DNA from: Ancylomarina euxina
Lineage (GTDB): Bacteria > Bacteroidota > Bacteroidia > Bacteroidales > Marinifilaceae
Assembly: GCF_003863355.1 (NCBI RefSeq)
Contig: NZ_QQWG01000005.1
Span: 1 to 64,000, forward strand
Length of the DNA: 64,000 bases
Direction: 5' to 3'
Below are positions 1 to 64,000 of this stretch, one piece after another; the first letter of the stretch is position 1; every line of letters begins with the position of its first letter. The notes under the pieces were generated by a model. It was not told where the DNA came from, searched no databases, and saw nothing but the letters and a program-made list of their open reading frames with translations. The translations under genes were made by a program, and so were the position numbers.

Positions 1-1406
1 GTCTTAGTAGTTTCCCAAGTTTGACCAATTCAGGTGTCCGTATTTCCTTAGAATCTCTATCAGGCGTGTTGCTTGATCAAGTCACCTATTCATCGGATTG
101 GTATGCTGATGAAGAAAAGAAGGATGGTGGTTGGAGTTTGGAAAGAATTGATTGTAACAATCATTCCTGGCAAGCTGATAATTGGCGAGCCTCTTTGGAT
201 GAAAGTGGTGGGACTCCAGGGAAGGATAATTCAATTAAAGGTCAGAATGCTGATGTTATTCCACCAAGCTTATTGAAATTTGACGTGAGTGCCTCCAACT
301 CTATTGATCTCTTTTTTAGTGAGACGATCCAATTTAGTCAGGCTTTTGAGATTCAAAACTATTTGCTTAATCATGATATTGGTCATCCAACGCAAATAGA
401 CGAAATTGAAAATGATAGATTCGCTTTGCGATTGAATTTCACATCAGATTTTGAACACAATATTCTCTTTCAGCTAACGCTATCTGATTTACTTGTCGAT
501 TTAGCAGGTAACCCGATTCAAGAGCGAGAATTAGAATTTTTACTAGCAGATCTTCCAGAAGCAGGTGATTTGGTTATAAATGAAGTTTTATTTAATCCTT
601 ATCCCGGTGGGGCCGACTATATTGAATTGCTTAATATTTCCGATGGGATGATTGATATTCGGGATTTGTATATTGCCAATCGGGATAAAAATTATCAGCT
701 CGATGCTGTTTATCCTTTGAGTGATAAATCTCAAATGTTGGAATCAGGGGCTTATCTTTTATTGAGCACGGATACGTCGAATATTAAGTCGAATTACAGC
801 CATTATGAAGAAAAAACTTTTCTGCAATTGAAGAATTTGCCTTCATATAATGATGATGAGGGGAGAGTTGTCATCCTGAATAGCAATAATGAGCAGTTAG
901 ATGATTTTGCTTACAATGAAAATATGCATTTCCAGGGACTGATTTCCACTGAAGGAGTCTCCTTGGAGAGAATAAATCCAAATAACGAAACGAATTTGAC
1001 ATCAAATTGGATATCGGCAGCTCAAAGTGTCGGCTTTGGAACACCAGGCTTGAAAAACTCATCCTACGATATTGACGAAAGGGTAGTTAATGTTGTTGGG
1101 TTTAAATCTAAAGTTTTTTCTCCTGATAATGATGGTCTTGATGATAGGTTGATCATTAATTTTGATTTGGGGAAAAGTGGTTATGTGGCGAACATTAGAA
1201 TCTATAATAGTTTTGGGAATGAGGTTAGACGATTGGCAAGTAATCTGACTTTATCAACACATGATGAATTATTTTGGGATGGTTTACTCGCAAGTAAGGA
1301 GCGGGCTCCAATTGGGATATATGTTTTCTATTTTGAATTATTTCATCCCGATGGAGATGTAAAAACCTATAAAAAAACTTGTGTGTTGGGAGGGAAGTTG
1401 AAGTGA
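1..1406 (+). CDS. Lamin-tail-domain surface protein, 5' end cut by the window
   Basis: The frame is open to the left edge, so the gene begins outside the window; about 467 residues are visible. Two lamin-tail (LTD) domains can be recognised by their recurring endings, in which a GVSLERI- or GWSLERI-like strand is followed by a GTPG turn (codons near nucleotides 135-225 and 950-1050). Between them lies an Ig-like segment (about 280-545) of the kind found as a spacer in Bacteroidota surface proteins. The last 100 residues, starting near FSPDNDGLDD, look like the FlgD-type Ig fold often found at the C terminus of these proteins. Secretion and a surface location are inferred from the family; the signal peptide is not in view. 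The ligand is unknown. Confidence 0.75.
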   Translation, partial: LSSFPSLTNSGVRISLESLSGVLLDQVTYSSDWYADEEKKDGGWSLERIDCNNHSWQADNWRASLDESGGTPGKDNSIKGQNADVIPPSLLKFDVSASNSIDLFFSETIQFSQAFEIQNYLLNHDIGHPTQIDEIENDRFALRLNFTSDFEHNILFQLTLSDLLVDLAGNPIQERELEFLLADLPEAGDLVINEVLFNPYPGGADYIELLNISDGMIDIRDLYIANRDKNYQLDAVYPLSDKSQMLESGAYLLLSTDTSNIKSNYSHYEEKTFLQLKNLPSYNDDEGRVVILNSNNEQLDDFAYNENMHFQGLISTEGVSLERINPNNETNLTSNWISAAQSVGFGTPGLKNSSYDIDERVVNVVGFKSKVFSPDNDGLDDRLIINFDLGKSGYVANIRIYNSFGNEVRRLASNLTLSTHDELFWDGLLASKERAPIGIYVFYFELFHPDGDVKTYKKTCVLGGKLK

Positions 1407-1410
1407 TAAA

Positions 1411-1456
1411 AAAGCTTTAGTTGAAATTAACTCAACTAAAGCTTTCTGCCTTTTTT
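1411..1456. terminator. Bidirectional terminator between convergent genes
   Basis: A 14-base stem (1411-1424 with 1432-1445) with a 7-base loop lies between two converging genes. A T-rich stretch follows on the plus strand, and a T-run is also present when read on the minus strand, so it can serve both the LTD gene and maeB. Confidence 0.8.
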
Positions 1457-1460
1457 GAAC

Positions 1461-3719
1461 TTATTGCGCATCGACTACTGCAATGGTCACCATATTCACT
1501 ATTTCACGAACAGAACTTTCGAGAGCTATTACATGAATTGATTTGTTCATTCCCAGTAGAATAGGACCTATGGCTTCAACTTGAGCCAACTCTTGCATCA
1601 TTTTGTAAGCAATATTTCCACTGCTTAGGTTTGGAAATATAATGGTGTTAACTTTTCGCTTGCCAAGTTTTGAAAAAGGGAACATTTGGTCTCGTAATTC
1701 ACAATTTAAAGCAAAGTTCATCTGTATATCTCCATCAACAATCAGATCTGGGTGATCGCGGTGTAATATTGCTGCGGCCTGCTGAACACGAACAGGGCTC
1801 CCTGTTCGTATCGATCCAAAATTTGAATAGGATACAAGTGCGATGACGGGTTCAATATTAAATTTACGAACGGCTTCTGCAGTCAATAAAGTTGTATCAA
1901 CTATCGTTTGTGCATCTGGACGCGGGTTGACGGTTGTGTCTGAGAAAAAGATGGGCCCTTGCTTTGTCATTAAAAGGTACATGCCTGCAATATGGTTAAT
2001 TTTAGGTTTTATACCCACAGTATGAATCGCTGGTTTTATGGTATCGGCATATTTGGATGTTGATCCACTGATGAGAGCATCAGCTTCTCCCGTTTCTACC
2101 ATCATGGCGCCGAAATAATTTCGATTTGTCATGTGTTCTAGTGCTTCAGCACAAGTCAAGCCTTTTCTATTTCTTTTCTTAAATAAGATGTTCGCAAAGT
2201 TTTCGCGTCGTTTCTGCTCTTCTTCGGATCTCCAATCGATTATTGGAATATCTTCGATATCAAGTTCATTGTCATGAATTATTTGTTTTATTTCTTTTTT
2301 ATTTCCCAGTAATATAGGCTGAGCAATACCTTCGTTTAATACTGTTTGGGCTGCTTTTAGAACCTTGAAATTTTCTCCCTCGGCAAATACAATTCGTTTA
2401 GGATCTTGTTTGGCTTTATTGGTTAATAATCTAAGCAATTTGTTGTCTCGACCCATACGTTGCTCCAATTCCATTTCATAAGCTTCCCAATCTGTAATAG
2501 GGGCACGGGCAATACCCGACTCCATAGCTGCCTTTGCAACAGCAGGTGCCACTATGGTTAGCAATCTTGGATCAAGAGGTTTCGGTATAATATAATCAGT
2601 CCCGTAGTTCAGATTCATTTCCTTATAAGCAGTATTTACCATATCTGGAACATCTTCTTTGGCCAAATTGGCGAGAGCTTTTACAGCGGCAATTTTCATT
2701 TCTTCATTTATGCCAGTTGCCTTTACGTCTAAAGCTCCTCTAAAGATAAATGGAAAGCCAAGGACATTGTTTACCTGATTGGGATGATCTGATCGACCAG
2801 TGGCCATGATTAAATCATTTCTTACTTTTATCGCAAGATCGTAGGCGATTTCAGGGTTGGGATTCGCTAAGGCAAACACAATAGGACGGTCAGCCATGCT
2901 TTTAACCATCTCAGGCGAGAGCACATTCGCAACCGAAAGGCCAAGGAACATATCAGCACCATTTATGGCTTCTTCGAGCGTATGACGATTTTGGGAGGTG
3001 GCAAATTCCCGCTTGATATCACTCAAATCTGTTCTTGATTTGTGTATCACTCCTTTACTATCCAGCATTATGATATTCTTTTTTTTCATCCCCAGTGAGA
3101 TGTAAAGGCGTGTACATGCTACTGCGGAAGCGCCTGCACCATTTACAACCAATTTAATATCACTTATTTTTTTCTTTTGGATTTCGATAGCATTTAGCAT
3201 GCCTGCAGACGAGATAATAGCGGTGCCATGCTGATCGTCGTGCATTATGGGGATATTGAGTTCAGTTTTGAGCCTATCTTCAATCGCAAAACACTCGGGA
3301 GCTTTTATGTCCTCCAAATTAATCCCTCCAAAAGTTGGGGCTATGCCTTTCACTATTTTCACAAATTCATCTACATCTTTAGTGTCGACTTCAATATCGA
3401 ATACATCGATATCAGCAAAGATTTTAAACAAAAGGCCTTTCCCTTCCATAACGGGTTTGCCTGCTTCAGCACCTATGTCACCCAAACCCAAAACCGCTGT
3501 TCCGTTTGATATAACGGCGACGAGGTTCCCTTTTGCCGTATATTTATAAACATCGTCAGGGTTTTTCTGTATTTTTAAACAAGGTTCAGCAACTCCTGGC
3601 GAGTAGGCTAAGGATAAGTCTAATTGTGTAGAATGGGGTTTGGTTGGGATAACTTCAATTTTTCCTGGTCGGTTGCCTTCGTGGTATCGAAGTGCATCTT
3701 CTTTGGTAAATTTAGCCAT
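1461..3719 (-). CDS. maeB: NADP-dependent malic enzyme with phosphotransacetylase-like domain
   Basis: This 752-residue protein matches the long MaeB form. The N-terminal malic domain carries the SLAYSPGVAEPCL motif, followed by an NAD(P)-binding domain (about residues 160-410, with VVNGAGASA) and a C-terminal phosphate acetyltransferase-like domain (about 430-752). Family role: oxidative decarboxylation of malate to pyruvate and CO2 with NADPH formation. In the E. coli homologue the C-terminal domain is regulatory rather than catalytic; the same is inferred here. The length is normal for the fused family. The gene stands alone, converges on the LTD gene and shares a terminator with it. Confidence 0.95.
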   Translation of the reverse strand: MAKFTKEDALRYHEGNRPGKIEVIPTKPHSTQLDLSLAYSPGVAEPCLKIQKNPDDVYKYTAKGNLVAVISNGTAVLGLGDIGAEAGKPVMEGKGLLFKIFADIDVFDIEVDTKDVDEFVKIVKGIAPTFGGINLEDIKAPECFAIEDRLKTELNIPIMHDDQHGTAIISSAGMLNAIEIQKKKISDIKLVVNGAGASAVACTRLYISLGMKKKNIIMLDSKGVIHKSRTDLSDIKREFATSQNRHTLEEAINGADMFLGLSVANVLSPEMVKSMADRPIVFALANPNPEIAYDLAIKVRNDLIMATGRSDHPNQVNNVLGFPFIFRGALDVKATGINEEMKIAAVKALANLAKEDVPDMVNTAYKEMNLNYGTDYIIPKPLDPRLLTIVAPAVAKAAMESGIARAPITDWEAYEMELEQRMGRDNKLLRLLTNKAKQDPKRIVFAEGENFKVLKAAQTVLNEGIAQPILLGNKKEIKQIIHDNELDIEDIPIIDWRSEEEQKRRENFANILFKKRNRKGLTCAEALEHMTNRNYFGAMMVETGEADALISGSTSKYADTIKPAIHTVGIKPKINHIAGMYLLMTKQGPIFFSDTTVNPRPDAQTIVDTTLLTAEAVRKFNIEPVIALVSYSNFGSIRTGSPVRVQQAAAILHRDHPDLIVDGDIQMNFALNCELRDQMFPFSKLGKRKVNTIIFPNLSSGNIAYKMMQELAQVEAIGPILLGMNKSIHVIALESSVREIVNMVTIAVVDAQ

Positions 3720-4246
3720 GGCTAATTCTTTAGAATGGGTTAGTTGACTTGCTTTTATAAGTCGTAATAATTTGTGTTACGATCTTAAAAGAGAACTAAA
3801 AGACAATTGCCTTTGTTGAACAGCTTGCAATTTCCCAACTTCACTGACTTCCAGACTATACATTTCGTTTTATTAAATTCCGAATTAATTCTTTTAGAAG
3901 AAATCTAAATAGGATATCCAGATGAGATGTTTTTTGCTTTTATTACGATCAAGACTTGTAATTTGTAGAATTATTCCACACGATAGAATATATTTCCACA
4001 AAAGGTGCTTTAAATCTTAATTGAGTTTTATTAGCCTTTTTTCGTAACTTATCGTTTCGAAAGCTGAATTTTAAACGTTTAGAGCGGATGTAAATGTAAT
4101 ATTTAACGTAAATGTTAAAAACTGGTATACTCTTTGTCATTGTTCAAAGTCACATTGTGTGAATATCGTGAAAAATAGTATTAACCATGATCTATAGGTT
4201 TTGTTCATATGACCTTATTAGATGATAATAACTTAATTCTATGTGT
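3720..4246. other. Intergenic region, divergent promoters expected
   Basis: About 525 bases between two divergent genes. It must hold promoters for maeB and for the lipoprotein gene, but no clear TAnnTTTG element with a well-placed upstream TTG was found. Short open frames here (for example 3949-4140, minus) are low complexity and not convincing. No tRNA or repeat was seen. Confidence 0.5.
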
Positions 4247-5353
4247 ATGAAAAAAAGTATTTTTTGTATTGGAACGCTGCTTTTGTTTTCAGCAGCATTA
4301 TGGAGTTGTTCAGACGACTCTGATAATAATTTAGAAGAAGATCTTTCTCTTGTACAACTTATGGAAGTTAAAGCTAATGCTCTAGCAGATGCAGTTGTTG
4401 ATATCTCTGAATCTAAAGGATTTGAAATAATCACGATTGATGATGCAAGTATGAAAATGGGTGGTGGCCAAAGTGATGACTCCAGATATGTTATGACTAT
4501 AACTCTTAATGATATTAAGGGTATTTACGATTATAAAAAAGGGCTTACTGAACAGCAAGGTATTACCAAGTATGGTTACCTAAAGGTATTTGATAAAGTG
4601 GCCGATTCTGAATCTTTCATTCTACGTTTGCCAAAGGAAAAAGCAATGCGTCCTTGGAAACTTTATGTAGATGAAGATGTTGAATATGTTAATGATTTTG
4701 TTATTACGACAAATGAATATAATTATTCATATTTAGGTGGTATGCAATTTGATTATTTATTGAATTCGGAAATTGAGATTGAAGACGAAAAGGCCGGAGA
4801 GTTGTTTGTTGATTGGTCAATCTCTGAAAATATGAATTTCGATTATCAATCGAAGTTTACTTTTGCAGATGATTTCTCAGTTGGAGTTGAGTTTGGATTG
4901 AATGAAATGTATAGTTATGCATTTAATCTTATGAAGGGTGATGATATTCTTTTTAGAGAAGAAGTTGAAATTTCTAAATCAGATGATACAGATAAGAGAG
5001 AATTGAAGTATTCTCTTGAATTAGGGAATATAAAAATTATCTGGAATTCGGAATCTGAGAGCTATGTGGTATATAGAAATGGTGAACTTCAGGAAGGTGC
5101 TAAGATACAGGTAACACATAAGTATGAATCTGATGAAGCACATGTGGCTTTCTGTAGAAAAGGACGTGATATTAAAATTACTTTTGAAGATGGTACAAGT
5201 ATTCAGCTGTCTGAATTATTAACTGCTAATACCCTTGAGTTAATGAATAAGATTTTCTCTTCGATGCACGATATGAAATTTGTTAAGCATATTGTTGATA
5301 AAGTTGCACGAGAGGTTTATTACACTAATCTTGCTAGTAGTAATATGAACTAA
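4247..5353 (+). CDS. Lipoprotein of unknown function
   Basis: A signal peptide with a lipobox ending in LWSC puts the lipidated cysteine at about residue 21, followed by an Asp/Ser-rich tether (CSDDSDNN). The start was placed at the ATG giving MKKSIF; an ATG two codons earlier (4241) is also possible. The mature part is acidic and rich in beta-strand patterns. I do not recognise a named domain. It is probably an outer-membrane-anchored protein on the periplasmic or surface side. It stands alone between maeB and an RlpA-like gene and has its own terminator. The product is known only as a lipoprotein. Confidence 0.8.
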   Translation: MKKSIFCIGTLLLFSAALWSCSDDSDNNLEEDLSLVQLMEVKANALADAVVDISESKGFEIITIDDASMKMGGGQSDDSRYVMTITLNDIKGIYDYKKGLTEQQGITKYGYLKVFDKVADSESFILRLPKEKAMRPWKLYVDEDVEYVNDFVITTNEYNYSYLGGMQFDYLLNSEIEIEDEKAGELFVDWSISENMNFDYQSKFTFADDFSVGVEFGLNEMYSYAFNLMKGDDILFREEVEISKSDDTDKRELKYSLELGNIKIIWNSESESYVVYRNGELQEGAKIQVTHKYESDEAHVAFCRKGRDIKITFEDGTSIQLSELLTANTLELMNKIFSSMHDMKFVKHIVDKVAREVYYTNLASSNMN

Positions 5354-5372
5354 TTCTGATTTTTATATTCTT

Positions 5373-5403
5373 AAAAATCCGGCTTATTAAGTCGGATTTT
5401 TTT
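5373..5403 (+). terminator. Rho-independent terminator after the lipoprotein gene
   Basis: A 13-base stem with one G-U pair (5373-5385 with 5389-5401) and a 3-base loop ends in a T-run, 20 bases after the stop codon. Confidence 0.8.
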
Positions 5404-5487
5404 GCTAAAAAACTTCAATAGATTTCAAAGTGTAACAATTTATCGACAGTTGTTAGGGATTCTGGAAGCTTTAACTATATTTAAAAC

Positions 5488-5952
5488 ATGAAGTTATCTA
5501 TCTTTATTTTCTTTTTTATACTTCTGGGTTCAAATTTGTTTGCCCAGAAATCTCAAACTCCATTTGTAAAAGGGAAGGCTTCTTTCTATTCTGATTGGTT
5601 TGATGGAAGATTAACGGCTAATGGAGAATATTTCTCACAGGAAGAATTTACTGCTGCACACATGACTTTGCCATTTGGAACTTGGTTAGAAGTGACAAAT
5701 CTGGATAATAAAAAATCAGTTTACTTAAGAATAAATGATAGAGGGCCCTACGTCAAAGGAAGGGTTATTGATTTATCCAAAGCAGCAGCTAAAGCTATAG
5801 GTGACCTCAATCAAGGTATTTTCAATGTTCAGATAAGACCTGTTAATGGTAGAGATTTAATGATTCTGCCTTTAGAATTTCTGATAAAGAAAAAGAGCGT
5901 TCCCCTAAGGCAACGCTCTTCATATCTAGATTTTAGTCTAATTACTCCTTAA
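5488..5952 (+). CDS. rlpA: RlpA-like double-psi beta-barrel protein (septal ring lytic transglycosylase family)
   Basis: The 154-residue protein has an N-terminal signal peptide (hydrophobic to about residue 19) followed by one double-psi beta-barrel domain. Family motifs are clear: [30 protein letters not shown], and the NDRGPY...GRVIDLS segment. Characterised RlpA proteins cut glycan strands lacking stem peptides. No SPOR domain is present, so septal targeting is not assured. The final 20 or so residues, after the barrel, are encoded across a hairpin that appears to be the sdh operon terminator on the other strand, and the stop codon overlaps the end of sdhB by 11 bases. Confidence 0.85.
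5888..5920 (-). terminator. sdh operon terminator inside the rlpA-like coding end
   Basis: A 9-base perfect stem (5893-5901 with 5912-5920) with a 10-base loop. Read on the minus strand it lies about 20 bases after the sdhB stop and is followed by a T-rich tract; on the plus strand no T-run follows. It therefore serves the sdhCAB transcript while lying wholly within the plus-strand coding sequence. Confidence 0.75.
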
Positions 5953-6703
5953 TAGTAGCGCTTAAAAATTCGCGGTTCAAACGAGCAATGTTTGCAATAG
6001 AAATTCCCTTAGGACATTCTACCTCGCAAGCACCAGTATTGGTACAGTTACCAAAACCTAACTCATCCATTTTAGCCACCATGTTTTTAGCACGACGAGT
6101 AGCCTCAACACGACCTTGTGGAAGTTTTGCAAGGTGAGATACCTTAGCAGAAACGAACAACATAGCCGATGAGTTTTTACAAGTAGCTACACAAGCACCA
6201 CAACCAATACAAGCCGCAGCATCCATAGCTTCTTCTGCATCATCATAAGAGATAGGAATCGCATTTCCATCAGGTACACCACCTGTATTTACTGAAATGT
6301 AACCGCCTGACTGAAGTACTTTCTCGAAAGCCATACGGTCAACGATTAAGTCTTTGATTACTGGAAAAGCACCAGCTCTCCAAGGCTCAATTGTGATTGT
6401 TTCACCTTCAGAGAATTTACGCATATGCAACTGACAAGTCGTGATATCGTTATCTGGTCCATGAGCACGTCCGTTTACGAATAAGCTACACATTCCACAG
6501 ATACCTTCTCTACAGTCGTGATCGAATGCAATAGGCTCAGTTCCTTTATTGATTAGCTCTTCATTTAAGATGTCAAGCATTTCAAGGAAAGAAGTTCCAC
6601 CTGAGATGTTATTGATTTTATAGGATTCTAATTTCCCTTTAGATTTAGCATCCTTTTGACGCCAAACCCTTATTGTTAGTTCTTTTAATATTTTATCTGC
6701 CAT
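5942..6703 (-). CDS. sdhB: Succinate dehydrogenase/fumarate reductase iron-sulfur subunit
   Basis: The 253-residue electron-transfer subunit carries electrons between the flavin and the quinone site. The 2Fe-2S ligands are visible at C64, C69, C72 (CREGICGMC) and C90. The second part has C165, C168, C171 and C175 ([11 protein letters not shown]), then C220, C226 and C230, as needed for the 4Fe-4S and 3Fe-4S clusters. It is the last gene of a C-A-B operon, with 3 bases between it and sdhA. Whether the complex runs mainly as succinate oxidase or fumarate reductase cannot be told from sequence; anaerobic Bacteroidales use the same gene order for fumarate reduction. Confidence 0.95.
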
Positions 6704-6706
6704 GGC

Positions 6707-8647
6707 TTACTTGTATGAACGTTGTGTTAATTCAACAGTTTCGAATACTAAATCTTCTTTGTGTAAAATAGGTTCTTGACCTTCGCCTTTGTACTCCCAA
6801 GCTGATACAAAAGTAAAGTTCTCGTCATCACGCTTAGCTTCACCTTCTTCTGTAGTCGATTCTTCGCGGTAGTGACCACCACAAGATTCGTTACGGTTCA
6901 GTGCATCACGTGCCATCAAGTCACCTAATTCAAGGAAGTCTTCAACACGACCAGCTTTTTCAAGCTCGATGTTCATTGAATTGAATTCACCAGGAATACG
7001 AAGATCTTTGTAGAAATCCTCACGGATTTTAGCAATCTCTTCTATAGCATATTTCAAACCTTTCTCGTTACGAGCCATACCAACGTAATCCCACATGATA
7101 TTACCTAAACGTCTGTGGAAAGAATCTACCGATTTAGAACCCTTAATGTTGAACAAACGTTCCATACGAGTTGTAGCAGCTTTCTCTTTCTTTACAAACT
7201 CTGGATGATTCATGTCAACACGAGGAGTCTGAATTTCATCAGCTAAGTAATCACCAATTGTATAAGGAAGGATAAAGTATCCATCAGCTAAACCTTGCAT
7301 CAAAGCAGAAGCACCTAAACGGTTACCACCATGATCCGAGAAGTTAGCCTCACCAATAGCATAAAGACCTGGGATATTAGTCATCAAGTTGTAATCAACC
7401 CATACGCCACCCATTGAGTAGTGAATTGCAGGATAAATCTGCATTGGCTCATTATAAGGATTCGCATCAGTAATCTTCTCGTACATTTGGAACAAGTTTC
7501 CATAACGAGCTTCAATTACATCACGACCTAAACGCTCAATTGAGTATTTGAAGTCAAGATATACTGCTTTTCCAGTTTCGTTAACACCGAAACCTTCATC
7601 GCAACGCTCTTTAGCAGCACGTGAAGCAACGTCACGAGGTACCAAGTTACCGTATGATGGGTATCTTCTTTCTAGATAGAAATCACGATCCTCGTCAGAG
7701 ATATCGTTAGGACTCATCTGTCCTTTTTGCAATTTAATTGCATCTTCTTTTTTCTTTGGTGTCCAAACACGTCCGTCATTACGAAGTGATTCAGACATCA
7801 AAGTCAACTTAGACTGTTGTTCACCGTGAACAGGAATACAAGTTGGGTGAATTTGCACGAAACACGGGTTTCCGAAATAAGCACCATTCTTGTAAGCTTG
7901 CCATGCAGCACCACCGTTACAACCCATTGCATTGGTTGATAGGAAGAATACGTTACCGTATCCACCTGAAGCGATAACTACAGCGTGAGCACCATGTCGC
8001 TCGATTTCACCTGTAACTAGGTTACGAGTGATAATACCACGAGCTTTTCCATCTATAGTTACGATGTCTAACATTTCGTTACGCTCATGCATTTCAATCT
8101 TACCTTGTCCGATCATACGGTTCATAGAAGCGTAACAACCTAACAATAGCTGCTGTCCGGTTTGACCACGAGCATAGAAAGTACGACTTACCAATACACC
8201 ACCAAATGAACGGTTAGATAAAGTTCCACCATACTCACGTGCAAAAGGTACACCTTGAGCAACACATTGGTCGATGATTTCGCCACTAACTTCAGCTAAA
8301 CGATAAACGTTACCTTCGCGAGCACGATAGTCACCACCTTTAATTGTATCATAGAATAAACGAAAAACGGAGTCGTTATCGTTCTGATAGTTTTTTGCAG
8401 CGTTAATACCACCCTGTGCAGCAATAGAGTGAGCTCTACGACCTGAATCCTGGTAGCAAAATGCTTTTACGTTGTATCCCATCTCTGCCAATGAAGCAGC
8501 AGCAGATCCACCAGCAAGGCCAGTTCCCACAACGATAATATCTAATTTTCTCTTGTTAGCAGGGCTAACTACCTTAATGGCAGCTTTATGCTTCGACCAC
8601 TTCTCAGTTAAAGGCCCGGCTGGAATTTTTGAATTTAATACTGTCAT
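6707..8647 (-). CDS. sdhA: Succinate dehydrogenase/fumarate reductase flavoprotein subunit
   Basis: The 646-residue catalytic subunit interconverts succinate and fumarate. A Rossmann GTGLAGG motif lies at residues 41-47, and the segment [11 protein letters not shown] places the expected covalent-FAD histidine at residue 73. Further conserved stretches are HPTCIP, the capping-domain region, and GGVWVDYN...GLYAIGE near the substrate and FAD sites. The length fits the Bacteroides/epsilonproteobacterial-type FrdA. It lies between sdhC and sdhB and acts at the inner face of the cytoplasmic membrane in complex with them. Confidence 0.95.
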
Positions 8648-8666
8648 AACCGTTAAATTTTAGCAA

Positions 8667-9323
8667 TTAAGCAAAAAAGTGTAAGTACAAAGGAATGATT
8701 ATAAATCCTGCAGCAACGAAAATTGCGTAGAAGTAAGATACCTTTTCTAAACGTTTCTTCCAGATTTTATTGCTAAATCCAATTGATTGGAAAGCTGACC
8801 AAAATCCGTGAGCAAGGTGTAATCCAAGAAGGATAGCGCCTAATACATAAAGACCAGTGTAAACTAATCCCATTGAACCATTGGTGAAAAGAGCTTTTAC
8901 CAATTGAGCATCATCATGTACATTACCTTCGATTTGAATTGGTACAAAGAAATGCATCAAGTGCATAGCGATGAAAACCAATACTAGCCCACCTAAAACA
9001 AACATATTACGTGACGACCAAGTACTACTGTTACTTAAGTTCTGTACAGCATACTTTTGAGGACGAGCCTTTTGGTTCTGTAGAGTTAAAGTAATAGCAT
9101 AAATGATGTGGATAATGAAACCACCAAACAATACCGGCTGTAATCCGAAACGGATAATTGGTAAAGACATAAAGTGAGCTCCAGCGTTGAATAATTCACC
9201 AGTACTGTCAAACATCAAAAATGAGTTTAATATAAGGTGAACCAACACAAAAACAATAAGAAAAAGGCCTGATAAACTCATTATCAGCTTTTTCCCAATT
9301 GATGAACTTAAGAAACTGCTCAT
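8667..9323 (-). CDS. sdhC: Succinate dehydrogenase/fumarate reductase cytochrome b subunit
   Basis: The 218-residue integral membrane subunit has about five hydrophobic helices and several helix-embedded histidines (for example VLVHLILNS, MHLMHFF, LGLHLAHGFWSA) suited to bind two b hemes. It resembles the single-anchor cytochrome b558 type of Bacillus, Wolinella and Bacteroides. It anchors SdhAB and exchanges electrons with menaquinone. As first gene of the operon it follows a well-formed promoter. Confidence 0.93.
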   Translation of the reverse strand: MSSFLSSSIGKKLIMSLSGLFLIVFVLVHLILNSFLMFDSTGELFNAGAHFMSLPIIRFGLQPVLFGGFIIHIIYAITLTLQNQKARPQKYAVQNLSNSSTWSSRNMFVLGGLVLVFIAMHLMHFFVPIQIEGNVHDDAQLVKALFTNGSMGLVYTGLYVLGAILLGLHLAHGFWSAFQSIGFSNKIWKKRLEKVSYFYAIFVAAGFIIIPLYLHFFA

Positions 9324-9377
9324 AGGACTAAAAATTAATTAGATTGTTTTTATTCTAAGGTTTAACTAATTCAATTG

Positions 9378-9408
9378 CAAATGTAGATGCTCATGTGTGA
9401 GAAAACAA
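9378..9408 (-). promoter_or_regulatory. Promoter of sdhCAB
   Basis: On the minus strand TTG (9406-9408) is followed after 20 bases by TACATTTG (9378-9385), matching the Bacteroidota sigma consensus in sequence and spacing. It lies about 55 bases upstream of the sdhC start. Confidence 0.65.
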
Positions 9409-9822
9409 TATTACTTAACACATGTAATTTATTTAGATTGATTCTAACAATAACCTGTTTAGCAATATCCTAAGTGGTTATTTCTTAGTGAAAACCTATG
9501 TGATTAAGCTTAAATCAATTACTGAATTTATTCTTTAATATTCTCAGTAAATATCTGCAAGTTATTAATTTTTCATATGTTTTAAAACAAGCTTAGTCGT
9601 ATTATTCTTATTTAGAAAGGTATAATGAATTACTAGGCTGACGAGTGGAGAATTATACTATATGAAGGTGAAATAGATTACTGACCATAGTTAACACTCT
9701 CGAACTTACAATTATATTGTATAATTATGAATCTTTTATGAGAACAGCTTTGCACCGACTTGTTTTGAATTTTTTAAATTCTTTATTTCGGTATTTTTAC
9801 ATAAACTATAAAAAGGGAAGAG
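9409..9822. other. Intergenic region between divergent genes
   Basis: Very AT-rich and without a plausible gene. It must contain the promoter of the following hydrolase, but no good consensus element was identified. No tRNA or repeat was seen. Confidence 0.4.
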
Positions 9823-10614
9823 ATGATAAAATGGATTGATACTATAAAATATAAAATTAGATTCAGTGATCAGGGAGATGGTGCTGTTATAGTTATTCTG
9901 CATGGTTATCTTGAGTCAATTGAGACTTTTGATGCCATAGCTTGTGACCTGTCGAAATCGGCTAGGATAATTTGCATTGATTTACCAGGACATGGAGAGT
10001 CGGACTTAAAGCAAGATCATGTTTCGGTTGAGGATATGGCTGATGCGGTTTATGCCGTCATTCAACATCTGAATACTCATCCGATTCATCTGATTGGACA
10101 CTCTATGGGAGGCTATGTAGCTTTGGCTTTCGCCGATAAATATGCCCATAATTTGGCGAGTTTCACTTTTATGCATTCATCGGCCAATGCCGATACCGAA
10201 GATAAAAGGGCTAACAGAGCTCGAGAAATTGAATTCATCAGAAAAGGCAAAAAGGAATTGATCTGTAGTACTGCAATTCCTAATACATTTTCGACTAAAA
10301 ACCAAGAGGCTTTCTCTGATGTGATTGACGCTTTAATAGATATTGCATCACGCACCAAGGACGAGGGGATAATTGCTGCTTTAAATGCGATGATGATTCG
10401 TCAGGATAGAAATAAAATATTAAGAGAATTATCAGTCCCTAAATATAGTTTTATAGGTAAGGAAGATAATTTTATTCCTTTTGAGAAAGGAGTTGATTGG
10501 GCTCATAATAATGGAATGAAGCCATTTGTTTTTGAGCATTCTGGTCATATGAGCTTTATTGAAGAAAAAGAAAAATGCATTGCAGCAGTCCAATCTATTT
10601 TGGCAGATTTATAA
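9823..10614 (+). CDS. Alpha/beta-fold hydrolase
   Basis: The 263-residue protein has the elements of the fold in order: an oxyanion HG motif (residues 27-28), a DLPGHGES segment (53-60), the nucleophile elbow GHSMGG with Ser94, an acid in the region of KEDNFIPFE, and a C-terminal catalytic His in HSGHMSF. It has no signal peptide, so it is probably cytoplasmic. The substrate is unknown; the family includes esterases, lipases and C-C hydrolases. It is monocistronic and faces the purine permease gene. Confidence 0.85.
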   Translation: MIKWIDTIKYKIRFSDQGDGAVIVILHGYLESIETFDAIACDLSKSARIICIDLPGHGESDLKQDHVSVEDMADAVYAVIQHLNTHPIHLIGHSMGGYVALAFADKYAHNLASFTFMHSSANADTEDKRANRAREIEFIRKGKKELICSTAIPNTFSTKNQEAFSDVIDALIDIASRTKDEGIIAALNAMMIRQDRNKILRELSVPKYSFIGKEDNFIPFEKGVDWAHNNGMKPFVFEHSGHMSFIEEKEKCIAAVQSILADL

Positions 10615-10651
10615 AAAAAAAATAAGCTCCACGATTGGGGTCGTGGAGCTT
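10608..10651 (-). terminator. Terminator of the purine permease transcript
   Basis: A perfect 11-base stem (10624-10634 with 10641-10651) with a 6-base loop. On the minus strand it is followed by a long T-run (the A-run at 10612-10622). On the plus strand the T-run is poor, so it mainly ends the permease transcript, though the stem may also protect the hydrolase mRNA. Confidence 0.8.
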
Positions 10652-10728
10652 GCATTTAGATCAGATTTCGAGATAAAAAATTGAACAAGAGTCAAGGACT
10701 GATGTTCAAATTGATCTATATAATAAAT

Positions 10729-12051
10729 TTATTCGCCAATATTGTAAATGTATTTTAATACAAATATTAGTGCGATACAAATCATTGGTATGTTAAGCTC
10801 TTTATAACGACCAGTAAGAACTTTAAGAATTACGTACGAAAGCATACCGAATGCAATACCTTCTGCGATGCTATATGTAAGTGGCATCATAATCATAGTA
10901 AGGAAAGCTGGAATGAATTCTGAGTAATCATCAAAGTTGATTTTGGTGATAGGACTCATCATGAAAATACCGATGATTACAAGAACAGAAGAACTTGCAG
11001 CAGCAGGAATCATAGTGAATAAAGGGGTGAAAAATAAGGCTAAGAAGAACATGAAGGCTACAACTAACGAAGTCATGCCCGTTTTTCCTCCTTCAGCAAC
11101 CCCAGCAGCACTTTCAACATAGGTTGTTACTGTTGATGTCCCCATTACAGCACCTACAGTAGTACCAACAGCATCGGCAAAAAGAGCTTGTTTCACGCGA
11201 GGTACTCTTCCGTCTTTATCCAAAAGATCAGCTTTTGAAGCGACACCTACAAGAGTTCCTACAGTATCGAACATATCGACAAAAAGAAAAACGAATAGGA
11301 TAGATACAAATTTCCAAGAAAGTATTTCATCCAATCCAATAAACTTAAAGAAGATAGGCTCTAATGATGGAGGAAGACTAACAAGAGCTCCATCCTTAGG
11401 AAGACTTGTAATGCCTAGCCCTGGGATAAGTCCTACAACAGTTACAGCAAGAAGACCAATAAGAATTGCTCCTTTTACGTTGCGAATTAATAGTACACCA
11501 ATAATGATAATACCTAAGATACAAAGCAATGCTCCTGGAGAATGAAGATCACCTAAATGAACTGGAATTCCTTGTCCAGGGACAATAATAGCAACATCTT
11601 TGTGAGCTAGACCAATAAAGGCAATGAACAAACCAATACCTACAGAAATTGCATGCTTGATGTTGGTTGGAATGGAATTAATAATCGCTTCACGAACGTT
11701 AAAGAAGGTTAGTAAAAGGAAGATGATACCTTCGGCAAATACTGCTGTAAGAGCCAATTGCCAGCTACATCCCATTACACCACATACTGTGAATGCAAAA
11801 AATGCATTTAGTCCCATTCCTGGAGCCAAAGCAAAAGGTAGTTTTGCAACCAATGCCATAACTAGAGTCGCAACAACTGCAGAAAGCGCTGTTGCAGTCA
11901 TTACAGCACCGTAATCCATACCCGCTACTGAAAGGAAATATGGGTTAACAGCAAGAATGTATGCCATGGTGGCAAAGGTGGTTAAACCAGCGACAATTTC
12001 TGTCTTCATGGTTGAACCAAGTCCTGTTATATTAAAAAATTTATCTAACAT
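10729..12051 (-). CDS. NCS2-family (AzgA-like) purine permease
   Basis: The 440-residue membrane protein has roughly 12-14 hydrophobic segments. The N-terminal pattern TEIVAGLTTFATMAYILAVNP, the APGMGLNAFFAF motif and ISVGIGLFIAFIGL are signatures of the AzgA-like guanine/hypoxanthine/adenine permeases. It imports a purine base across the inner membrane with protons. It follows a DUF5020/Tsx-like outer-membrane protein with 77 bases between, which suggests a two-membrane uptake route. Substrate choice among guanine, hypoxanthine and adenine cannot be fixed from sequence. Confidence 0.88.
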   Translation of the reverse strand: MLDKFFNITGLGSTMKTEIVAGLTTFATMAYILAVNPYFLSVAGMDYGAVMTATALSAVVATLVMALVAKLPFALAPGMGLNAFFAFTVCGVMGCSWQLALTAVFAEGIIFLLLTFFNVREAIINSIPTNIKHAISVGIGLFIAFIGLAHKDVAIIVPGQGIPVHLGDLHSPGALLCILGIIIIGVLLIRNVKGAILIGLLAVTVVGLIPGLGITSLPKDGALVSLPPSLEPIFFKFIGLDEILSWKFVSILFVFLFVDMFDTVGTLVGVASKADLLDKDGRVPRVKQALFADAVGTTVGAVMGTSTVTTYVESAAGVAEGGKTGMTSLVVAFMFFLALFFTPLFTMIPAAASSSVLVIIGIFMMSPITKINFDDYSEFIPAFLTMIMMPLTYSIAEGIAFGMLSYVILKVLTGRYKELNIPMICIALIFVLKYIYNIGE

Positions 12052-12128
12052 GCTTGTTTAGAATTGTGAATTGCAGCCTACAAAAGATGGTAAGCTGCAG
12101 TTCATTTATATTGTGATAATGGAATTGA

Positions 12129-12788
12129 TTAGAAGTTCCACTTAACAGCTAAAGTAGGACGTACTTTGAACTCTTCGATTCCAGCAAAGTTGTTTGAAAT
12201 TTCAACCTCACCACCAAAAGAGAAATTCTTGTTTACGTTATACCAAAGTTGTGGCTCTGTCAAGAAGATTGTGTTGTCACTTAACCCTTTTTCAGTCCAA
12301 AGATCAGCGAATCCAGAAAAAGTCATTTTTCCATCAAGCATGTTGACATACCATGTTCCAGTTACCTGGAAGTTAGCTTTGTCAGCATTTTTAATTGCTT
12401 TATAACCCGCATAAGTAGAGAATCCCCACTTTGCAGATCCTTGTGAATAGTTAGCACCAAAAATCCAAGCATCGTTGATAGTGTAACCAAAGCTACCAAC
12501 ACCAGGAACTTCAGCGTTACCAACACCACCATTGTACTCAATATGAAGTCCAATTGGCATTTTTTCAGTTTTTAATACACGAGCAATTTCAAAGTAACCT
12601 TGGTTAATTCCATTCTCTGCATCGTAGTCAAAGTCAACAAAGGTAAAGGTGTTACCCCACTTATCCATCTTAAACATCTCGAAAGTCGATGTGTAATGTC
12701 CACGTTCCAAATCACGGTGCAATTGGAAATTTTGAGCATTTACAGCAAAAGCTGAAAGAATTGCGAAAATTGTAAAAAGTTTTTTCAT
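12129..12788 (-). CDS. DUF5020-family, Tsx-like outer-membrane protein
   Basis: The 219-residue protein has a signal peptide ending near VNAQ and then a beta-barrel pattern finishing with an aromatic residue (KWNF), as outer-membrane barrels do. The opening NFQLHRDLERGHYTSTFEMFK and the WGNTFTFVDFDYD stretch match my recollection of DUF5020, a family related to the nucleoside channel Tsx. It lies directly upstream of the purine permease, so a role in letting nucleosides or bases through the outer membrane is likely but inferred. A HAD phosphatase gene precedes it by 50 bases. Confidence 0.75.
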   Translation of the reverse strand: MKKLFTIFAILSAFAVNAQNFQLHRDLERGHYTSTFEMFKMDKWGNTFTFVDFDYDAENGINQGYFEIARVLKTEKMPIGLHIEYNGGVGNAEVPGVGSFGYTINDAWIFGANYSQGSAKWGFSTYAGYKAIKNADKANFQVTGTWYVNMLDGKMTFSGFADLWTEKGLSDNTIFLTEPQLWYNVNKNFSFGGEVEISNNFAGIEEFKVRPTLAVKWNF

Positions 12789-12838
12789 CGGTTTAATAAA
12801 ATGATTGGTTGAAAAAATGATATATTTAAAATGGTTGT

Positions 12839-13477
12839 TTATTCTGTTATAATATCGTTTAAGCTTTCAATAATGTTTGGGCAACCTGTTGCTTTCAATT
12901 TTTCGATGGATTGATGTCCGGATGCAATTAAATAGCAATGACAGCCTAAAGATTGAGCCACTTCGTAATCGTGAGTCGTATCACCGAAAAGGCAAACATC
13001 TTCAGCTTTTAATTTGTGCTTTAGAAATAGGTTTTTCCCATTCTCAATTTTCGAACTGGCATATATGTCATTAATGCCTGATACCTCGTTGAAAAATTGT
13101 TGGATATTTAATTCTTGTGTTGAATCCTTTAGCATATTCATTTCCATTGCTGATAGAATGAATTGTTTTTTACCTTGCTTCTTAAATAGATCAAGTAAGA
13201 TTCGAGCTTCAGGAAAAATATCGGAATGGGGTAATCGCTTTGTATAATTGGCAATAAATTCGTGAGCCGTTAAATCCCAATCTTCTTTTTGAAAATCGAA
13301 ACCAACTCTTTCGTAATAATCTTTTACAGGGAATGTAAACACTTCACGATAACTCTCGCTAGTGAGTAATGGCAGATTTCTTTTGCTTAACATGAGGTTG
13401 ATACTCTCAATTCCGATTTCAATATCGTTGAGGAGTGTTCCATTATAGTCCCAGATTATGGCTTTAAATTTATGCAT
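12839..13477 (-). CDS. HAD-superfamily phosphatase (phosphoglycolate phosphatase-like)
   Basis: The start was placed at the ATG giving MHKFKAIIWDYNG, since the upstream extension to 13540 is not family-like. Motif I is DYNGT: the first Asp is kept, while the second Asp of the usual DxDGT is Asn, a variant known in some HAD subfamilies. Motif II is near LSAMEM, a motif III Lys follows (SKIENGK), and motif IV is GDTTHD. The alpha-helical cap inserted after motif I fits subfamily I. It sits 50 bases upstream of the DUF5020 and permease genes on the same strand, so a nucleotide- or sugar-phosphate substrate linked to purine salvage is possible. Confidence 0.8.
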   Translation of the reverse strand: MHKFKAIIWDYNGTLLNDIEIGIESINLMLSKRNLPLLTSESYREVFTFPVKDYYERVGFDFQKEDWDLTAHEFIANYTKRLPHSDIFPEARILLDLFKKQGKKQFILSAMEMNMLKDSTQELNIQQFFNEVSGINDIYASSKIENGKNLFLKHKLKAEDVCLFGDTTHDYEVAQSLGCHCYLIASGHQSIEKLKATGCPNIIESLNDIITE

Positions 13478-13868
13478 TATTGTTTCTGTTTGAGGGGTGA
13501 GAAATTGAAAATCTCGCCTGATCTTGAGAAGGATGTGCAAGCTTAAAGCTGAAGGGTGTATTTTGCCAATAAATTTTTGATATGAGATTAAAAAGCAGGT
13601 GGAAGCTAAGCGCTCTCTTTTGAGAAGAGAGATATCTTTGACTAAATATGAAAAGCACTTGTGTGCTATGCTTGTTAATTGTGTACATCCTTTCGTTTTT
13701 TGGCCGAATTAGAAATTCGGAGTTACCAGTTTCCCAGATGATGCTTTTTAATTGAGCGGCAAAATAAGTTCTTTTTTAGTTTAAATGCAAAATGATATTG
13801 AATTTAGATTCGATATGACTAGTAATTCATTGTTAGATTGGAATATAGGTTAATTGAAATATTTGGTT
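13478..13868. other. Intergenic region with a small hairpin
   Basis: About 390 bases between two minus-strand genes. A short perfect hairpin (13704-13710 with 13714-13720) is present but has no T-run in the sense needed. A 72-codon open frame on the minus strand lacks coding character. Promoter elements for the HAD gene were not identified. Confidence 0.4.
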
Positions 13869-14348
13869 TTATTCTTTTTCGTAGAAAGACTCTATGCCTG
13901 GATATTCGAATTTTTTCTTTGCCATCTCCTGAGGGAAAATCATATAGGTCACTTCTGCTTGAGATCCAAGCAAGCCTTTATGATCGAGAATTTCGGTATA
14001 GATTTTAGCAAATTTCTTTTCTTGAGAGATTAGCTTGGCTCTTACAGTAATTTTACCATGATCTGTAAGGACAGATCCACGGTACTTGGCATTCAATTCT
14101 GTGGTAACGCCACTTGTTTGACATTTTACAAAAACAACCCAACTTGCAATTTCGTCCATAATGGTAGCCTGTATGCCTCCATGCAATACATTCTTAAAAC
14201 CAGAGAGGTGTGATTGAGGCTCCCATTCTGCAATAAGAAACTCCCCATCTTCGAAGAAATCCATTTTTAGACCATTACTGTTATGAGGAGAACAACCGAA
14301 ACAGTTGCCATTGTCACCATTTATAAAGGGGTTGATTATTTTTTTCAT
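13869..14348 (-). CDS. PaaI/THEM4-like hotdog-fold thioesterase
   Basis: The 159-residue protein has the hotdog-fold signature HGGIQATIMDE, with the catalytic acid in the helix after HGG. An N-terminal NCFGCSPHNSNGLKM segment is typical of the subgroup that hydrolyses acyl-CoA thioesters. It is cytosolic and probably a homotetramer or dimer of hotdog dimers as in the family. The substrate is unknown. It is monocistronic. Confidence 0.85.
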   Translation of the reverse strand: MKKIINPFINGDNGNCFGCSPHNSNGLKMDFFEDGEFLIAEWEPQSHLSGFKNVLHGGIQATIMDEIASWVVFVKCQTSGVTTELNAKYRGSVLTDHGKITVRAKLISQEKKFAKIYTEILDHKGLLGSQAEVTYMIFPQEMAKKKFEYPGIESFYEKE

Positions 14349-14381
14349 AGGGTTGAAATATAGATGTACTTATTCTAAAAG

Positions 14382-14389
14382 CAAATGTA
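14382..14389 (-). promoter_or_regulatory. Candidate promoter of the thioesterase gene
   Basis: On the minus strand TACATTTG (14382-14389) lies 34 bases before the start codon. No TTG is seen at the proper distance upstream, so this rests on the -7 element alone. Confidence 0.4.
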
Positions 14390-14729
14390 ACATTTCTTAC
14401 TAAAGTGAGTATCGATTGATGATTTAATGAAACCTGAATTTTTAAATAAAATCTATAAGTATTTGAGAGTTGTTTATTATCAAAAATGGAGGTTTATGTT
14501 CGAGTCTGATTTTTAGTGTAAGTAATTTAGAATGATTGTGTTTTAGACTCATAAAAAATGTGTCTCATGTAAACATAAAGAGGGTTCGTGTAATTAGTAT
14601 TGATAAATTGGAAAAAAATAAGACTTTTGTGTACCTTTTTATATCAGCCATACTATAATTGACTATATATCATGCTATAAAAACACCTCTGGTTTATAAT
14701 ATAAACAGGAGATGTGATGCTGTAATTTA
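14390..14729. other. Intergenic region upstream of the porP/sprF-like operon
   Basis: AT-rich, no gene seen. Near the end an imperfect inverted repeat (about 14686-14716, core GTTTATA/TATAAAC) lies just before the porP start and could be an operator or leader hairpin. A consensus promoter was not found. Confidence 0.35.
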
Positions 14730-15650
14730 ATGAAAAAACGACTTCTTATATTACTGTTCTTGATGGAGCTTGTGGTTTCTAGTTTTGGGCAACAAGATAA
14801 AATGTTTACCCAATATCAGAATTACCCTTCATCTATCAATCCTGCCTATGCTGGTTCAAGAGGATCTACTCAGATTCTTGGAATTGCAAGAAAGCAATGG
14901 GTTGGTTTAGACGGTGCGCCCAAAAGTGCAGTTCTTTCTATAAATTCTCCAATTTCATTTTTCAATATGGGAGTAGGTTTAACTCTGGAAACAGATGTTA
15001 TTGGTCCTGAGAAAAGTACAGATGTTGGTGTTGATTTTTCTTACAAAATTAAGTTAGCCGAAACCGTGTTCATGAATTTTGGCTTAAAGGCTGGTTTAAC
15101 TCATCAAAAAGTGGATTTAACAAATTCAAGAGTTGTAGACCAATACGATCCTTTGATGCAGGAACTCAATAACGATGTGCTCCCAAATTTTGGGGTTGGT
15201 AGTTACGTTTATGGAGATGATTTCTTTGTTGGATTTTCTATACCAAGGCTGCTACAAACAGAAATAAAAAGTGGGGGTATCTCAAATGCCAAACTTGACA
15301 AGAATAAATTGCATTATTTTTTAATGGCTGGCTATTTAGTAAAAGTTAATCCATTTATAAAGCTGAAACCAAGCATGCTATTAAAAGCAACTCAAGGATC
15401 AAGACTTTCATGGGATCTTTCAGCAACAGCCATATTCTTAGATCGATTTTGGTTAGGAACCTCATTAAGAAATGAAGATTCTGTAGCAGCCATTTTTCAA
15501 GTTAATATCAACAATCAACTCCGATTGGGGTATTCTTACGATATCGCGGTTTCAAAACTATCTAGTAGAACACATGGTTCTCACGAAATCTCAATGAGCT
15601 ATGATATAGTATTTAAATCGAAGAGATTGAGATCTCCACGTTATTTCTAG
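14730..15650 (+). CDS. PorP/SprF-family T9SS membrane protein
   Basis: The 306-residue protein has a signal peptide ending near SFGQQ, then the family opening MFTQYQNYPSSINPAYAGSRG, an outer-membrane barrel pattern and a C-terminal strand ending in aromatic residues (SPRYF). PorP/SprF proteins sit in the outer membrane. In Flavobacterium, SprF is needed for secretion of its partner adhesin SprB, and such genes commonly lie beside the type B-sorted protein they serve. Here an OmpA-family protein and a type B adhesin follow in the same direction, so partnership with that adhesin is likely. Gap to the next gene is 25 bases. Confidence 0.92.
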   Translation: MKKRLLILLFLMELVVSSFGQQDKMFTQYQNYPSSINPAYAGSRGSTQILGIARKQWVGLDGAPKSAVLSINSPISFFNMGVGLTLETDVIGPEKSTDVGVDFSYKIKLAETVFMNFGLKAGLTHQKVDLTNSRVVDQYDPLMQELNNDVLPNFGVGSYVYGDDFFVGFSIPRLLQTEIKSGGISNAKLDKNKLHYFLMAGYLVKVNPFIKLKPSMLLKATQGSRLSWDLSATAIFLDRFWLGTSLRNEDSVAAIFQVNINNQLRLGYSYDIAVSKLSSRTHGSHEISMSYDIVFKSKRLRSPRYF

Positions 15651-15675
15651 AACTTTATAAAATTGACAATATATC

Positions 15676-17862
15676 ATGAATAGGTTTGTATTATTCTTCA
15701 TTCTTTTAGCTATTTCATCAGCTTCTTTCTCACAGAAATTATCTGTGCGTTCGGGTGATCGTGAGTTTGATGATTTCAACTATAAGAAAGCAATAGAATA
15801 TTACGAATATGCATTGAAACATGATTCTGAAAATGCCTATGTTCTGAGAAGGTTAGCTCAATCGTATCACAAAATGAATCATAACGATAAAGCGACTGAG
15901 TATTTTGAGTTGTTGATTGAGAATGAAAATAAAGATGATTCAGATTTTATTCTGCTGGGTGACTTTTTGAAAGAAAGGGGGCGATACGGACAGGCTAAGC
16001 TCGTTTATCAGCAATATCTGGATAAGCATCCCGATGATAAGTGGATTCAGAAAGAAGTTGAGAATGTGAAGAAATTCGAGAAAGAGACTCTTCAAGATCT
16101 GATTTGTGAGCTGAAAAGTTCTCCTTTTAATTCAATTTATACTGATTTTTCGCCTGTCTATTATAAGGAGAATATAATTTTTAGTTCTGGTCGCCAAAGT
16201 AAGGATTATAGAAATGACAAATACGATTGGAATGGTGAATTCTTTTTGGACTTGTTTGTTTATGATGATACTCAAGAGGCACAAAATCAAATTGTTCGTT
16301 TTGGAAATGGTATAGGATCAAAATTTCATGAAGGCGCTATTTGTTTCTCTTCTGATTTCAAGAAAATGTTCTTTACTAGAAGTAATTATTTTAAAGGGAA
16401 GCTGAAGCGAGATAAAAATGGAGTTAATAATCTGAAAATATTTATAGCCGAAGAGAATAAAGGTAGATGGAAGGTCAGCGCTGAGTTTCCATATAATAGT
16501 GATGAGTATTCTGTAGGTCATCCTAGCCTTTCAAAGGATGGGAAGGTTTTATATTTTGTGTCTGATATGCCAGGTGGGTTTGGTGGAACCGATTTATATC
16601 GAAGTTATTTGATTGATGGTGAATGGTCGAAGCCTGAAAATTTGGGTGAGCGAGTAAATACAAAAGGAAATGAGATGTTTCCCCATTTTAATTCAAATAA
16701 TTCCTTGTTTTTTTCTTCGAATGGGAATGCAGGTAAGGGGGGATTAGATTTATATGTTGTTAATACATATGGACGGGAGTTTAAACCAGGACACCTTGGG
16801 TCACCAATGAATTCAAGTGCAGATGATTTTTCTTTAGTTATGCATCCTGATGGTCGGGTTGGTCATTTTGCATCAAATAGAATTGGAGGATTGGGTGAAG
16901 ATGATATTTACAGTTTTGAAATAGAGAAAGACAATAGAGTTAATCTTGTGATAAAAGATTCTCTGGGTGAAAATTTTGTTATTCCAGATCAAATTAGCCT
17001 GATTAAACCTAAGGGAGTGGGAGTAAAATATGATGGTGAGAAAAAACAATATTCATTTGATATAAAAGGAGAACAGGTTTATCAAATTTTGGTTGAGAAA
17101 ATAGGCTATTATCCCGTGGATACAGTCTTATATAGTCATATACTCGATCCTGAGATGACACATTATTTTAAAATGAAGAAACGTAAATCTTTATCTGGTA
17201 TAAACGTGAATTTTGCAACGAAAGATTTTTTAAGTGGTGAATTATTGATTCCAGATATTCTTCAAATTATTGAACCTGAAATTATTGATCTCCACCCAGG
17301 CATAGGCCTTGGGAATTATGCCGTGAAATTAGAGAATAATATAAATTATAGAGTTTTTGCTAAAAAGAATGGTTACTACGCCCTTGATTTTAGGTTTCTA
17401 ACAAGTGATAGTGTGATGGATATTAATCATGAACTGTCTATGAGATTAATGTCTGAAAAGGATATTAAAAACGAATTTTTACCTGATGAGTTGGCTACTG
17501 TCTATTTCGATTTCGATAAATCGAATGTGAAAGAAGAGGCTTTTGATAATATAGATAAAGTTGTTGATCTATTAAAGAAAAATGATAAACTGATGGTAAC
17601 TCTTGTGGCTAGGGCTGATGCTCGTGGAACATCAGAGTATAACGATGCATTGGCTTTTAGACGAGCTGCTGCAACGCGCGAGTTTTTCATTAAAGGAGGT
17701 ATCGATATCAATAGAGTCGTCATTCTAGCTTTAGGAGAGAGTTCGCCTTTTGATAGACTTGAGGGACAAACATTAATGGATTGGTATCGAATTAATCGAT
17801 GTGTCGATTTTGAGTTGAATACTTTTATAGATGAACAAGTTGATGAAGTAAGTGATCACTAA
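15676..17862 (+). CDS. PorE-like OmpA-family protein with TPR and beta-propeller domains
   Basis: The 728-residue protein has a signal peptide, an N-terminal TPR region (KAIEYYEYALKHDSENAYVLRRLAQSYHK split over about residues 26-110), WD40-like PD40 repeats (about 145-420: for example HPSLSKDGKVLYFVSD, GGTDLY, GGLDLYVV), Ig/carboxypeptidase-regulatory-like segments (about 430-590) and a C-terminal OmpA domain with VYFDFDKSNVK and ARADARGTSEYN, which binds peptidoglycan. This order matches PorE of Porphyromonas, which links the T9SS to the cell wall. It lies between a PorP/SprF protein and a secreted adhesin, supporting an accessory T9SS role. It may be one of several paralogues in the genome. 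Confidence 0.88.
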   Translation: MNRFVLFFILLAISSASFSQKLSVRSGDREFDDFNYKKAIEYYEYALKHDSENAYVLRRLAQSYHKMNHNDKATEYFELLIENENKDDSDFILLGDFLKERGRYGQAKLVYQQYLDKHPDDKWIQKEVENVKKFEKETLQDLICELKSSPFNSIYTDFSPVYYKENIIFSSGRQSKDYRNDKYDWNGEFFLDLFVYDDTQEAQNQIVRFGNGIGSKFHEGAICFSSDFKKMFFTRSNYFKGKLKRDKNGVNNLKIFIAEENKGRWKVSAEFPYNSDEYSVGHPSLSKDGKVLYFVSDMPGGFGGTDLYRSYLIDGEWSKPENLGERVNTKGNEMFPHFNSNNSLFFSSNGNAGKGGLDLYVVNTYGREFKPGHLGSPMNSSADDFSLVMHPDGRVGHFASNRIGGLGEDDIYSFEIEKDNRVNLVIKDSLGENFVIPDQISLIKPKGVGVKYDGEKKQYSFDIKGEQVYQILVEKIGYYPVDTVLYSHILDPEMTHYFKMKKRKSLSGINVNFATKDFLSGELLIPDILQIIEPEIIDLHPGIGLGNYAVKLENNINYRVFAKKNGYYALDFRFLTSDSVMDINHELSMRLMSEKDIKNEFLPDELATVYFDFDKSNVKEEAFDNIDKVVDLLKKNDKLMVTLVARADARGTSEYNDALAFRRAAATREFFIKGGIDINRVVILALGESSPFDRLEGQTLMDWYRINRCVDFELNTFIDEQVDEVSDH

Positions 17863-18039
17863 TATGATTTTTCGTTGAATCATAATTCTCTTTGAGTAGG
17901 AGGGGTCCTATTAGATGTTTAAATGTTGGGTGCCTTGCATCCTTAGATTCGTTCTTGAGAACGAGTTATAATTTCAGAACATAGGTGGTTTGAGTTGGGA
18001 AGGTTTATAGATAGAAAACTACCAAAATACAAAAAAAAC

Positions 18040-21000
18040 ATGAAAAATTTGTACTCACATAAAGAGACCAAGCTAATGATTAAAGGTGTTTTAATTGCCT
18101 TAATTGTTATCTTTTGTATAGGTGCTAATGATGTCCATGCTGAAGGAACGAAGCAATTAGCTCCTAAAGCTAGTGATAGAGTCTATACGGCTTTTAATGA
18201 TGCTAAGCATGGGAATTTTGGGAACTACAATAGTACGGATACGGAGCGTATATATATTCATATTAAGGACCCAGCAAATGAGCTAATCTATTTTGGATTT
18301 TCTCAATTTGTAAATAATGGGCATTCACATTCGAGCTCAGTGAATAAAGTTAATACCTGGATGCGTATTAAGGATCCCAATGGGATTGTTGTTTGGCCTA
18401 AATATGGCTCGCATAATGGAGAGAAAGTTCCTGAGAATATGGTTACATCATTGGAGCAGGTAAAGAATGGTCCTAATCAATTATGTGGGGCAGGTGGATA
18501 TAATGCATTTGTTTTTAAGCCAAATAGTGGAGCTGGAGATTATTATATCGAATTTAGTGCTGCGCAAGCAACATATAAGAAAAGAGCTATTTATACGGAG
18601 TGGTGGGATATAACTGTAGCGAGTAAAGGTGCTGGGGCAAAGGCCATTGATGGGCGAGTTTATGCCAAGCAATGGGCTTTAGTCTCTCCACGTATTTCAA
18701 CGTATTGGTACGATAGAGATTTTAACGGAAAGGTATACAGTTACGCGGAGTCTACATCGTATGAAGGAGGTTATGTGACTGAGGTTGATTTTGAAAATTC
18801 AGGATTTAGAGGTGCTCGTTTTAATATAGCCTTTAATTCTACAGGCACTGATAATACTCTCGATTTTGAAGTAAATAGAAAATCAGTTGAGAATAAAAAC
18901 AAACTTTCTCCAGAATATAAAATTTTCTTAAATGAGCCAGACGAAACGGCTTTCCCTTCTGCTGAAGGATATGGGGAATTTATTGTAGATGAAGTAAATA
19001 ATTACCCACGCTTGTTTGGTTGTCCAGGGAAATACTTTTTCCGGGTTGCAGTTGAGAAAAAAGGGCGAATCGATTTGCTTCTTGATTTTCATGGATCTAA
19101 TAATAAATATGATCCTGGAACCAGAGACAGAATTATAACAACTCTATCTCACCCTTTCCCAAATGAGGACGGTGTTCTTATTCGAGATATTGCCTGGGAT
19201 GGATTAGATGGACTAGGGCAGCTGGTTACTGATATAGAATCAGTTTCCTGTGTATTCGATTATTTTCAAGGAACTTTTCATTTCCCCATGTATGATGTGG
19301 AGCATTTGACTAAAGGTATAGTTCCAAGAACAGTTCGACCAGAAACACCTACAGCATACGTGCCAAAGTTATATTGGGATGATAGTAATATTAGAGAGGA
19401 TTTACCTGGTGGTCAACTAAAAGTTGATTTGACAGGTGAAAAAGCACCAAGTCATTATTGGGTTGAATATGAGTACGGTAATGAAAATTCGATTAATACC
19501 TATTGGCATTCATATAGTTCAGGGACAACTAAAACCTGTGTTTTGGAGTTGCCTGAACATACTTGTGATCTTTTTACACCAGGAACAATTAGCGGAACAG
19601 TCTTTAATGATTTGAACCACGATGGTTTAAAAGATGCAGGCGAGTTAGCATTGATGGGTGCTGAGGTTCGATTGTATTGGGATAAGGCCTATAATAAAGT
19701 GATTGACGCAGATGATGAACTGATAGAAACTTTTACAACACAATCATTAGAAGCTTTAGGTTATAATAATGACTTAGGGAATTATATTTTTAAACCTCAA
19801 ATTGGAAGACAATACCTTGTTGAGGTAACCTATGGATCTAATATTATTACAAGTGAGAATCCTCGATCGTATGCAATTTATTCTTCCGGACTTGAGTACT
19901 TTGATCAACATTTTGGTGTTGCAACTTTACCAAAAATAAGCTTAACAGTTTCTGAAAGTACAATTCAAGAGAATAATGAGAGTTCGATCATAACTGCAGA
20001 ATTAGATTATCCATCATTGTTGCCAGTAACAATAACACTAGTTTATGGCGGAACTGCTGAGGCAAGTGATTATAGCTTAACACCTGGTTTGAATGCTAAG
20101 AATTCGAGTACAATTGAAATTCCTGTAGGGGAATTGAGAGGGGAAATTGTTTTGTCTTCAATTCATGATGTTTTGGATGAGGATAATGAAATTGTTGAGA
20201 TTACTGTTTCCACAATTGTAAATGCTGTTAAAGATGGCGTAGTGCGTGAAATAATTACGATTCTAGATGGAAGTAGTTCTATTAGTGATTTAATAGACAG
20301 TGATTCTGATGCCAATTCCATTAGTGAAAATGCGAAGGCAGATGATTTGGTGCATATTACAGCTTTAGCAACAGATGCCGATGGCGATGTGATTACGTAT
20401 CATTTAATAAATGATGCAGGAGGTCGATTCAAGATTGATCTTTCGACAGGCGTTGTGACTGTAGCGGATGCGAGTCTGATTGACTTTGAGATGAATGAGT
20501 CACATATCATAGAAATTGAAGCTCGTAGTTCAGATGGTTCTAAAGTTTCTGAGGAATTTACCATTTTGATCACTGATGTTGATGAAACAGGCGGCGATAC
20601 GGATCATGCTATTACAAATTTGATTGACAATAATCCTTTAAATAATTCTATAAGTGAAAATGCAAAGGCAGATGATTTGGTGCATATTACAGCTTTAGCA
20701 ACAGATGCCGATGGCGATGTGATTACGTATCATTTAATAAATGATGCAGGAGGTCGATTCAAGATTGATCTTTCGACAGGCGTTGTGACTGTAGCGGATG
20801 CGAGTCTGATTGACTTTGAGATGAATGAGTCACATATCATAGAAATTGAAGCTCGTAGTTCAGATGGTTCTAAAGTTTCTGAGGAATTTACCATTTTGAT
20901 CACTGATGTTGATGAAACAGACGGCGATACGGATCATGCTATTACAAATTTGATTGACAATGATCCTTTAAATAATTCCATAAGTGAAAATGCAAAGGCT

Positions 21001-23742
21001 GAAGATTTGGTGCATATTACAGCTTTAGCAACCGATGCTGACGGCGATGTGATTACCTATTATTTAATAAATGATGCAGGAGGTCGATTTAAGATTGATC
21101 TTTCGACAGGCGTTGTGACTGTAGCGGATGCGAGTCTGATTGACTTTGAGATGAATGAGTCACATATGATAGAAATTGAAGCTCGTAGTTCAGATGGTTC
21201 TAAAGTTTCTGAGGAATTTACCATTTTGATCACTGATGTTGATGAAACAGGCGGCGATACGGATCATGCTATTACAAATTTGATTGACAATGATCCTTTA
21301 GATAATTCTATCAGTGAAAATGCAAAGGCAGATGATTTGGCACATATTACAGCTTTAGCAACTGATGCTGACGGCGATGTGATTATCTATTATTTAATAG
21401 ATAATGCAGGAGGTCGATTCAAGATTGATCTTTCGACAGGCGTTGTGACTGTAGCGGATGCGAGTCTGATTGACTTTGAGATGAATGAGTCACATATGAT
21501 AGAAATTGAAGCTCGTAGTTCAGATGGTTCAAAAGTTTCTGAGGAATTTACCATTTTGATCACTGATGTTGATGAAACAGGCGGCGATACGGATCATGCT
21601 ATTACAAATTTGATTGACAATGATCCTTTAGATAATTCCATAAGTGAAAATGCAAAGGCTGATGATTTGGCACATATTACAGCTTTAGCAACAGATGCCG
21701 ATGGCGATGTGATTACCTATCATTTAATAAATGATGCAGGAGGTCGATTCAAGATTGATCTCTCGACAGGTGTTGTGACTGTTTCAGATGCTAGCTTAAT
21801 AGATTTTGAAGTTGATGAATCTCATATGATAGAAATTGAAGCTCGTAGTTCAGATGGTTCTAAAGTTTCTGAGGTATTTATCATTATCATCATCAATGAG
21901 GATGTCGATTCTGATCATCCTATTAGTGATTTGATCGATAATGAAGAGCGAGAGAATGTTATTAGTGAGAATGTTCTAAACGATGCACCTGTTTATATTA
22001 CAGCGCATGCTACCGATCTTGATGATGATGCGATTACTTACCATTTAATTAATGATGATAATGGTCGATTCAAAATTGAAGAAGTTTCAGGAGTTGTAAC
22101 TGTAAAAGATGAAAGTCAGATCGATTTTGAGAAAAATGCGAATCACACTATCCGTATAGAAGCTCGAAGTGCTGATGGTTCTAAAATTGCTGGTGATTTC
22201 CCAATTTTTGTGACTGATATTGATGAATCAGGAGGTGATACAGATCATGCAATTGCCAACTTAATAGACAATGATTCTGCTGATAATATTATTAGCGAAA
22301 TGGAGGTGAATGATTCTCCAGTTCATATCACTGCCTTGGCGACTGATGCCGATGGTGATGCAATTAGTTATCATTTGTTGGATGATGCTGGCGGACGATT
22401 CAAGATTTATGCTTCATCAGGTATTGTTGTGATTGCAGATGAAAGTTTAATTGACTTTGAAGTAGAGAAAACTCATATCATTCGTATAGAGGCACGCAGT
22501 ACTGATGGATCGACAATAGCAGAGAATTTTACGATATCAATTACAGATGTTAATGAAATCTTACAAGCTAATGATGATTATTCGCAAGTAAATGAAGATG
22601 ATGTTCTGAATGGTGAAAACCTGTTGACTAATGATTATAGGGTTCCAAGCACTAATTTGACAATTAATACAAACCCAGTTGTTGATGTAACTAATGGAAG
22701 TTTAGTCATTCATGATGATGGAACATACACTTATACGCCTAAATTGAATTATAGTGGTTCAGATTTATTTACCTACAGTGTTTGTGATGATGGATCGCCT
22801 CAGCAATGTGATCAGGCTACAGTTAATATTACAATTATATCGGTTAACGATGGACCTATAGCCATGAATGATAAAGCTCAGGTGAATGAGGATGAAATAT
22901 TGACTGGCGCAAGTGTTTTAGATAATGATTCGGATGTTGATAGTGATATCTTTGAGATCAACACGTCTCCAATTGAAGATGTTGAGCATGGTAGTTTGAC
23001 TATAAATCCAAATGGAACTTATACTTATATTCCTGATGCCGATTTTAATGGTACAGATATGTTTACTTATGAGGTTTGTGATAATGAAACTTTAACTGCT
23101 TGCGGACAAGCTACAGTGACTATTTCAGTTTTACCAATGAATGATGCTCCACGGGTATTCGACTATGAAATGGAGGTGAAAGAAGCTTCATTGAATAATC
23201 CTATTGATTTGGAAAGTCCTTATGATCCTGATGGTGATGAGCTTTCTGTAAAGATTCTTACAACGGTTGAATTTGGTGAAATCGTTCTTGCAAATGGTCG
23301 AATTCTTAATGATAATGATATTATCTCAGTTGATGATCTTATTAGTATGGAATTTAATACTAGAGAAAGATACATTGGAGAATTGACAATGCTCTATGTG
23401 GTGAGTGATGAAAGTGGCTTATCTACACAAGGGAGAGTTAAGATTATTGTTGTTCCCATTGATGTGTTTATTCCCAATGCGATTACACCCAATAACGATA
23501 ATTTAAATGACAAATTTAAAATTGTAGGTCTGGAGAGATTCCCCGAAAACAGTTTAAAAATTTTTAATAGATGGGGAAATATTGTCTATAAAAAACGTTT
23601 TTACGATAATAGTTGGGATGGTTATGGAAATGTTAAAGGACAAATTTCTAACGACAGGCTTCCGCCAGGAACTTACTATTATATTTTCAAATTTGGAATA
23701 AAGAAACAGCCCTTATCTGGTTACGTTTATATGACTTACTAA
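18040..23742 (+). CDS. Giant cadherin-repeat adhesin with type B T9SS sorting domain
   Basis: About 1900 residues. The frame extends upstream to a TTG at 17995, but the ATG at 18040 gives a normal signal peptide ending near DVHAEG. Domains in order: an N-terminal region of unknown type (18150-19560), an SdrD B-like domain (from about 19575, VFNDLNHDGLKDAGE), a Calx-beta domain (about 19930-20270), seven cadherin-type repeats (20280-22560) with Ca-binding DADGD loops, two tandem Ig/VCBS-like domains (22563-23150), and a C-terminal type B (CHU_C) domain with IPNAITPNNDNLND and FNRWGN. The type B domain directs T9SS export and surface attachment. Adhesion is inferred from the architecture. Confidence 0.93.
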   Translation: MKNLYSHKETKLMIKGVLIALIVIFCIGANDVHAEGTKQLAPKASDRVYTAFNDAKHGNFGNYNSTDTERIYIHIKDPANELIYFGFSQFVNNGHSHSSSVNKVNTWMRIKDPNGIVVWPKYGSHNGEKVPENMVTSLEQVKNGPNQLCGAGGYNAFVFKPNSGAGDYYIEFSAAQATYKKRAIYTEWWDITVASKGAGAKAIDGRVYAKQWALVSPRISTYWYDRDFNGKVYSYAESTSYEGGYVTEVDFENSGFRGARFNIAFNSTGTDNTLDFEVNRKSVENKNKLSPEYKIFLNEPDETAFPSAEGYGEFIVDEVNNYPRLFGCPGKYFFRVAVEKKGRIDLLLDFHGSNNKYDPGTRDRIITTLSHPFPNEDGVLIRDIAWDGLDGLGQLVTDIESVSCVFDYFQGTFHFPMYDVEHLTKGIVPRTVRPETPTAYVPKLYWDDSNIREDLPGGQLKVDLTGEKAPSHYWVEYEYGNENSINTYWHSYSSGTTKTCVLELPEHTCDLFTPGTISGTVFNDLNHDGLKDAGELALMGAEVRLYWDKAYNKVIDADDELIETFTTQSLEALGYNNDLGNYIFKPQIGRQYLVEVTYGSNIITSENPRSYAIYSSGLEYFDQHFGVATLPKISLTVSESTIQENNESSIITAELDYPSLLPVTITLVYGGTAEASDYSLTPGLNAKNSSTIEIPVGELRGEIVLSSIHDVLDEDNEIVEITVSTIVNAVKDGVVREIITILDGSSSISDLIDSDSDANSISENAKADDLVHITALATDADGDVITYHLINDAGGRFKIDLSTGVVTVADASLIDFEMNESHIIEIEARSSDGSKVSEEFTILITDVDETGGDTDHAITNLIDNNPLNNSISENAKADDLVHITALATDADGDVITYHLINDAGGRFKIDLSTGVVTVADASLIDFEMNESHIIEIEARSSDGSKVSEEFTILITDVDETDGDTDHAITNLIDNDPLNNSISENAKAEDLVHITALATDADGDVITYYLINDAGGRFKIDLSTGVVTVADASLIDFEMNESHMIEIEARSSDGSKVSEEFTILITDVDETGGDTDHAITNLIDNDPLDNSISENAKADDLAHITALATDADGDVIIYYLIDNAGGRFKIDLSTGVVTVADASLIDFEMNESHMIEIEARSSDGSKVSEEFTILITDVDETGGDTDHAITNLIDNDPLDNSISENAKADDLAHITALATDADGDVITYHLINDAGGRFKIDLSTGVVTVSDASLIDFEVDESHMIEIEARSSDGSKVSEVFIIIIINEDVDSDHPISDLIDNEERENVISENVLNDAPVYITAHATDLDDDAITYHLINDDNGRFKIEEVSGVVTVKDESQIDFEKNANHTIRIEARSADGSKIAGDFPIFVTDIDESGGDTDHAIANLIDNDSADNIISEMEVNDSPVHITALATDADGDAISYHLLDDAGGRFKIYASSGIVVIADESLIDFEVEKTHIIRIEARSTDGSTIAENFTISITDVNEILQANDDYSQVNEDDVLNGENLLTNDYRVPSTNLTINTNPVVDVTNGSLVIHDDGTYTYTPKLNYSGSDLFTYSVCDDGSPQQCDQATVNITIISVNDGPIAMNDKAQVNEDEILTGASVLDNDSDVDSDIFEINTSPIEDVEHGSLTINPNGTYTYIPDADFNGTDMFTYEVCDNETLTACGQATVTISVLPMNDAPRVFDYEMEVKEASLNNPIDLESPYDPDGDELSVKILTTVEFGEIVLANGRILNDNDIISVDDLISMEFNTRERYIGELTMLYVVSDESGLSTQGRVKIIVVPIDVFIPNAITPNNDNLNDKFKIVGLERFPENSLKIFNRWGNIVYKKRFYDNSWDGYGNVKGQISNDRLPPGTYYYIFKFGIKKQPLSGYVYMTY
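20281..22560 (+). repeat. Tandem cadherin-coding repeats of 330 bases, five nearly identical
   Basis: The same sequence recurs at 330-base steps: the GA[TA]GATTTGG marker falls at 20341, 20671, 21001, 21331 and 21661. Copies 1-4 differ at only scattered bases over most of their length; copy 5 changes over in its second half, and two further copies (from about 21940 and 22270) are clearly diverged. The near-identity at silent sites points to recent tandem duplication or homogenisation. Confidence 0.95.
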
Positions 23743-23752
23743 TAAAATCTAG

Positions 23753-23785
23753 AAATGCCACTTAATTATTTATGTGGCATTTTTT
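23753..23785. terminator. Terminator between the adhesin and the barrel gene
   Basis: A 9-base stem (23753-23761 with 23774-23782) and a T-run 10 bases after the adhesin stop codon. The convergent gene ends at 23784, so the hairpin is shared or overlaps that gene's last bases. Confidence 0.8.
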
Positions 23786-25847
23786 ATAAACTAAGTTTAA
23801 GCTGTAATTTAATTTCTGATTTTGTGTCTCCTGAAATTTCTGATTTGCCAGAACCAATATTTTTGGTGTTGCTATATTGCGTACGTGCATATCGAATATA
23901 CAGACTGGCTGATCTATTGAACTTGTATCTGAAATTGAAGTAAAAACGTGATCCCTTATTGAAATAAGCTGGTATTGAAAATGCATATAGGATGTCATTT
24001 TCGTAGGCATAAATTCTGGTGTTGAACGAGTCGGTGTCGAATAGAGCATAACGAATGCTTGTTGTAAATGGTAGTTGACTATGATGATAGATAAGATCCT
24101 GATATAGGAGATAGCCATTTTCTTTCTTAGATTTTTTGTATTCCGATAATTCTAAACGATTCCTAATTTCCCAGTTCTCATTAAGTTTAGCCGATAAATG
24201 GAGACGATACTGTTTTTTCGAGATATCTATTGGGGTTTTTATCTTTTCATCATTTGTGTTCTCAGGTTTAATTTCGTGCTTATATCTAAAATAGACTGAG
24301 AGTCTTTTGTTCGGATTAAATTCTATTTGAGAAAGATAATCACGCCCAGTTGTTGGGGAACTAACGCGATACTTGAGCCAAGGGAATTCGTATAGGTCAT
24401 AATAGGCTAAAACGGTCCATTTAGGGTAAGGATGAAATTCAGCTCCAAAATAGATTCCTTCTTCGTTTTGAGTGCCAGATTGTTCTCCAAAGGCATTACC
24501 ATAAAGAGCTTGGTAATCCTTATCGTAATTTCGATAAATGACTTCTAAGGATAATTGAGGATGTGCCTGCAACTGCATACCCTGTAGAATGGCATGACCA
24601 CCTGATTTACTTTGTCCAACTTCACCATACCAATGTATTTTCTTATATCGAGTTTCGTAGTAGGCACTCAGGTTATGGTTTTCTTTTCCTGAAAAATCAT
24701 AAACCTTATAAAAATCATCTGTATTATTAGCAAGTTCTGGTGAAAATTGAGATTTTAGAAATGAAGCTCCAAATTCGACATTGTTTAGGCTGAAAAGCAA
24801 TGTACTACCCCATACTTTTTCATCGAGCTTATCCTTTTGCTCCGATTCACTATATGAACGATGAAGTCCTGTGTTAACAATACTTTTTGTGAAGCCATTT
24901 TCAATGCTTGCATCTCTTTTTTTTGATGAAGCAAAAGCCGTTAAATTAATGTTTTTTAGAAGTTGGATTTGGATTGCGCCTCCTCTGAAAAATAGATTTT
25001 CGTCAGTTGAATGATAGGATTTTATACCCTGAAGTCTTTTGGCATTTTGAGTGGTAAAGGTTGATTTGCCAGATCCTAAACCTGACCAAAGACTTAAGCC
25101 TTGCCCAAATTTAACATGGTAATCTCCAATATTAATTTGGCGAATTGTACCCTTGCCCTTATATTCTACAAAAGCGGAGTAAAAGTCGAATCCATTGGTA
25201 TTAATTCCCTTGAAAAATGGTTCGCCAGCATCATTTTCGGCGGTAAAACCAAATTCAATATTCTTTTTAGGAGAGCTGTATTTATAGCGCGTATAATATT
25301 TCCATTCATTGCCAAGATATCGAGGATTGTTTTTGGGAACCATTGGTTCATCTTCTTCGAAATAATAGGTTTTATAGCCCTCTTCTTGTTCTAATGTTCT
25401 TTGAGTTTTGGCTAGAATAAAATGTTTGGCTCTACTTTTTGTTGGAATTGAAATTTTTTGAGAGTCAATTCCTAAGCTTGTGAAAGGAATTATTTTCTGA
25501 AGTATAGAATAGCTGAAACCATCCAGTAATCTAAGTTCGTAAAAGCTATAAATAAGGCCATTTTCTTTTCGGTAATCCAAGATATTTTGGATTTGATAGT
25601 CTGAAAGAAGAAGCAATTGTTCTAAATCATCTTTGTCAGCATTATTTAAGTTAATTGGATTGTCGTATAATTCATTGAATTTCTCTAGTAAGTTGGTGTA
25701 ATCTAAATTTTCATCGCTGTTTTCAGCAATATTCTCTATCATTTTCTCAATAATATCATTTCTACTTGCTGTATTTTGTCCGATAAGCTTCGTGCATACA
25801 AGAAATATAATGGTGAGAATACTTATTATAGATTTAAAAGGAAGCAT
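23784..25847 (-). CDS. Helix-hairpin-helix domain protein with outer-membrane barrel
   Basis: The 687-residue protein has an N-terminal signal peptide, then a helix-hairpin-helix-like pair (about residues 60-125: NLNNADKDDLEQLLLLSDYQ, then ILDYRKENG and FYELRLLDGFS), then about 500 residues of alternating beta pattern ending QLKLSL, as in a large outer-membrane barrel. The HHH module resembles ComEA, which binds DNA, but here it is attached to a barrel and no DNA role is shown. The combination is common in Bacteroidota and its role is unknown. It follows a second barrel gene with 9 bases between, so the two form an operon. Confidence 0.75.
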   Translation of the reverse strand: MLPFKSIISILTIIFLVCTKLIGQNTASRNDIIEKMIENIAENSDENLDYTNLLEKFNELYDNPINLNNADKDDLEQLLLLSDYQIQNILDYRKENGLIYSFYELRLLDGFSYSILQKIIPFTSLGIDSQKISIPTKSRAKHFILAKTQRTLEQEEGYKTYYFEEDEPMVPKNNPRYLGNEWKYYTRYKYSSPKKNIEFGFTAENDAGEPFFKGINTNGFDFYSAFVEYKGKGTIRQINIGDYHVKFGQGLSLWSGLGSGKSTFTTQNAKRLQGIKSYHSTDENLFFRGGAIQIQLLKNINLTAFASSKKRDASIENGFTKSIVNTGLHRSYSESEQKDKLDEKVWGSTLLFSLNNVEFGASFLKSQFSPELANNTDDFYKVYDFSGKENHNLSAYYETRYKKIHWYGEVGQSKSGGHAILQGMQLQAHPQLSLEVIYRNYDKDYQALYGNAFGEQSGTQNEEGIYFGAEFHPYPKWTVLAYYDLYEFPWLKYRVSSPTTGRDYLSQIEFNPNKRLSVYFRYKHEIKPENTNDEKIKTPIDISKKQYRLHLSAKLNENWEIRNRLELSEYKKSKKENGYLLYQDLIYHHSQLPFTTSIRYALFDTDSFNTRIYAYENDILYAFSIPAYFNKGSRFYFNFRYKFNRSASLYIRYARTQYSNTKNIGSGKSEISGDTKSEIKLQLKLSL

Positions 25848-25856
25848 AGCTATATC

Positions 25857-26672
25857 TTAAAATGAGATATTGAGATCAAAAGAAGGTGTATAGCCTAGAT
25901 TTTGATGTTTTGAGTAGGCTAAGTTTATTTTCATCATTTTATATTGATATCCCAAACCGAAGCTAATTTGGTCGGGATGATTTGAAACACCAAGACGAAT
26001 AAAAAGGTTCTCGAGAAGCTTATGCTCAAAGCCAACTTTTAACCGTATATCATGGTCGAAATCTTTCTCGACTTCTGAGTTAAGCATCGTTTCCTTTGAT
26101 AAATGCCACGAAAAACCTAAGCGTGCAACAGTTGGAATGGCTTCATCAAAATATAGGGTTTCAAATTTCTCCTGAGTCGGATTAAAAAGATGGAAGCCTA
26201 CATAAAAGGCAGAAAATATTTCAGCTAATAAACCAATTTCGAAGTTATACTTGCTCTGCTCTCCATAAACTTGATTGAGTCTAACACGCATTTGATTGAG
26301 TTGAACGCTAGCCCAGAAATGTTGACCTAAGGCTTTAGAATAACCAAACCCAATTTTACTCTCTTTGTATAAATCTGATCCAAATTGCGAGTAATTAAGA
26401 TTAAAACCACCCAATTTTGTGGGGAGATATAAAGCAATGGCTTTGGTGCTTAAATCCTCAATCTGAAATCGATTTTCGTAAAATACGCCTAATTGGATTT
26501 TTTTGAGTTTGGCCAAGGCAGCTTGGTTATTGTAGTTTGCCCAAATATCAAATGAAGAAACTGATGTCTTTGCCATGGCATTTGATCGTGCACCTCCTAA
26601 ATGATTTTCAGAAGATGCCTGACCGAAGTAAGGTAAAAGTAGTAACAATAGGAAAAGTTTGATCGATTTCAT
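25857..26672 (-). CDS. PorV/FadL-like outer-membrane protein
   Basis: The start was set at the ATG giving MKSIKLF, which begins a good signal peptide; the frame reaches 26693. The mature protein opens with GGARSNAMAKTSVSSFDIWANYNNQAALA, a pattern typical of the PorV/PorQ/FadL group, in which Asn-Pro or Asn-Gln follows a short helix plugging the barrel. It ends with SFDLNISF, a barrel-type C terminus. It is shorter than PorV itself. It is probably co-transcribed with the HHH-barrel gene downstream. A function in transport or secretion is only inferred. Confidence 0.7.
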   Translation of the reverse strand: MKSIKLFLLLLLLPYFGQASSENHLGGARSNAMAKTSVSSFDIWANYNNQAALAKLKKIQLGVFYENRFQIEDLSTKAIALYLPTKLGGFNLNYSQFGSDLYKESKIGFGYSKALGQHFWASVQLNQMRVRLNQVYGEQSKYNFEIGLLAEIFSAFYVGFHLFNPTQEKFETLYFDEAIPTVARLGFSWHLSKETMLNSEVEKDFDHDIRLKVGFEHKLLENLFIRLGVSNHPDQISFGLGYQYKMMKINLAYSKHQNLGYTPSFDLNISF

Positions 26673-26761
26673 TGCTAAATATTTTAAGATCAAACATGAA
26701 GTTAGTGTAGAATTATTAATATGTCAAATATTAAATTATTTTAAGCTTATGGTTTTGAGTA

Positions 26762-26801
26762 AAAAAAAATCCGCAAAGTAAATAGACTTACTTTGCGGAT
26801 T
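26762..26801 (-). terminator. Terminator of purE
   Basis: A perfect 14-base stem (26768-26781 with 26788-26801) with a 6-base loop; on the minus strand a run of T follows. It lies about 45 bases after the purE stop. Confidence 0.85.
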
Positions 26802-26846
26802 AATATTGAATGTGTTTTTACTGATAAATCGGATAGATGTTTATTC

Positions 26847-27350
26847 TCAAACTCTATACTCATATTTTACGGTAGCCAATTCTTCATTTGCTTTAACGAT
26901 CTTCTGTTTTAGGCTTTCTTTGAATTTAATAACTTCAGCTTGAAGTGCCTCGTCACCCGATGCAATAATTTGAGCAGCTAAAATACCAGCATTCATTGCA
27001 CCATTTATAGCAACTGTTGCAACAGGAATTCCAGGAGGCATTTGTGCAATAGCAAGTAGGGCATCCATGCCATCCAGACTCGCTTTAATGGGTACACCAA
27101 TCACAGGAAGTGGAGTCATAGCTGCAATTACACCTGGTAAATGTGCTGCCATACCTGCACCTGCAATAATTACTTTAATACCATTATCCATTGCGCCTTT
27201 CGCAAAAACTTCAACTTCTTCTGGTGTACGGTGTGCCGATAAGGCATTTATTGAGAATGGAATCTTAAAATCGTTTAAAATTTGGGCGGCCTTTTCCATA
27301 ACTGGAAGATCCGAAGTACTTCCCATGATAATACTAACTTTCGCTTTCAT
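26847..27350 (-). CDS. purE: 5-(carboxyamino)imidazole ribonucleotide mutase
   Basis: The 167-residue class I PurE interconverts N5-carboxyaminoimidazole ribonucleotide and 4-carboxy-AIR in purine synthesis. The motifs GSTSDLPVM (10-18) and SAHRTPE (38-44, with the catalytic His) are present, as is the GAGMAAHLPGV segment. The length is normal. The partner purK is not in the window; the next plus-strand gene is the purine salvage enzyme hpt, which is divergently transcribed. Confidence 0.95.
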   Translation of the reverse strand: MKAKVSIIMGSTSDLPVMEKAAQILNDFKIPFSINALSAHRTPEEVEVFAKGAMDNGIKVIIAGAGMAAHLPGVIAAMTPLPVIGVPIKASLDGMDALLAIAQMPPGIPVATVAINGAMNAGILAAQIIASGDEALQAEVIKFKESLKQKIVKANEELATVKYEYRV

Positions 27351-27759
27351 CGTGTTTTAATTGGTGGATTTATAAAATTAATAACAAAAAATTGTACTTT
27401 TGTCGCCAAGTAAGAATTGTTTTAGTTCTATATGATCAACAAACATATGGTTGCTTTTGCTTAAGGCAAAAATGGAAAAAATATATGGATGTTACATTAT
27501 GGATTTAAAACTTTTTTTTTATCCTTTAAATGCTTTGTTTTGATATGCTTACGGCTGTTGTGTAGCTTGGATGCAACTTGGTGTTTACAGAGTGATGAAT
27601 CTTGGACGTTTATTTTCTTTAATGAAAATAAAATGGCTTACTTGGGAATAAAATTAAAAGAATAATCACCTAACGGAAGCATTAATTTAATTCCATTTGG
27701 AATTTTATGAGGCGAACTCTTTCCAAAAGAATAGGGAAGGCAAATAAAATTATAGACAG
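27351..27759. other. Intergenic region between purE and hpt, possible long hpt leader
   Basis: About 410 bases between divergent purine genes. A plus-strand TACTTTTG at 27395-27402 followed by TCGCC fits a -7 element and start site, although no TTG lies 19-21 bases upstream. If it is used, hpt has a leader of about 350 bases. A purine riboswitch was looked for and not recognised. No gene is seen. Confidence 0.4.
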
Positions 27760-28299
27760 ATGAAAACGGTAAAACTTCTTGATAGAGAGTTTAGGGTATC
27801 TATCCCGGCTGAGAAGATTGATAATGCTATTGCAGAAATGGCTGAGAAGATGAATAAGGATTTAGCAGGAAAGAATCCAATGTTTATTTGTATTCTAAAT
27901 GGATCATTCATGTTTGCATCCGATTTGATGAAGCTAATAACTGTTGAAAATGCTGAGATTACTTTCATGCGTTTAACTTCTTACAAAGGAATGGGAACAA
28001 CAGGTAAGGTGAAAAAATTGATGGGTTTCACTGAGGACCTTAAAGATCGTACAGTTGTTATTCTTGAAGATATTATTGACACAGGAATTACAATGGAAAA
28101 CACTTTGGCTCAAATTGAAGAATATAAGGCTAAAGAGATTTTAGTTGCAACCATGTTATTTAAGCCTGACGCTTTGAAGCGTGATGTGAAAATTGACTAT
28201 GTAGGTATTGATATTCCTAACGATTTTATTGTTGGTCGAGGTTTAGATTACGATGGTATTGGAAGAAATCTGCCTGATGTTTATACAGTTATTGACTAA
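27760..28299 (+). CDS. hpt: Hypoxanthine phosphoribosyltransferase
   Basis: The 179-residue enzyme converts hypoxanthine or guanine plus PRPP to IMP or GMP. The PRPP-binding motif VVILEDIIDTGITM lies at residues 99-112, the flexible-loop region with TSYKGM at 73-78, and the purine-contact region near VGIDIPNDFIVGRGLDYD is complete. The length is normal. It stands 124 bases ahead of adk and near obg; together with purE and the permease at 10729 it gives this window several purine genes. Confidence 0.95.
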   Translation: MKTVKLLDREFRVSIPAEKIDNAIAEMAEKMNKDLAGKNPMFICILNGSFMFASDLMKLITVENAEITFMRLTSYKGMGTTGKVKKLMGFTEDLKDRTVVILEDIIDTGITMENTLAQIEEYKAKEILVATMLFKPDALKRDVKIDYVGIDIPNDFIVGRGLDYDGIGRNLPDVYTVID

Positions 28300-28423
28300 A
28301 TTTATTTGTGAGCAATCGGTTTTCGATTTCTCCGATGATTTATATATGAATTAAACTTCTTTTTATAATTCATTCTTGGATTTTAAGAAGAAGTGTTTTA
28401 TTTTATAATAGCATTCAGTTTCT

Positions 28424-29023
28424 ATGGTGAATATCATCATGTTTGGACCTCCAGGTTCTGGGAAAGGTACTCAGTCTAAGTTATTGCAAGATAAATTCAA
28501 CTTGATACACTTATCAACTGGTGATGTTTGTCGGGAAGAAATAAAATTTGCAACACCCGAAGGTTTAGAAGCTAAAAGGTTAATTGATGGAGGTAATTTC
28601 TTTCCAGATAAATTAGCCTATCGAATTGTTGAAAAATTTTTAGATCAGCATTCCGATGCTAGAGGAATAGTTTACGATGGTATTCCTCGTCATATCGGAC
28701 AAACCGATCATTTTGCCGAAATGTTGGCAGAAAGAAAAGGAGTTGTTGATTTGGTAATTGAATTGAAAGTTGAAGAAGAAATTTTAATTCAGAGATTACT
28801 TAAAAGAGGCGAATCGTCAGGTCGTCCTGATGATAGTGGAAGAGATGTTATTCTTAAGCGATTGAGAATTTACGATGACGTAACAGCTCCCATTGCCGAT
28901 TATTATAAAACGAAAGGCCTGTACTATGCTCTTGATGGCATGGGATCTCTCTCTGAGGTTTTTGAAAGAATTGTAGCTCTCGTAGAGCAAACTTTCTCCA
29001 ATCAAAAACTCAATATCGTATAA
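28424..29023 (+). CDS. adk: Adenylate kinase (divergent)
   Basis: The 199-residue protein balances AMP, ADP and ATP. The P-loop GPPGSGKG (8-15) is intact. The AMP-binding stretch reads STGDVCREEI (31-40), where most adenylate kinases have a STGDxLR pattern. The usual DGFPRT motif reads DGIPRH (85-90), with His in place of Thr. The LID is the short type, with RPDD present and no zinc cysteines. The core fold is kept, and the changes near the AMP site are worth noting. It could be a second, specialised nucleoside monophosphate kinase. It is co-directional with hpt and obg. Confidence 0.85.
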   Translation: MVNIIMFGPPGSGKGTQSKLLQDKFNLIHLSTGDVCREEIKFATPEGLEAKRLIDGGNFFPDKLAYRIVEKFLDQHSDARGIVYDGIPRHIGQTDHFAEMLAERKGVVDLVIELKVEEEILIQRLLKRGESSGRPDDSGRDVILKRLRIYDDVTAPIADYYKTKGLYYALDGMGSLSEVFERIVALVEQTFSNQKLNIV

Positions 29024-29125
29024 CTAGTTACGAATTTTAAAGATACAGCATTTGTTATTTTGCATCTGTTGTATTTAACTCATAGCAAATAGCAGCTTGT
29101 TATTTAGGCTAAAAATCAATACAAC

Positions 29126-30142
29126 ATGGCAGGATCTAATTTTGTAGATTACGTTAAAATATTTTGTCGCTCTGGAGCAGGAGGGCAAGGATCGGCTCAC
29201 CTTCACCGAGATAAGTTAACCATGAAAGGTGGACCTGACGGGGGTGATGGTGGTCGTGGAGGTCACATTATTATCAAAGCTAATAAACAACTTTGGACAT
29301 TGATCCATCTGCGTTTTAGCCGACATGTGTTCGCTAAAGATGGAGGTTCTGGAGGACAGAGTAGAAGTACAGGATACGAAGGTGCTGATGAGGTTATCGA
29401 AGTACCATTAGGCACCGTAGCTCGTGATGCTGAAACAGGTGAAGTGATTTTTGATGTGACTGAGGATGGTGAGAGTAAAGTTCTTGTTAAAGGTGGTCGA
29501 GGAGGTCTGGGAAACTGGAATTTCCGATCGTCAACGAATCAGACTCCTCGTTATGCTCAGCAAGGTGAAGAACGTGTTGAGCGTGCCGTTATTTTGGAGC
29601 TTAAAGTCTTAGCTGATGTTGGTTTGGTAGGTTTCCCAAGTGTTGGAAAATCAACTTTACTATCTGTAGTATCTGCTGCCAAACCAAAAATTGCTGATTA
29701 TCCATTTACAACCCTAGTGCCTAACTTAGGTATTGTTGGTTATCGTGATAATCGTTCATTTGTAATGGCCGATATCCCTGGAATTATTGAAGGAGCGCAC
29801 GAAGGTCGTGGATTAGGTCTACGTTTCTTACGTCATATTGAACGAAATTCAGTTCTTCTATTTATGGTAGCTGCTGATAGTAATGATATTCATAAGGAAT
29901 ATAAAATTCTTTTGAATGAATTAAAAGAATTTAATCCCGAGTTGCTAGATAAAAAGCGATTGCTTGCTATCACAAAATCTGATATGCTTGATGAGGAATT
30001 GAAGGATGAGATTCGTAAAGATTTACCAAATATTCCAAGTACTTTTATTTCTTCGGTGGCCCAGCAAGGTCTTGTTGAGCTGAAAGATATGCTTTGGGCT
30101 GCTATAAATGAAGATAATGCTATAGCTGAAAAGGCTGAGTAA
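29126..30142 (+). CDS. obgE: Obg-family GTPase
   Basis: The 338-residue essential GTPase acts in 50S ribosome assembly and stress control. It has a glycine-rich Obg fold at residues 1-158 ([29 protein letters not shown]) and a G domain with GFPSVGKS (169-176), the switch region [22 protein letters not shown] and TKSD. The C-terminal OCT domain is absent or very short, as is usual in Bacteroidota. It is followed by its own terminator. Confidence 0.95.
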
Positions 30143-30168
30143 ATCTTTCAAATATTTATTTTTTGACT

Positions 30169-30199
30169 TAGGCTTGGTGATAAACCAAGCCTATTTTTT
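30169..30199 (+). terminator. Terminator after obg
   Basis: A 9-base stem (30169-30177 with 30185-30193) with a 7-base loop and a T-run, 27 bases after the stop codon. Confidence 0.85.
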
Positions 30200-30324
30200 G
30201 CTCTAAATTAATTGACAATATTATACTAACTATGTTGAGATAGGTGCAATAAAAGCTTGTTTTCTTGCGTTGTCATATTGTCCTTTTTACACTCATCATT
30301 TGAGATTCTCACTTACAACCTACT

Positions 30325-31014
30325 ATGGAAACTTTACTTCAGCTCGATACAGAACTTTTAATTTGGTTTAATTCTTCGCATAGCCCATTCTGGGATGCTA
30401 TAATGATGTTTTTGACTCGAATTGAGTTTTGGATCCCTTTCTATATTCTGGTGGGCTACCAAATATTTAAGTACAAAGGAAAAGAAGCGTGGTGGTGGCT
30501 GATTGGACTTTCCTTATTGATATTATTTGGGGATTTAATTTCAACTTATCTTTTTAAGAACATTCTTCAGAGATTGCGTCCGAGCCATGAACCAGCTTTG
30601 TCCGGTATCGTTAATTTAGTGAAAGCTTATACAGGCGATAAATTTGGATTTGTATCTTCACATGCTACGGCTGTTTTTGCATTCGCCATCTACACCTCAA
30701 AGCTCTTTAAAAATAATATTTATAGCTTATTTATTTCGATTTGGTCCTTGTTGATTGTTTATACTCGTTTGTATTTAGGTCTGCATTATCCAGGTGATAT
30801 TCTTGGAGGAATAGTCTTAGGTTTAGGAGTGGGTTATTTCTTTTATAGAATCACACGCTGGTGGGTGTCGCGCTTATATCCACAAAAACAATTTGCACGT
30901 TATAAGCAGGTGTTGGAGAATTCCGGTGCAGGTATTTTGATTGCAGTTGTAGCTCTAGAAATGGTAACAATTTCGTTTGTGATCCTTAAACTGTTGAGAT
31001 TAGGTTTCTTTTAG
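30325..31014 (+). CDS. PAP2-family membrane phosphatase
   Basis: The 229-residue protein has five or six membrane segments. The three PAP2 phosphatase motifs are present: KNILQRLRP (motif 1), SSHAT (motif 2, a Ser-Ser-His in place of the common Pro-Ser-Gly-His) and TRLYLGLHYPGD (motif 3, with Thr-Arg in place of the usual Ser-Arg). The catalytic histidines are in motifs 2 and 3. Family members dephosphorylate phosphatidic acid, undecaprenyl pyrophosphate or lipid A; the substrate here is not determined. It stands alone between obg and the DUF6629 gene. Confidence 0.85.
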   Translation: METLLQLDTELLIWFNSSHSPFWDAIMMFLTRIEFWIPFYILVGYQIFKYKGKEAWWWLIGLSLLILFGDLISTYLFKNILQRLRPSHEPALSGIVNLVKAYTGDKFGFVSSHATAVFAFAIYTSKLFKNNIYSLFISIWSLLIVYTRLYLGLHYPGDILGGIVLGLGVGYFFYRITRWWVSRLYPQKQFARYKQVLENSGAGILIAVVALEMVTISFVILKLLRLGFF

Positions 31015-31290
31015 TTCCTATGAGAGCTTCGTAGGTCTGGATGATAAGACGATACAAATAAGCGGGCTGTTGTGTCCTATTTAAAATATTACTGTTTTGT
31101 CAGCCCATATACCAATCAGTTATTGAAGAAATGGGAGATAATTCGGTACGTTTTAATTGCCTTGATTTAAGACAAGTCAAACAAGCAAGTATACTGGCTG
31201 TACAAAATTATCCAGTTGTTGTTGGTTTGTAGTTCTAATTGCTCTTTTTATTGCTTTATTAATAAAAGGTATGCCATCCTTATCATAAGT

Positions 31291-31992
31291 CTATAAGAGA
31301 TTTTCATCTTCTTCATTTATGAGATGGTTGGTTTGAACGTATTTTTTAATAAAATCTCTCTTCGTATCTTTTAGAATCCAATAAATCACCCCACTTATCA
31401 AGGCAGCAAAGAAGCACCATACTGATGTGAGGTATTGCCTGAAGAATATTGCCGTCACTACACATGAAAGGAACATCAATACGCCCAATAAATGTGTTTT
31501 TTTTACAGTAGAGACAAAGAGGGGGGCAATGGTTACTATTAAGTAAGTTGTAAATGCCAACATTCTTAAAGATTTAGGAAAATCGATATTATAATGGATA
31601 TGATAATCCATAATTTGTGGATTTACATTGAAGGATAGCAAGCAAAAAGCATAATACAATGACAATAGTATACCCAGTGTCAGCAGAATCTTTAGTGTTT
31701 TTTTCTTTCTGTTATTTTCCTCCATCAATATTACTGATATAGGAATTATCGCGGGCCAGAGAACCTGAGCCATTACTAAGAAAATATAAGTGCAAATTTT
31801 CTGAATACCAATATATTCTGGAAAGGGTAATGTTAGCCACAAAAATCCCTCAGCAATTTGTTGAATCCCGAAAAATAGGGGAATACTCGCAAATACAAGT
31901 TGAGAAGGTTTCTGAATTTTATTAACAGTTGCAATTCCTATAGTCGAAATGATAATACCCCCTGCAAAACTAGCTTCTGGTGAAAAACACAT
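31291..31992 (-). CDS. DUF6629-like multi-pass membrane protein
   Basis: The start was set at the ATG giving MCFSPEASF, which fits the MCFSATASF opening I recall for this family; the frame starts four codons earlier at 32004. About seven hydrophobic helices follow, and the protein ends with a charged tail. Its function is unknown. It is monocistronic, 376 bases from trkH. Confidence 0.65.
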   Translation of the reverse strand: MCFSPEASFAGGIIISTIGIATVNKIQKPSQLVFASIPLFFGIQQIAEGFLWLTLPFPEYIGIQKICTYIFLVMAQVLWPAIIPISVILMEENNRKKKTLKILLTLGILLSLYYAFCLLSFNVNPQIMDYHIHYNIDFPKSLRMLAFTTYLIVTIAPLFVSTVKKTHLLGVLMFLSCVVTAIFFRQYLTSVWCFFAALISGVIYWILKDTKRDFIKKYVQTNHLINEEDENLL

Positions 31993-32004
31993 ATCAGAAC
32001 TCAT

Positions 32005-32380
32005 TTAAATAGTAAATTATTAAACAGATCTTTCTATTTGAAATAGTAAGTAGAAACACTAATGGGTAAGATGCAACAATTAAATGGATATTTGTCTTTA
32101 TGAAGTCAATAATCTTGATGACAGATGTTTATGTATATGTGTGCGCTGGAGGATGCACAGTAGGTGTTAAAATAATGAGGAATAAATGTGAGTTGATTTG
32201 CAGTTTAGGTGATAGCATATCCCCAACTCAAAATCTTCAGATATGCTATCTGCATGAGCGAAATTATTATGGTGTGCCTGGCGAGATGTATTACTTTCTG
32301 CACTAGTTCATATAATCTGCGGAAGACTGATTTATGGGATATACATTTTATTAGTCCGACCTTTAGACATTACGACCTCT
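32005..32380. other. Intergenic region with an 11-base inverted repeat
   Basis: No credible gene. A perfect inverted repeat (32211-32221 with 32240-32250) flanks an 18-base loop. There is no T-run, so it is not a standard terminator. The 68-codon open frame spanning it has no recognisable features. Confidence 0.5.
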
Positions 32381-33835
32381 TTATTTAATATTCCCTTTCC
32401 AGAAACTAGGAGTGAATATAACAAGAAAACTTAATACTTCTAGTCGACCAATAATCATGAGGATGGGCAGAATGATTTTTGCAACATCAGATAGATGAGC
32501 AAAGTTAGATGCTGGACCTACTGTTCCTAAGCCAGGACCTATTCCCCCCATGGACGTAATTGATGCACTGAAAGCGGAAGCAGGATCGAGTCCTGTGGCC
32601 AATAAACACATTCCACCTATAAAGAAAATAAAGAGATAGATGAAAATAAAAGTAACAATGGAATGTACCTTATTTTCATCAATCGATTTTTTGTTGATTT
32701 GAATTAATTTAACTCGGCATGGGTGTATTTGTTGAAGAAATAATCTGAAAATTACTTTTACTGCGATGACATGTCTGATGACTTTTATACCGCCGCCAGT
32801 AGAACCGACACAAGCACCCACAAACATCAATAAAAATATAAGCAGCCACGATACTTGATTCCACTCTAAATAATCGGCAGATGCAAATCCAGTAGCTGTG
32901 ATCACAGAAATAACTTGGAAAAAGGAATCGCGGAAAGCTTGTTCAAAAGGTAGGCCTATCTTAAAATAAAGCATCAAGCTTATTGTAGTTCCCACTAAGA
33001 AAATAATACTTAGATAAGTTCTTAATTCAATATTGTTGATTAGATCTTTAAATCGCCCTTTTATGAAGCCATAATGCAAAGCAAAGTTGATACCTGATAT
33101 CAGCATAAAAAACATCATGACATACTGTACAAACGGCGTGTAAAAACCAGCACTGGCATTTTTAGTAGAAAAGCCACCTGTTGCAATACTAGCAAAGGCA
33201 TGGCAGATACTCTCATAAAAATTGACGCCTCCTAGCATTAGTATCACGGTCATGATGGCTGTTAAGCTGATGTATATGCCCCATAAGCGTTTTGCCATCG
33301 ATGAGGTTTTGGGCATCAGTTTACTAGAGTCAATACCCGATGATTCACTGGAGAATAATCGGTAGGATGCAACCCGAAGTGAAGGGAAAATGGCCACTGT
33401 TAATACGATAATACCCATTCCTCCAATCCAGTGGGTTAGACTTCGCCAATATAATACGGCCTTTGGTGCCGCTTCAATATCAGTTAATATGGAGGAGCCA
33501 GTTGTTGTAAAGCCAGAAATTGATTCGAAAAGTGCATCGATAAAGCTATTTGTTGTATGGCTTAGCCAAAAGGGTAAGCTTCCTGCAACTCCCATGATTA
33601 TCCAAGCTGAAGATGCTAAAATGTAGGCCTCTTTGGCTCCAATTTCTTTGCTATAGCCTTTAGTTAGTAAAATCAATACTAACCCTGTAATTAATGGGAT
33701 TGCTATTGATTCTTCGATTGCAAATAAAATGCTGTTTTCATGAAAGTAGATGACCCATGGTACGATTGTCATCATGAAAGCAGCGATTATGAGGAGTATA
33801 CGTCCTATGATGTTTAGGACAAATTTTAAATTCAT
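32381..33835 (-). CDS. trkH: Trk-type potassium uptake membrane subunit
   Basis: The 484-residue protein has the four pore-loop repeats of the SKT superfamily, with selectivity-filter segments visible as FTTTGSSIL, ATGGFST, ATGFASADY and a fourth near SMGGIGPGLGT, and the STGGGIKVIRH segment between repeats. It imports K+ across the inner membrane, usually together with the cytoplasmic regulatory protein TrkA, which is not present in this window. Length and topology are normal. Confidence 0.92.
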   Translation of the reverse strand: MNLKFVLNIIGRILLIIAAFMMTIVPWVIYFHENSILFAIEESIAIPLITGLVLILLTKGYSKEIGAKEAYILASSAWIIMGVAGSLPFWLSHTTNSFIDALFESISGFTTTGSSILTDIEAAPKAVLYWRSLTHWIGGMGIIVLTVAIFPSLRVASYRLFSSESSGIDSSKLMPKTSSMAKRLWGIYISLTAIMTVILMLGGVNFYESICHAFASIATGGFSTKNASAGFYTPFVQYVMMFFMLISGINFALHYGFIKGRFKDLINNIELRTYLSIIFLVGTTISLMLYFKIGLPFEQAFRDSFFQVISVITATGFASADYLEWNQVSWLLIFLLMFVGACVGSTGGGIKVIRHVIAVKVIFRLFLQQIHPCRVKLIQINKKSIDENKVHSIVTFIFIYLFIFFIGGMCLLATGLDPASAFSASITSMGGIGPGLGTVGPASNFAHLSDVAKIILPILMIIGRLEVLSFLVIFTPSFWKGNIK

Positions 33836-33855
33836 AAAGCTCTACATTAAGATTG

Positions 33856-33863
33856 CAAATGTA
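33856..33863 (-). promoter_or_regulatory. Candidate -7 element of trkH
   Basis: On the minus strand TACATTTG lies 21 bases ahead of the start codon. No TTG is seen at the expected distance, so only the -7 match supports it, and the transcript leader would be very short. Confidence 0.4.
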
Positions 33864-34375
33864 TATAAATAATGAAGAGCTTGTTGTGTGAGTTGCAAGT
33901 AATTGATGTTTTTTTATGCAATGGTTTGCGACTGTAAATGGGTTTTATGTTTGGTATAAGTTGAGATGCGGAGTCGATCAATGCTAAAGATTCCAGCGTT
34001 GTTTAGGTGTTTTTGTTTTACCTTTTAGGTTTTGTGAAATCTATTTCTTAACAACGTATGTTGCTTGCGGATGAGTCTGTAGCTCCCTATTCAAGTTGTG
34101 TTTAGCTCTTTATAAAGTTTCCAATTTATGAGCTGTTGATAAACTACTTTCGGAAAAGTCATACTTTTAGCTATATTTGTGGGTGGCTGATTTTTCAGGA
34201 TTATTTTGAACTCAGAAATCACATGAAGAGATAATAATAATTCAAGTGTAATTGGTCAATTAGGGGTGTAGGTTACTAATATAAGCTGATTCACTTTTTC
34301 AAACCTATTCTTCGTGGTTAAGGTCCTCGATAATAAAAGACCTTTTATTTGTTAACATTTTGAGCGCTTCAATAA
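33864..34375. other. Intergenic region upstream of parE
   Basis: About 510 bases between divergent genes with no gene seen. Besides the candidate promoter listed separately, a 6-base stem followed by a T-rich stretch (about 34320-34346) lies shortly before parE and could be a weak attenuator, but a stem this short could occur by chance. Confidence 0.4.
34148..34180 (+). promoter_or_regulatory. Candidate promoter of parE-parC
   Basis: TATATTTG at 34173-34180 matches the -7 consensus; an imperfect TTTC lies 20 bases upstream in place of TTTG. It is about 195 bases ahead of parE. Confidence 0.4.
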
Positions 34376-36214
34376 ATGACAGCTAAATATTCAGAAGATT
34401 CAATTAGAACTCTCGATTGGAAAGAGCATATTCGAAAACGACCTGGTATGTATATCGGAAAGTTAGGCGATGGTTCTTCTCATGATGATGGTATTTATAT
34501 CCTGATTAAAGAGGTTATCGATAACTCTATCGATGAATTTGCGATGGGGATTGGGAAATCAATTCATGTTGATATTACGGATCGAACCGTTTGTATTCGA
34601 GATTTTGGACGAGGAATTCCCTTGGGTAAGGTTATCGATGTAACATCGAAAATGAATACGGGAGCCAAGTATGATTCTTCTGTATTTAAAAAGTCAGTAG
34701 GACTTAATGGTGTCGGTATTAAGGCTGTAAATGCGCTTTCCAATGAATTTATCGTAGAATCATTTCGTGAGGGAGAGATGAAAAAAGCTGTTTTCTCAAG
34801 AGGTGAGTTAACTAGTGAAGAAGAAATTAGGACAAGCGAAGAAGATAATGGGGTTAGAATCACTTTCCATCCCGATCCTGAAATGTTTTCGAATTATCGT
34901 TTCATAAGCGAGTATATTGAATCCATGCTTAAGAACTACGTTTATTTGAACGCAGGTCTTTCAATATATTTTAATGGCAAGAAGTTTTTATCTAAAAATG
35001 GACTTCTTGACTTGTTACATGAGAATATGAATGGTAAAAGTCTTTACGAGGTTATTCATCTTAAGGGTGAGGATATCGAACTGGCTATGACTCATGGACA
35101 TCAATATGGCGAAGAATATTACTCATTTGTTAATGGTCAGCATACCACACAAGGTGGTACACACTTAGCGGCATTTCGCGAGGCAGTTGTAAAGGCTGTT
35201 CGCGATTTTTACAAAAAGGATTTTGATATTTCAGATATCAGAACCTCAATTATTGCAGCAATCAGTATCAAGGTACAAGAGCCTGTTTTCGAATCTCAAA
35301 CGAAAACGAAGCTAGGATCTAAAGATATTGGTCCCGATGGGCCTTCGGTTCGAAATTTTATAATGGATTTTGTGACCTCCAATCTGGATAACTACTTGCA
35401 TAAGAACCCTGAAGTATCTGATGCGATTTACAGAAAAATTCTTGAGTCGGAGAAGGAGCGTAAGGCCATATCGGGGATTAAGAAAATTGCTAAGGAACGC
35501 GCTAAAAAAGCGAACTTACATAACAAAAAACTACGCGATTGTCGAGTTCATTTCAATTCGACTCATGAAAATAAATCAGAGACTAGTATTTTTATTACCG
35601 AGGGAGATTCGGCCAGTGGATCGATTACAAAATCCAGATCAGTAAATACGCAGGCCGTTTTTAGTTTGAAAGGGAAACCTTTGAATACTTATGGACTGAC
35701 GAAGAAGATTGTTTATGAAAACGAGGAGTTTAATCTCTTGCAAGCAGCCTTGAATATTGAGGATGGACTTGAGGGTTTACGCTACAATAATGTGATTATT
35801 GCCACGGATGCCGATGTTGATGGTATGCATATTCGTTTGTTGTTGATTACTTTCTTTCTGCAATTTTTCCCCGATATAGTCAGAAGTGGACATTTGTATA
35901 TTTTACAGACCCCTTTGTTCCGAGTTCGAAATAAGAAGACGACAAAATATTGTTATTCTGACGAAGAAAAAGAAAGAGCAATGAAACAGTTGGGAGCTAA
36001 TCCCGAGATTACTCGATTTAAGGGTTTAGGAGAGATTTCTCCTGACGAATTTAAATATTTTATTGGGAAGGATATTCGATTAGATCCTGTTTTGATGAAG
36101 AAAGAGGATTCTGTTTCTGATATGCTATCCTTTTACATGGGTAAAAATACACCTGACAGACAAGAATTTATTATTGAGAATTTGCATGTTGAGCGTGACG
36201 AGATCAACGGATGA
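34376..36214 (+). CDS. parE: DNA topoisomerase IV subunit B (type IIA topoisomerase ATPase subunit)
   Basis: The 612-residue protein has a GHKL ATPase region with [11 protein letters not shown] (catalytic Glu and Mg-binding Asn), DFGRGIP and [15 protein letters not shown], a transducer domain with the QTKTKLG lysine segment, and a TOPRIM domain with TEGDSASG and the metal-binding DADVDGMHI. It powers strand passage by the partner ParC, encoded 87 bases downstream. The length fits ParE and is shorter than a typical GyrB. The role in chromosome decatenation is from the family. Confidence 0.93.
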
Positions 36215-36301
36215 TAATTGAAATGTAGGTTTGTCAATAGATAAAATAATTAATACAAAAATCTAGTTTTTTTAGGCTAGCATAAATAAAACTAAATATC
36301 A

Positions 36302-38902
36302 ATGAGTATCGACGAGACTAATGGTTTGGAAACTCCTGAAGAAAAAGATGGACACAATGAAGAGAAGGGTTCTGAAGCCTTACGAAAAGTGACCTATCTT
36401 TCGGGGATGTATGAGAATTGGTTTTTAGATTATGCCTCATACGTAATTCTTGAACGTGCCGTACCTTATGTGAACGATGGTCTAAAACCCGTACAACGTA
36501 GGATTCTGCATTCCATGAAAAAACTCGATGATGGCAGATACAATAAGGTTGCTAATATTATCGGTAATACCATGCAGTATCATCCCCATGGTGATGCTTC
36601 AATTGGTGATGCTTTGGTGCAATTGGGACAGAAGGATTTGTTGATTGATATGCAAGGAAACTGGGGGAATATTCTTACCGGAGATTCTGCTGCTGCTCCT
36701 CGTTATATAGAAGCTCGTTTATCGAAGTTTGCTTTAGAGGTTCTTTTTAATGCCAAAACAACTAATTGGAAACAATCTTACGATGGAAGAAATAAGGAGC
36801 CGATAACTTTACCTGTCAAGTTTCCACTACTTTTGGCACAGGGTGTCGAAGGTATTGCTGTAGGTTTGGCTTCTAAAATATTGCCACACAACTTTAATGA
36901 ATTGATAGCGGCTTGTATCGCATACTTGAAAGACGAAGAGTTTGAGATTTATCCCGACTTCCCAACTGCAGGTATGGTTGATGTGAGTCGATATAACGAT
37001 GGACTGCGTGGTGGCGCTGTGAAGGTGAGAGCACGTATTGAGAAAGTTGATAATAAAACCCTTAAGATAGTTGAAATCCCATTTGGTAAAACAACATCGA
37101 CTTTGATCGAATCGATTATTAAAGCCAATGATAAAGGGAAGATTAAGATTAAGAAAATTGATGATAATACAGCTGCTGATGTAGAAATTTTGATTCATTT
37201 GGCCAGTGGTATTTCTTCAGATAAAACCATAGATGCTTTATATGCTTTTACAGATTGTGAGTATTCTATTTCTCCGAATGCCTGTGTTGTTGAAGATGAT
37301 GTGCCAAAATTTATTGGTGTTCAAGAGATTCTAAAACGCTCAGCTGATAAAACCGTTGATCTTTTAAAATTAGAGCTTGAAATCCGTAAAGCAGAGCTTG
37401 AAGAGGCCTGGCATTATGCATCACTCGAACGTATTTTCATTGAGAATAGAATTTATAGGGATATTGAAGAGTGTGAGACCTGGGAATCAGTAATCGAAAC
37501 CATTGATATTGGATTAAAGCCCCATACCAAGCATTTGATGCGTGCGGTAAATGAAGAGGACATTGTTCGATTGACTGAGATCAAGATTAAGCGTATTTCT
37601 AAGTTTGACATTAATAAAGCGACTGACTTTATTAAGTCTATCGAGGATGAGATCGAAGAAATTAAAGTTCATATCGCCAATATTATACCTTTTACTATTC
37701 GATATTTCCAATCGATTAAGAAAAAGTATGGAAAAGGAAAAGAGCGTAAGACAGAAATTAGAAGTTTCGATAGCATTGTTGCCAGTAAAGTTGTAGTTGC
37801 TAACGAAAAACTTTACGTAAATTATGCTGAAGGATTCCTGGGAACCAGCTTGAAGAAAGACGAATACTTATGCGATTGCTCAGATATTGATGATGTGATT
37901 ATTTTCCGTAAGGATGGTTCATACTTCATTACTAAGGTTACCGATAAATTATTTATTGGACAAAATATAGTGCATATATCCATATTCCGTAAAAACGATA
38001 AGCGAACCATTTATAATGTGGTTTATCGTGATGGAAAAGCGGGTGTTACTTATGCAAAACGATTTAATGTTACAGGTTTAACCCGCGATAAGGAATATAA
38101 TCTAACCAAGGAAACACTTGGTTCTCGAATTATATATTTTAGTTCTAACCCCAATGGTGAAGCTGAAATTATTCGCGTCCTCTTGAAACCTCAAGGCAGA
38201 ATTAAAAAGTTGAATTTTGAATACAATTTTGCTGACCTCTTAATTAAGGGACGTGCATCAATGGGGAATATTTTAAGCCGTACACCTGTTCAGAAAATCA
38301 CGTTGAAACAAGAAGGAATATCAACCTTAGGAGGAAGAAAAGTTTGGTTCGATCCAGATGTATTACGCTTGAATACTGAAAAGCGTGGTGACTTTATAGG
38401 CGAGTTTATAGGAGAAGATCAGATATTGGTTGTTCTTAGAAATAATACGTTCTATTTAAGTAGTTTCGATTTAAGCAATCATTACTCTGACCAGATTAGC
38501 ATCATTGAGAAATTCGATATGAATAAGGTCTGGACTGCTGTTTTCTTCGATGCAGATCAAGGGTATTATTACTTGAAGCGTTTTACGATGGATGGTAATT
38601 CGAAAACACAAAGTTTTATTGGCGATAATAAGGCCAGTAAACTTGTTTGTCTATCTGATGAAGTTTACCCACAGTTTCAAATTAAATATGGAGGTTCTCA
38701 GGCCGATAGACCACTTGATATAATAGATGCAGAAGAGTTTATTACGGTGAAATCATTCAAGGCTAGAGGTAAGCGTTTAACCACTTATGATGTGGCTAAA
38801 ATTAAAGAAATAGAGCCGCTAGTTCGTGAAGAACTTGAAGATGCAGAGCTTGTAGATGATACTAATGTGCCAGATGATATAGAGGTAAATATTGAAGCCT
38901 AA
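36302..38902 (+). CDS. parC: DNA topoisomerase IV subunit A
   Basis: The 866-residue DNA cleavage-religation subunit has catalytic Tyr135 in RYIEARL, preceded by LKPVQRRIL and YHPHGDASIGDALV. The residue aligned with quinolone-contacting GyrA Ser83 is Ala99, while the acidic residue four positions later is present (Asp103). A tower and coiled-coil region follows (about 330-500), then a C-terminal part (about 520-830) expected to be a beta-pinwheel. The pairing with parE, and not gyrB, supports topoisomerase IV. The acidic C-terminal tail is ordinary. Confidence 0.93.
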   Translation: MSIDETNGLETPEEKDGHNEEKGSEALRKVTYLSGMYENWFLDYASYVILERAVPYVNDGLKPVQRRILHSMKKLDDGRYNKVANIIGNTMQYHPHGDASIGDALVQLGQKDLLIDMQGNWGNILTGDSAAAPRYIEARLSKFALEVLFNAKTTNWKQSYDGRNKEPITLPVKFPLLLAQGVEGIAVGLASKILPHNFNELIAACIAYLKDEEFEIYPDFPTAGMVDVSRYNDGLRGGAVKVRARIEKVDNKTLKIVEIPFGKTTSTLIESIIKANDKGKIKIKKIDDNTAADVEILIHLASGISSDKTIDALYAFTDCEYSISPNACVVEDDVPKFIGVQEILKRSADKTVDLLKLELEIRKAELEEAWHYASLERIFIENRIYRDIEECETWESVIETIDIGLKPHTKHLMRAVNEEDIVRLTEIKIKRISKFDINKATDFIKSIEDEIEEIKVHIANIIPFTIRYFQSIKKKYGKGKERKTEIRSFDSIVASKVVVANEKLYVNYAEGFLGTSLKKDEYLCDCSDIDDVIIFRKDGSYFITKVTDKLFIGQNIVHISIFRKNDKRTIYNVVYRDGKAGVTYAKRFNVTGLTRDKEYNLTKETLGSRIIYFSSNPNGEAEIIRVLLKPQGRIKKLNFEYNFADLLIKGRASMGNILSRTPVQKITLKQEGISTLGGRKVWFDPDVLRLNTEKRGDFIGEFIGEDQILVVLRNNTFYLSSFDLSNHYSDQISIIEKFDMNKVWTAVFFDADQGYYYLKRFTMDGNSKTQSFIGDNKASKLVCLSDEVYPQFQIKYGGSQADRPLDIIDAEEFITVKSFKARGKRLTTYDVAKIKEIEPLVREELEDAELVDDTNVPDDIEVNIEA

Positions 38903-38933
38903 ATTGCTTAGTGGATTAAATCAAACGACAATT

Positions 38934-39434
38934 ATGCACATTTTTCTAATTGGTTATATGGGCTGTGGAAAATCCTACTGGGGTAGACTCTTGGCCGATT
39001 CATTGAATTACGATTTTATCGATTTGGATGAATTGATTGAGCAGAGAGAGGGGTTAAGTATTCCCGAGATTTTTGAAGCGTTTGGAGAATCTTCTTTTCG
39101 TGTTCGTGAGCAAGCAGCTCTTGATTCAGTTAAGAATTTGAAACAGTCCGCTGTAATTTCAACAGGAGGAGGAGTTCCTTGTTTTCACAATAATATGGGT
39201 AAAATGAATGTTATGGGTAAGACTCTTTTTCTGGAAGCAAGCCCATTGATATTAAAGCAAAACATTCTAAAATCTAATGGAGAACGCCCTATCGTAAAGG
39301 CTATTCCTGAAAATGAGCTTGAAGCCTATATTGCCAATCATCTTAGTGAAAGATTACCTTTTTATCAGCAGGCACAGTTAAGTGTTAATGTGAATGGTTT
39401 AAAGCTTGAGGACTTAAGACAGTTGCTTGAATAA
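38934..39434 (+). CDS. aroK: Shikimate kinase
   Basis: The start at the ATG giving MHIFLIGYMGCGKS is right for the family; the frame extends to a TTG at 38892 inside parC. The 166-residue enzyme phosphorylates shikimate on the way to chorismate. It has the Walker A segment GYMGCGKS (with Tyr-Trp after it where most members have a Thr or Ser then Gly), a DLDELIEQREG segment that binds shikimate, the STGGG motif, and the LID arginines near SERLPFY. It follows parC by 31 bases and is probably co-transcribed. Confidence 0.92.
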   Translation: MHIFLIGYMGCGKSYWGRLLADSLNYDFIDLDELIEQREGLSIPEIFEAFGESSFRVREQAALDSVKNLKQSAVISTGGGVPCFHNNMGKMNVMGKTLFLEASPLILKQNILKSNGERPIVKAIPENELEAYIANHLSERLPFYQQAQLSVNVNGLKLEDLRQLLE

Positions 39435-39454
39435 GACTGAAATTTTAATAAATG

Positions 39455-39488
39455 AAAATGGCTAGTCTTTCTGACTAGCCATTTTTTT
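39455..39488. terminator. Bidirectional terminator between aroK and the tricorn-like gene
   Basis: A 13-base stem (39455-39467 with 39473-39485) with a 5-base loop and a T-run on the plus strand. An A-tract before it supplies U's on the minus strand, so it can serve both convergent transcripts. Confidence 0.85.
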
Positions 39489-39566
39489 TATTAACCGTTT
39501 TTCATTTATAATCAACCATGTTCCTCTTTTTCAAGAGAAGACATGGCTGTTTAAACAAACTAATAC

Positions 39567-42500
39567 TTACTTAAGATTCTGTAGGAGGTGCTCAACAGCT
39601 TTTTGTAGTTGTTGATCCTTACCTTCAGTTACCATTTCAAAATTATTCTCAACTCTAATATCTGGCTCAATTTGTTGATTCTCGATATAATCACCTTTCA
39701 TATCTTTGATACCCACTTGAGGCATACCGAAATATAGGCTTTCATCTTGAAGAGTTTCCCACCAAACTGCAGTCATTGTACCAGGAACAGGCATACCAAT
39801 AAGTTTACCAATCTTTAAATATTGGTAAGCATATGGGAAAGCACAAGCATCAGAATAGTTTCCTTCATTAATCAATACAGCTGATGGTTTTTTCCATTTA
39901 GACATAGGATCTGATCCCATTAACTGATCGCGAGGGCTAAACTTAGCATACTCTTTACCGTTCAATAAAGTGATAAGATCATCGTGTAACCAACCACCAC
40001 CGTTGAAACGAGTATCAACAATAATCGCATCACGAGTACCGTATTTCCCTAGCATCTCAGAATAAACTTTACGGAAACTAGCCGAGTTCATTCCCTTTAC
40101 ATGAACGTATCCAATACGTCCATTAGATAACTTGTCACATTCTTTCTGACAGTTCTTAACCCAACGTTCGTATAATAAATCACCAGTGTAAGAAATCGGT
40201 TTCACAATTTCATCCCAACGCTTTTTGCTTTCTGGATTGTATAGACTCAATAATACCTGCTTACCTGATTTGTGATTCAGAAGAGGATAATGACTCTTAT
40301 CTTTATTTAAGCTAACACCATCAATTTTCTCAATGATAACACCAGCTTTAATTTTAGAATCTGCTTTATGAAGAGGCCCTTTTTCAAGAACCTCAGCAAT
40401 TTTAAGACCGTCACCTTTATAGTTCCAATCGAAGAAAGCACCTAGATTCGCTGTATTATCACCGTTAGGTGAGCTTGCTCGGTAACCAGATCCTGTATGA
40501 GATGCATTTAATTCACCCAATAACTCACTTAGCATTTCTGCATAGTCGTAGTTATTAGTAATATGTGGTAGAAATTGTTTGTACTCTTCTTTATAAAAAT
40601 CCCAATCTACACCGTGTAGTTTTGGATCATAGAATTTCTTCTTCATCTGACGCCATACGTGTTCAAACATATAGTCACGTTCTGCAGCTTTGTCAAGATA
40701 CATTTCAGCATTATAGCTGATGTTTTTACGCTTATTACTTGCAACATCAACTTTAATAATACTTTTACCAGACATTAAGAAGAGGTTTTTAGCATCTTTG
40801 TCGAATTGCATAGCACCACCACCACCTTTAAGATCTAGAATTTTTTTAGTTTCATTCTCAACCAAATCATTAACCCAAAGATCGTATCCATCTTCGAACT
40901 TGCTTAGGTAAAATAATTTCTTTCCATCAGGAGTAAGAATAGCATCTGAAAGCCTAGAAGGATTAATTGTAAGGCAAACTTGACGATCTTCTAAACCAGA
41001 GAAATCGATTTTTAAAGCTTCGTCTGTTTTCTCATCTTTTTCCTCAGATTTCTTTTTCTTATCCTTCTTACCTTTCTTTTTATTGTCTTCTTTTTTCTCA
41101 GCTTCCTCTTTTTTCTTTTTGGCTTCTTTCTCAACGGTTTCTTTTATCTCACGTTCTTCTTTCGATAATTTGAAATCGTCGAAGGCTTCTTGCGTAAAGA
41201 ATTGCGCGTATACATCACTTTGAGAACCCCAACTGCCGTGACTTCTAAAGCCACGCTTGTCAGTGAACCAAATCATTGCTTTACCTTTTAAAGACCATCT
41301 TGCAGAGTTGTCGGAGTAACCACTTTCTGTAATGTTTTTTAACGTTTTATTGCCTTGAGCATCGATTAATGCGACATCAGACATGAATAAAGTATGAGGG
41401 TAAAAATTGACTAAGAACCATTTGCCATCAGGGGACCAATCGTAATACTGATCGCCATCGCTGTATGAGTAGTTCCATTTTCCTTCAAGGATCGTGCGAA
41501 CCTTTTTACTTTCTAGATTTATTACTTTAAGAATAACACGCTCTTCAAGGAAAGCAACTTCTTTTCCATCGGGAGAGAATTTAGCTTGGAAGGTTTCAGG
41601 TGTCGACTCTAAAACAACTTCTTCCTTTAGTAGTGTTGAGTTTGCAAAATTTGTCTCGACTTCACGAACCACTTTAGTTTGGTAAAGGTTCCAGCTTCCA
41701 TTTCTTTCAGAAGCATATAATAAAGCTTTCCCATCAGGGCTGAAACTGACACCACGCTCTTGTTCTGGCGTATTGGTAATTCTTTTAGTTGTTCCATATT
41801 CAACAGAAGTAACAAAGACTTCACCACGAACAATAAATGCAACTTCTTTTCCATCGGGAGAAACTGACATTTCACCAGCTCCACCTCTCATTTGCTTATA
41901 AACAATTGGATTTTCTTTAATATCAGCGTTGATTCTAATTTCTACCTTATTTGATTGTCCATTTGCGGCTTGAGTATAAATATCACCATTATATGAAAAT
42001 GCTAAAGTATTGTTATTAGCAATCGTTATAAAACGAACAGGGTGTTTTTCAAAATGGGTAACCTGAGTTAATACCGAGGCATTATTTACAGGAGCTTTCC
42101 AAATATTCATACTTCCTGCTTTTTCAGAAAGGTAATAGACGTCTTTATTGTCTGAGCTGAATATTGGATTTAAATCTTCACCTTTAAATGAAGAGAATTT
42201 TTGATGTTTTTTGTTGTTTACATCGTAAATCCAAATGTCGCGAGTTACTGATGAGGTGTGATGTTTTCTCCACTGGTTTTCGTAACCCTTTTGATCTTGA
42301 TAAAGCAATAAATTTTGATCCGAGCTGTAACTAGCATTTAATGCAGGAGAAGTCAGTATCTGATTTTCTCGACCACCATTTACTGAGATGCTATACAATT
42401 CGGGTACGCCTCCCGATGGAAACATAGCATTTTTAGGTGTATCACTAATAAGTCCTGAAAATAAGATGTATTTCCCATCAGGAGTAAAGCTACTTGGCTT

Positions 42501-42836
42501 TTCATTACCAGAATGATAGGTAATTCTGTTGGGGCTTCCTCCTTCAATAGAAATAGTGAAGATATCAAAGTTCCCAAAACGATCTGATGCAAATGCAATA
42601 GTCTTACCATCTGGAGACCAAACTGGTTGTGTATCGTATGCAGAATTAGATGTAATGGCAGTTGCCATGCCTCCGTTTGCGTCTACTTTGAAGATATCTC
42701 CTTGGTATTGGAAAACGATAGTTGTACCATCTGGTGAAATTGCAGGATAACGAAGCCAGGTTGGAGATTCTGCTCCTAAAAGACTTTTTGCCAGTGCAAC
42801 TAAGAAAGTTGTAATGAAAAATAACTTTTTTATCAT
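39567..42836 (-). CDS. Tricorn-type S41 protease
   Basis: The 1089-residue protein has a signal peptide (to about residue 22), then TolB/PD40 beta-propeller repeats (WSPDGKTIAF, FTPDGKYILF, FSPDGKALLY, each about 40 residues), then a Lys/Glu-rich linker (about residues 560-610), a second shorter propeller, a helical C1 domain, a PDZ domain, and the S41 catalytic domain. Catalytic parts match tricorn: His in LNASHTG, the nucleophile Ser before Asp in NYSDACAF, and Glu near the end. The signal peptide makes it periplasmic or surface-exposed, unlike archaeal tricorn. It is monocistronic. The substrate is unknown, with peptide trimming likely. Confidence 0.9.
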   Translation of the reverse strand: MIKKLFFITTFLVALAKSLLGAESPTWLRYPAISPDGTTIVFQYQGDIFKVDANGGMATAITSNSAYDTQPVWSPDGKTIAFASDRFGNFDIFTISIEGGSPNRITYHSGNEKPSSFTPDGKYILFSGLISDTPKNAMFPSGGVPELYSISVNGGRENQILTSPALNASYSSDQNLLLYQDQKGYENQWRKHHTSSVTRDIWIYDVNNKKHQKFSSFKGEDLNPIFSSDNKDVYYLSEKAGSMNIWKAPVNNASVLTQVTHFEKHPVRFITIANNNTLAFSYNGDIYTQAANGQSNKVEIRINADIKENPIVYKQMRGGAGEMSVSPDGKEVAFIVRGEVFVTSVEYGTTKRITNTPEQERGVSFSPDGKALLYASERNGSWNLYQTKVVREVETNFANSTLLKEEVVLESTPETFQAKFSPDGKEVAFLEERVILKVINLESKKVRTILEGKWNYSYSDGDQYYDWSPDGKWFLVNFYPHTLFMSDVALIDAQGNKTLKNITESGYSDNSARWSLKGKAMIWFTDKRGFRSHGSWGSQSDVYAQFFTQEAFDDFKLSKEEREIKETVEKEAKKKKEEAEKKEDNKKKGKKDKKKKSEEKDEKTDEALKIDFSGLEDRQVCLTINPSRLSDAILTPDGKKLFYLSKFEDGYDLWVNDLVENETKKILDLKGGGGAMQFDKDAKNLFLMSGKSIIKVDVASNKRKNISYNAEMYLDKAAERDYMFEHVWRQMKKKFYDPKLHGVDWDFYKEEYKQFLPHITNNYDYAEMLSELLGELNASHTGSGYRASSPNGDNTANLGAFFDWNYKGDGLKIAEVLEKGPLHKADSKIKAGVIIEKIDGVSLNKDKSHYPLLNHKSGKQVLLSLYNPESKKRWDEIVKPISYTGDLLYERWVKNCQKECDKLSNGRIGYVHVKGMNSASFRKVYSEMLGKYGTRDAIIVDTRFNGGGWLHDDLITLLNGKEYAKFSPRDQLMGSDPMSKWKKPSAVLINEGNYSDACAFPYAYQYLKIGKLIGMPVPGTMTAVWWETLQDESLYFGMPQVGIKDMKGDYIENQQIEPDIRVENNFEMVTEGKDQQLQKAVEHLLQNLK

Positions 42837-43115
42837 GTCTCAGTTTGTTAGTTTGAATAAAGAGTCAAAAGCAATTTATTTAAAGAAAAATAGATTGCAG
42901 ATTCGATTCACTATCACATACTGTGCCATAAATTGTATCGTACACAATTATAGGCGTTAGTAGTTTTTGGGTTTTGTTTATTCTTGTTCGTCTACGAACA
43001 AGGAGTGTACGGATTCGTACTCTTTGAGGAAGCTTATTTAATATTGGACCTAATTCTTAAAAGCAAAAGTGTATTGTTAGATAAACTATTTACTTTAATA
43101 AGTAATTATTGTAAA

Positions 43116-43634
43116 TTATAAATTATTGAATTCATTGGGATAAATCACACAGCCAGAAACGCTGCCAAGGCTCTCTTTTTTTAATTCAAGAGCCATAAAG
43201 GAGGCATCTGGAACTTCGAATGGGCAAGAGATTTGAAATCGACTTGCAGGTGTGAAATTAAATCGAGGGTAGTAATTTTCATGACCTAAAACGATGACCG
43301 ATTCGTAACCTAGTTTTGCGGCTTTCTCTAAACCTTTTTTTATCAATTGAGAGCCAATTCCAAGGCCTTGAAATTCAGGAATAACAGACATTGGCGCTAA
43401 AGCCAGTGATTCAAATTCTTCAGTGTCATTTTTAATCGTGATTTTACTGAATAGAATGTGACCAATTATTTCATTTCCCATGCAAGCAACTAAGGATAAA
43501 TCCTTAATAAAGCTTTTCTTCTTGCGTAGCTTTACGATTAAATTCCCCTCGGCTTCTTGTCCAAATGCCATGTCGTTTATCATTGATATGGTAGATATGT
43601 CATTTTTGTGTTCAGGGCGGATTTGAATATTCAT
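43116..43634 (-). CDS. GNAT-family N-acetyltransferase
   Basis: The 172-residue protein shows the acetyl-CoA-binding motif of the family (PEFQGLGIGSQLIKKGL) after the strand ending SLALAPMSV, plus the VLGHENYYPRFNF segment typical of the YhbS-like subgroup. It transfers an acetyl group from acetyl-CoA to an unknown amine. It is monocistronic and divergent to the methionine operon, with no clear link to it. Confidence 0.85.
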   Translation of the reverse strand: MNIQIRPEHKNDISTISMINDMAFGQEAEGNLIVKLRKKKSFIKDLSLVACMGNEIIGHILFSKITIKNDTEEFESLALAPMSVIPEFQGLGIGSQLIKKGLEKAAKLGYESVIVLGHENYYPRFNFTPASRFQISCPFEVPDASFMALELKKESLGSVSGCVIYPNEFNNL

Positions 43635-43868
43635 CGTTTGATATTTAAGGTTCAGAATTGCGATAAATATACGAAAGAAGGAATAGAAAAAATATGACTT
43701 TGATTATTATATTTTAGCATTACGATTTTAAGCTTTGAGATAAGAAATTCCATTGTTGCTAGATTAATAATTTTGTTGAAAAAATAACGTGAGAGTTTAA
43801 TTTGTTGATTTTCAAGGCTTGTTGGTTTGGATTATATTCTTGTTTAGACAAAAATAATAAGGTTGAAA

Positions 43869-43899
43869 TTTGGATATTAAAAAAACATCTCTACATTTG
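43869..43899 (+). promoter_or_regulatory. Promoter of the methionine operon
   Basis: TTTG (43869-43872), 19 bases, then TACATTTG (43892-43899): a full match to the Bacteroidota consensus with ideal spacing. Transcription would begin near 43907, about 35 bases before the SAM riboswitch. Confidence 0.8.
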
Positions 43900-43940
43900 C
43901 TCACAGTTATAAGAGAAGAAACCTCGTTTTAGAGGCCATA

Positions 43941-44045
43941 ATTTATACAGAAGAAGTGAGAGAACAGGCTCGATGACCTTCTGACAACCGCGGTACCACA
44001 ACCGAAAGGTGTCAAATCCTGACCAAGTGATTGGTGAATATAAAT
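43941..44045 (+). ncRNA. SAM-I (S-box) riboswitch aptamer
   Basis: The element can be folded into the SAM-I plan. P1 pairs ATTTATA (43941-43947) with TATAAAT (44039-44045). P2 is AGAAG...CTTCT enclosing a GAGAGAACAGGCTCGATGACC core like the conserved SAM-I kink-turn region. GACAACC follows, as do P3 and the GGTGTCAAATCC joining segment resembling the conserved GGTGCCAATTCC. P4 is CCAA-GTGA-TTGG just before P1 closes. It lies upstream of metY and metX, the expected context. Ligand S-adenosylmethionine is by family. The usual adjoining terminator is not directly after P1; a short reading frame starts 8 bases later instead. Confidence 0.9.
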
Positions 44046-44053
44046 TAGAAACT

Positions 44054-44173
44054 ATGAAGACAGAAAATCATTACATCCATCAGGTAGCTCCACAGGAGCT
44101 GAGTTTACATTTGCAATTTCAAAGCATATCTTCTAAGGTAATGCGAATGCAAATGATGATGCGTATGCTGTAA
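44054..44173 (+). CDS. Methionine-rich leader peptide (candidate attenuation uORF)
   Basis: A 39-codon frame starts with ATG 8 bases after the riboswitch P1 stem and ends in TAA. Its last ten residues are MRMQMMMRML: six methionines in ten, three in a row. It is placed between a SAM riboswitch and a methionine operon, which is the pattern expected of a leader peptide whose translation senses methionyl-tRNA. The last Met codons overlap ATGCGT (44159-44164), which can pair with ACGCAT (44173-44178) just after the last Met codons. The N-terminal 29 residues show no known motif. Function is inferred; the frame could also be accidental, though the Met bias at the end is hard to explain by chance. 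Confidence 0.7.
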   Translation: MKTENHYIHQVAPQELSLHLQFQSISSKVMRMQMMMRML

Positions 44174-44301
44174 CGCATTCTGTCTATAAAATTTCCCCTT
44201 TTTTAGATGCCGGTGCGTATAAAACAACTCCGATAAGGGAACTCAAAACCATTATTTTTTGTGATTTATTGTATCTGATTTTTATTCAGAGCAAGGGAAT
44301 T

Positions 44302-44347
44302 GTACAATCTATTTCGAAATAGGATAGTCATCTTAGATGTATTGTAC
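44302..44347 (+). ncRNA. Structured leader element (three-way junction candidate)
   Basis: GTACAAT (44302-44308) pairs with ATTGTAC (44341-44347) and encloses two hairpins, CTATTTCGAAATAG (44309-44322) and CATC-TTA-GATG (44329-44339). It is part of the 300-base leader between the Met-rich frame and metY. Whether it is a regulatory fold is not known; each stem is short. Confidence 0.45.
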
Positions 44348-44375
44348 CTCAGAAAATTAATGTTTTGTGCCAAGC

Positions 44376-44408
44376 TGAGTCAATGGTTCCAGACTCACAC
44401 TATTTTTT
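44376..44408 (+). terminator. Terminator-like hairpin in the met leader
   Basis: A 6-base stem (44376-44381 with 44392-44397) with a 10-base loop is followed by a T-run (44402-44407). It lies about 70 bases before the metY start and would, if formed, stop transcription before the structural genes. It is the best candidate for the output of the leader control. Confidence 0.55.
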
Positions 44409-44438
44409 CAAATCCATATTAAAAACCACGGAAAGTGA

Positions 44439-45797
<1,359 letters not shown>

Positions 45798-45810
45798 TGA
45801 CAATAATTTT

Positions 45811-45845
45811 AGTTCGTCTGAGTATTCCTTAAGCTCAGACTAACT
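45811..45845 (+). repeat. Intercistronic hairpin between metY and metX
   Basis: A 12-base stem with one mismatch (45811-45822 with 45834-45845) and an 11-base loop. No T-run follows, and metX continues in the same direction 72 bases on, so it is unlikely to be a full terminator. Confidence 0.7.
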
Positions 45846-45917
45846 GAATTATCTTTTGCCCTACTGATTAAGCGATTATCAATAATCTATTAGACAAACA
45901 CAACAAACATAGAAAGC

Positions 45918-46931
45918 GTGAATCCAAAACATTTCAAATATAAAGACGGTTTAATCTTGGAGTCTGGATACCGACTAGAAGATATTACCATTGCTTATCA
46001 TACTTATGGGGAGTATAATCCTCAGAAGAATAATGTGATATGGGTTTGCCATGCACTCACAGCCAATTCTGATGTTTTTGATTGGTGGGCAGGTTTGTTT
46101 GGCCAAGAAGATTTCTTTAATCCCAGGGAGCATTTTATTGTTTGTGCCAATATTTTGGGTTCATGCTATGGCAGCACAGGTCCTTTAAGTGAAAATCCAA
46201 ATACAGGAAAACTATTTTACCATGAGTTTCCACAATTGACGGTTCGTGATTTGGTTGCAGCTCACGAATTATTACGAATAGAGTTGGGAATTGATAAAAT
46301 CCACACACTGATTGGGAGTTCATTGGGTGGTATGCAAGCATTAGAATGGGCTTACAACTTGAATGAACACTTGGAACATTTGGTTTTTCTGGCCAGTAAT
46401 GCACAACATTCAGCTTGGGGAATTGCCTTTAACGAATCGCAAAGAATGGCTATTTCAGTTGATTCAACTTGGAAAGAGTCGAATAAAAATGCTGGTTTGG
46501 AAGGAATGAAAACGGCAAGATCGATTGCTTTATTGAGTTATCGGAATTATCAGACCTATCAGGATACGCAAAGCGAAACAGAACCGGATAAGCAGGATGA
46601 TTTTAAAGCCAGTTCTTATCAGAACTATCAAGGACTAAAATTGGCAAATCGTTTTAATGCTTATTCCTATTGGCAGTTGTCAAAAATAATGGATGGGCAT
46701 AATATAGGACGAGGGCGAATTTCATCAAAAAATGCACTCAGTCAGATTGAAGTGAAGACTCTGGTTATTGGTGTAGAGTCTGATTTACTTTTTCCGATAG
46801 CAGAACAAAAGTTTATTGCTCAAAATATTCCTGGAGCTCAATACGCTGAGATTCGTTCTTTGTATGGACACGACGGATTTTTATTGGAGCAAAAACAATT
46901 AACAAAGGTTATTCAATCATTTTATAAATAG
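45918..46931 (+). CDS. metX: Homoserine O-acetyltransferase
   Basis: The 337-residue alpha/beta-hydrolase-fold enzyme acetylates homoserine with acetyl-CoA. The segments YHTYGEYNPQKNNVIWVCHALTANSDV and the nucleophile elbow GSSLGGMQALEW (catalytic Ser) are diagnostic. A catalytic Asp is expected near VIGVESDLLFP, and the catalytic His lies in LYGHDGFLLE. The start codon is GTG at 45918; no ATG fits before the conserved N terminus. The protein is a little shorter than the 350-380-residue family norm. It lies 9 bases before hom. Confidence 0.94.
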   Translation: MNPKHFKYKDGLILESGYRLEDITIAYHTYGEYNPQKNNVIWVCHALTANSDVFDWWAGLFGQEDFFNPREHFIVCANILGSCYGSTGPLSENPNTGKLFYHEFPQLTVRDLVAAHELLRIELGIDKIHTLIGSSLGGMQALEWAYNLNEHLEHLVFLASNAQHSAWGIAFNESQRMAISVDSTWKESNKNAGLEGMKTARSIALLSYRNYQTYQDTQSETEPDKQDDFKASSYQNYQGLKLANRFNAYSYWQLSKIMDGHNIGRGRISSKNALSQIEVKTLVIGVESDLLFPIAEQKFIAQNIPGAQYAEIRSLYGHDGFLLEQKQLTKVIQSFYK

Positions 46932-46940
46932 AACATTGTA

Positions 46941-48131
46941 ATGAGTAAGAAATTAAAAATTGGTGTATTTGGTTTTGGAGTTGTGGGTTCTGGTTTGGCT
47001 CATGTTTTGAAAAACTCTAAGGGGCTCGATGCCTCAATAGTTAAGGTTTGTGTGAAAGATCCGTCTAAGGAACGCGAGTTATCTCCTGAGGTTTTGACTT
47101 TGAATCCAGATGATATTTTGAGTGATCCTGAAATTAATGTTGTTGCTGAATTGATTGATGATGCTGATGAAGCCTATCGTATTGTTAAAACAGCTCTTCA
47201 GAATGGGAAGCATGTGGTATCAGCTAACAAAAAAATGTTGGCTTACCATATAGAAGAATTGATTCAACTACAATGGGAGAACAAGGTGTCATTCCTGTAC
47301 GAAGCCTCAGCTTGTGGTAGTATTCCTATTATTCGTAATCTGGAAGAATATTACGACAATGACTTATTGCAATCGGTAAGTGGTATTCTAAATGGTTCTT
47401 CAAATTATATTTTGACTAAGATTTTTAATGAGAATCTTGATTATCAAGTTGCCTTAAAGCAAGCGCAGGATTTAGGATTTGCCGAGAGTGATCCAACTTC
47501 AGATGTTGAAGGATTCGATACGCTTTATAAGCTGATTATCCTCACCGTTCATGGATTTGGACTTTTTGTTCACCCTGATCAGGTCTTTAATATTGGAATC
47601 TCAAGACTATCGGATAAGGATATTCAATTGGCTTCTCAAAAAGGATACAAAATTCGCTTGCTTGGTAAAGTGACTAAGGTGAATGGAAATCATGTGAATT
47701 TATTGGTTGCACCTAAGTTTGTGAAACCAAAAGAGCACGCTTATACCGTAGAAGATCACTATAACGGTGTTTTAATTCAAGGTAATTTCTACGACAATCA
47801 GTTTATGTATGGAAAAGGAGCAGGTTCGCATCCGACAGGATCGGCAGTTCTTTCAGATATTACCGCTTTAGCTTATAACTATAAGTACGAGTACAAGAAG
47901 TTGAAATATTATGGCGGATTGGAATATACCAATGATATGCCAGTTCAAATTTATCTCAGATACTCTAAAAAAGAAGATTTAGCTCTGTTCAATTTCACTG
48001 AGGTTACTGAGGCTTTAACAGGTAAAGATTTCAATTATGTGATTGGTAATATTAATCTATCAGATTTGATAAAGATTAAAAATCAATTGATTGATAAGGA
48101 TATCTTCTTGGCTTATTTGGGTGACGAATAG
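46941..48131 (+). CDS. hom: Homoserine dehydrogenase
   Basis: The 396-residue enzyme reduces aspartate semialdehyde to homoserine. The Rossmann motif FGFGVVGSGLA is at the N terminus; SANKKMLA, YEASACGSIPIIRNL and GILNGSSNYILTKI are catalytic-domain hallmarks, with Lys and Asp residues near DVEGFDTLYKL. No ACT domain is attached, so feedback control by threonine is not evident. The gene lies between metX and an aspartate kinase gene. Confidence 0.94.
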   Translation: MSKKLKIGVFGFGVVGSGLAHVLKNSKGLDASIVKVCVKDPSKERELSPEVLTLNPDDILSDPEINVVAELIDDADEAYRIVKTALQNGKHVVSANKKMLAYHIEELIQLQWENKVSFLYEASACGSIPIIRNLEEYYDNDLLQSVSGILNGSSNYILTKIFNENLDYQVALKQAQDLGFAESDPTSDVEGFDTLYKLIILTVHGFGLFVHPDQVFNIGISRLSDKDIQLASQKGYKIRLLGKVTKVNGNHVNLLVAPKFVKPKEHAYTVEDHYNGVLIQGNFYDNQFMYGKGAGSHPTGSAVLSDITALAYNYKYEYKKLKYYGGLEYTNDMPVQIYLRYSKKEDLALFNFTEVTEALTGKDFNYVIGNINLSDLIKIKNQLIDKDIFLAYLGDE

Positions 48132-48147
48132 TTTTTTTTGTTAATAA

Positions 48148-48190
48148 TTATCAGATGAATAATTAGCTATGATGTGAATTCATCTGATAA
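48148..48190 (+). repeat. Intercistronic hairpin between hom and lysC
   Basis: A perfect 13-base inverted repeat (48148-48160 with 48178-48190) with a 17-base loop. No T-run follows it. It lies 60 bases ahead of the aspartate kinase start. Confidence 0.75.
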
Positions 48191-48249
48191 GTTCAGATGG
48201 CACATTTACTTTTCTACTCATTTACATATTCACACATTATCACATTAAC

Positions 48250-49557
48250 ATGATCATATATAAGTTTGGTGGGGTATCGGTAAAAGATGCAGAGGCCATA
48301 AAAAATATCAGTAAAATAATAGGAGAGGTTAATGAACCGCTCACTGTTGTGGTTTCTGCAATTGATAATAGTACCAATTTGTTGGAAGAAATTATTGATG
48401 CACATTATTCGGAGAAGGCAAATGTGAAGCTGTTATTGGAGGATCTAAAGCAGAAACATCTGACTCTGATTCTTGATCTTTTTGATAAATTCCCAAAGAA
48501 TTTACTGACTAAGATTCAGAATCTGTTTTCTGAAATGGAAGCTCGAGTTGTTAAGCCTTTTAGTCAATCCTTTAATTATGAATACGATCAGATGATTGCT
48601 TATGGTGAACTTTTGTCAACTACCATTGTGTCTGCGTATTTCAACCATATCGGGCAAAAAAATATGTGGGTTGATATCAGGACTTGTTTGGATGCAGATG
48701 ATAAATATCGCGATGCTAACATTATTTGGGATAGCTCTGAGGAAAAGGCGAAGAATATATTTAAACCAGATGCCAATCATCTGTTCATCACACAAGGCTT
48801 TATTGCTTCTGATTCTAAAGGGAATGCTTGCTCTCTGGGACGTGAAGGCTCTGATTATACGGCAGCCATTTTAGCTTATTTGTTAGATGCTGAAAAGATG
48901 ATTATTTGGAAAGATGTATTGGGTGTTTTAAATGCTGATCCCGATTATTTTAGCAATACAACTAAGCTCGATTTGATTCCTTATCACGAGGCGATTGAAC
49001 TTTCTTATTATGGTGCGAGTGTGATCCATCCTAAAACAATCAAGCCTCTTCAGGCAAAAGAAATTCCTTTATGGGTGAAATCTTTTATCAAGCCTAAAGA
49101 AGAAGGTACTTTAATCACAAAGGGTGATTTACCTCAACCATTATTGCCTAACTTTATAGTAAAGAAGCAGCAGGTTTTGATCAGTATTAAATCTCACAAC
49201 TTTTCTTTCATTGGGGAGAACGATTTATTTTTCGTATTTTCTCTAATCAATAAGTATGGTGTGAAGCTGAACTTTACGCAGAATACTGCGGTTAGTTTTG
49301 TCTTCTGTGTCAATCACTCTTTTCGATTTATAGAAGGACTTATTGATGATTTGAAACTGAAATACGATGTAGAGCGTGAAGATGGTTTGGAGTTGATAAC
49401 AGTTAGACATTATTCACCTGATACGCTTGCTGAGATTACTGAAAATCATCAGATATTAATTGAGCAAAAAAATAAGAACACTGCTATATTTTTAAGTCAA
49501 GGAACTCAGGAAATCCCTCTTGAGGACTGTTGCTGTTTACAAGAAAAAAGACAATAA
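48250..49557 (+). CDS. lysC: Aspartate kinase
   Basis: The 435-residue enzyme phosphorylates aspartate, the first step toward methionine, threonine and lysine. It has the KFGGVSV start, the [10 protein letters not shown] catalytic segment (amino-acid kinase fold), and a C-terminal part with ACT-like repeats (from about residue 300, [15 protein letters not shown]). It is a monofunctional form, since hom is encoded separately upstream. The methionine-operon position suggests an isozyme devoted to methionine. Its stop is 1 base before the metH start. Confidence 0.92.
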
Positions 49558-49558
49558 G

Positions 49559-52500
49559 ATGACATCGATTAAGGACAGACTAAAGGATCAAATATTGGTT
49601 TTAGATGGTGCTATGGGAACCATGGTTCAAGCTTTTGAATTATCTGAATCAGATTTTAGAGGAGTGCGTTTTGCCAATTCTAGCTTTGATCAGAAAGGGC
49701 ATAACGATTTGCTGACACTGACGAAGCCAGAAATCATCAAATCGATTCATCGAGATTTTCTTAAAGCAGGAGCGCATATAGTCGAAACCAATACATTTAA
49801 TTCCAATGCGATTTCTCTTATCGATTACGGATTGGAAGATTTGGCTTACGAATTAAATTTTGAAGCAGCTAAGAATGCTCGAGAAGTTGTCAAAGAAATT
49901 CTGGAGAAAGATCCTTTGACTCCTCGTTGGATAGCAGGTGCAATTGGTCCTACCAATAAAACAGCATCTATGTCGCCAAAGGTCGAAGATCCGGGTTATC
50001 GCGATGTGAATTTTGATGATTTGGTTCAGATTTATGCAGAGCAAATTAATGGGTTGATTGATGGTGGTGTTGATGTTTTATTGATTGAAACCATATTCGA
50101 TACGCTGAATGCGAAGGCTGCTGTTTTTGCTGCAGATGAAATCCTAACCGAAAGAGATCTTGATATACCTATAATGCTTTCGGGTACCATTACGGATAAT
50201 AGTGGAAGAACACTTTCTGGTCAAACACTCGAGGCTTTTGTAACATCAATGAAATCGGATAGACTATTAAGTTTAGGTTTGAATTGTGCTTTTGGAGCAA
50301 AGGATCTGGTGCCTTATATTGAACAATTGGATAAATTGATTCCAGTATATGTGAGTGTGTATCCGAATGCAGGTTTACCCAATGAATTAGGCGAGTACGA
50401 CGAAACGGCAGAAACAATGACTTCTGATCTTCATGTCCTCTTGAAGGGTGAGAAGATTAATATCGTTGGAGGATGTTGTGGTACGCGCCCCGAGCATATT
50501 CGCGCATTGGCTGTAGCAGTAAAGAATGAAAAGCCTCGTCAGTTACCTGTTATAGAACCAGAAACCCGTTTGAGTGGACTTGAATTGTTAAGAATCAATT
50601 CACTGTCCAATTTTGTGAACATTGGTGAAAGAACCAATGTGTCGGGATCAAGAAAATTTGCTCGTTTAATTGGTGAAAAGAAATATGAGGAAGCCCTCTC
50701 TATTGCTCGTCATCAGGTTGAGAATGGAGCTCAGATTATTGATGTGAGCATGGATGATGCCATGTTGGATGCTGAGGCCGAAATGGAAATTTTCTTGAAG
50801 CTTCTTGTGTCAGAACCGGAAATTTCTCGTGTGCCTATCATGATTGACTCATCAAAATGGTCAGTTCTTGAAACGGGATTAAAATGTGTACAAGGTAAAT
50901 GCGTGGTTAACTCCATTTCGATGAAAGAGGGTGAAGCTGAATTTATCAAACAGGCTTGTAAAATAAAGCAATATGGTGCTGCGGCTGTTATTATGGCATT
51001 CGACGAAAGAGGACAGGCTGATACTTATGAAAGACGCATTGAAATTTGCGGAAGAGCTTATAAAATATTAACAGAAGTTGTCAATTTCCCTCCTGAAGAT
51101 ATCATTTTTGATCCCAATGTGTTGGCAATTGCAACAGGAATCGAGGAGCATAATAATTATGCGGTCGACTTTATTAAAACCGTGACATGGATTAAGGCCA
51201 ACTTGCCATATGCGAAAATAAGTGGTGGTATTAGTAACCTATCGTTCTCGTTCCGAGGAAATAATATGGTTCGAGAAGCCATGCATTCTGTCTTTCTTTA
51301 TTATGCCATAAAGGAAGGTCTCGATATGGGTATTGTAAATCCAGGCATGTTGCAGATTTACGATGAGATTGAACCTGAACTATTAAAGCGAGTCGAAGAT
51401 GTTGTTCTCAATCGTCATCCCGAAGCAACTGAGCAGTTGATAGAATTTGCCGAAAGTGTAAAGTTGGAAAGCAAAACCCAGGTGAGGATTGATGCTTGGA
51501 GAGAGAAATCTTGCAAGGAGCGTTTGTCTTATTCATTGGTAAAAGGAATTACCGATTATATCGATGCCGATGCAGAAGAAGCTCGTCAGAATTATCCGAG
51601 AGCTCTCGAAGTGATTGAAGGTCCTTTGATGGACGGGATGAATATTGTTGGTGATCTCTTTGGAGAAGGAAAAATGTTTTTGCCGCAAGTGGTTAAATCT
51701 GCCAGAGTGATGAAAAAAGCAGTGGCTTACCTTCAACCTTTTATCGAGGAGGAGAAAAAAGGATTAGCCGCTAGTCATACAGGTAAAATTCTGATGGCTA
51801 CCGTTAAAGGTGATGTTCACGATATTGGTAAAAATATTGTAGGCGTTGTATTGGGTTGCAACAATTTCGAGGTCATTGACCTTGGTGTTATGGTGACCTG
51901 TTCTAAAATATTAGAAGTGGCTGTTTCAGAAAATGTCGATGCCATTGGTTTAAGTGGTTTGATAACACCTTCCCTTGAAGAGATGGTTTTTGTAGCCAAA
52001 GAGATGGAACGTTTGGGCCTAAATATTCCTTTGGTTGTGGGAGGTGCAACTACATCGGAGTTGCATACGGCTGTTAAAATTGAACAAAACTATTCGGGTG
52101 GCGTGGTATATGTTAGCGATGCTTCAAAATCGGTTGGCGTATTCAAAAGCTTATGCAATAAAGATAAACGAGAAGCTTATCTGAAAGAAATTCACAATAA
52201 GTACGAAGATATTCGTGAGGCTTATGCCAAAGAAAAATCGGCAGAATACTTTACGATAGAACAAGCTCGTGCTAATAAGGAGAAAATTGATTGGAAGACG
52301 TCTCCAATTTATAGGGCGAATAAACTTGGCTTGCAGGTCGAACGCAATTTTCCAGTAAGCGAAATACGTCAGTATATCGATTGGACTTTCTTTTTTGTGG
52401 CTTGGGAGCTTAAGTGCATGTATCCTGAAATCCTGGAGGATCCTCAATATAAGGATGAGGCTAAAAAGTTATTCGACGATGCCAATTTGATGTTGGATGA

Positions 52501-53212
52501 GATTGAAGAAAAGAATCTAATTGAAGCAGCTGCCGTTTTCGGTATGTTCCCAGCCAATGCTCTTGGCGATGATATTATTATCTATTCCGATGAGAAGAGA
52601 AGTGCGGAACTGACTCGCTTTACCAATCTGCGTCAGCAAGAAAAGTTCCCTAAAGAATTGAGTAACCTTTGTTTATCAGACTTTGTTGCTCCGGTTGAAT
52701 CGAATCGGATTGATTATGTAGGTGCATTTGTTGCCACTGCAGGATTGGGAATCGAAGAAAGTTTGGCAAAATATGCTGCGGATTTGGATGATTACAAGAG
52801 TATCATGATTAAGATACTTGCAGACAGGTTAGCTGAGGCTTATACGGAATTGCTTCACGACAGAGTCAGAAGGCAAGATTGGGGGTATGCTCCCAATGAA
52901 GATCTAACTATTGAAGAAAAACTACGAGAAAAGTATCAGGGGATTCGACCTGCTTTTGGTTATCCTTCCTTACCAGAACATTCCGAAAAACAAGTGCTTT
53001 GGGACTTCTTGAATGTGGAGGAAAATATTGGTGCAATTCTTACTGAGAATTTTGCCATGTATCCAACCGCAACGGTAAGTGGTCTGTACTTTGCGCATCC
53101 CGATGCACTTTATTTCAGTATAGGTAAAATTCAAGATGACCAGATTAAAGATTATGCAAATAGACGTCATATGGCTGAAGAGCAAGCTCAACAATATCTG
53201 AGATCATTATAA
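49559..53212 (+). CDS. metH: Cobalamin-dependent methionine synthase
   Basis: The 1217-residue enzyme transfers methyl from 5-methyl-tetrahydrofolate to homocysteine through cobalamin. The true start is the ATG one base after the lysC stop. Domains in order: homocysteine/zinc domain (residues 1-330, with GLNCAFG and GGCCGTRP supplying zinc cysteines), pterin-binding domain (about 345-620, [11 protein letters not shown]), cap and B12 domain (about 640-880, with DVHDIGKN and His754 as cobalt ligand), and the AdoMet activation domain (about 895-1217, ending with [14 protein letters not shown]). All domains are complete. B12 must be imported or made; no B12 gene is in the window. Confidence 0.97.
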
Positions 53213-53237
53213 AATTTTGAACATTAACTATTAACCC

Positions 53238-53278
53238 ATCAAGATGGTAGAACCGCAAACTAAAACTACCATCTTGAT
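53238..53278 (+). repeat. Intercistronic hairpin between metH and metF
   Basis: A perfect 13-base inverted repeat (53238-53250 with 53266-53278) with a 15-base loop, filling the metH-metF gap. No proper T-run follows, and metF starts 15 bases later. Confidence 0.75.
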
Positions 53279-53293
53279 ATTTTGACAAAAGAA

Positions 53294-54253
53294 ATGAAAG
53301 TAATAGACCATATCAACCAAGCTATAGAAAATAGAACCACACATTTTTCTTTCGAGCTGCTGCCTCCACGCAAAGGGAATAGTATTTATAAGGTATTCGA
53401 TACCATAGATAAGCTTAAGGAATTCGACCCGAAGTATATTAACATTACATCACATTGCGACGAAGTGATTTTTGCTGAATCAGCAAATGGTACTTTCCAA
53501 AAAAAACTGACCAACAAACGACCTGGGACGGTTGCTGTTGCTGCAGCGATAAAGAATAAATATAAAGTTACTGTTGTGCCTCATGTTATCTGTCAGGGTT
53601 TTACACCAGAGGAGACCGAGAATGCTCTAATTGACTTAAATTTTCTGGATATTCAGGATCTTCTTCTTTTAAAAGGGGACTCATCAAAACGTCATGAGTT
53701 TGCGGCTAAGGAATCGGGACATCATTATGCTATCGATCTTATCGAACAAGTTAATCAGATTAATAGAGGAGAATACCTGGATGGAACACATACTGAGGCT
53801 TTCGATACTCCATTTTCATATGGAGTGGCAGGTTATCCAGAAAAGCATGAAGAGGCTCCTAATCTCGATTCAGATATTTATTTTCTAAAGAAAAAGGTAG
53901 ACGCAGGAGCTGATTATATTGTAACGCAGATGTTCTTTGATAATCAAAAGTTCTTTGAGTTTGAAAAAAAGATTCGTGCGGCAGGTATAACCGTACCATT
54001 GATTCCTGGAATAAAGCCAATTTCTGCTCTTAGTCAATTAAATTTATTACCTCAGGTTTTCAAAGTTGATATTCCTGAAGTATTAGCTGCCGAAGTTAGA
54101 AAGTGCAAAACGAATGAACAGGTTAAAGCGCTTGGTACCGAATGGGGTATTCATCAGAGTAAGGAGCTTATAAAACACGGGGTACCGTCACTGCATTTTT
54201 ATTCTTTTATGGCAAGTAATTGTGTTAGAGATATTGCTAAGGTAATCTTCTAA
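53294..54253 (+). CDS. metF: 5,10-methylenetetrahydrofolate reductase
   Basis: The start is the ATG giving MKVIDHINQ, chosen over a TTG at 53282 that would sit on the 3' side of the hairpin. The 319-residue enzyme makes 5-methyl-tetrahydrofolate, the methyl donor for MetH. The N-terminal catalytic Glu is in FSFELLPPRKG; the FAD-binding segment is near LLLLKGD, and FGVAGYP-like SYGVAGYPEKHEEA and TQMFFDNQ are conserved. It is the last gene of the operon. Confidence 0.95.
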   Translation: MKVIDHINQAIENRTTHFSFELLPPRKGNSIYKVFDTIDKLKEFDPKYINITSHCDEVIFAESANGTFQKKLTNKRPGTVAVAAAIKNKYKVTVVPHVICQGFTPEETENALIDLNFLDIQDLLLLKGDSSKRHEFAAKESGHHYAIDLIEQVNQINRGEYLDGTHTEAFDTPFSYGVAGYPEKHEEAPNLDSDIYFLKKKVDAGADYIVTQMFFDNQKFFEFEKKIRAAGITVPLIPGIKPISALSQLNLLPQVFKVDIPEVLAAEVRKCKTNEQVKALGTEWGIHQSKELIKHGVPSLHFYSFMASNCVRDIAKVIF

Positions 54254-54290
54254 TTTGTCTATAAAAGAAATTTTTTTTTTAAGACTAAGG

Positions 54291-54335
54291 CCGTGAATTC
54301 TGTTTCAATTGTGAAAATAGAATTCACGGTTTTTT
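54291..54335 (+). terminator. Terminator of the methionine operon
   Basis: An 11-base perfect stem (54291-54301 with 54319-54329), extendable by further A-T pairs inside, followed by a T-run, 38 bases after the metF stop. Confidence 0.85.
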
Positions 54336-55209
54336 GATTGAATACAATCTCTGATATTAATGGATCTTATTTTTAAATATTCTTTTTTACAGTTTATTTC
54401 TTCCTTATATATTTTCTATATGACATTTTTTTCACGTGCCATATCATTTATTGTAAATATGTAATTGGATTCTATTATCCTGATGTTTGGTGGTATGCTT
54501 TTTTTGTGTTGATTCGGATTGTGTTTGTTTGTGATCTATTTGGAATCCTTTGTAATTGTGGTGTTTCCAAGCTTTTATTAAAGTAATAATTAGACTTATT
54601 AAAATAGATTTCTTATGTTTGTGTTGTACTTCCACGACTACTTATGATAATAAGAGTTTTGGAAGTATTTATGTGAATAACCCTATCCTGATTCTTTTTT
54701 AAGGGAGGTGAAATGTTAGTTATTCTTGTTGAGAAATCAGTTTGCGGAGATTATAAGGTCTTAATCTGAATTTTTATTTTGCTTGTCGGAGATGAAAACA
54801 TGTTTGTCGTAAGACTGTTTTTCAAGAGGAGAAGATAGTATTTGATAAATGTAGTTATCAAGCTGATTTGTGGAGGATAAAAGAGTTAGGTCGGATGGCG
54901 AAGATTGAGTGATGGACCTTGTTTAGTTATCATCGGAGGCCATTAAGTCTTGGCCATATGAAATTAAATATTAGTCGGACTAGTTTAGTTATAGGTCCGA
55001 CCATCAAAAGTGTATATCTGATACCAATTAAGGCTTATCGGAGTATTTAAATCTATTGTCGGAGTTTGTGTTTGGCTTGTTTGTGAATACAAAATTCGAT
55101 TTTAAGCGTATCTTAATATCTTGGAAACGATGATGTTTGACGGGAGTAGTTGGTTATCAGGTATTATTGATTTTATTTAAAGTAGTATAATTCAAATCAA
55201 TTATTTTAA
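54336..55209. other. Long gene-free region before the orphan helical protein
   Basis: About 870 bases with no credible gene on either strand. One short frame (54444-54635, minus) has no coding features. The hexamer-like TCGGA string recurs at several places between about 54785 and 55070, and a 7-base inverted repeat (54974-54980 with 54995-55001) is present. No promoter match, tRNA or known RNA motif was recognised. It could hold an unrecognised RNA or a decayed gene. Confidence 0.45.
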
Positions 55210-55965
55210 ATGGGTGTTTCATTTTATAAATTTAGACAAGAAGAGCTTCCTGTAGTGGGAGAGTTACTCTTGCAAATGTTTGAGCGTGACCGGGGTGCTT
55301 TTGAGAAGTTTTCTCCTGAGTATAAGGGTGAATTTTTGGAGATAGTTGTGAACCAGATTCGAAAGGTTTTAAACATGACCCAAGCGCCAACATTGAGGGC
55401 AGAGATAAAGAGAAAGACGTCAGATTTATACCAGTGTGTAGATGAGATTATTCCCATTCTGGACTTGATAGCAGCTTATGCTAAAAGAGCTAATGCTGCT
55501 CTTACAGTTAAAGCTACAGATTTTGGTGTGGCACAGGCTAAGAAAGAAATTCGTAAAAGGAATATTGAAGGGGTTTGCACCAAAGTCAAGGTTGTGGAGC
55601 AAAATATTACGAATAATCTAGATGCTTTGAAAGAGAGAGGATATACCGAGGCTTTAGGTACTGAGCTCATTGACATGACTCAAAAAGCATATAAGCTTAA
55701 CCTGTTACAGGAAGAGAAAATTAGAGCAAAGAAACAATTGGTTGTTAATAATATGACTGAATATACACTTCTTTGGTGTTTCCTAAAAGATCTTTCAGAG
55801 ACTGGAAAACTCTTAATGAAATCAGATAAACAGAAATGTGATGGGTATAAGTTTAGCCACATTATAAAGCAGGTTCGAAAGTCTAAACCTAATGCAGATA
55901 TAGCGAATTCAGAAGAGCTTATTAATGAAAAGTCAAATCAGGTTGTTGTGTCTGAAGAAGTTTGA
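55210..55965 (+). CDS. Uncharacterised helical protein
   Basis: The 251-residue protein has no signal peptide or membrane segment and appears almost wholly alpha-helical: long amphipathic stretches with many Lys, Glu and Leu, such as EIKRKTSDLYQCVDEIIPIL and LLQEEKIRAKKQLVVNN. I do not recognise a family. Candidates suggested only by shape are a structural or adaptor protein. It is monocistronic with its own terminator and preceded by a long gene-free stretch. Confidence 0.75.
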   Translation: MGVSFYKFRQEELPVVGELLLQMFERDRGAFEKFSPEYKGEFLEIVVNQIRKVLNMTQAPTLRAEIKRKTSDLYQCVDEIIPILDLIAAYAKRANAALTVKATDFGVAQAKKEIRKRNIEGVCTKVKVVEQNITNNLDALKERGYTEALGTELIDMTQKAYKLNLLQEEKIRAKKQLVVNNMTEYTLLWCFLKDLSETGKLLMKSDKQKCDGYKFSHIIKQVRKSKPNADIANSEELINEKSNQVVVSEEV

Positions 55966-56001
55966 TTCGGAATTAATATTTAGTGTGTAGTTGTAGCACT
56001 T

Positions 56002-56036
56002 AAGCACCCTTTAATTAAGGGTGCTTTATTTTTTTC
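56002..56036 (+). terminator. Terminator after the orphan gene
   Basis: A 10-base stem (56002-56011 with 56017-56026) with a 5-base loop and a T-run, 37 bases after the stop. Confidence 0.85.
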
Positions 56037-56125
56037 TAAGTTTTGTATTTCTTGCTGATGAAATATTTTTCTCGCAGATCAAAACGATTTCCGCTGACAT
56101 GATTAAACAAAAAAAAGGACAGTGA

Positions 56126-56175
56126 ACTCTATATATCCCAGAGAATAGAACTGGGATATAAATTCGAGTTTTTTT
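56126..56175. terminator. Hairpin between convergent genes, probable terminator of the dehydrogenase
   Basis: A 10-base stem (56132-56141 with 56151-56160) extended by outer ACTC/GAGT pairing. A T-run follows on the plus strand; on the minus strand a run of T's comes about 15 bases after the outer stem. It may end the minus-strand dehydrogenase transcript or catch read-through from the plus strand. Confidence 0.6.
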
Positions 56176-56211
56176 ATCTGTGCAAATCCGTGAGATCAGC
56201 GAGAATGTATA

Positions 56212-57165
56212 TTAAGCGAATTTATCGATAATTTTCTGTGCAGTGACTTCAGATAGTTTGATGTTTGATTCGTGAGTCCAACCACCAACGTGTGGGCTTA
56301 ATAGTACATTGTCAGCATCAATTAAGTATTTAAAATCATCAGGTAATTCGTTGGCATGTAAATCTTCGAAAGATGTTTTTTCATACTCCAAAACATCGAG
56401 ACATGCACCACGAACCTGTCCTGATTTAAGGTGTTTCACCAAGTCAGATATCTTTACAATCTTCCCTCTGGCCGTGTTAATTAAGAAAAATGGTCTTTTG
56501 AATTTGCTTAAGAAGTCATCGTTCACCATAAACATGGTTTCTTCGGTCTGAGGAATATGTAGACTTAGAATGTCGCATTGATCGAAGAGAACTTGAAGCT
56601 GTTTTTCTTCACAGAATTCGTCTGAGTAATCGAATTTGTATTTGTCGTAGGCAATTACTTTGCAACCAAAACCTTTAAGACGTTGTGCAAAAGCATTCCC
56701 CATATTCCCATAACCAATAATTCCAACCGTTTTGCCTTTAATTTCCAGACCACGATTCTCTTCTCTTCGCCACATACCTATTCCTACCTCAGCATTGCAT
56801 CGGCAAAGATTGTTGAACAAACAAAGAAGCATACCCAATGCATGTTCTCCTACGGCATCACGATTTCCTTCAGGAGCATTAAAGCAGCTAATGCCTTTAC
56901 TTTCAGCATAGGGTACATCAATATTCTCAAGGCCAGCTCCCACACGACCTATAAATTTCAGGCGAGTCGCTTTGTCAAGCTCGGCTTTGGTCAATTTGAA
57001 TTTACTTCTGATAATAAAACCATCGAACTGATCGAAAATTGCAAGCATTTCGTCTTTATTCAATTCGGGTGTATATTGGCAGTCGAAACCTGCCTCTTCC
57101 AACATTTCAAATAATCGTGGGTGTGTCGAATCTATAAATAAAACTCTTAGTCGTTCTTTGCTCAT
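56212..57165 (-). CDS. D-2-hydroxyacid dehydrogenase (phosphoglycerate dehydrogenase-like)
   Basis: The 317-residue NAD-dependent enzyme has the Rossmann motif GIIGYGNMGNAFAQ and the catalytic residues of the family: Arg in NTARGKIV, a Glu near VLEYEK, and His in SPHVGGWT. The N-terminal half carries the substrate-binding region with GRVGAGLENID. It may be 3-phosphoglycerate dehydrogenase of serine synthesis, but it lacks the C-terminal regulatory domains and serC is not adjacent, so the substrate is uncertain. Confidence 0.85.
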   Translation of the reverse strand: MSKERLRVLFIDSTHPRLFEMLEEAGFDCQYTPELNKDEMLAIFDQFDGFIIRSKFKLTKAELDKATRLKFIGRVGAGLENIDVPYAESKGISCFNAPEGNRDAVGEHALGMLLCLFNNLCRCNAEVGIGMWRREENRGLEIKGKTVGIIGYGNMGNAFAQRLKGFGCKVIAYDKYKFDYSDEFCEEKQLQVLFDQCDILSLHIPQTEETMFMVNDDFLSKFKRPFFLINTARGKIVKISDLVKHLKSGQVRGACLDVLEYEKTSFEDLHANELPDDFKYLIDADNVLLSPHVGGWTHESNIKLSEVTAQKIIDKFA

Positions 57166-57266
57166 TTTAGCTTAAATTCTTCTGTGGTTATTTTTTTTGT
57201 TGATGTTTTAATGGGAGTTCACTTTGATGAATCATTATATCCTCAAAATAAAACACCCTTTAATTT

Positions 57267-57761
57267 TTAATCTAAATTCACCACAAAACTAGCTCTATAT
57301 CCTCTAACTTTTTTGTTCTCGCCACATATTTCGTAGCCAAACATCAAGGATTTTACTTTTTTCTGAAGTTGCAATTGATCCTTATCCCAATACCATTCCT
57401 CTTTAAATTGGATGTTACCAATATTGTTCTCTTGACCATTCTTTTTAAGGATCGCTTTTATTTCAGATTTTGAGAGAAGATGATCGTCAAAATAATCATA
57501 GGCTTTTAGTCGTCCACCCATAACTGCGTTGATAACATCTCTTGACATTAATTTGATGTCTGTGTTTTCCAGACATTTCGATTGCCATTCATCTTCAACA
57601 TCAGGGTTTTTTATGAGAACCTCGTAAGTAATAGGATTTGCAATATTTAGACCTTGAATTGGAGATGTGTTTTTAGGATTTTGGCTACCAGAAGACTCAC
57701 AAGATGTAAGAACGAGTGAGGCAAACAGAGCCATTAATATTAATGAGTTTGCCTTATTCAT
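57267..57761 (-). CDS. Small lipoprotein, possibly GldN-like
   Basis: The 164-residue protein has a signal peptide with lipobox LTSC (Cys20). The mature part contains KAYDYFDDH, then KEEWYWDKDQLQLQKKVKSL and an ending with VRGYRASFVV. The order of an AYD..D segment followed by an EEW.(W/F)DK segment reminded me of GldN/PorN, a T9SS ring protein. That resemblance was noticed by eye over short motifs, so homology is uncertain. It lies between dihydroorotase and the dehydrogenase, in the same direction. Confidence 0.7.
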   Translation of the reverse strand: MNKANSLILMALFASLVLTSCESSGSQNPKNTSPIQGLNIANPITYEVLIKNPDVEDEWQSKCLENTDIKLMSRDVINAVMGGRLKAYDYFDDHLLSKSEIKAILKKNGQENNIGNIQFKEEWYWDKDQLQLQKKVKSLMFGYEICGENKKVRGYRASFVVNLD

Positions 57762-57852
57762 AATGAAAGATATTGGTGTATAACAAAAATTAGATGGAAG
57801 ATTTGGCGATGATAATTCTCATGAATTATCATCGCCTATATTTAAGTTGATA

Positions 57853-59193
57853 TTATCTGTTGAAAGTAAGTCGTTTCCCACGAATATTTTCATCAATTTG
57901 GCCTTCGTTATAAACAAGCTGACCATTGACAAAGGTTTGATTTACCTTGTAATGGAAACTATCTCCTTCGAAAGGGGACCAAGCACATTTATAAAGAATA
58001 TTTTCTTTGTTTACTGTCCATTCATCTTCAGAAAGAAGAACTAAATCGGCAAAGTAACCTTTACGGATATAACCTCTTTTTTCAACTTGGAAAACATCAG
58101 CAGGAGCATGACACATTTTCTCAATCACTTTAGCAATACTCAACTTACCTTTGTGAGCAAACTCAAGCATTGATACCAAGGAATGTTGAACCAGAGGTCC
58201 ACCACCAGCTGCTTGCATGTAGTTGCCATCTTTTTCTTCAATAGTATGTGGTGCGTGATCAGTGGCAATCACATCCAAGCGATTGTCAAGTAAGGCTTCC
58301 CAAATTTTAGTTTGATCATCAGCAGTTTTAATAGCAGGATTCCAACGGATTCTTGCTTTTCGACTGGCATAATCGGTGTCGTTGAATCTAAGGTGATGAA
58401 CACAAACTTCAGAAGTAATTCGCTTTTCTTTTGCAGGTAGCTTGTTGTCGAACAAATCCATTTCCATTCCACTTGAAAGGTGAAGAATGTGAAGTCGGGT
58501 ATTGTACTTTTGAGCTAACTCTATGGCTTTTGAAGATGATTTATAACAAGCTTCAGCAGATCTAATTTCACCATGATAATCCATTGGGATATCATCACCA
58601 TATTTCTCACGATAAGTCTCCAGATTAGCATCAATCATTGGCGAATCTTCGCAATGTGTTGCGATAAGAAGAGGTGCTTTTTCGAAAATCTGAGATAGGG
58701 TATCTATATCGTCAACCAGCATATTACCCGTTGATGACCCCATAAATATTTTAATACCGCAAACATTTTTCGGATTCGTTTTAATCACTTCTTCCAAATT
58801 GGTATTTGAGGCTCCCATATAAAAGGAATAGTTTGCCAACGATTTCTCCGCTCCAAGCTTGTATCGTTCTTCAAGCAATTCCTGTGTTAAAGTTTGAGGT
58901 TTTACATTGGGCATATCCATAAACGAAGTCGTACCTCCAGCTACGGCCGCTCTCGATTCGGTAAATAAATCACCCTTCTGAGGCATACCAGGATCGCGGA
59001 AATGTACTTGATCATCGATGACACCAGGAATCAATAACTTCCCAAATGCATCCATTATTTTCCAATCTTCTTGAATGTTATCGGGAGAGCCTGTGTAAAT
59101 TTCTTCAATTAGGTCATCTTTAATTAATACAGATCCTATAAATTGTTTGCCTTCATTTATAATCAAGGCATTTTTTATGAGTAGATTTATCAT
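57853..59193 (-). CDS. pyrC: Dihydroorotase
   Basis: The 446-residue amidohydrolase of pyrimidine synthesis closes carbamoyl-aspartate to dihydroorotate. Metal-site motifs: DDQVHFRDPG (61-69, with Gln in place of the first His of the usual HxH), KIFMGSS (carboxylated Lys region), THCEDS, HILHLSSG and ATDHAPHT (catalytic Asp). The length is typical of the class with the long barrel. No other pyr gene is adjacent. The Gln substitution is also, as I recall, seen in other Bacteroidota members. Confidence 0.92.
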   Translation of the reverse strand: MINLLIKNALIINEGKQFIGSVLIKDDLIEEIYTGSPDNIQEDWKIMDAFGKLLIPGVIDDQVHFRDPGMPQKGDLFTESRAAVAGGTTSFMDMPNVKPQTLTQELLEERYKLGAEKSLANYSFYMGASNTNLEEVIKTNPKNVCGIKIFMGSSTGNMLVDDIDTLSQIFEKAPLLIATHCEDSPMIDANLETYREKYGDDIPMDYHGEIRSAEACYKSSSKAIELAQKYNTRLHILHLSSGMEMDLFDNKLPAKEKRITSEVCVHHLRFNDTDYASRKARIRWNPAIKTADDQTKIWEALLDNRLDVIATDHAPHTIEEKDGNYMQAAGGGPLVQHSLVSMLEFAHKGKLSIAKVIEKMCHAPADVFQVEKRGYIRKGYFADLVLLSEDEWTVNKENILYKCAWSPFEGDSFHYKVNQTFVNGQLVYNEGQIDENIRGKRLTFNR

Positions 59194-59374
59194 TTTGGTT
59201 GTTTATAGTGTCAAAATTATAATATGCAAATTAAGAATTTTCGGAATGAAAATCACTATTTATCGAATTTAAGAGTTTTAGGACATCTCAAAATATCAGA
59301 TGTGAAAATAACTTCTTCAATAAATTATTAGAAGAAGTGTTTGGCTTTAAAAGTTAATAGTTGAAATTAGATTT

Positions 59375-60157
59375 TTAAGATCTCTTGTATTTTCTGAAAT
59401 AGCTGCGGAGTTTCATTTTAATAACACCCCAAACAGCTTCATTAAAAATACCACCACTCATTTTCGAAGTCCCTTCGGTTCTATCCGTAAAAATGATAGG
59501 TACTTCAATAATATTAAAACCGTATTTCCATGTTGTAAATTTCATCTCAATCTGGAAAGCGTAACCGATAAAACGGATTTTTTCAAGCTCGATGGTTTCC
59601 AGTACTTTCCGGGTGTAGCAAACAAAGCCAGCTGTGGCATCGTGAACTTTCATGCCTGTGACATATCTCACATATTTCGAAGCGAAATAGGACATCAAAA
59701 CTCGTCCCATTGGCCAGTTTACGACGTTTACACCAGAAACGTATCGGGAGCCAATAGACATATCGCCACCCTTGCTGGCACAAGCATTATGCAAGCGAAT
59801 CAAATCTTCAGGGTTGTGAGAGAAATCAGCATCCATCTCAAATACATAGTTGTAATGACGATCTAAACACCATCTGAAACCATCAATATAAGCAGTGCCT
59901 AAGCCAAGTTTTCCTTTGCGCTCAAGAATGTGAAGTTGTGCGAATTCTTTCTGTAAATTCTTAACGATATCAGCCGTTCCATCAGGAGAATTATCTTCTA
60001 CAATTAAGATGTCAAAATCAATATCAAGAGTGAAAACCTTTCTGATAATGGCTTCAATATTTTCTTTCTCGTTGTAGGTTGGAATTATAACAATGCGATC
60101 AGTCACTGAATAAGAATTTAGAGTTGAATTATATTTTAAGTCACGAATATAGTACAT
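59375..60157 (-). CDS. Polyprenol-phosphate glycosyltransferase (DPM1-like, GT2)
   Basis: The 260-residue GT-A fold enzyme has VIIPTYNEKENI, VEDNSPDGTADI, LGLGTAYIDGF and the DxD motif in MDADFSHNPEDL, all shared with dolichyl/polyprenol-phosphate mannose synthases. It moves a sugar from a nucleotide sugar to polyprenyl phosphate at the cytoplasmic face of the membrane. There is no C-terminal membrane domain, as in the soluble type. The ATG start at 60157 gives a 17-residue extension; family members usually begin nearer a GTG at 60106, so the start is uncertain. It is divergent from the riboflavin operon. Confidence 0.9.
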   Translation of the reverse strand: MYYIRDLKYNSTLNSYSVTDRIVIIPTYNEKENIEAIIRKVFTLDIDFDILIVEDNSPDGTADIVKNLQKEFAQLHILERKGKLGLGTAYIDGFRWCLDRHYNYVFEMDADFSHNPEDLIRLHNACASKGGDMSIGSRYVSGVNVVNWPMGRVLMSYFASKYVRYVTGMKVHDATAGFVCYTRKVLETIELEKIRFIGYAFQIEMKFTTWKYGFNIIEVPIIFTDRTEGTSKMSGGIFNEAVWGVIKMKLRSYFRKYKRS

Positions 60158-60258
60158 CTGAATGATATGCAGACTTAAGCTTTGTTAAAAAGTAAAAAAA
60201 CGATTGATCTTAATTTATAAAAAGCGTTCTTAATATTAAAATCAAATTTATTATTCTA

Positions 60259-60290
60259 TTGTGAAATCTAATCAATTAGATATATATTTG
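60259..60290 (+). promoter_or_regulatory. Promoter of the riboflavin operon
   Basis: TTG (60259-60261), 21 bases, then TATATTTG (60283-60290). The start site would be near 60297, about 35 bases before the FMN riboswitch. Confidence 0.65.
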
Positions 60291-60331
60291 CATCGAAGCA
60301 AGACGTAATAGTTTGTTTCAACATATTTATT

Positions 60332-60443
60332 GTTTCTTCAGGGCAGGGTGAAATTCCCGACCGGCGGTGATAGTCCGCGAATCGAAAGATTGAACTGGTG
60401 TGATTCCAGTACCGACAGTAGAGTCTGGATGGAAGAAGAAAAC
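60332..60443 (+). ncRNA. FMN riboswitch (RFN element)
   Basis: The RFN consensus is almost word for word: CAGGGCAGGGTGAAATTCCCGACC, then GGCGGTGATAGTCCGCG, then the GTGTGATTCCAGTACCGACAG region and the closing GTCTGGATGGAAGAAG, which pairs with TTCTTC at the start (each segment is given separately). It binds FMN and controls the operon below by a terminator some 60 bases downstream, as in Bacillus-type transcription control. Confidence 0.97.
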
Positions 60444-60503
60444 AAGCATCCAATTTGGTTGATGTTTCCATTGGGGGTATTCCCATTGGTTGATGATATT
60501 ATT

Positions 60504-60545
60504 AAGCCCTGAATAGTTATGCTATTCGGGGCTTTTTTATTTTTT
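60504..60545 (+). terminator. Riboswitch terminator ahead of ribD
   Basis: A 13-base stem with one G-U pair (60504-60516 with 60522-60534) and a 5-base loop, followed by a long T-run. It is the expression platform of the FMN riboswitch and ends before the ribD start chosen here. Confidence 0.9.
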
Positions 60546-60564
60546 GCTTAAAGCAGATTTTATT

Positions 60565-61674
60565 TTGAGAACAGATCAGGATTATAAATACATGCAGTTA
60601 GCCTATAATTTGGCTCAAAAGGGATGTGGTGGTGTTAACCCTAATCCTTTAGTAGGTGCGGTTATTGTAAAAAATGATAGAATTATAGGTGAAGGTTACC
60701 ATGAAATTTATGGTGGACCACACGCTGAGGTAAATGCCTTTCGATCTGCTAAGGAATCGGTAGAAGGTGCGACCATATACGTTACATTGGAACCTTGTTC
60801 TCATTATGGAAAAACACCGCCATGTGCTCAAGCTATTGTTGATAATAAGATTGCTCGCGTGGTGATTGGAATGTTGGATCCGAATCCTCTTGTTTCTGGT
60901 CGAGGAGTAAAATTATTGCAAGAGCACGGTATTGACGTTGAGTCTGACTTTTTAAGCGCAGAATTATCTCAAATGAATCGTGTGTTTCTAAAGTTTATTC
61001 AATGCAAGAAGCCTTATGTCGTGATGAAAACAGCGATGACTCTTGATGGGAAAATTGCGAGCCGAACAGGTGATTCTCGTTGGGTTTCCAATGAGCAATC
61101 CAGAGCGAGAGTTCATGAGCTTAGAAACGAGTTGATAGGAATTATGGTAGGCGTTGATACTGTTATTGCTGATGATCCTATTCTAACGACTAGATTGGCA
61201 GGAAATAAAAAAGGAAGAAACCCAATTCGAATTGTAGTCGATACTCAGGCTCGAATTCCTTTAGATTCTAAAATACTGAATACAGCGAATGACGCAAAAA
61301 CATTTGTTGCGGTAACATCAGCAGCTAAGCAAAATAAGTTAGATGAGATTAATGCTCTAGGAAATGAAGTATTGATTATAAAAGAGAAGGATGGAAGAGT
61401 CGATTTGAACCAACTTATGCAGGTTTTGGGAGAAAAGGGTATAGATGGCATTCTTTTAGAAGGAGGAGCGACTCTTAATTATGCTGCTTTGGAGGCTCAA
61501 ATAATTGATGAGGTACATGCTTATATTGCGCCAAAGATAATTGGAGGGAAAGATGCAAAAACACCAGTAGGAGGTGAGGGAATTCAGGTGATGAAAGATG
61601 CTGTGAATTTGCAAAATATTCGTTTTGAAAATATAGCCGATGATATTTTAATTATTGGAGATGTGGTTTATTAA
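60565..61674 (+). CDS. ribD: Bifunctional riboflavin deaminase/reductase
   Basis: The start was placed at TTG 60565, giving MRTDQDYKYMQLAYNLAQKG, as the frame's upstream TTG (60544) lies in the terminator's T-run. The 369-residue protein has a zinc deaminase domain (HAE at about 53-55 and PCSHYGKTPPC at about 77-87) and a C-terminal reductase domain (from about 140, KTAMTLDGKIA, VGVDTVIADDP, LLEGGATLN). Together they turn the GTP cyclohydrolase II product into the ribityl pyrimidine. It is first in the rib operon. Confidence 0.93.
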   Translation: MRTDQDYKYMQLAYNLAQKGCGGVNPNPLVGAVIVKNDRIIGEGYHEIYGGPHAEVNAFRSAKESVEGATIYVTLEPCSHYGKTPPCAQAIVDNKIARVVIGMLDPNPLVSGRGVKLLQEHGIDVESDFLSAELSQMNRVFLKFIQCKKPYVVMKTAMTLDGKIASRTGDSRWVSNEQSRARVHELRNELIGIMVGVDTVIADDPILTTRLAGNKKGRNPIRIVVDTQARIPLDSKILNTANDAKTFVAVTSAAKQNKLDEINALGNEVLIIKEKDGRVDLNQLMQVLGEKGIDGILLEGGATLNYAALEAQIIDEVHAYIAPKIIGGKDAKTPVGGEGIQVMKDAVNLQNIRFENIADDILIIGDVVY

Positions 61675-61777
61675 AGACTGGAATTTTAAAAGTAAAAAGG
61701 AGAAAGGTTAAAGGACAAGTCTGAGCCCAAAATTCACTCATAAATTGTTTTACTCTTTCACAAATTCACTAAAGAAG

Positions 61778-62428
61778 ATGTTTACAGGACTAGTAGAGGA
61801 AATAGGATATATAAAAGCCATGAAAAAGGGCAGCAATTCAATTCGTTTGATGGTTGCTGCGAATAAAATCATGGACGACGTAAAACTGGGCGATAGTATC
61901 GCAACCAATGGCATTTGTTTAACGGTTGTTGATTTCGATTCAAAGAGTTTTTCTGCTGATGTGATGCCAGAGACAATGAATCGTTCAAGCTTTCATAAGC
62001 AAAAAGAGGGATCTCGAGTAAACCTTGAGAGAGCTCTTAGAGTTGGTGATAGAATGGGCGGTCATATGGTCAGTGGACATATTGATGGTGTTGGAGAAAT
62101 TATTTCACAAACTAAGGATGATAATGCCATTTGGGTCAGTATTTCAGCTCCTAAAAATATTCTGAAATATGTAATTGAAAAAGGCTCAATTGCCATTGAT
62201 GGTATTAGTTTGACTGTAGCCTATGTTGATGAGAATCAATTTAAGGTTTCAATCATTCCTTTGACTCAGGATGATACAACACTTATTTCAAAGAAAATTG
62301 GGAGCCAAGTGAATTTGGAATGTGACATGACTGCTAAGTATATTGAGAAGTTCATGTTTCATAAGGATGATGAAAAGAAGGAAAGTAATATCAGTATGGA
62401 TTTCCTAAAAGAGAATGGCTTTTTTTAA
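61778..62428 (+). CDS. ribE: Riboflavin synthase alpha chain
   Basis: The start is the ATG giving the invariant [10 protein letters not shown]; the frame runs upstream to 61745. The 216-residue enzyme dismutates two lumazines into riboflavin and has two lumazine-binding beta-barrels with the duplicated motif pair [13 protein letters not shown] and [12 protein letters not shown]. Another repeated pair is [11 protein letters not shown] in the first half. It works with RibH, encoded downstream. Confidence 0.94.
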
Positions 62429-62505
62429 ATAAAAAACAAGGATCTAGCCTTAAGCTAGTTTCAGATATAATCAAATTACAATATTGCAATATAACTCTAT
62501 ACAAG

Positions 62506-63729
62506 ATGAAATTTAATACCATTGAAGAAGCGATTGAAGATATCAAAGCCGGGAAAATGATTGTGGTGGTTGATGATGAGGATCGCGAGAATGAAGGTGA
62601 TTTGTTAATGGCTGCCGAAATGGTAACACCAGAAGCAATTAACTTTATGGCCCGTCAGGCTGGAGGCTTAATTTGTATGCCTATTATTCAGGAACGTTTA
62701 GATGAGTTGAATATTGATATGATGGTTCAGAAGAATACGGACGCTAAGCAAACTGCTTTTACCGTAAGTATTGATGCTGCCGATTGTACGACTGGTATTT
62801 CAGCACACGAAAGAGCTCACACCATTCAATTGGTTTTTGATCGAAATGCAAAACCTGAGGATTTTACTCGTCCGGGACATATCTTTCCATTGGTTGCGCG
62901 AAAAAATGGTGTTTTGGTTCGTGCGGGTCACACTGAAGCTGCTGTTGATTTAGCACGTTTGGCTGGTTTGTATCCTGCAGGTGTTATTTGCGAAATCATG
63001 AATGAGGATGGTACTATGGCACGTGTGCCTCAGTTGCAGGACTACATTAAGAAGCATAACTTGAAAATGATCACTATTGCTGATCTAATTGAATATCGTC
63101 GTCAGACTGAGTCGATGATAGAGAAAGTGACTGAAACAGCGATGCCAACTAAGCATGGTGAGTTTAGAGCTCATGGTTACGTCAATAAAATTACAGGTGA
63201 GCATCATGTTGCACTTGTGAAAGGTGATGTGAAAGCTGCAGATGAGGTATTGGTTCGTGTACATTCAGAATGCTTAACAGGTGATGCTTTTGGTTCTATG
63301 CGTTGCGATTGTGGCGATCAGTTACAAGAAGCTTTGCGTCGTATCGAAGAAGAAGGACACGGTATTCTATTGTACATGCGTCAGGAAGGCCGTGGTATTG
63401 GACTTATGAACAAGCTTAAAGCATATCAATTACAGGATGAAGGTTTAGATACTGTAGAAGCAAATTTAGCTCTAGGATTTAAAGCTGACTTGCGTGATTA
63501 TGGTATTGGTGCAGCTATCTTGTCTGACCTTGGAGTTAAGAAATTAAGATTGATGACTAACAATCCTCTTAAGATTGCTGGTTTGAAAGGATATAATCTT
63601 GAAGTTGTAGGTCGTGAAGAAATTGAAATGACTTGCCACGAAAAGAATGAATTTTATATGCATACTAAAATGGAGAAGATGGGACACATCTTACATCAGG
63701 ATGCAAAATGGAATCAAGTAAATAAATAA
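62506..63729 (+). CDS. ribBA: 3,4-dihydroxy-2-butanone 4-phosphate synthase / GTP cyclohydrolase II
   Basis: The 407-residue fusion opens both branches of riboflavin synthesis. The N-terminal RibB domain has [10 protein letters not shown] (23-32) and ISAHERAHT (98-106). The C-terminal RibA domain has the zinc cysteines C256, C267 and C269 (HSECLTGD...RCDCG) and the RQEGRGIGL and [12 protein letters not shown] segments. Both halves look intact. It is third in the operon. Confidence 0.96.
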
Positions 63730-63745
63730 AAAACAATAGAATTTT

Positions 63746-63779
63746 AGATACTAGATTGGAACATTCCAATCTAGTATCT
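63746..63779 (+). repeat. Intercistronic hairpin between ribBA and ribH
   Basis: A perfect 16-base inverted repeat (63746-63761 with 63764-63779) with only two bases in the middle, so the real loop is larger. No T-run follows, and ribH begins 22 bases on. Confidence 0.8.
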
Positions 63780-63800
63780 CTAATCCCAAATCTCAAGAAA

Positions 63801-64000
63801 ATGAATACAATTGAAGGAAAGTTAATTGCTGAAGGTTTAAAGTTTGGTATTGTTGCTGGACGATTCAACGAATTTATTGGAGGTAAACTTCTAGAAGGAG
63901 CTATTGATGCTATTAAACGTCATGGTGCTTCTGAAGATGATATTGATGTTGCTTGGGTACCAGGTGCATTTGAAATTCCATTGATCGCTAAGAAATTAGC
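63801..64000 (+). CDS. ribH: 6,7-dimethyl-8-ribityllumazine synthase, 3' end cut by the window
   Basis: Only the first 66 codons are in view. The segment [12 protein letters not shown] and the motif [11 protein letters not shown] are conserved in lumazine synthases; the latter binds the dihydroxybutanone phosphate substrate. The ATG at 63801 gives the start. It closes the RibD-RibE-RibBA-RibH set under the FMN riboswitch. Confidence 0.92.

Follow-up and report, generated by a model that had tools for sequence, protein, structure and literature searches.

How a single transcript leader might report on both S-adenosylmethionine (SAM) and methionine is the question raised by the methionine operon of Ancylomarina euxina, where a SAM riboswitch is followed directly by a short frame ending in a run of methionine codons. 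The trp, his and ilv leader peptides are ribosome-mediated attenuators, in which codons for the amino acid made by the operon are read by a translating ribosome. A first-pass annotation of the window, that is, of the whole 64,000-nucleotide stretch of A. euxina DNA analysed here, had proposed that riboswitch and leader frame occupy one transcript and together sense cofactor and charged tRNA. The analysis below examines the locus itself, the distribution of its two elements among Bacteroidota, the alternative pairings open to the leader RNA, and the known systems that it resembles.

The methionine operon leader of Ancylomarina euxina

All elements of the locus lie on the forward strand. The likely promoter (43869 to 43899), read from the sequence as TTTG, 19 nucleotides and TACATTTG, matches what we take to be the Bacteroidota -33/-7 consensus, and a similar box lies upstream in 12 aligned leaders. 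Downstream is a SAM-I (S-box) riboswitch aptamer (43940 to 44046), which scores 74.4 bits against Rfam family RF00162, whose gathering cut-off is 44.4. A spacer of 7 nucleotides (44047 to 44053) separates the aptamer from the leader peptide ORF (44054 to 44173), which comprises 39 codons and a stop, runs from the ATG at 44054 to the TAA at 44171-44173, and translates as MKTENHYIHQVAPQELSLHLQFQSISSKVMRMQMMMRML. Its tail, MRMQMMMRML, holds six methionines in the final ten residues, three of them consecutive. The first-pass annotation was right about the aptamer, the frame and its tail, and Pfam domains agree with the gene order that it gave, metY-metX-hom-lysC-metH-metF. The genes are metY, of O-acetylhomoserine sulfhydrylase type (44481 to 45797, PF01053, the exact enzyme name being taken from context; its product is 96% identical to MetY of Ancylomarina sp. 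DW003); metX (45918 to 46931), which PF00561 identifies only as an alpha/beta hydrolase and context names; hom, encoding homoserine dehydrogenase (46941 to 48131, PF00742); lysC, aspartate kinase (48250 to 49557, PF00696 amino acid kinase, named from context); metH, B12-dependent methionine synthase (49559 to 53212, PF02965, PF02574 and PF00809); and metF, methylenetetrahydrofolate reductase (53282 to 54253, PF02219).

Two further features of the window were observed in passing. Within the interval between leader and metY, at about 44290-44370, a TTGTAC...TTTGTG-like stretch recurs by eye in 12 aligned loci whose surroundings differ, and may mark another promoter or a site for a regulator. Elsewhere in the window lies an FMN riboswitch (60330-60444, forward strand, RF00050, 119 bits); the ORFs on the first ATGs behind it carry no Met-rich tail.

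Coding selection on the leader frame

The window peptide was matched in 17 of the 58 relatives' genomes searched, its own included. Twelve of these matches lie directly behind a SAM-I aptamer; the five weakest (E 0.23-0.97) have no SAM-I and were taken as chance. The 12 frames are 37-40 codons long, their internal gaps are multiples of three, and metY follows in all 12. SAM-I passes the cut-off in 42 of the 56 genomes of the window's family, at 46 places, and at 42 of these places an adjacent ORF has, on our own reading, a Met-rich end. The four exceptions are L058 and L059, which end in RMR, and L146 and L157, both ahead of sulfite reductase, where Cys/Met frames lie further on.

For wider comparison, RF00162 was searched in overlapping draws of 295 genomes of the order (87 over the cut-off), 345 of the class (245) and 345 of the phylum (280). 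The order set consists of all 141 SAM-I places over the cut-off from order and family; among the matches listed, the class set comprises 69 places outside the order and the phylum set 46 places of other classes, both picked from high-scoring SAM-I hits, with many families represented once. A frame of 10-60 codons opens on the first ATG within 40 nucleotides at 110 of the 141 order places. With one leader taken per genus (54 of 69 genera), internal ATGs fall 134, 9 and 8 times in frames 0, 1 and 2 of the leader, as against 10, 14 and 7 times in the class and phylum samples (17 families); scored by the majority frame of each genus, the ATGs are in frame in 46 genera, out of frame in 2 and tied in 2, and 4 have none. 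Methionine makes up 22% of the last ten codons but 1.3% of those before them, again with one leader for each of the 54 genera, and 43% of these leaders have at least three Met in the last 12 codons, compared with 0.06% of ORFs after dinucleotide-preserving shuffles, in which on average 31 of the 54 shuffled sequences yielded an ORF to score. Substitutions point the same way: the pooled pN/pS is 0.34 over 42 of 46 equal-length within-genus pairs (four under 70% identity were dropped), although the pairs are not independent and, because RNA structure also constrains the ORF, the ratio is not pure coding evidence. A sign of such RNA-level constraint, added to that of coding, is the choice of arginine codons, which in the order set are CGN in 62 of 67 cases within the last 8 codons and in 34 of 54 in the remainder of the ORF.

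Comparison among relatives thus shows a frame that is, to judge from its codons and gaps, under coding selection. The check proposed in the first-pass annotation, namely whether relatives keep the frame and its Met run with synonymous changes favoured, came out in favour of a SAM riboswitch and a methionine leader frame on one transcript, with frame and tail conserved and the ATGs held in register. Two side observations concern the form of the unit. At L004/L056 (genome G024, contig 8) an Ancylomarina-type cassette, from the aptamer through GGGAACTCAAA, stands by eye inside flanks typical of that genome's own, different genus, as though riboswitch and leader had been exchanged together in one piece. 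A terminal Arg-Met-Arg-stop with no long Met run before it is found in leaders of Sphingobacterium and in several others (L330, L333, L334, L344 and L351, and L037, L059, L081 and L083 in the order set).

Distribution of riboswitch and leader

The 115 control places of the class and phylum sets had suggested a leader specific to the window's order, a reading that was rejected through a metY-based sample and a gene-specific control. The contrast between order and controls is largely one of gene, because 43 of the 69 class places precede metH and 14 a metB-type gene, and 35 of the 46 phylum places precede metY outside the class, so that the controls are mostly metH, metB-type and distant metY. 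The metY-based sample consists of 80 loci in named genomes, the best 80 of 593, with SAM-I at 49 (7/20, 16/20, 14/20 and 12/20 in successive batches). At one of these, L301, metY itself starts 10 nucleotides behind the aptamer, and this locus was left out of the 48 analysable SAM-I leaders. An ORF with at least four Met/Cys in its last 12 codons was found in 35 of the 48, where shuffling predicts 0.3, and 13 were without one; among the 31 loci of the same best 80 that have no SAM-I, 12 carry such an ORF and shuffles give 0.4. Since these 12 carry the leader alone, the Met/Cys leader is an independent module.

Among the SAM-I loci of these best 80 of 593 (L301 included in the denominators), leader-positive cases number 5/6 in Marinilabiliales/Bacteroidales, 15/21 in Sphingobacteriales, 4/7 in Cytophagales, 7/11 in Chitinophagales, 2/2 in Flavobacteriales and 2/2 unplaced. 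The order of most loci was presumed from record titles, two genera having been looked up. Seven loci are titled Pedobacter and seven Sphingobacterium, and with such close relatives among them the loci do not count as independent events. In the leaders methionine is accompanied or replaced by cysteine, as is evident from the tails CMCMCCCCC in Mucilaginibacter straminoryzae, MCCCCCC in Cesiribacter and MMCCMCCCMY in a Flavobacteriales MAG, among others.

A separate observation concerns eight loci (L303, L307, L309, L320, L322, L325, L347 and L348) in which a Cys/Met leader lies 131-358 nucleotides downstream of SAM-I. Seven are Chitinophagales and one is an unplaced MAG (L303), and five of the eight end in CMP. 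Given these distances, the aptamer and leader modules are not always adjacent.

Leader tails and the genes that follow them

The gene-specific control searched the whole stretch from aptamer to gene, with a cut-off of at least four Met/Cys in the last 12 codons. Places where the gene starts directly behind the aptamer, where the leader is shorter than 60 nucleotides or where the gene was not recognised could not be scored (metH 8, 13 and 3; metB type 1; metX 1; others 2 and 3). At this cut-off the tail is present in SAM-I leaders before metY at 32/56 places in the order and 4/6 in the class sample but 0/35 outside the class, before HcyBio at 18/22 (order), before lysC-like genes at 6/12 in the order and 0/1 outside the class, and before a Na+/H+-antiporter-family transporter and sulfite reductase at 2/2 each (order). 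Before metX it is found at 1/4 order places, 0/1 analysable in the class and 0/4 outside. SAM-I leaders before metH have no such tail (0/25 in the order, 0/30 in the class and 0/2 outside), and neither do those before metB-type genes (0/6, 0/14 and 0/1, respectively) or hom (0/1 and 0/1). With the cut-off lowered to two and the adjacent ORF considered, 89 of the 141 order places qualify, including metY 48/56 (8 of 56 thus falling short), HcyBio 19/22 and metH 10/33, and because of these metH cases the contrast between metY and metH is a matter of degree.

Comparison across genes shows that a Met/Cys tail at the end of the frame precedes sulfur-assimilating and methionine genes. The arrangement therefore extends beyond what the first-pass annotation described, in its Cys codons, in the HcyBio, lysC-like, sulfite reductase and transporter genes that it precedes, and in its presence in several Bacteroidota orders. 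The recurrence of tails before such genes bears on the proposal that the product is an arrest peptide that senses SAM or methionine directly as a nascent chain, or else a Met/Cys-rich metal-binding microprotein. Constraint at the amino-acid level would suit either, and Met/Cys tails resemble metal ligands, but the peptide bodies vary freely from genus to genus, what recurs being Met/Cys close to the stop, and the tails stand before sulfur and methionine genes; we consider a peptide that acts as such very unlikely.

The sulfite reductase leaders deserve separate description. At L146 and L157, the second SAM-I place of genomes G024 and G333, the aptamer is followed by an ORF with a Cys run, a hairpin, a second ORF with MMCCICCMCCCMR, and sulfite reductase. 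The hairpin after the Cys run is clean, has a U-tract and resembles an intrinsic terminator, and the second frame stands before a cysteine-pathway gene, so that this one leader possibly contains three sensors. Searched in the 58 relatives' genomes, the leader has a good match in its own source only (3.5e-28); 13 other genomes gave E values of 0.01-0.1, taken as chance.

Spacing between aptamer and frame

The first ATG lies 7-16 nucleotides behind the aptamer at 112 of 141 order places, as against 4 of 69 in the class and 2 of 46 in the phylum, a contrast that has the same gene bias as the control sets themselves, these being mostly metH and metB genes and metY of a distant class. At seven order places the first ATG is that of metH itself, 11-20 nucleotides behind the aptamer, about the spacing of the leaders. 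A direct metB-type start 11 nucleotides behind the aptamer (L019) was set aside, its start being non-ATG and its alignment beginning at residue 38. The simplest reading of this spacing is that SAM-I would control initiation at the first frame behind it, and before metY that frame is the leader. Leaders of Chitinophagales are 131-344 nucleotides from the aptamer, and at that distance gating by proximity cannot hold, so that another coupling is needed.

The preserved first-ATG spacing would also be expected if translation of the leader mattered without its Met/Cys codons acting as a sensor, the riboswitch setting translation and translation shielding the transcript from Rho or decay. Terminator candidates are few, some leaders retain only RMR, and the Mbox-uORF of Mycobacterium tuberculosis is a precedent (PMC12810186). 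Such shielding leaves unexplained, however, both the clustering of Met/Cys in the last 12 codons and the absence of tails with at least four Met/Cys before metH and metB-type genes, and we regard it as unlikely, if the least so of the alternatives weighed here.

Alternative pairings in the leader RNA

Comparison of leaders shows that the RNA past the stop codon has two predicted, alternative partners, the Met codons and a segment further downstream. In the window, segment c (ACGCAUUCUGUCUA, 44173 to 44186) starts in the stop codon and can pair upstream with segment b (44141 to 44167), which holds the Met codons at 44141, 44147, 44153, 44156, 44159 and 44165 and within which AUGCGU (44159-44164) is able to pair with c, and with segment a (AGACAGAA, 44058 to 44065), which is weakly supported and varies in genus g13; alternatively, c pairs with segment d (UAGAUGCCGGUGCGU, 44204 to 44218) at -11.9 kcal/mol. 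In the free leader, the predicted partners of c lie upstream, at the start of the ORF and in the Met codons (P 0.88), and c:d has a probability of 0.08. Placing a ribosome on any one of internal Met codons one to five gives c:d probabilities of 0.32 to 0.99; an initiating ribosome alone gives 0.59, and one that has reached the last Met codon (44165) or the stop gives 0. With a shorter 3' end, the stalled value reaches 0.74.

Among 19 window-type leaders, the mean probability of c:d is 0.25 when free, 0.60 at the best stall and 0.00 at the stop, and a strict switch, defined by c:d of no more than 0.3 when free and no less than 0.7 when stalled, is found in 2 of the 19. In the close relative L055, c:d reaches only 0.05 when stalled, and in 7 of the 19 (genera g10 and g13) it is already 0.40-0.91 when free. 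In the window, c:d has an energy of -11.9 where 200 shuffles average -6.2, but one or more of these are stronger (minimum -15.0), and its b:c pairing does not differ significantly from shuffles (fraction 0.20). Five SAM-less Marinilabiliales leaders (Thermophagus, Plebeiobacterium, Carboxylicivirga and two others) keep c:d with altered letters, for example an A-U pair changed to G-C (pairs read by eye), at energies of -16.5 to -20.4 kcal/mol where the shuffled means are -5.2 to -7.7. Few if any shuffles equal the pairing of their Met codons with c (fraction 0.00-0.09). These comparisons were made by anchored segments and duplex energies because alignment with the SAM-less relatives left segment d unaligned. 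Within the window's type, the 18 distinct sequences are too conserved to show covariation of b:c or c:d, with no two-sided change in c:d, and a generic switch index exceeds shuffles (p<=0.05) in 15 of 85 leaders and 2 of 26 controls. The predicted pairing switch is thus well supported in the SAM-less Marinilabiliales clade, suggestive in the window and unproved in other leaders.

Within the ORF itself, a hairpin of seven pairs (44085 to 44101) is terminator-like by the terminator scan, whose one forward-strand match it is. Three of its seven pairs change on both sides; the covariation over 18 leaders is as high in none of 500 shuffles, and 13 of the 18 are without three of the seven pairs. This hairpin is possibly a pause or termination signal within the ORF. 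After the window leader no convincing intrinsic terminator emerged from the terminator scan, from our own scan or from local folds, and a terminator scan with loose criteria gave a positive result for 16 of 106 leaders. A hairpin formed by d and downstream sequence (d:e) beats shuffles in the SAM-less leaders L281, L287, L299 and L285 and is about equal to them in L284 and in the window. Of the attenuation reading offered in the first-pass annotation, the run of Met codons near the end of the frame stood; an intrinsic terminator after the window leader was not found, and the would-be terminator hairpin in the window folds no better than shuffles.

These pairings raise a different possibility, that the Met run arises as a side effect of RNA structure, with AUGCG repeats kept for their pairing with CGCAU past the stop and translation of no consequence. 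AUGCG:CGCAU pairs do occur in the predicted folds, and both the CGN bias of the last eight codons and the covarying hairpin inside the ORF speak for constraint on the RNA. Pairing alone, however, would not hold the ATGs to the frame of the start codon as they are held here and not in the class and phylum samples, nor would it account for cysteine joining or replacing methionine in relatives, for the low pN/pS, or for a tail that tracks the identity of the gene and not the aptamer. We attach little probability to this explanation.

A proposed serial two-input model

The reading that we consider probable is that of a translated leader peptide whose C-terminal Met codons, or Met and Cys codons in many relatives, report charged tRNA, in series behind SAM-I. 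When SAM is bound, helix P1 would close 7 nucleotides from the AUG and hinder initiation of the leader; when SAM is low, the leader would be translated. Were Met-tRNA then short, the ribosome would stall in the Met run, b:c would be blocked, c:d would form and the operon would be on, and with methionine plentiful a ribosome at the stop codon would cover c and expression would stay low. As no intrinsic terminator follows the leader, Rho-dependent termination of the untranslated leader is the best guess for the 'off' output in this genus.

The broader proposal, to which we give about even chances, is of a Bacteroidota-wide serial RNA switch with two inputs, in which SAM-I first controls the leader peptide, so that scarcity of SAM licenses a sensor of Met- or Cys-tRNA charging, and in which the two modules are separable. 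The combinations observed are the aptamer alone before metH, the leader alone before metY, and both before metY, HcyBio and lysC-like genes.

Relation to known regulatory systems

Each component of this arrangement has a published counterpart. In the met operon of Xanthomonas campestris, a SAM-I riboswitch also senses uncharged initiator tRNA, and like the window it combines SAM-I with a second, methionyl-tRNA input before methionine genes; there the expression platform binds the tRNA itself, whereas in the window the second input is an ORF with Met/Cys codons (PMC7270179). The Mbox of M. tuberculosis, where regulation acts primarily on a uORF and termination depends on Rho (PMC12810186), and a B12 riboswitch-uORF in a leader of the same organism (PMC11260477) resemble the window in having a riboswitch and a small upstream ORF in the leader, but they belong to another phylum and respond to other ligands, and the relevant passages of the two reports mention no run of codons for a pathway amino acid.

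The window also resembles attenuators, in which a short ORF is enriched in codons for the amino acid that the genes behind it serve. A metL leader predicted before metNIQ in Streptomyces lividans ends in GARCMCRRMCAF, almost like the tails here, its termination being called unclear (PMC8079986), and Rhodobacterales have a Cys uORF before cysS (PMC8632094). The passages on these two leaders mention no riboswitch, whereas the window has SAM-I. Classical attenuators have an intrinsic terminator; because one was searched for after the window leader and not found, the arrangement is not classed as a trp-type attenuator, although it may well work like one. Mycobacterial polycysteine short ORFs, with contiguous Cys codons, reportedly act as Cys-responsive attenuators. 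These ORFs (Canestrari 2020, as cited in PMC9031893) are like the leaders here in having contiguous Cys codons in a short ORF, but they are leaderless and belong to another phylum, and the citing passage refers to no riboswitch. The 5' UTRs of Bacteroides thetaiotaomicron contain sORFs described as reminiscent of leader peptides (PMC7366714).

The relevant parts of PMC4833913 and PMC11109978 hold nothing closer to SAM-I with a Met/Cys leader, and no paper on a Met/Cys leader peptide behind a SAM riboswitch in Bacteroidota was found among the titles and abstract beginnings listed by searches of open-access full text. The first-pass annotation knew of no established description either, and within this literature that still holds. 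As far as searched, then, riboswitch-uORF units, SAM-I with tRNA, a Met leader and poly-Cys attenuators are each published and their combination is undescribed.

Implications for methionine control in Bacteroidota

Many Bacteroidota seem to control their methionine-making genes through one leader in which a SAM riboswitch and, behind it, an ORF ending in Met/Cys serve as successive sensors. Riboswitches and codon-reading leaders are usually treated as alternatives; here they appear combined, and recombined across several orders. Since metH is mostly without the leader and metY mostly with it, the phylum provides a gene-by-gene natural experiment, and a direct test would be offered of how cells weigh a cofactor, SAM, against the amino acids Met and Cys. 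Many of the leader ORFs deserve annotation. Bacteroidota are said to rely little on Shine-Dalgarno initiation, and the arrangement suggests what a riboswitch may target in bacteria that make little use of it.
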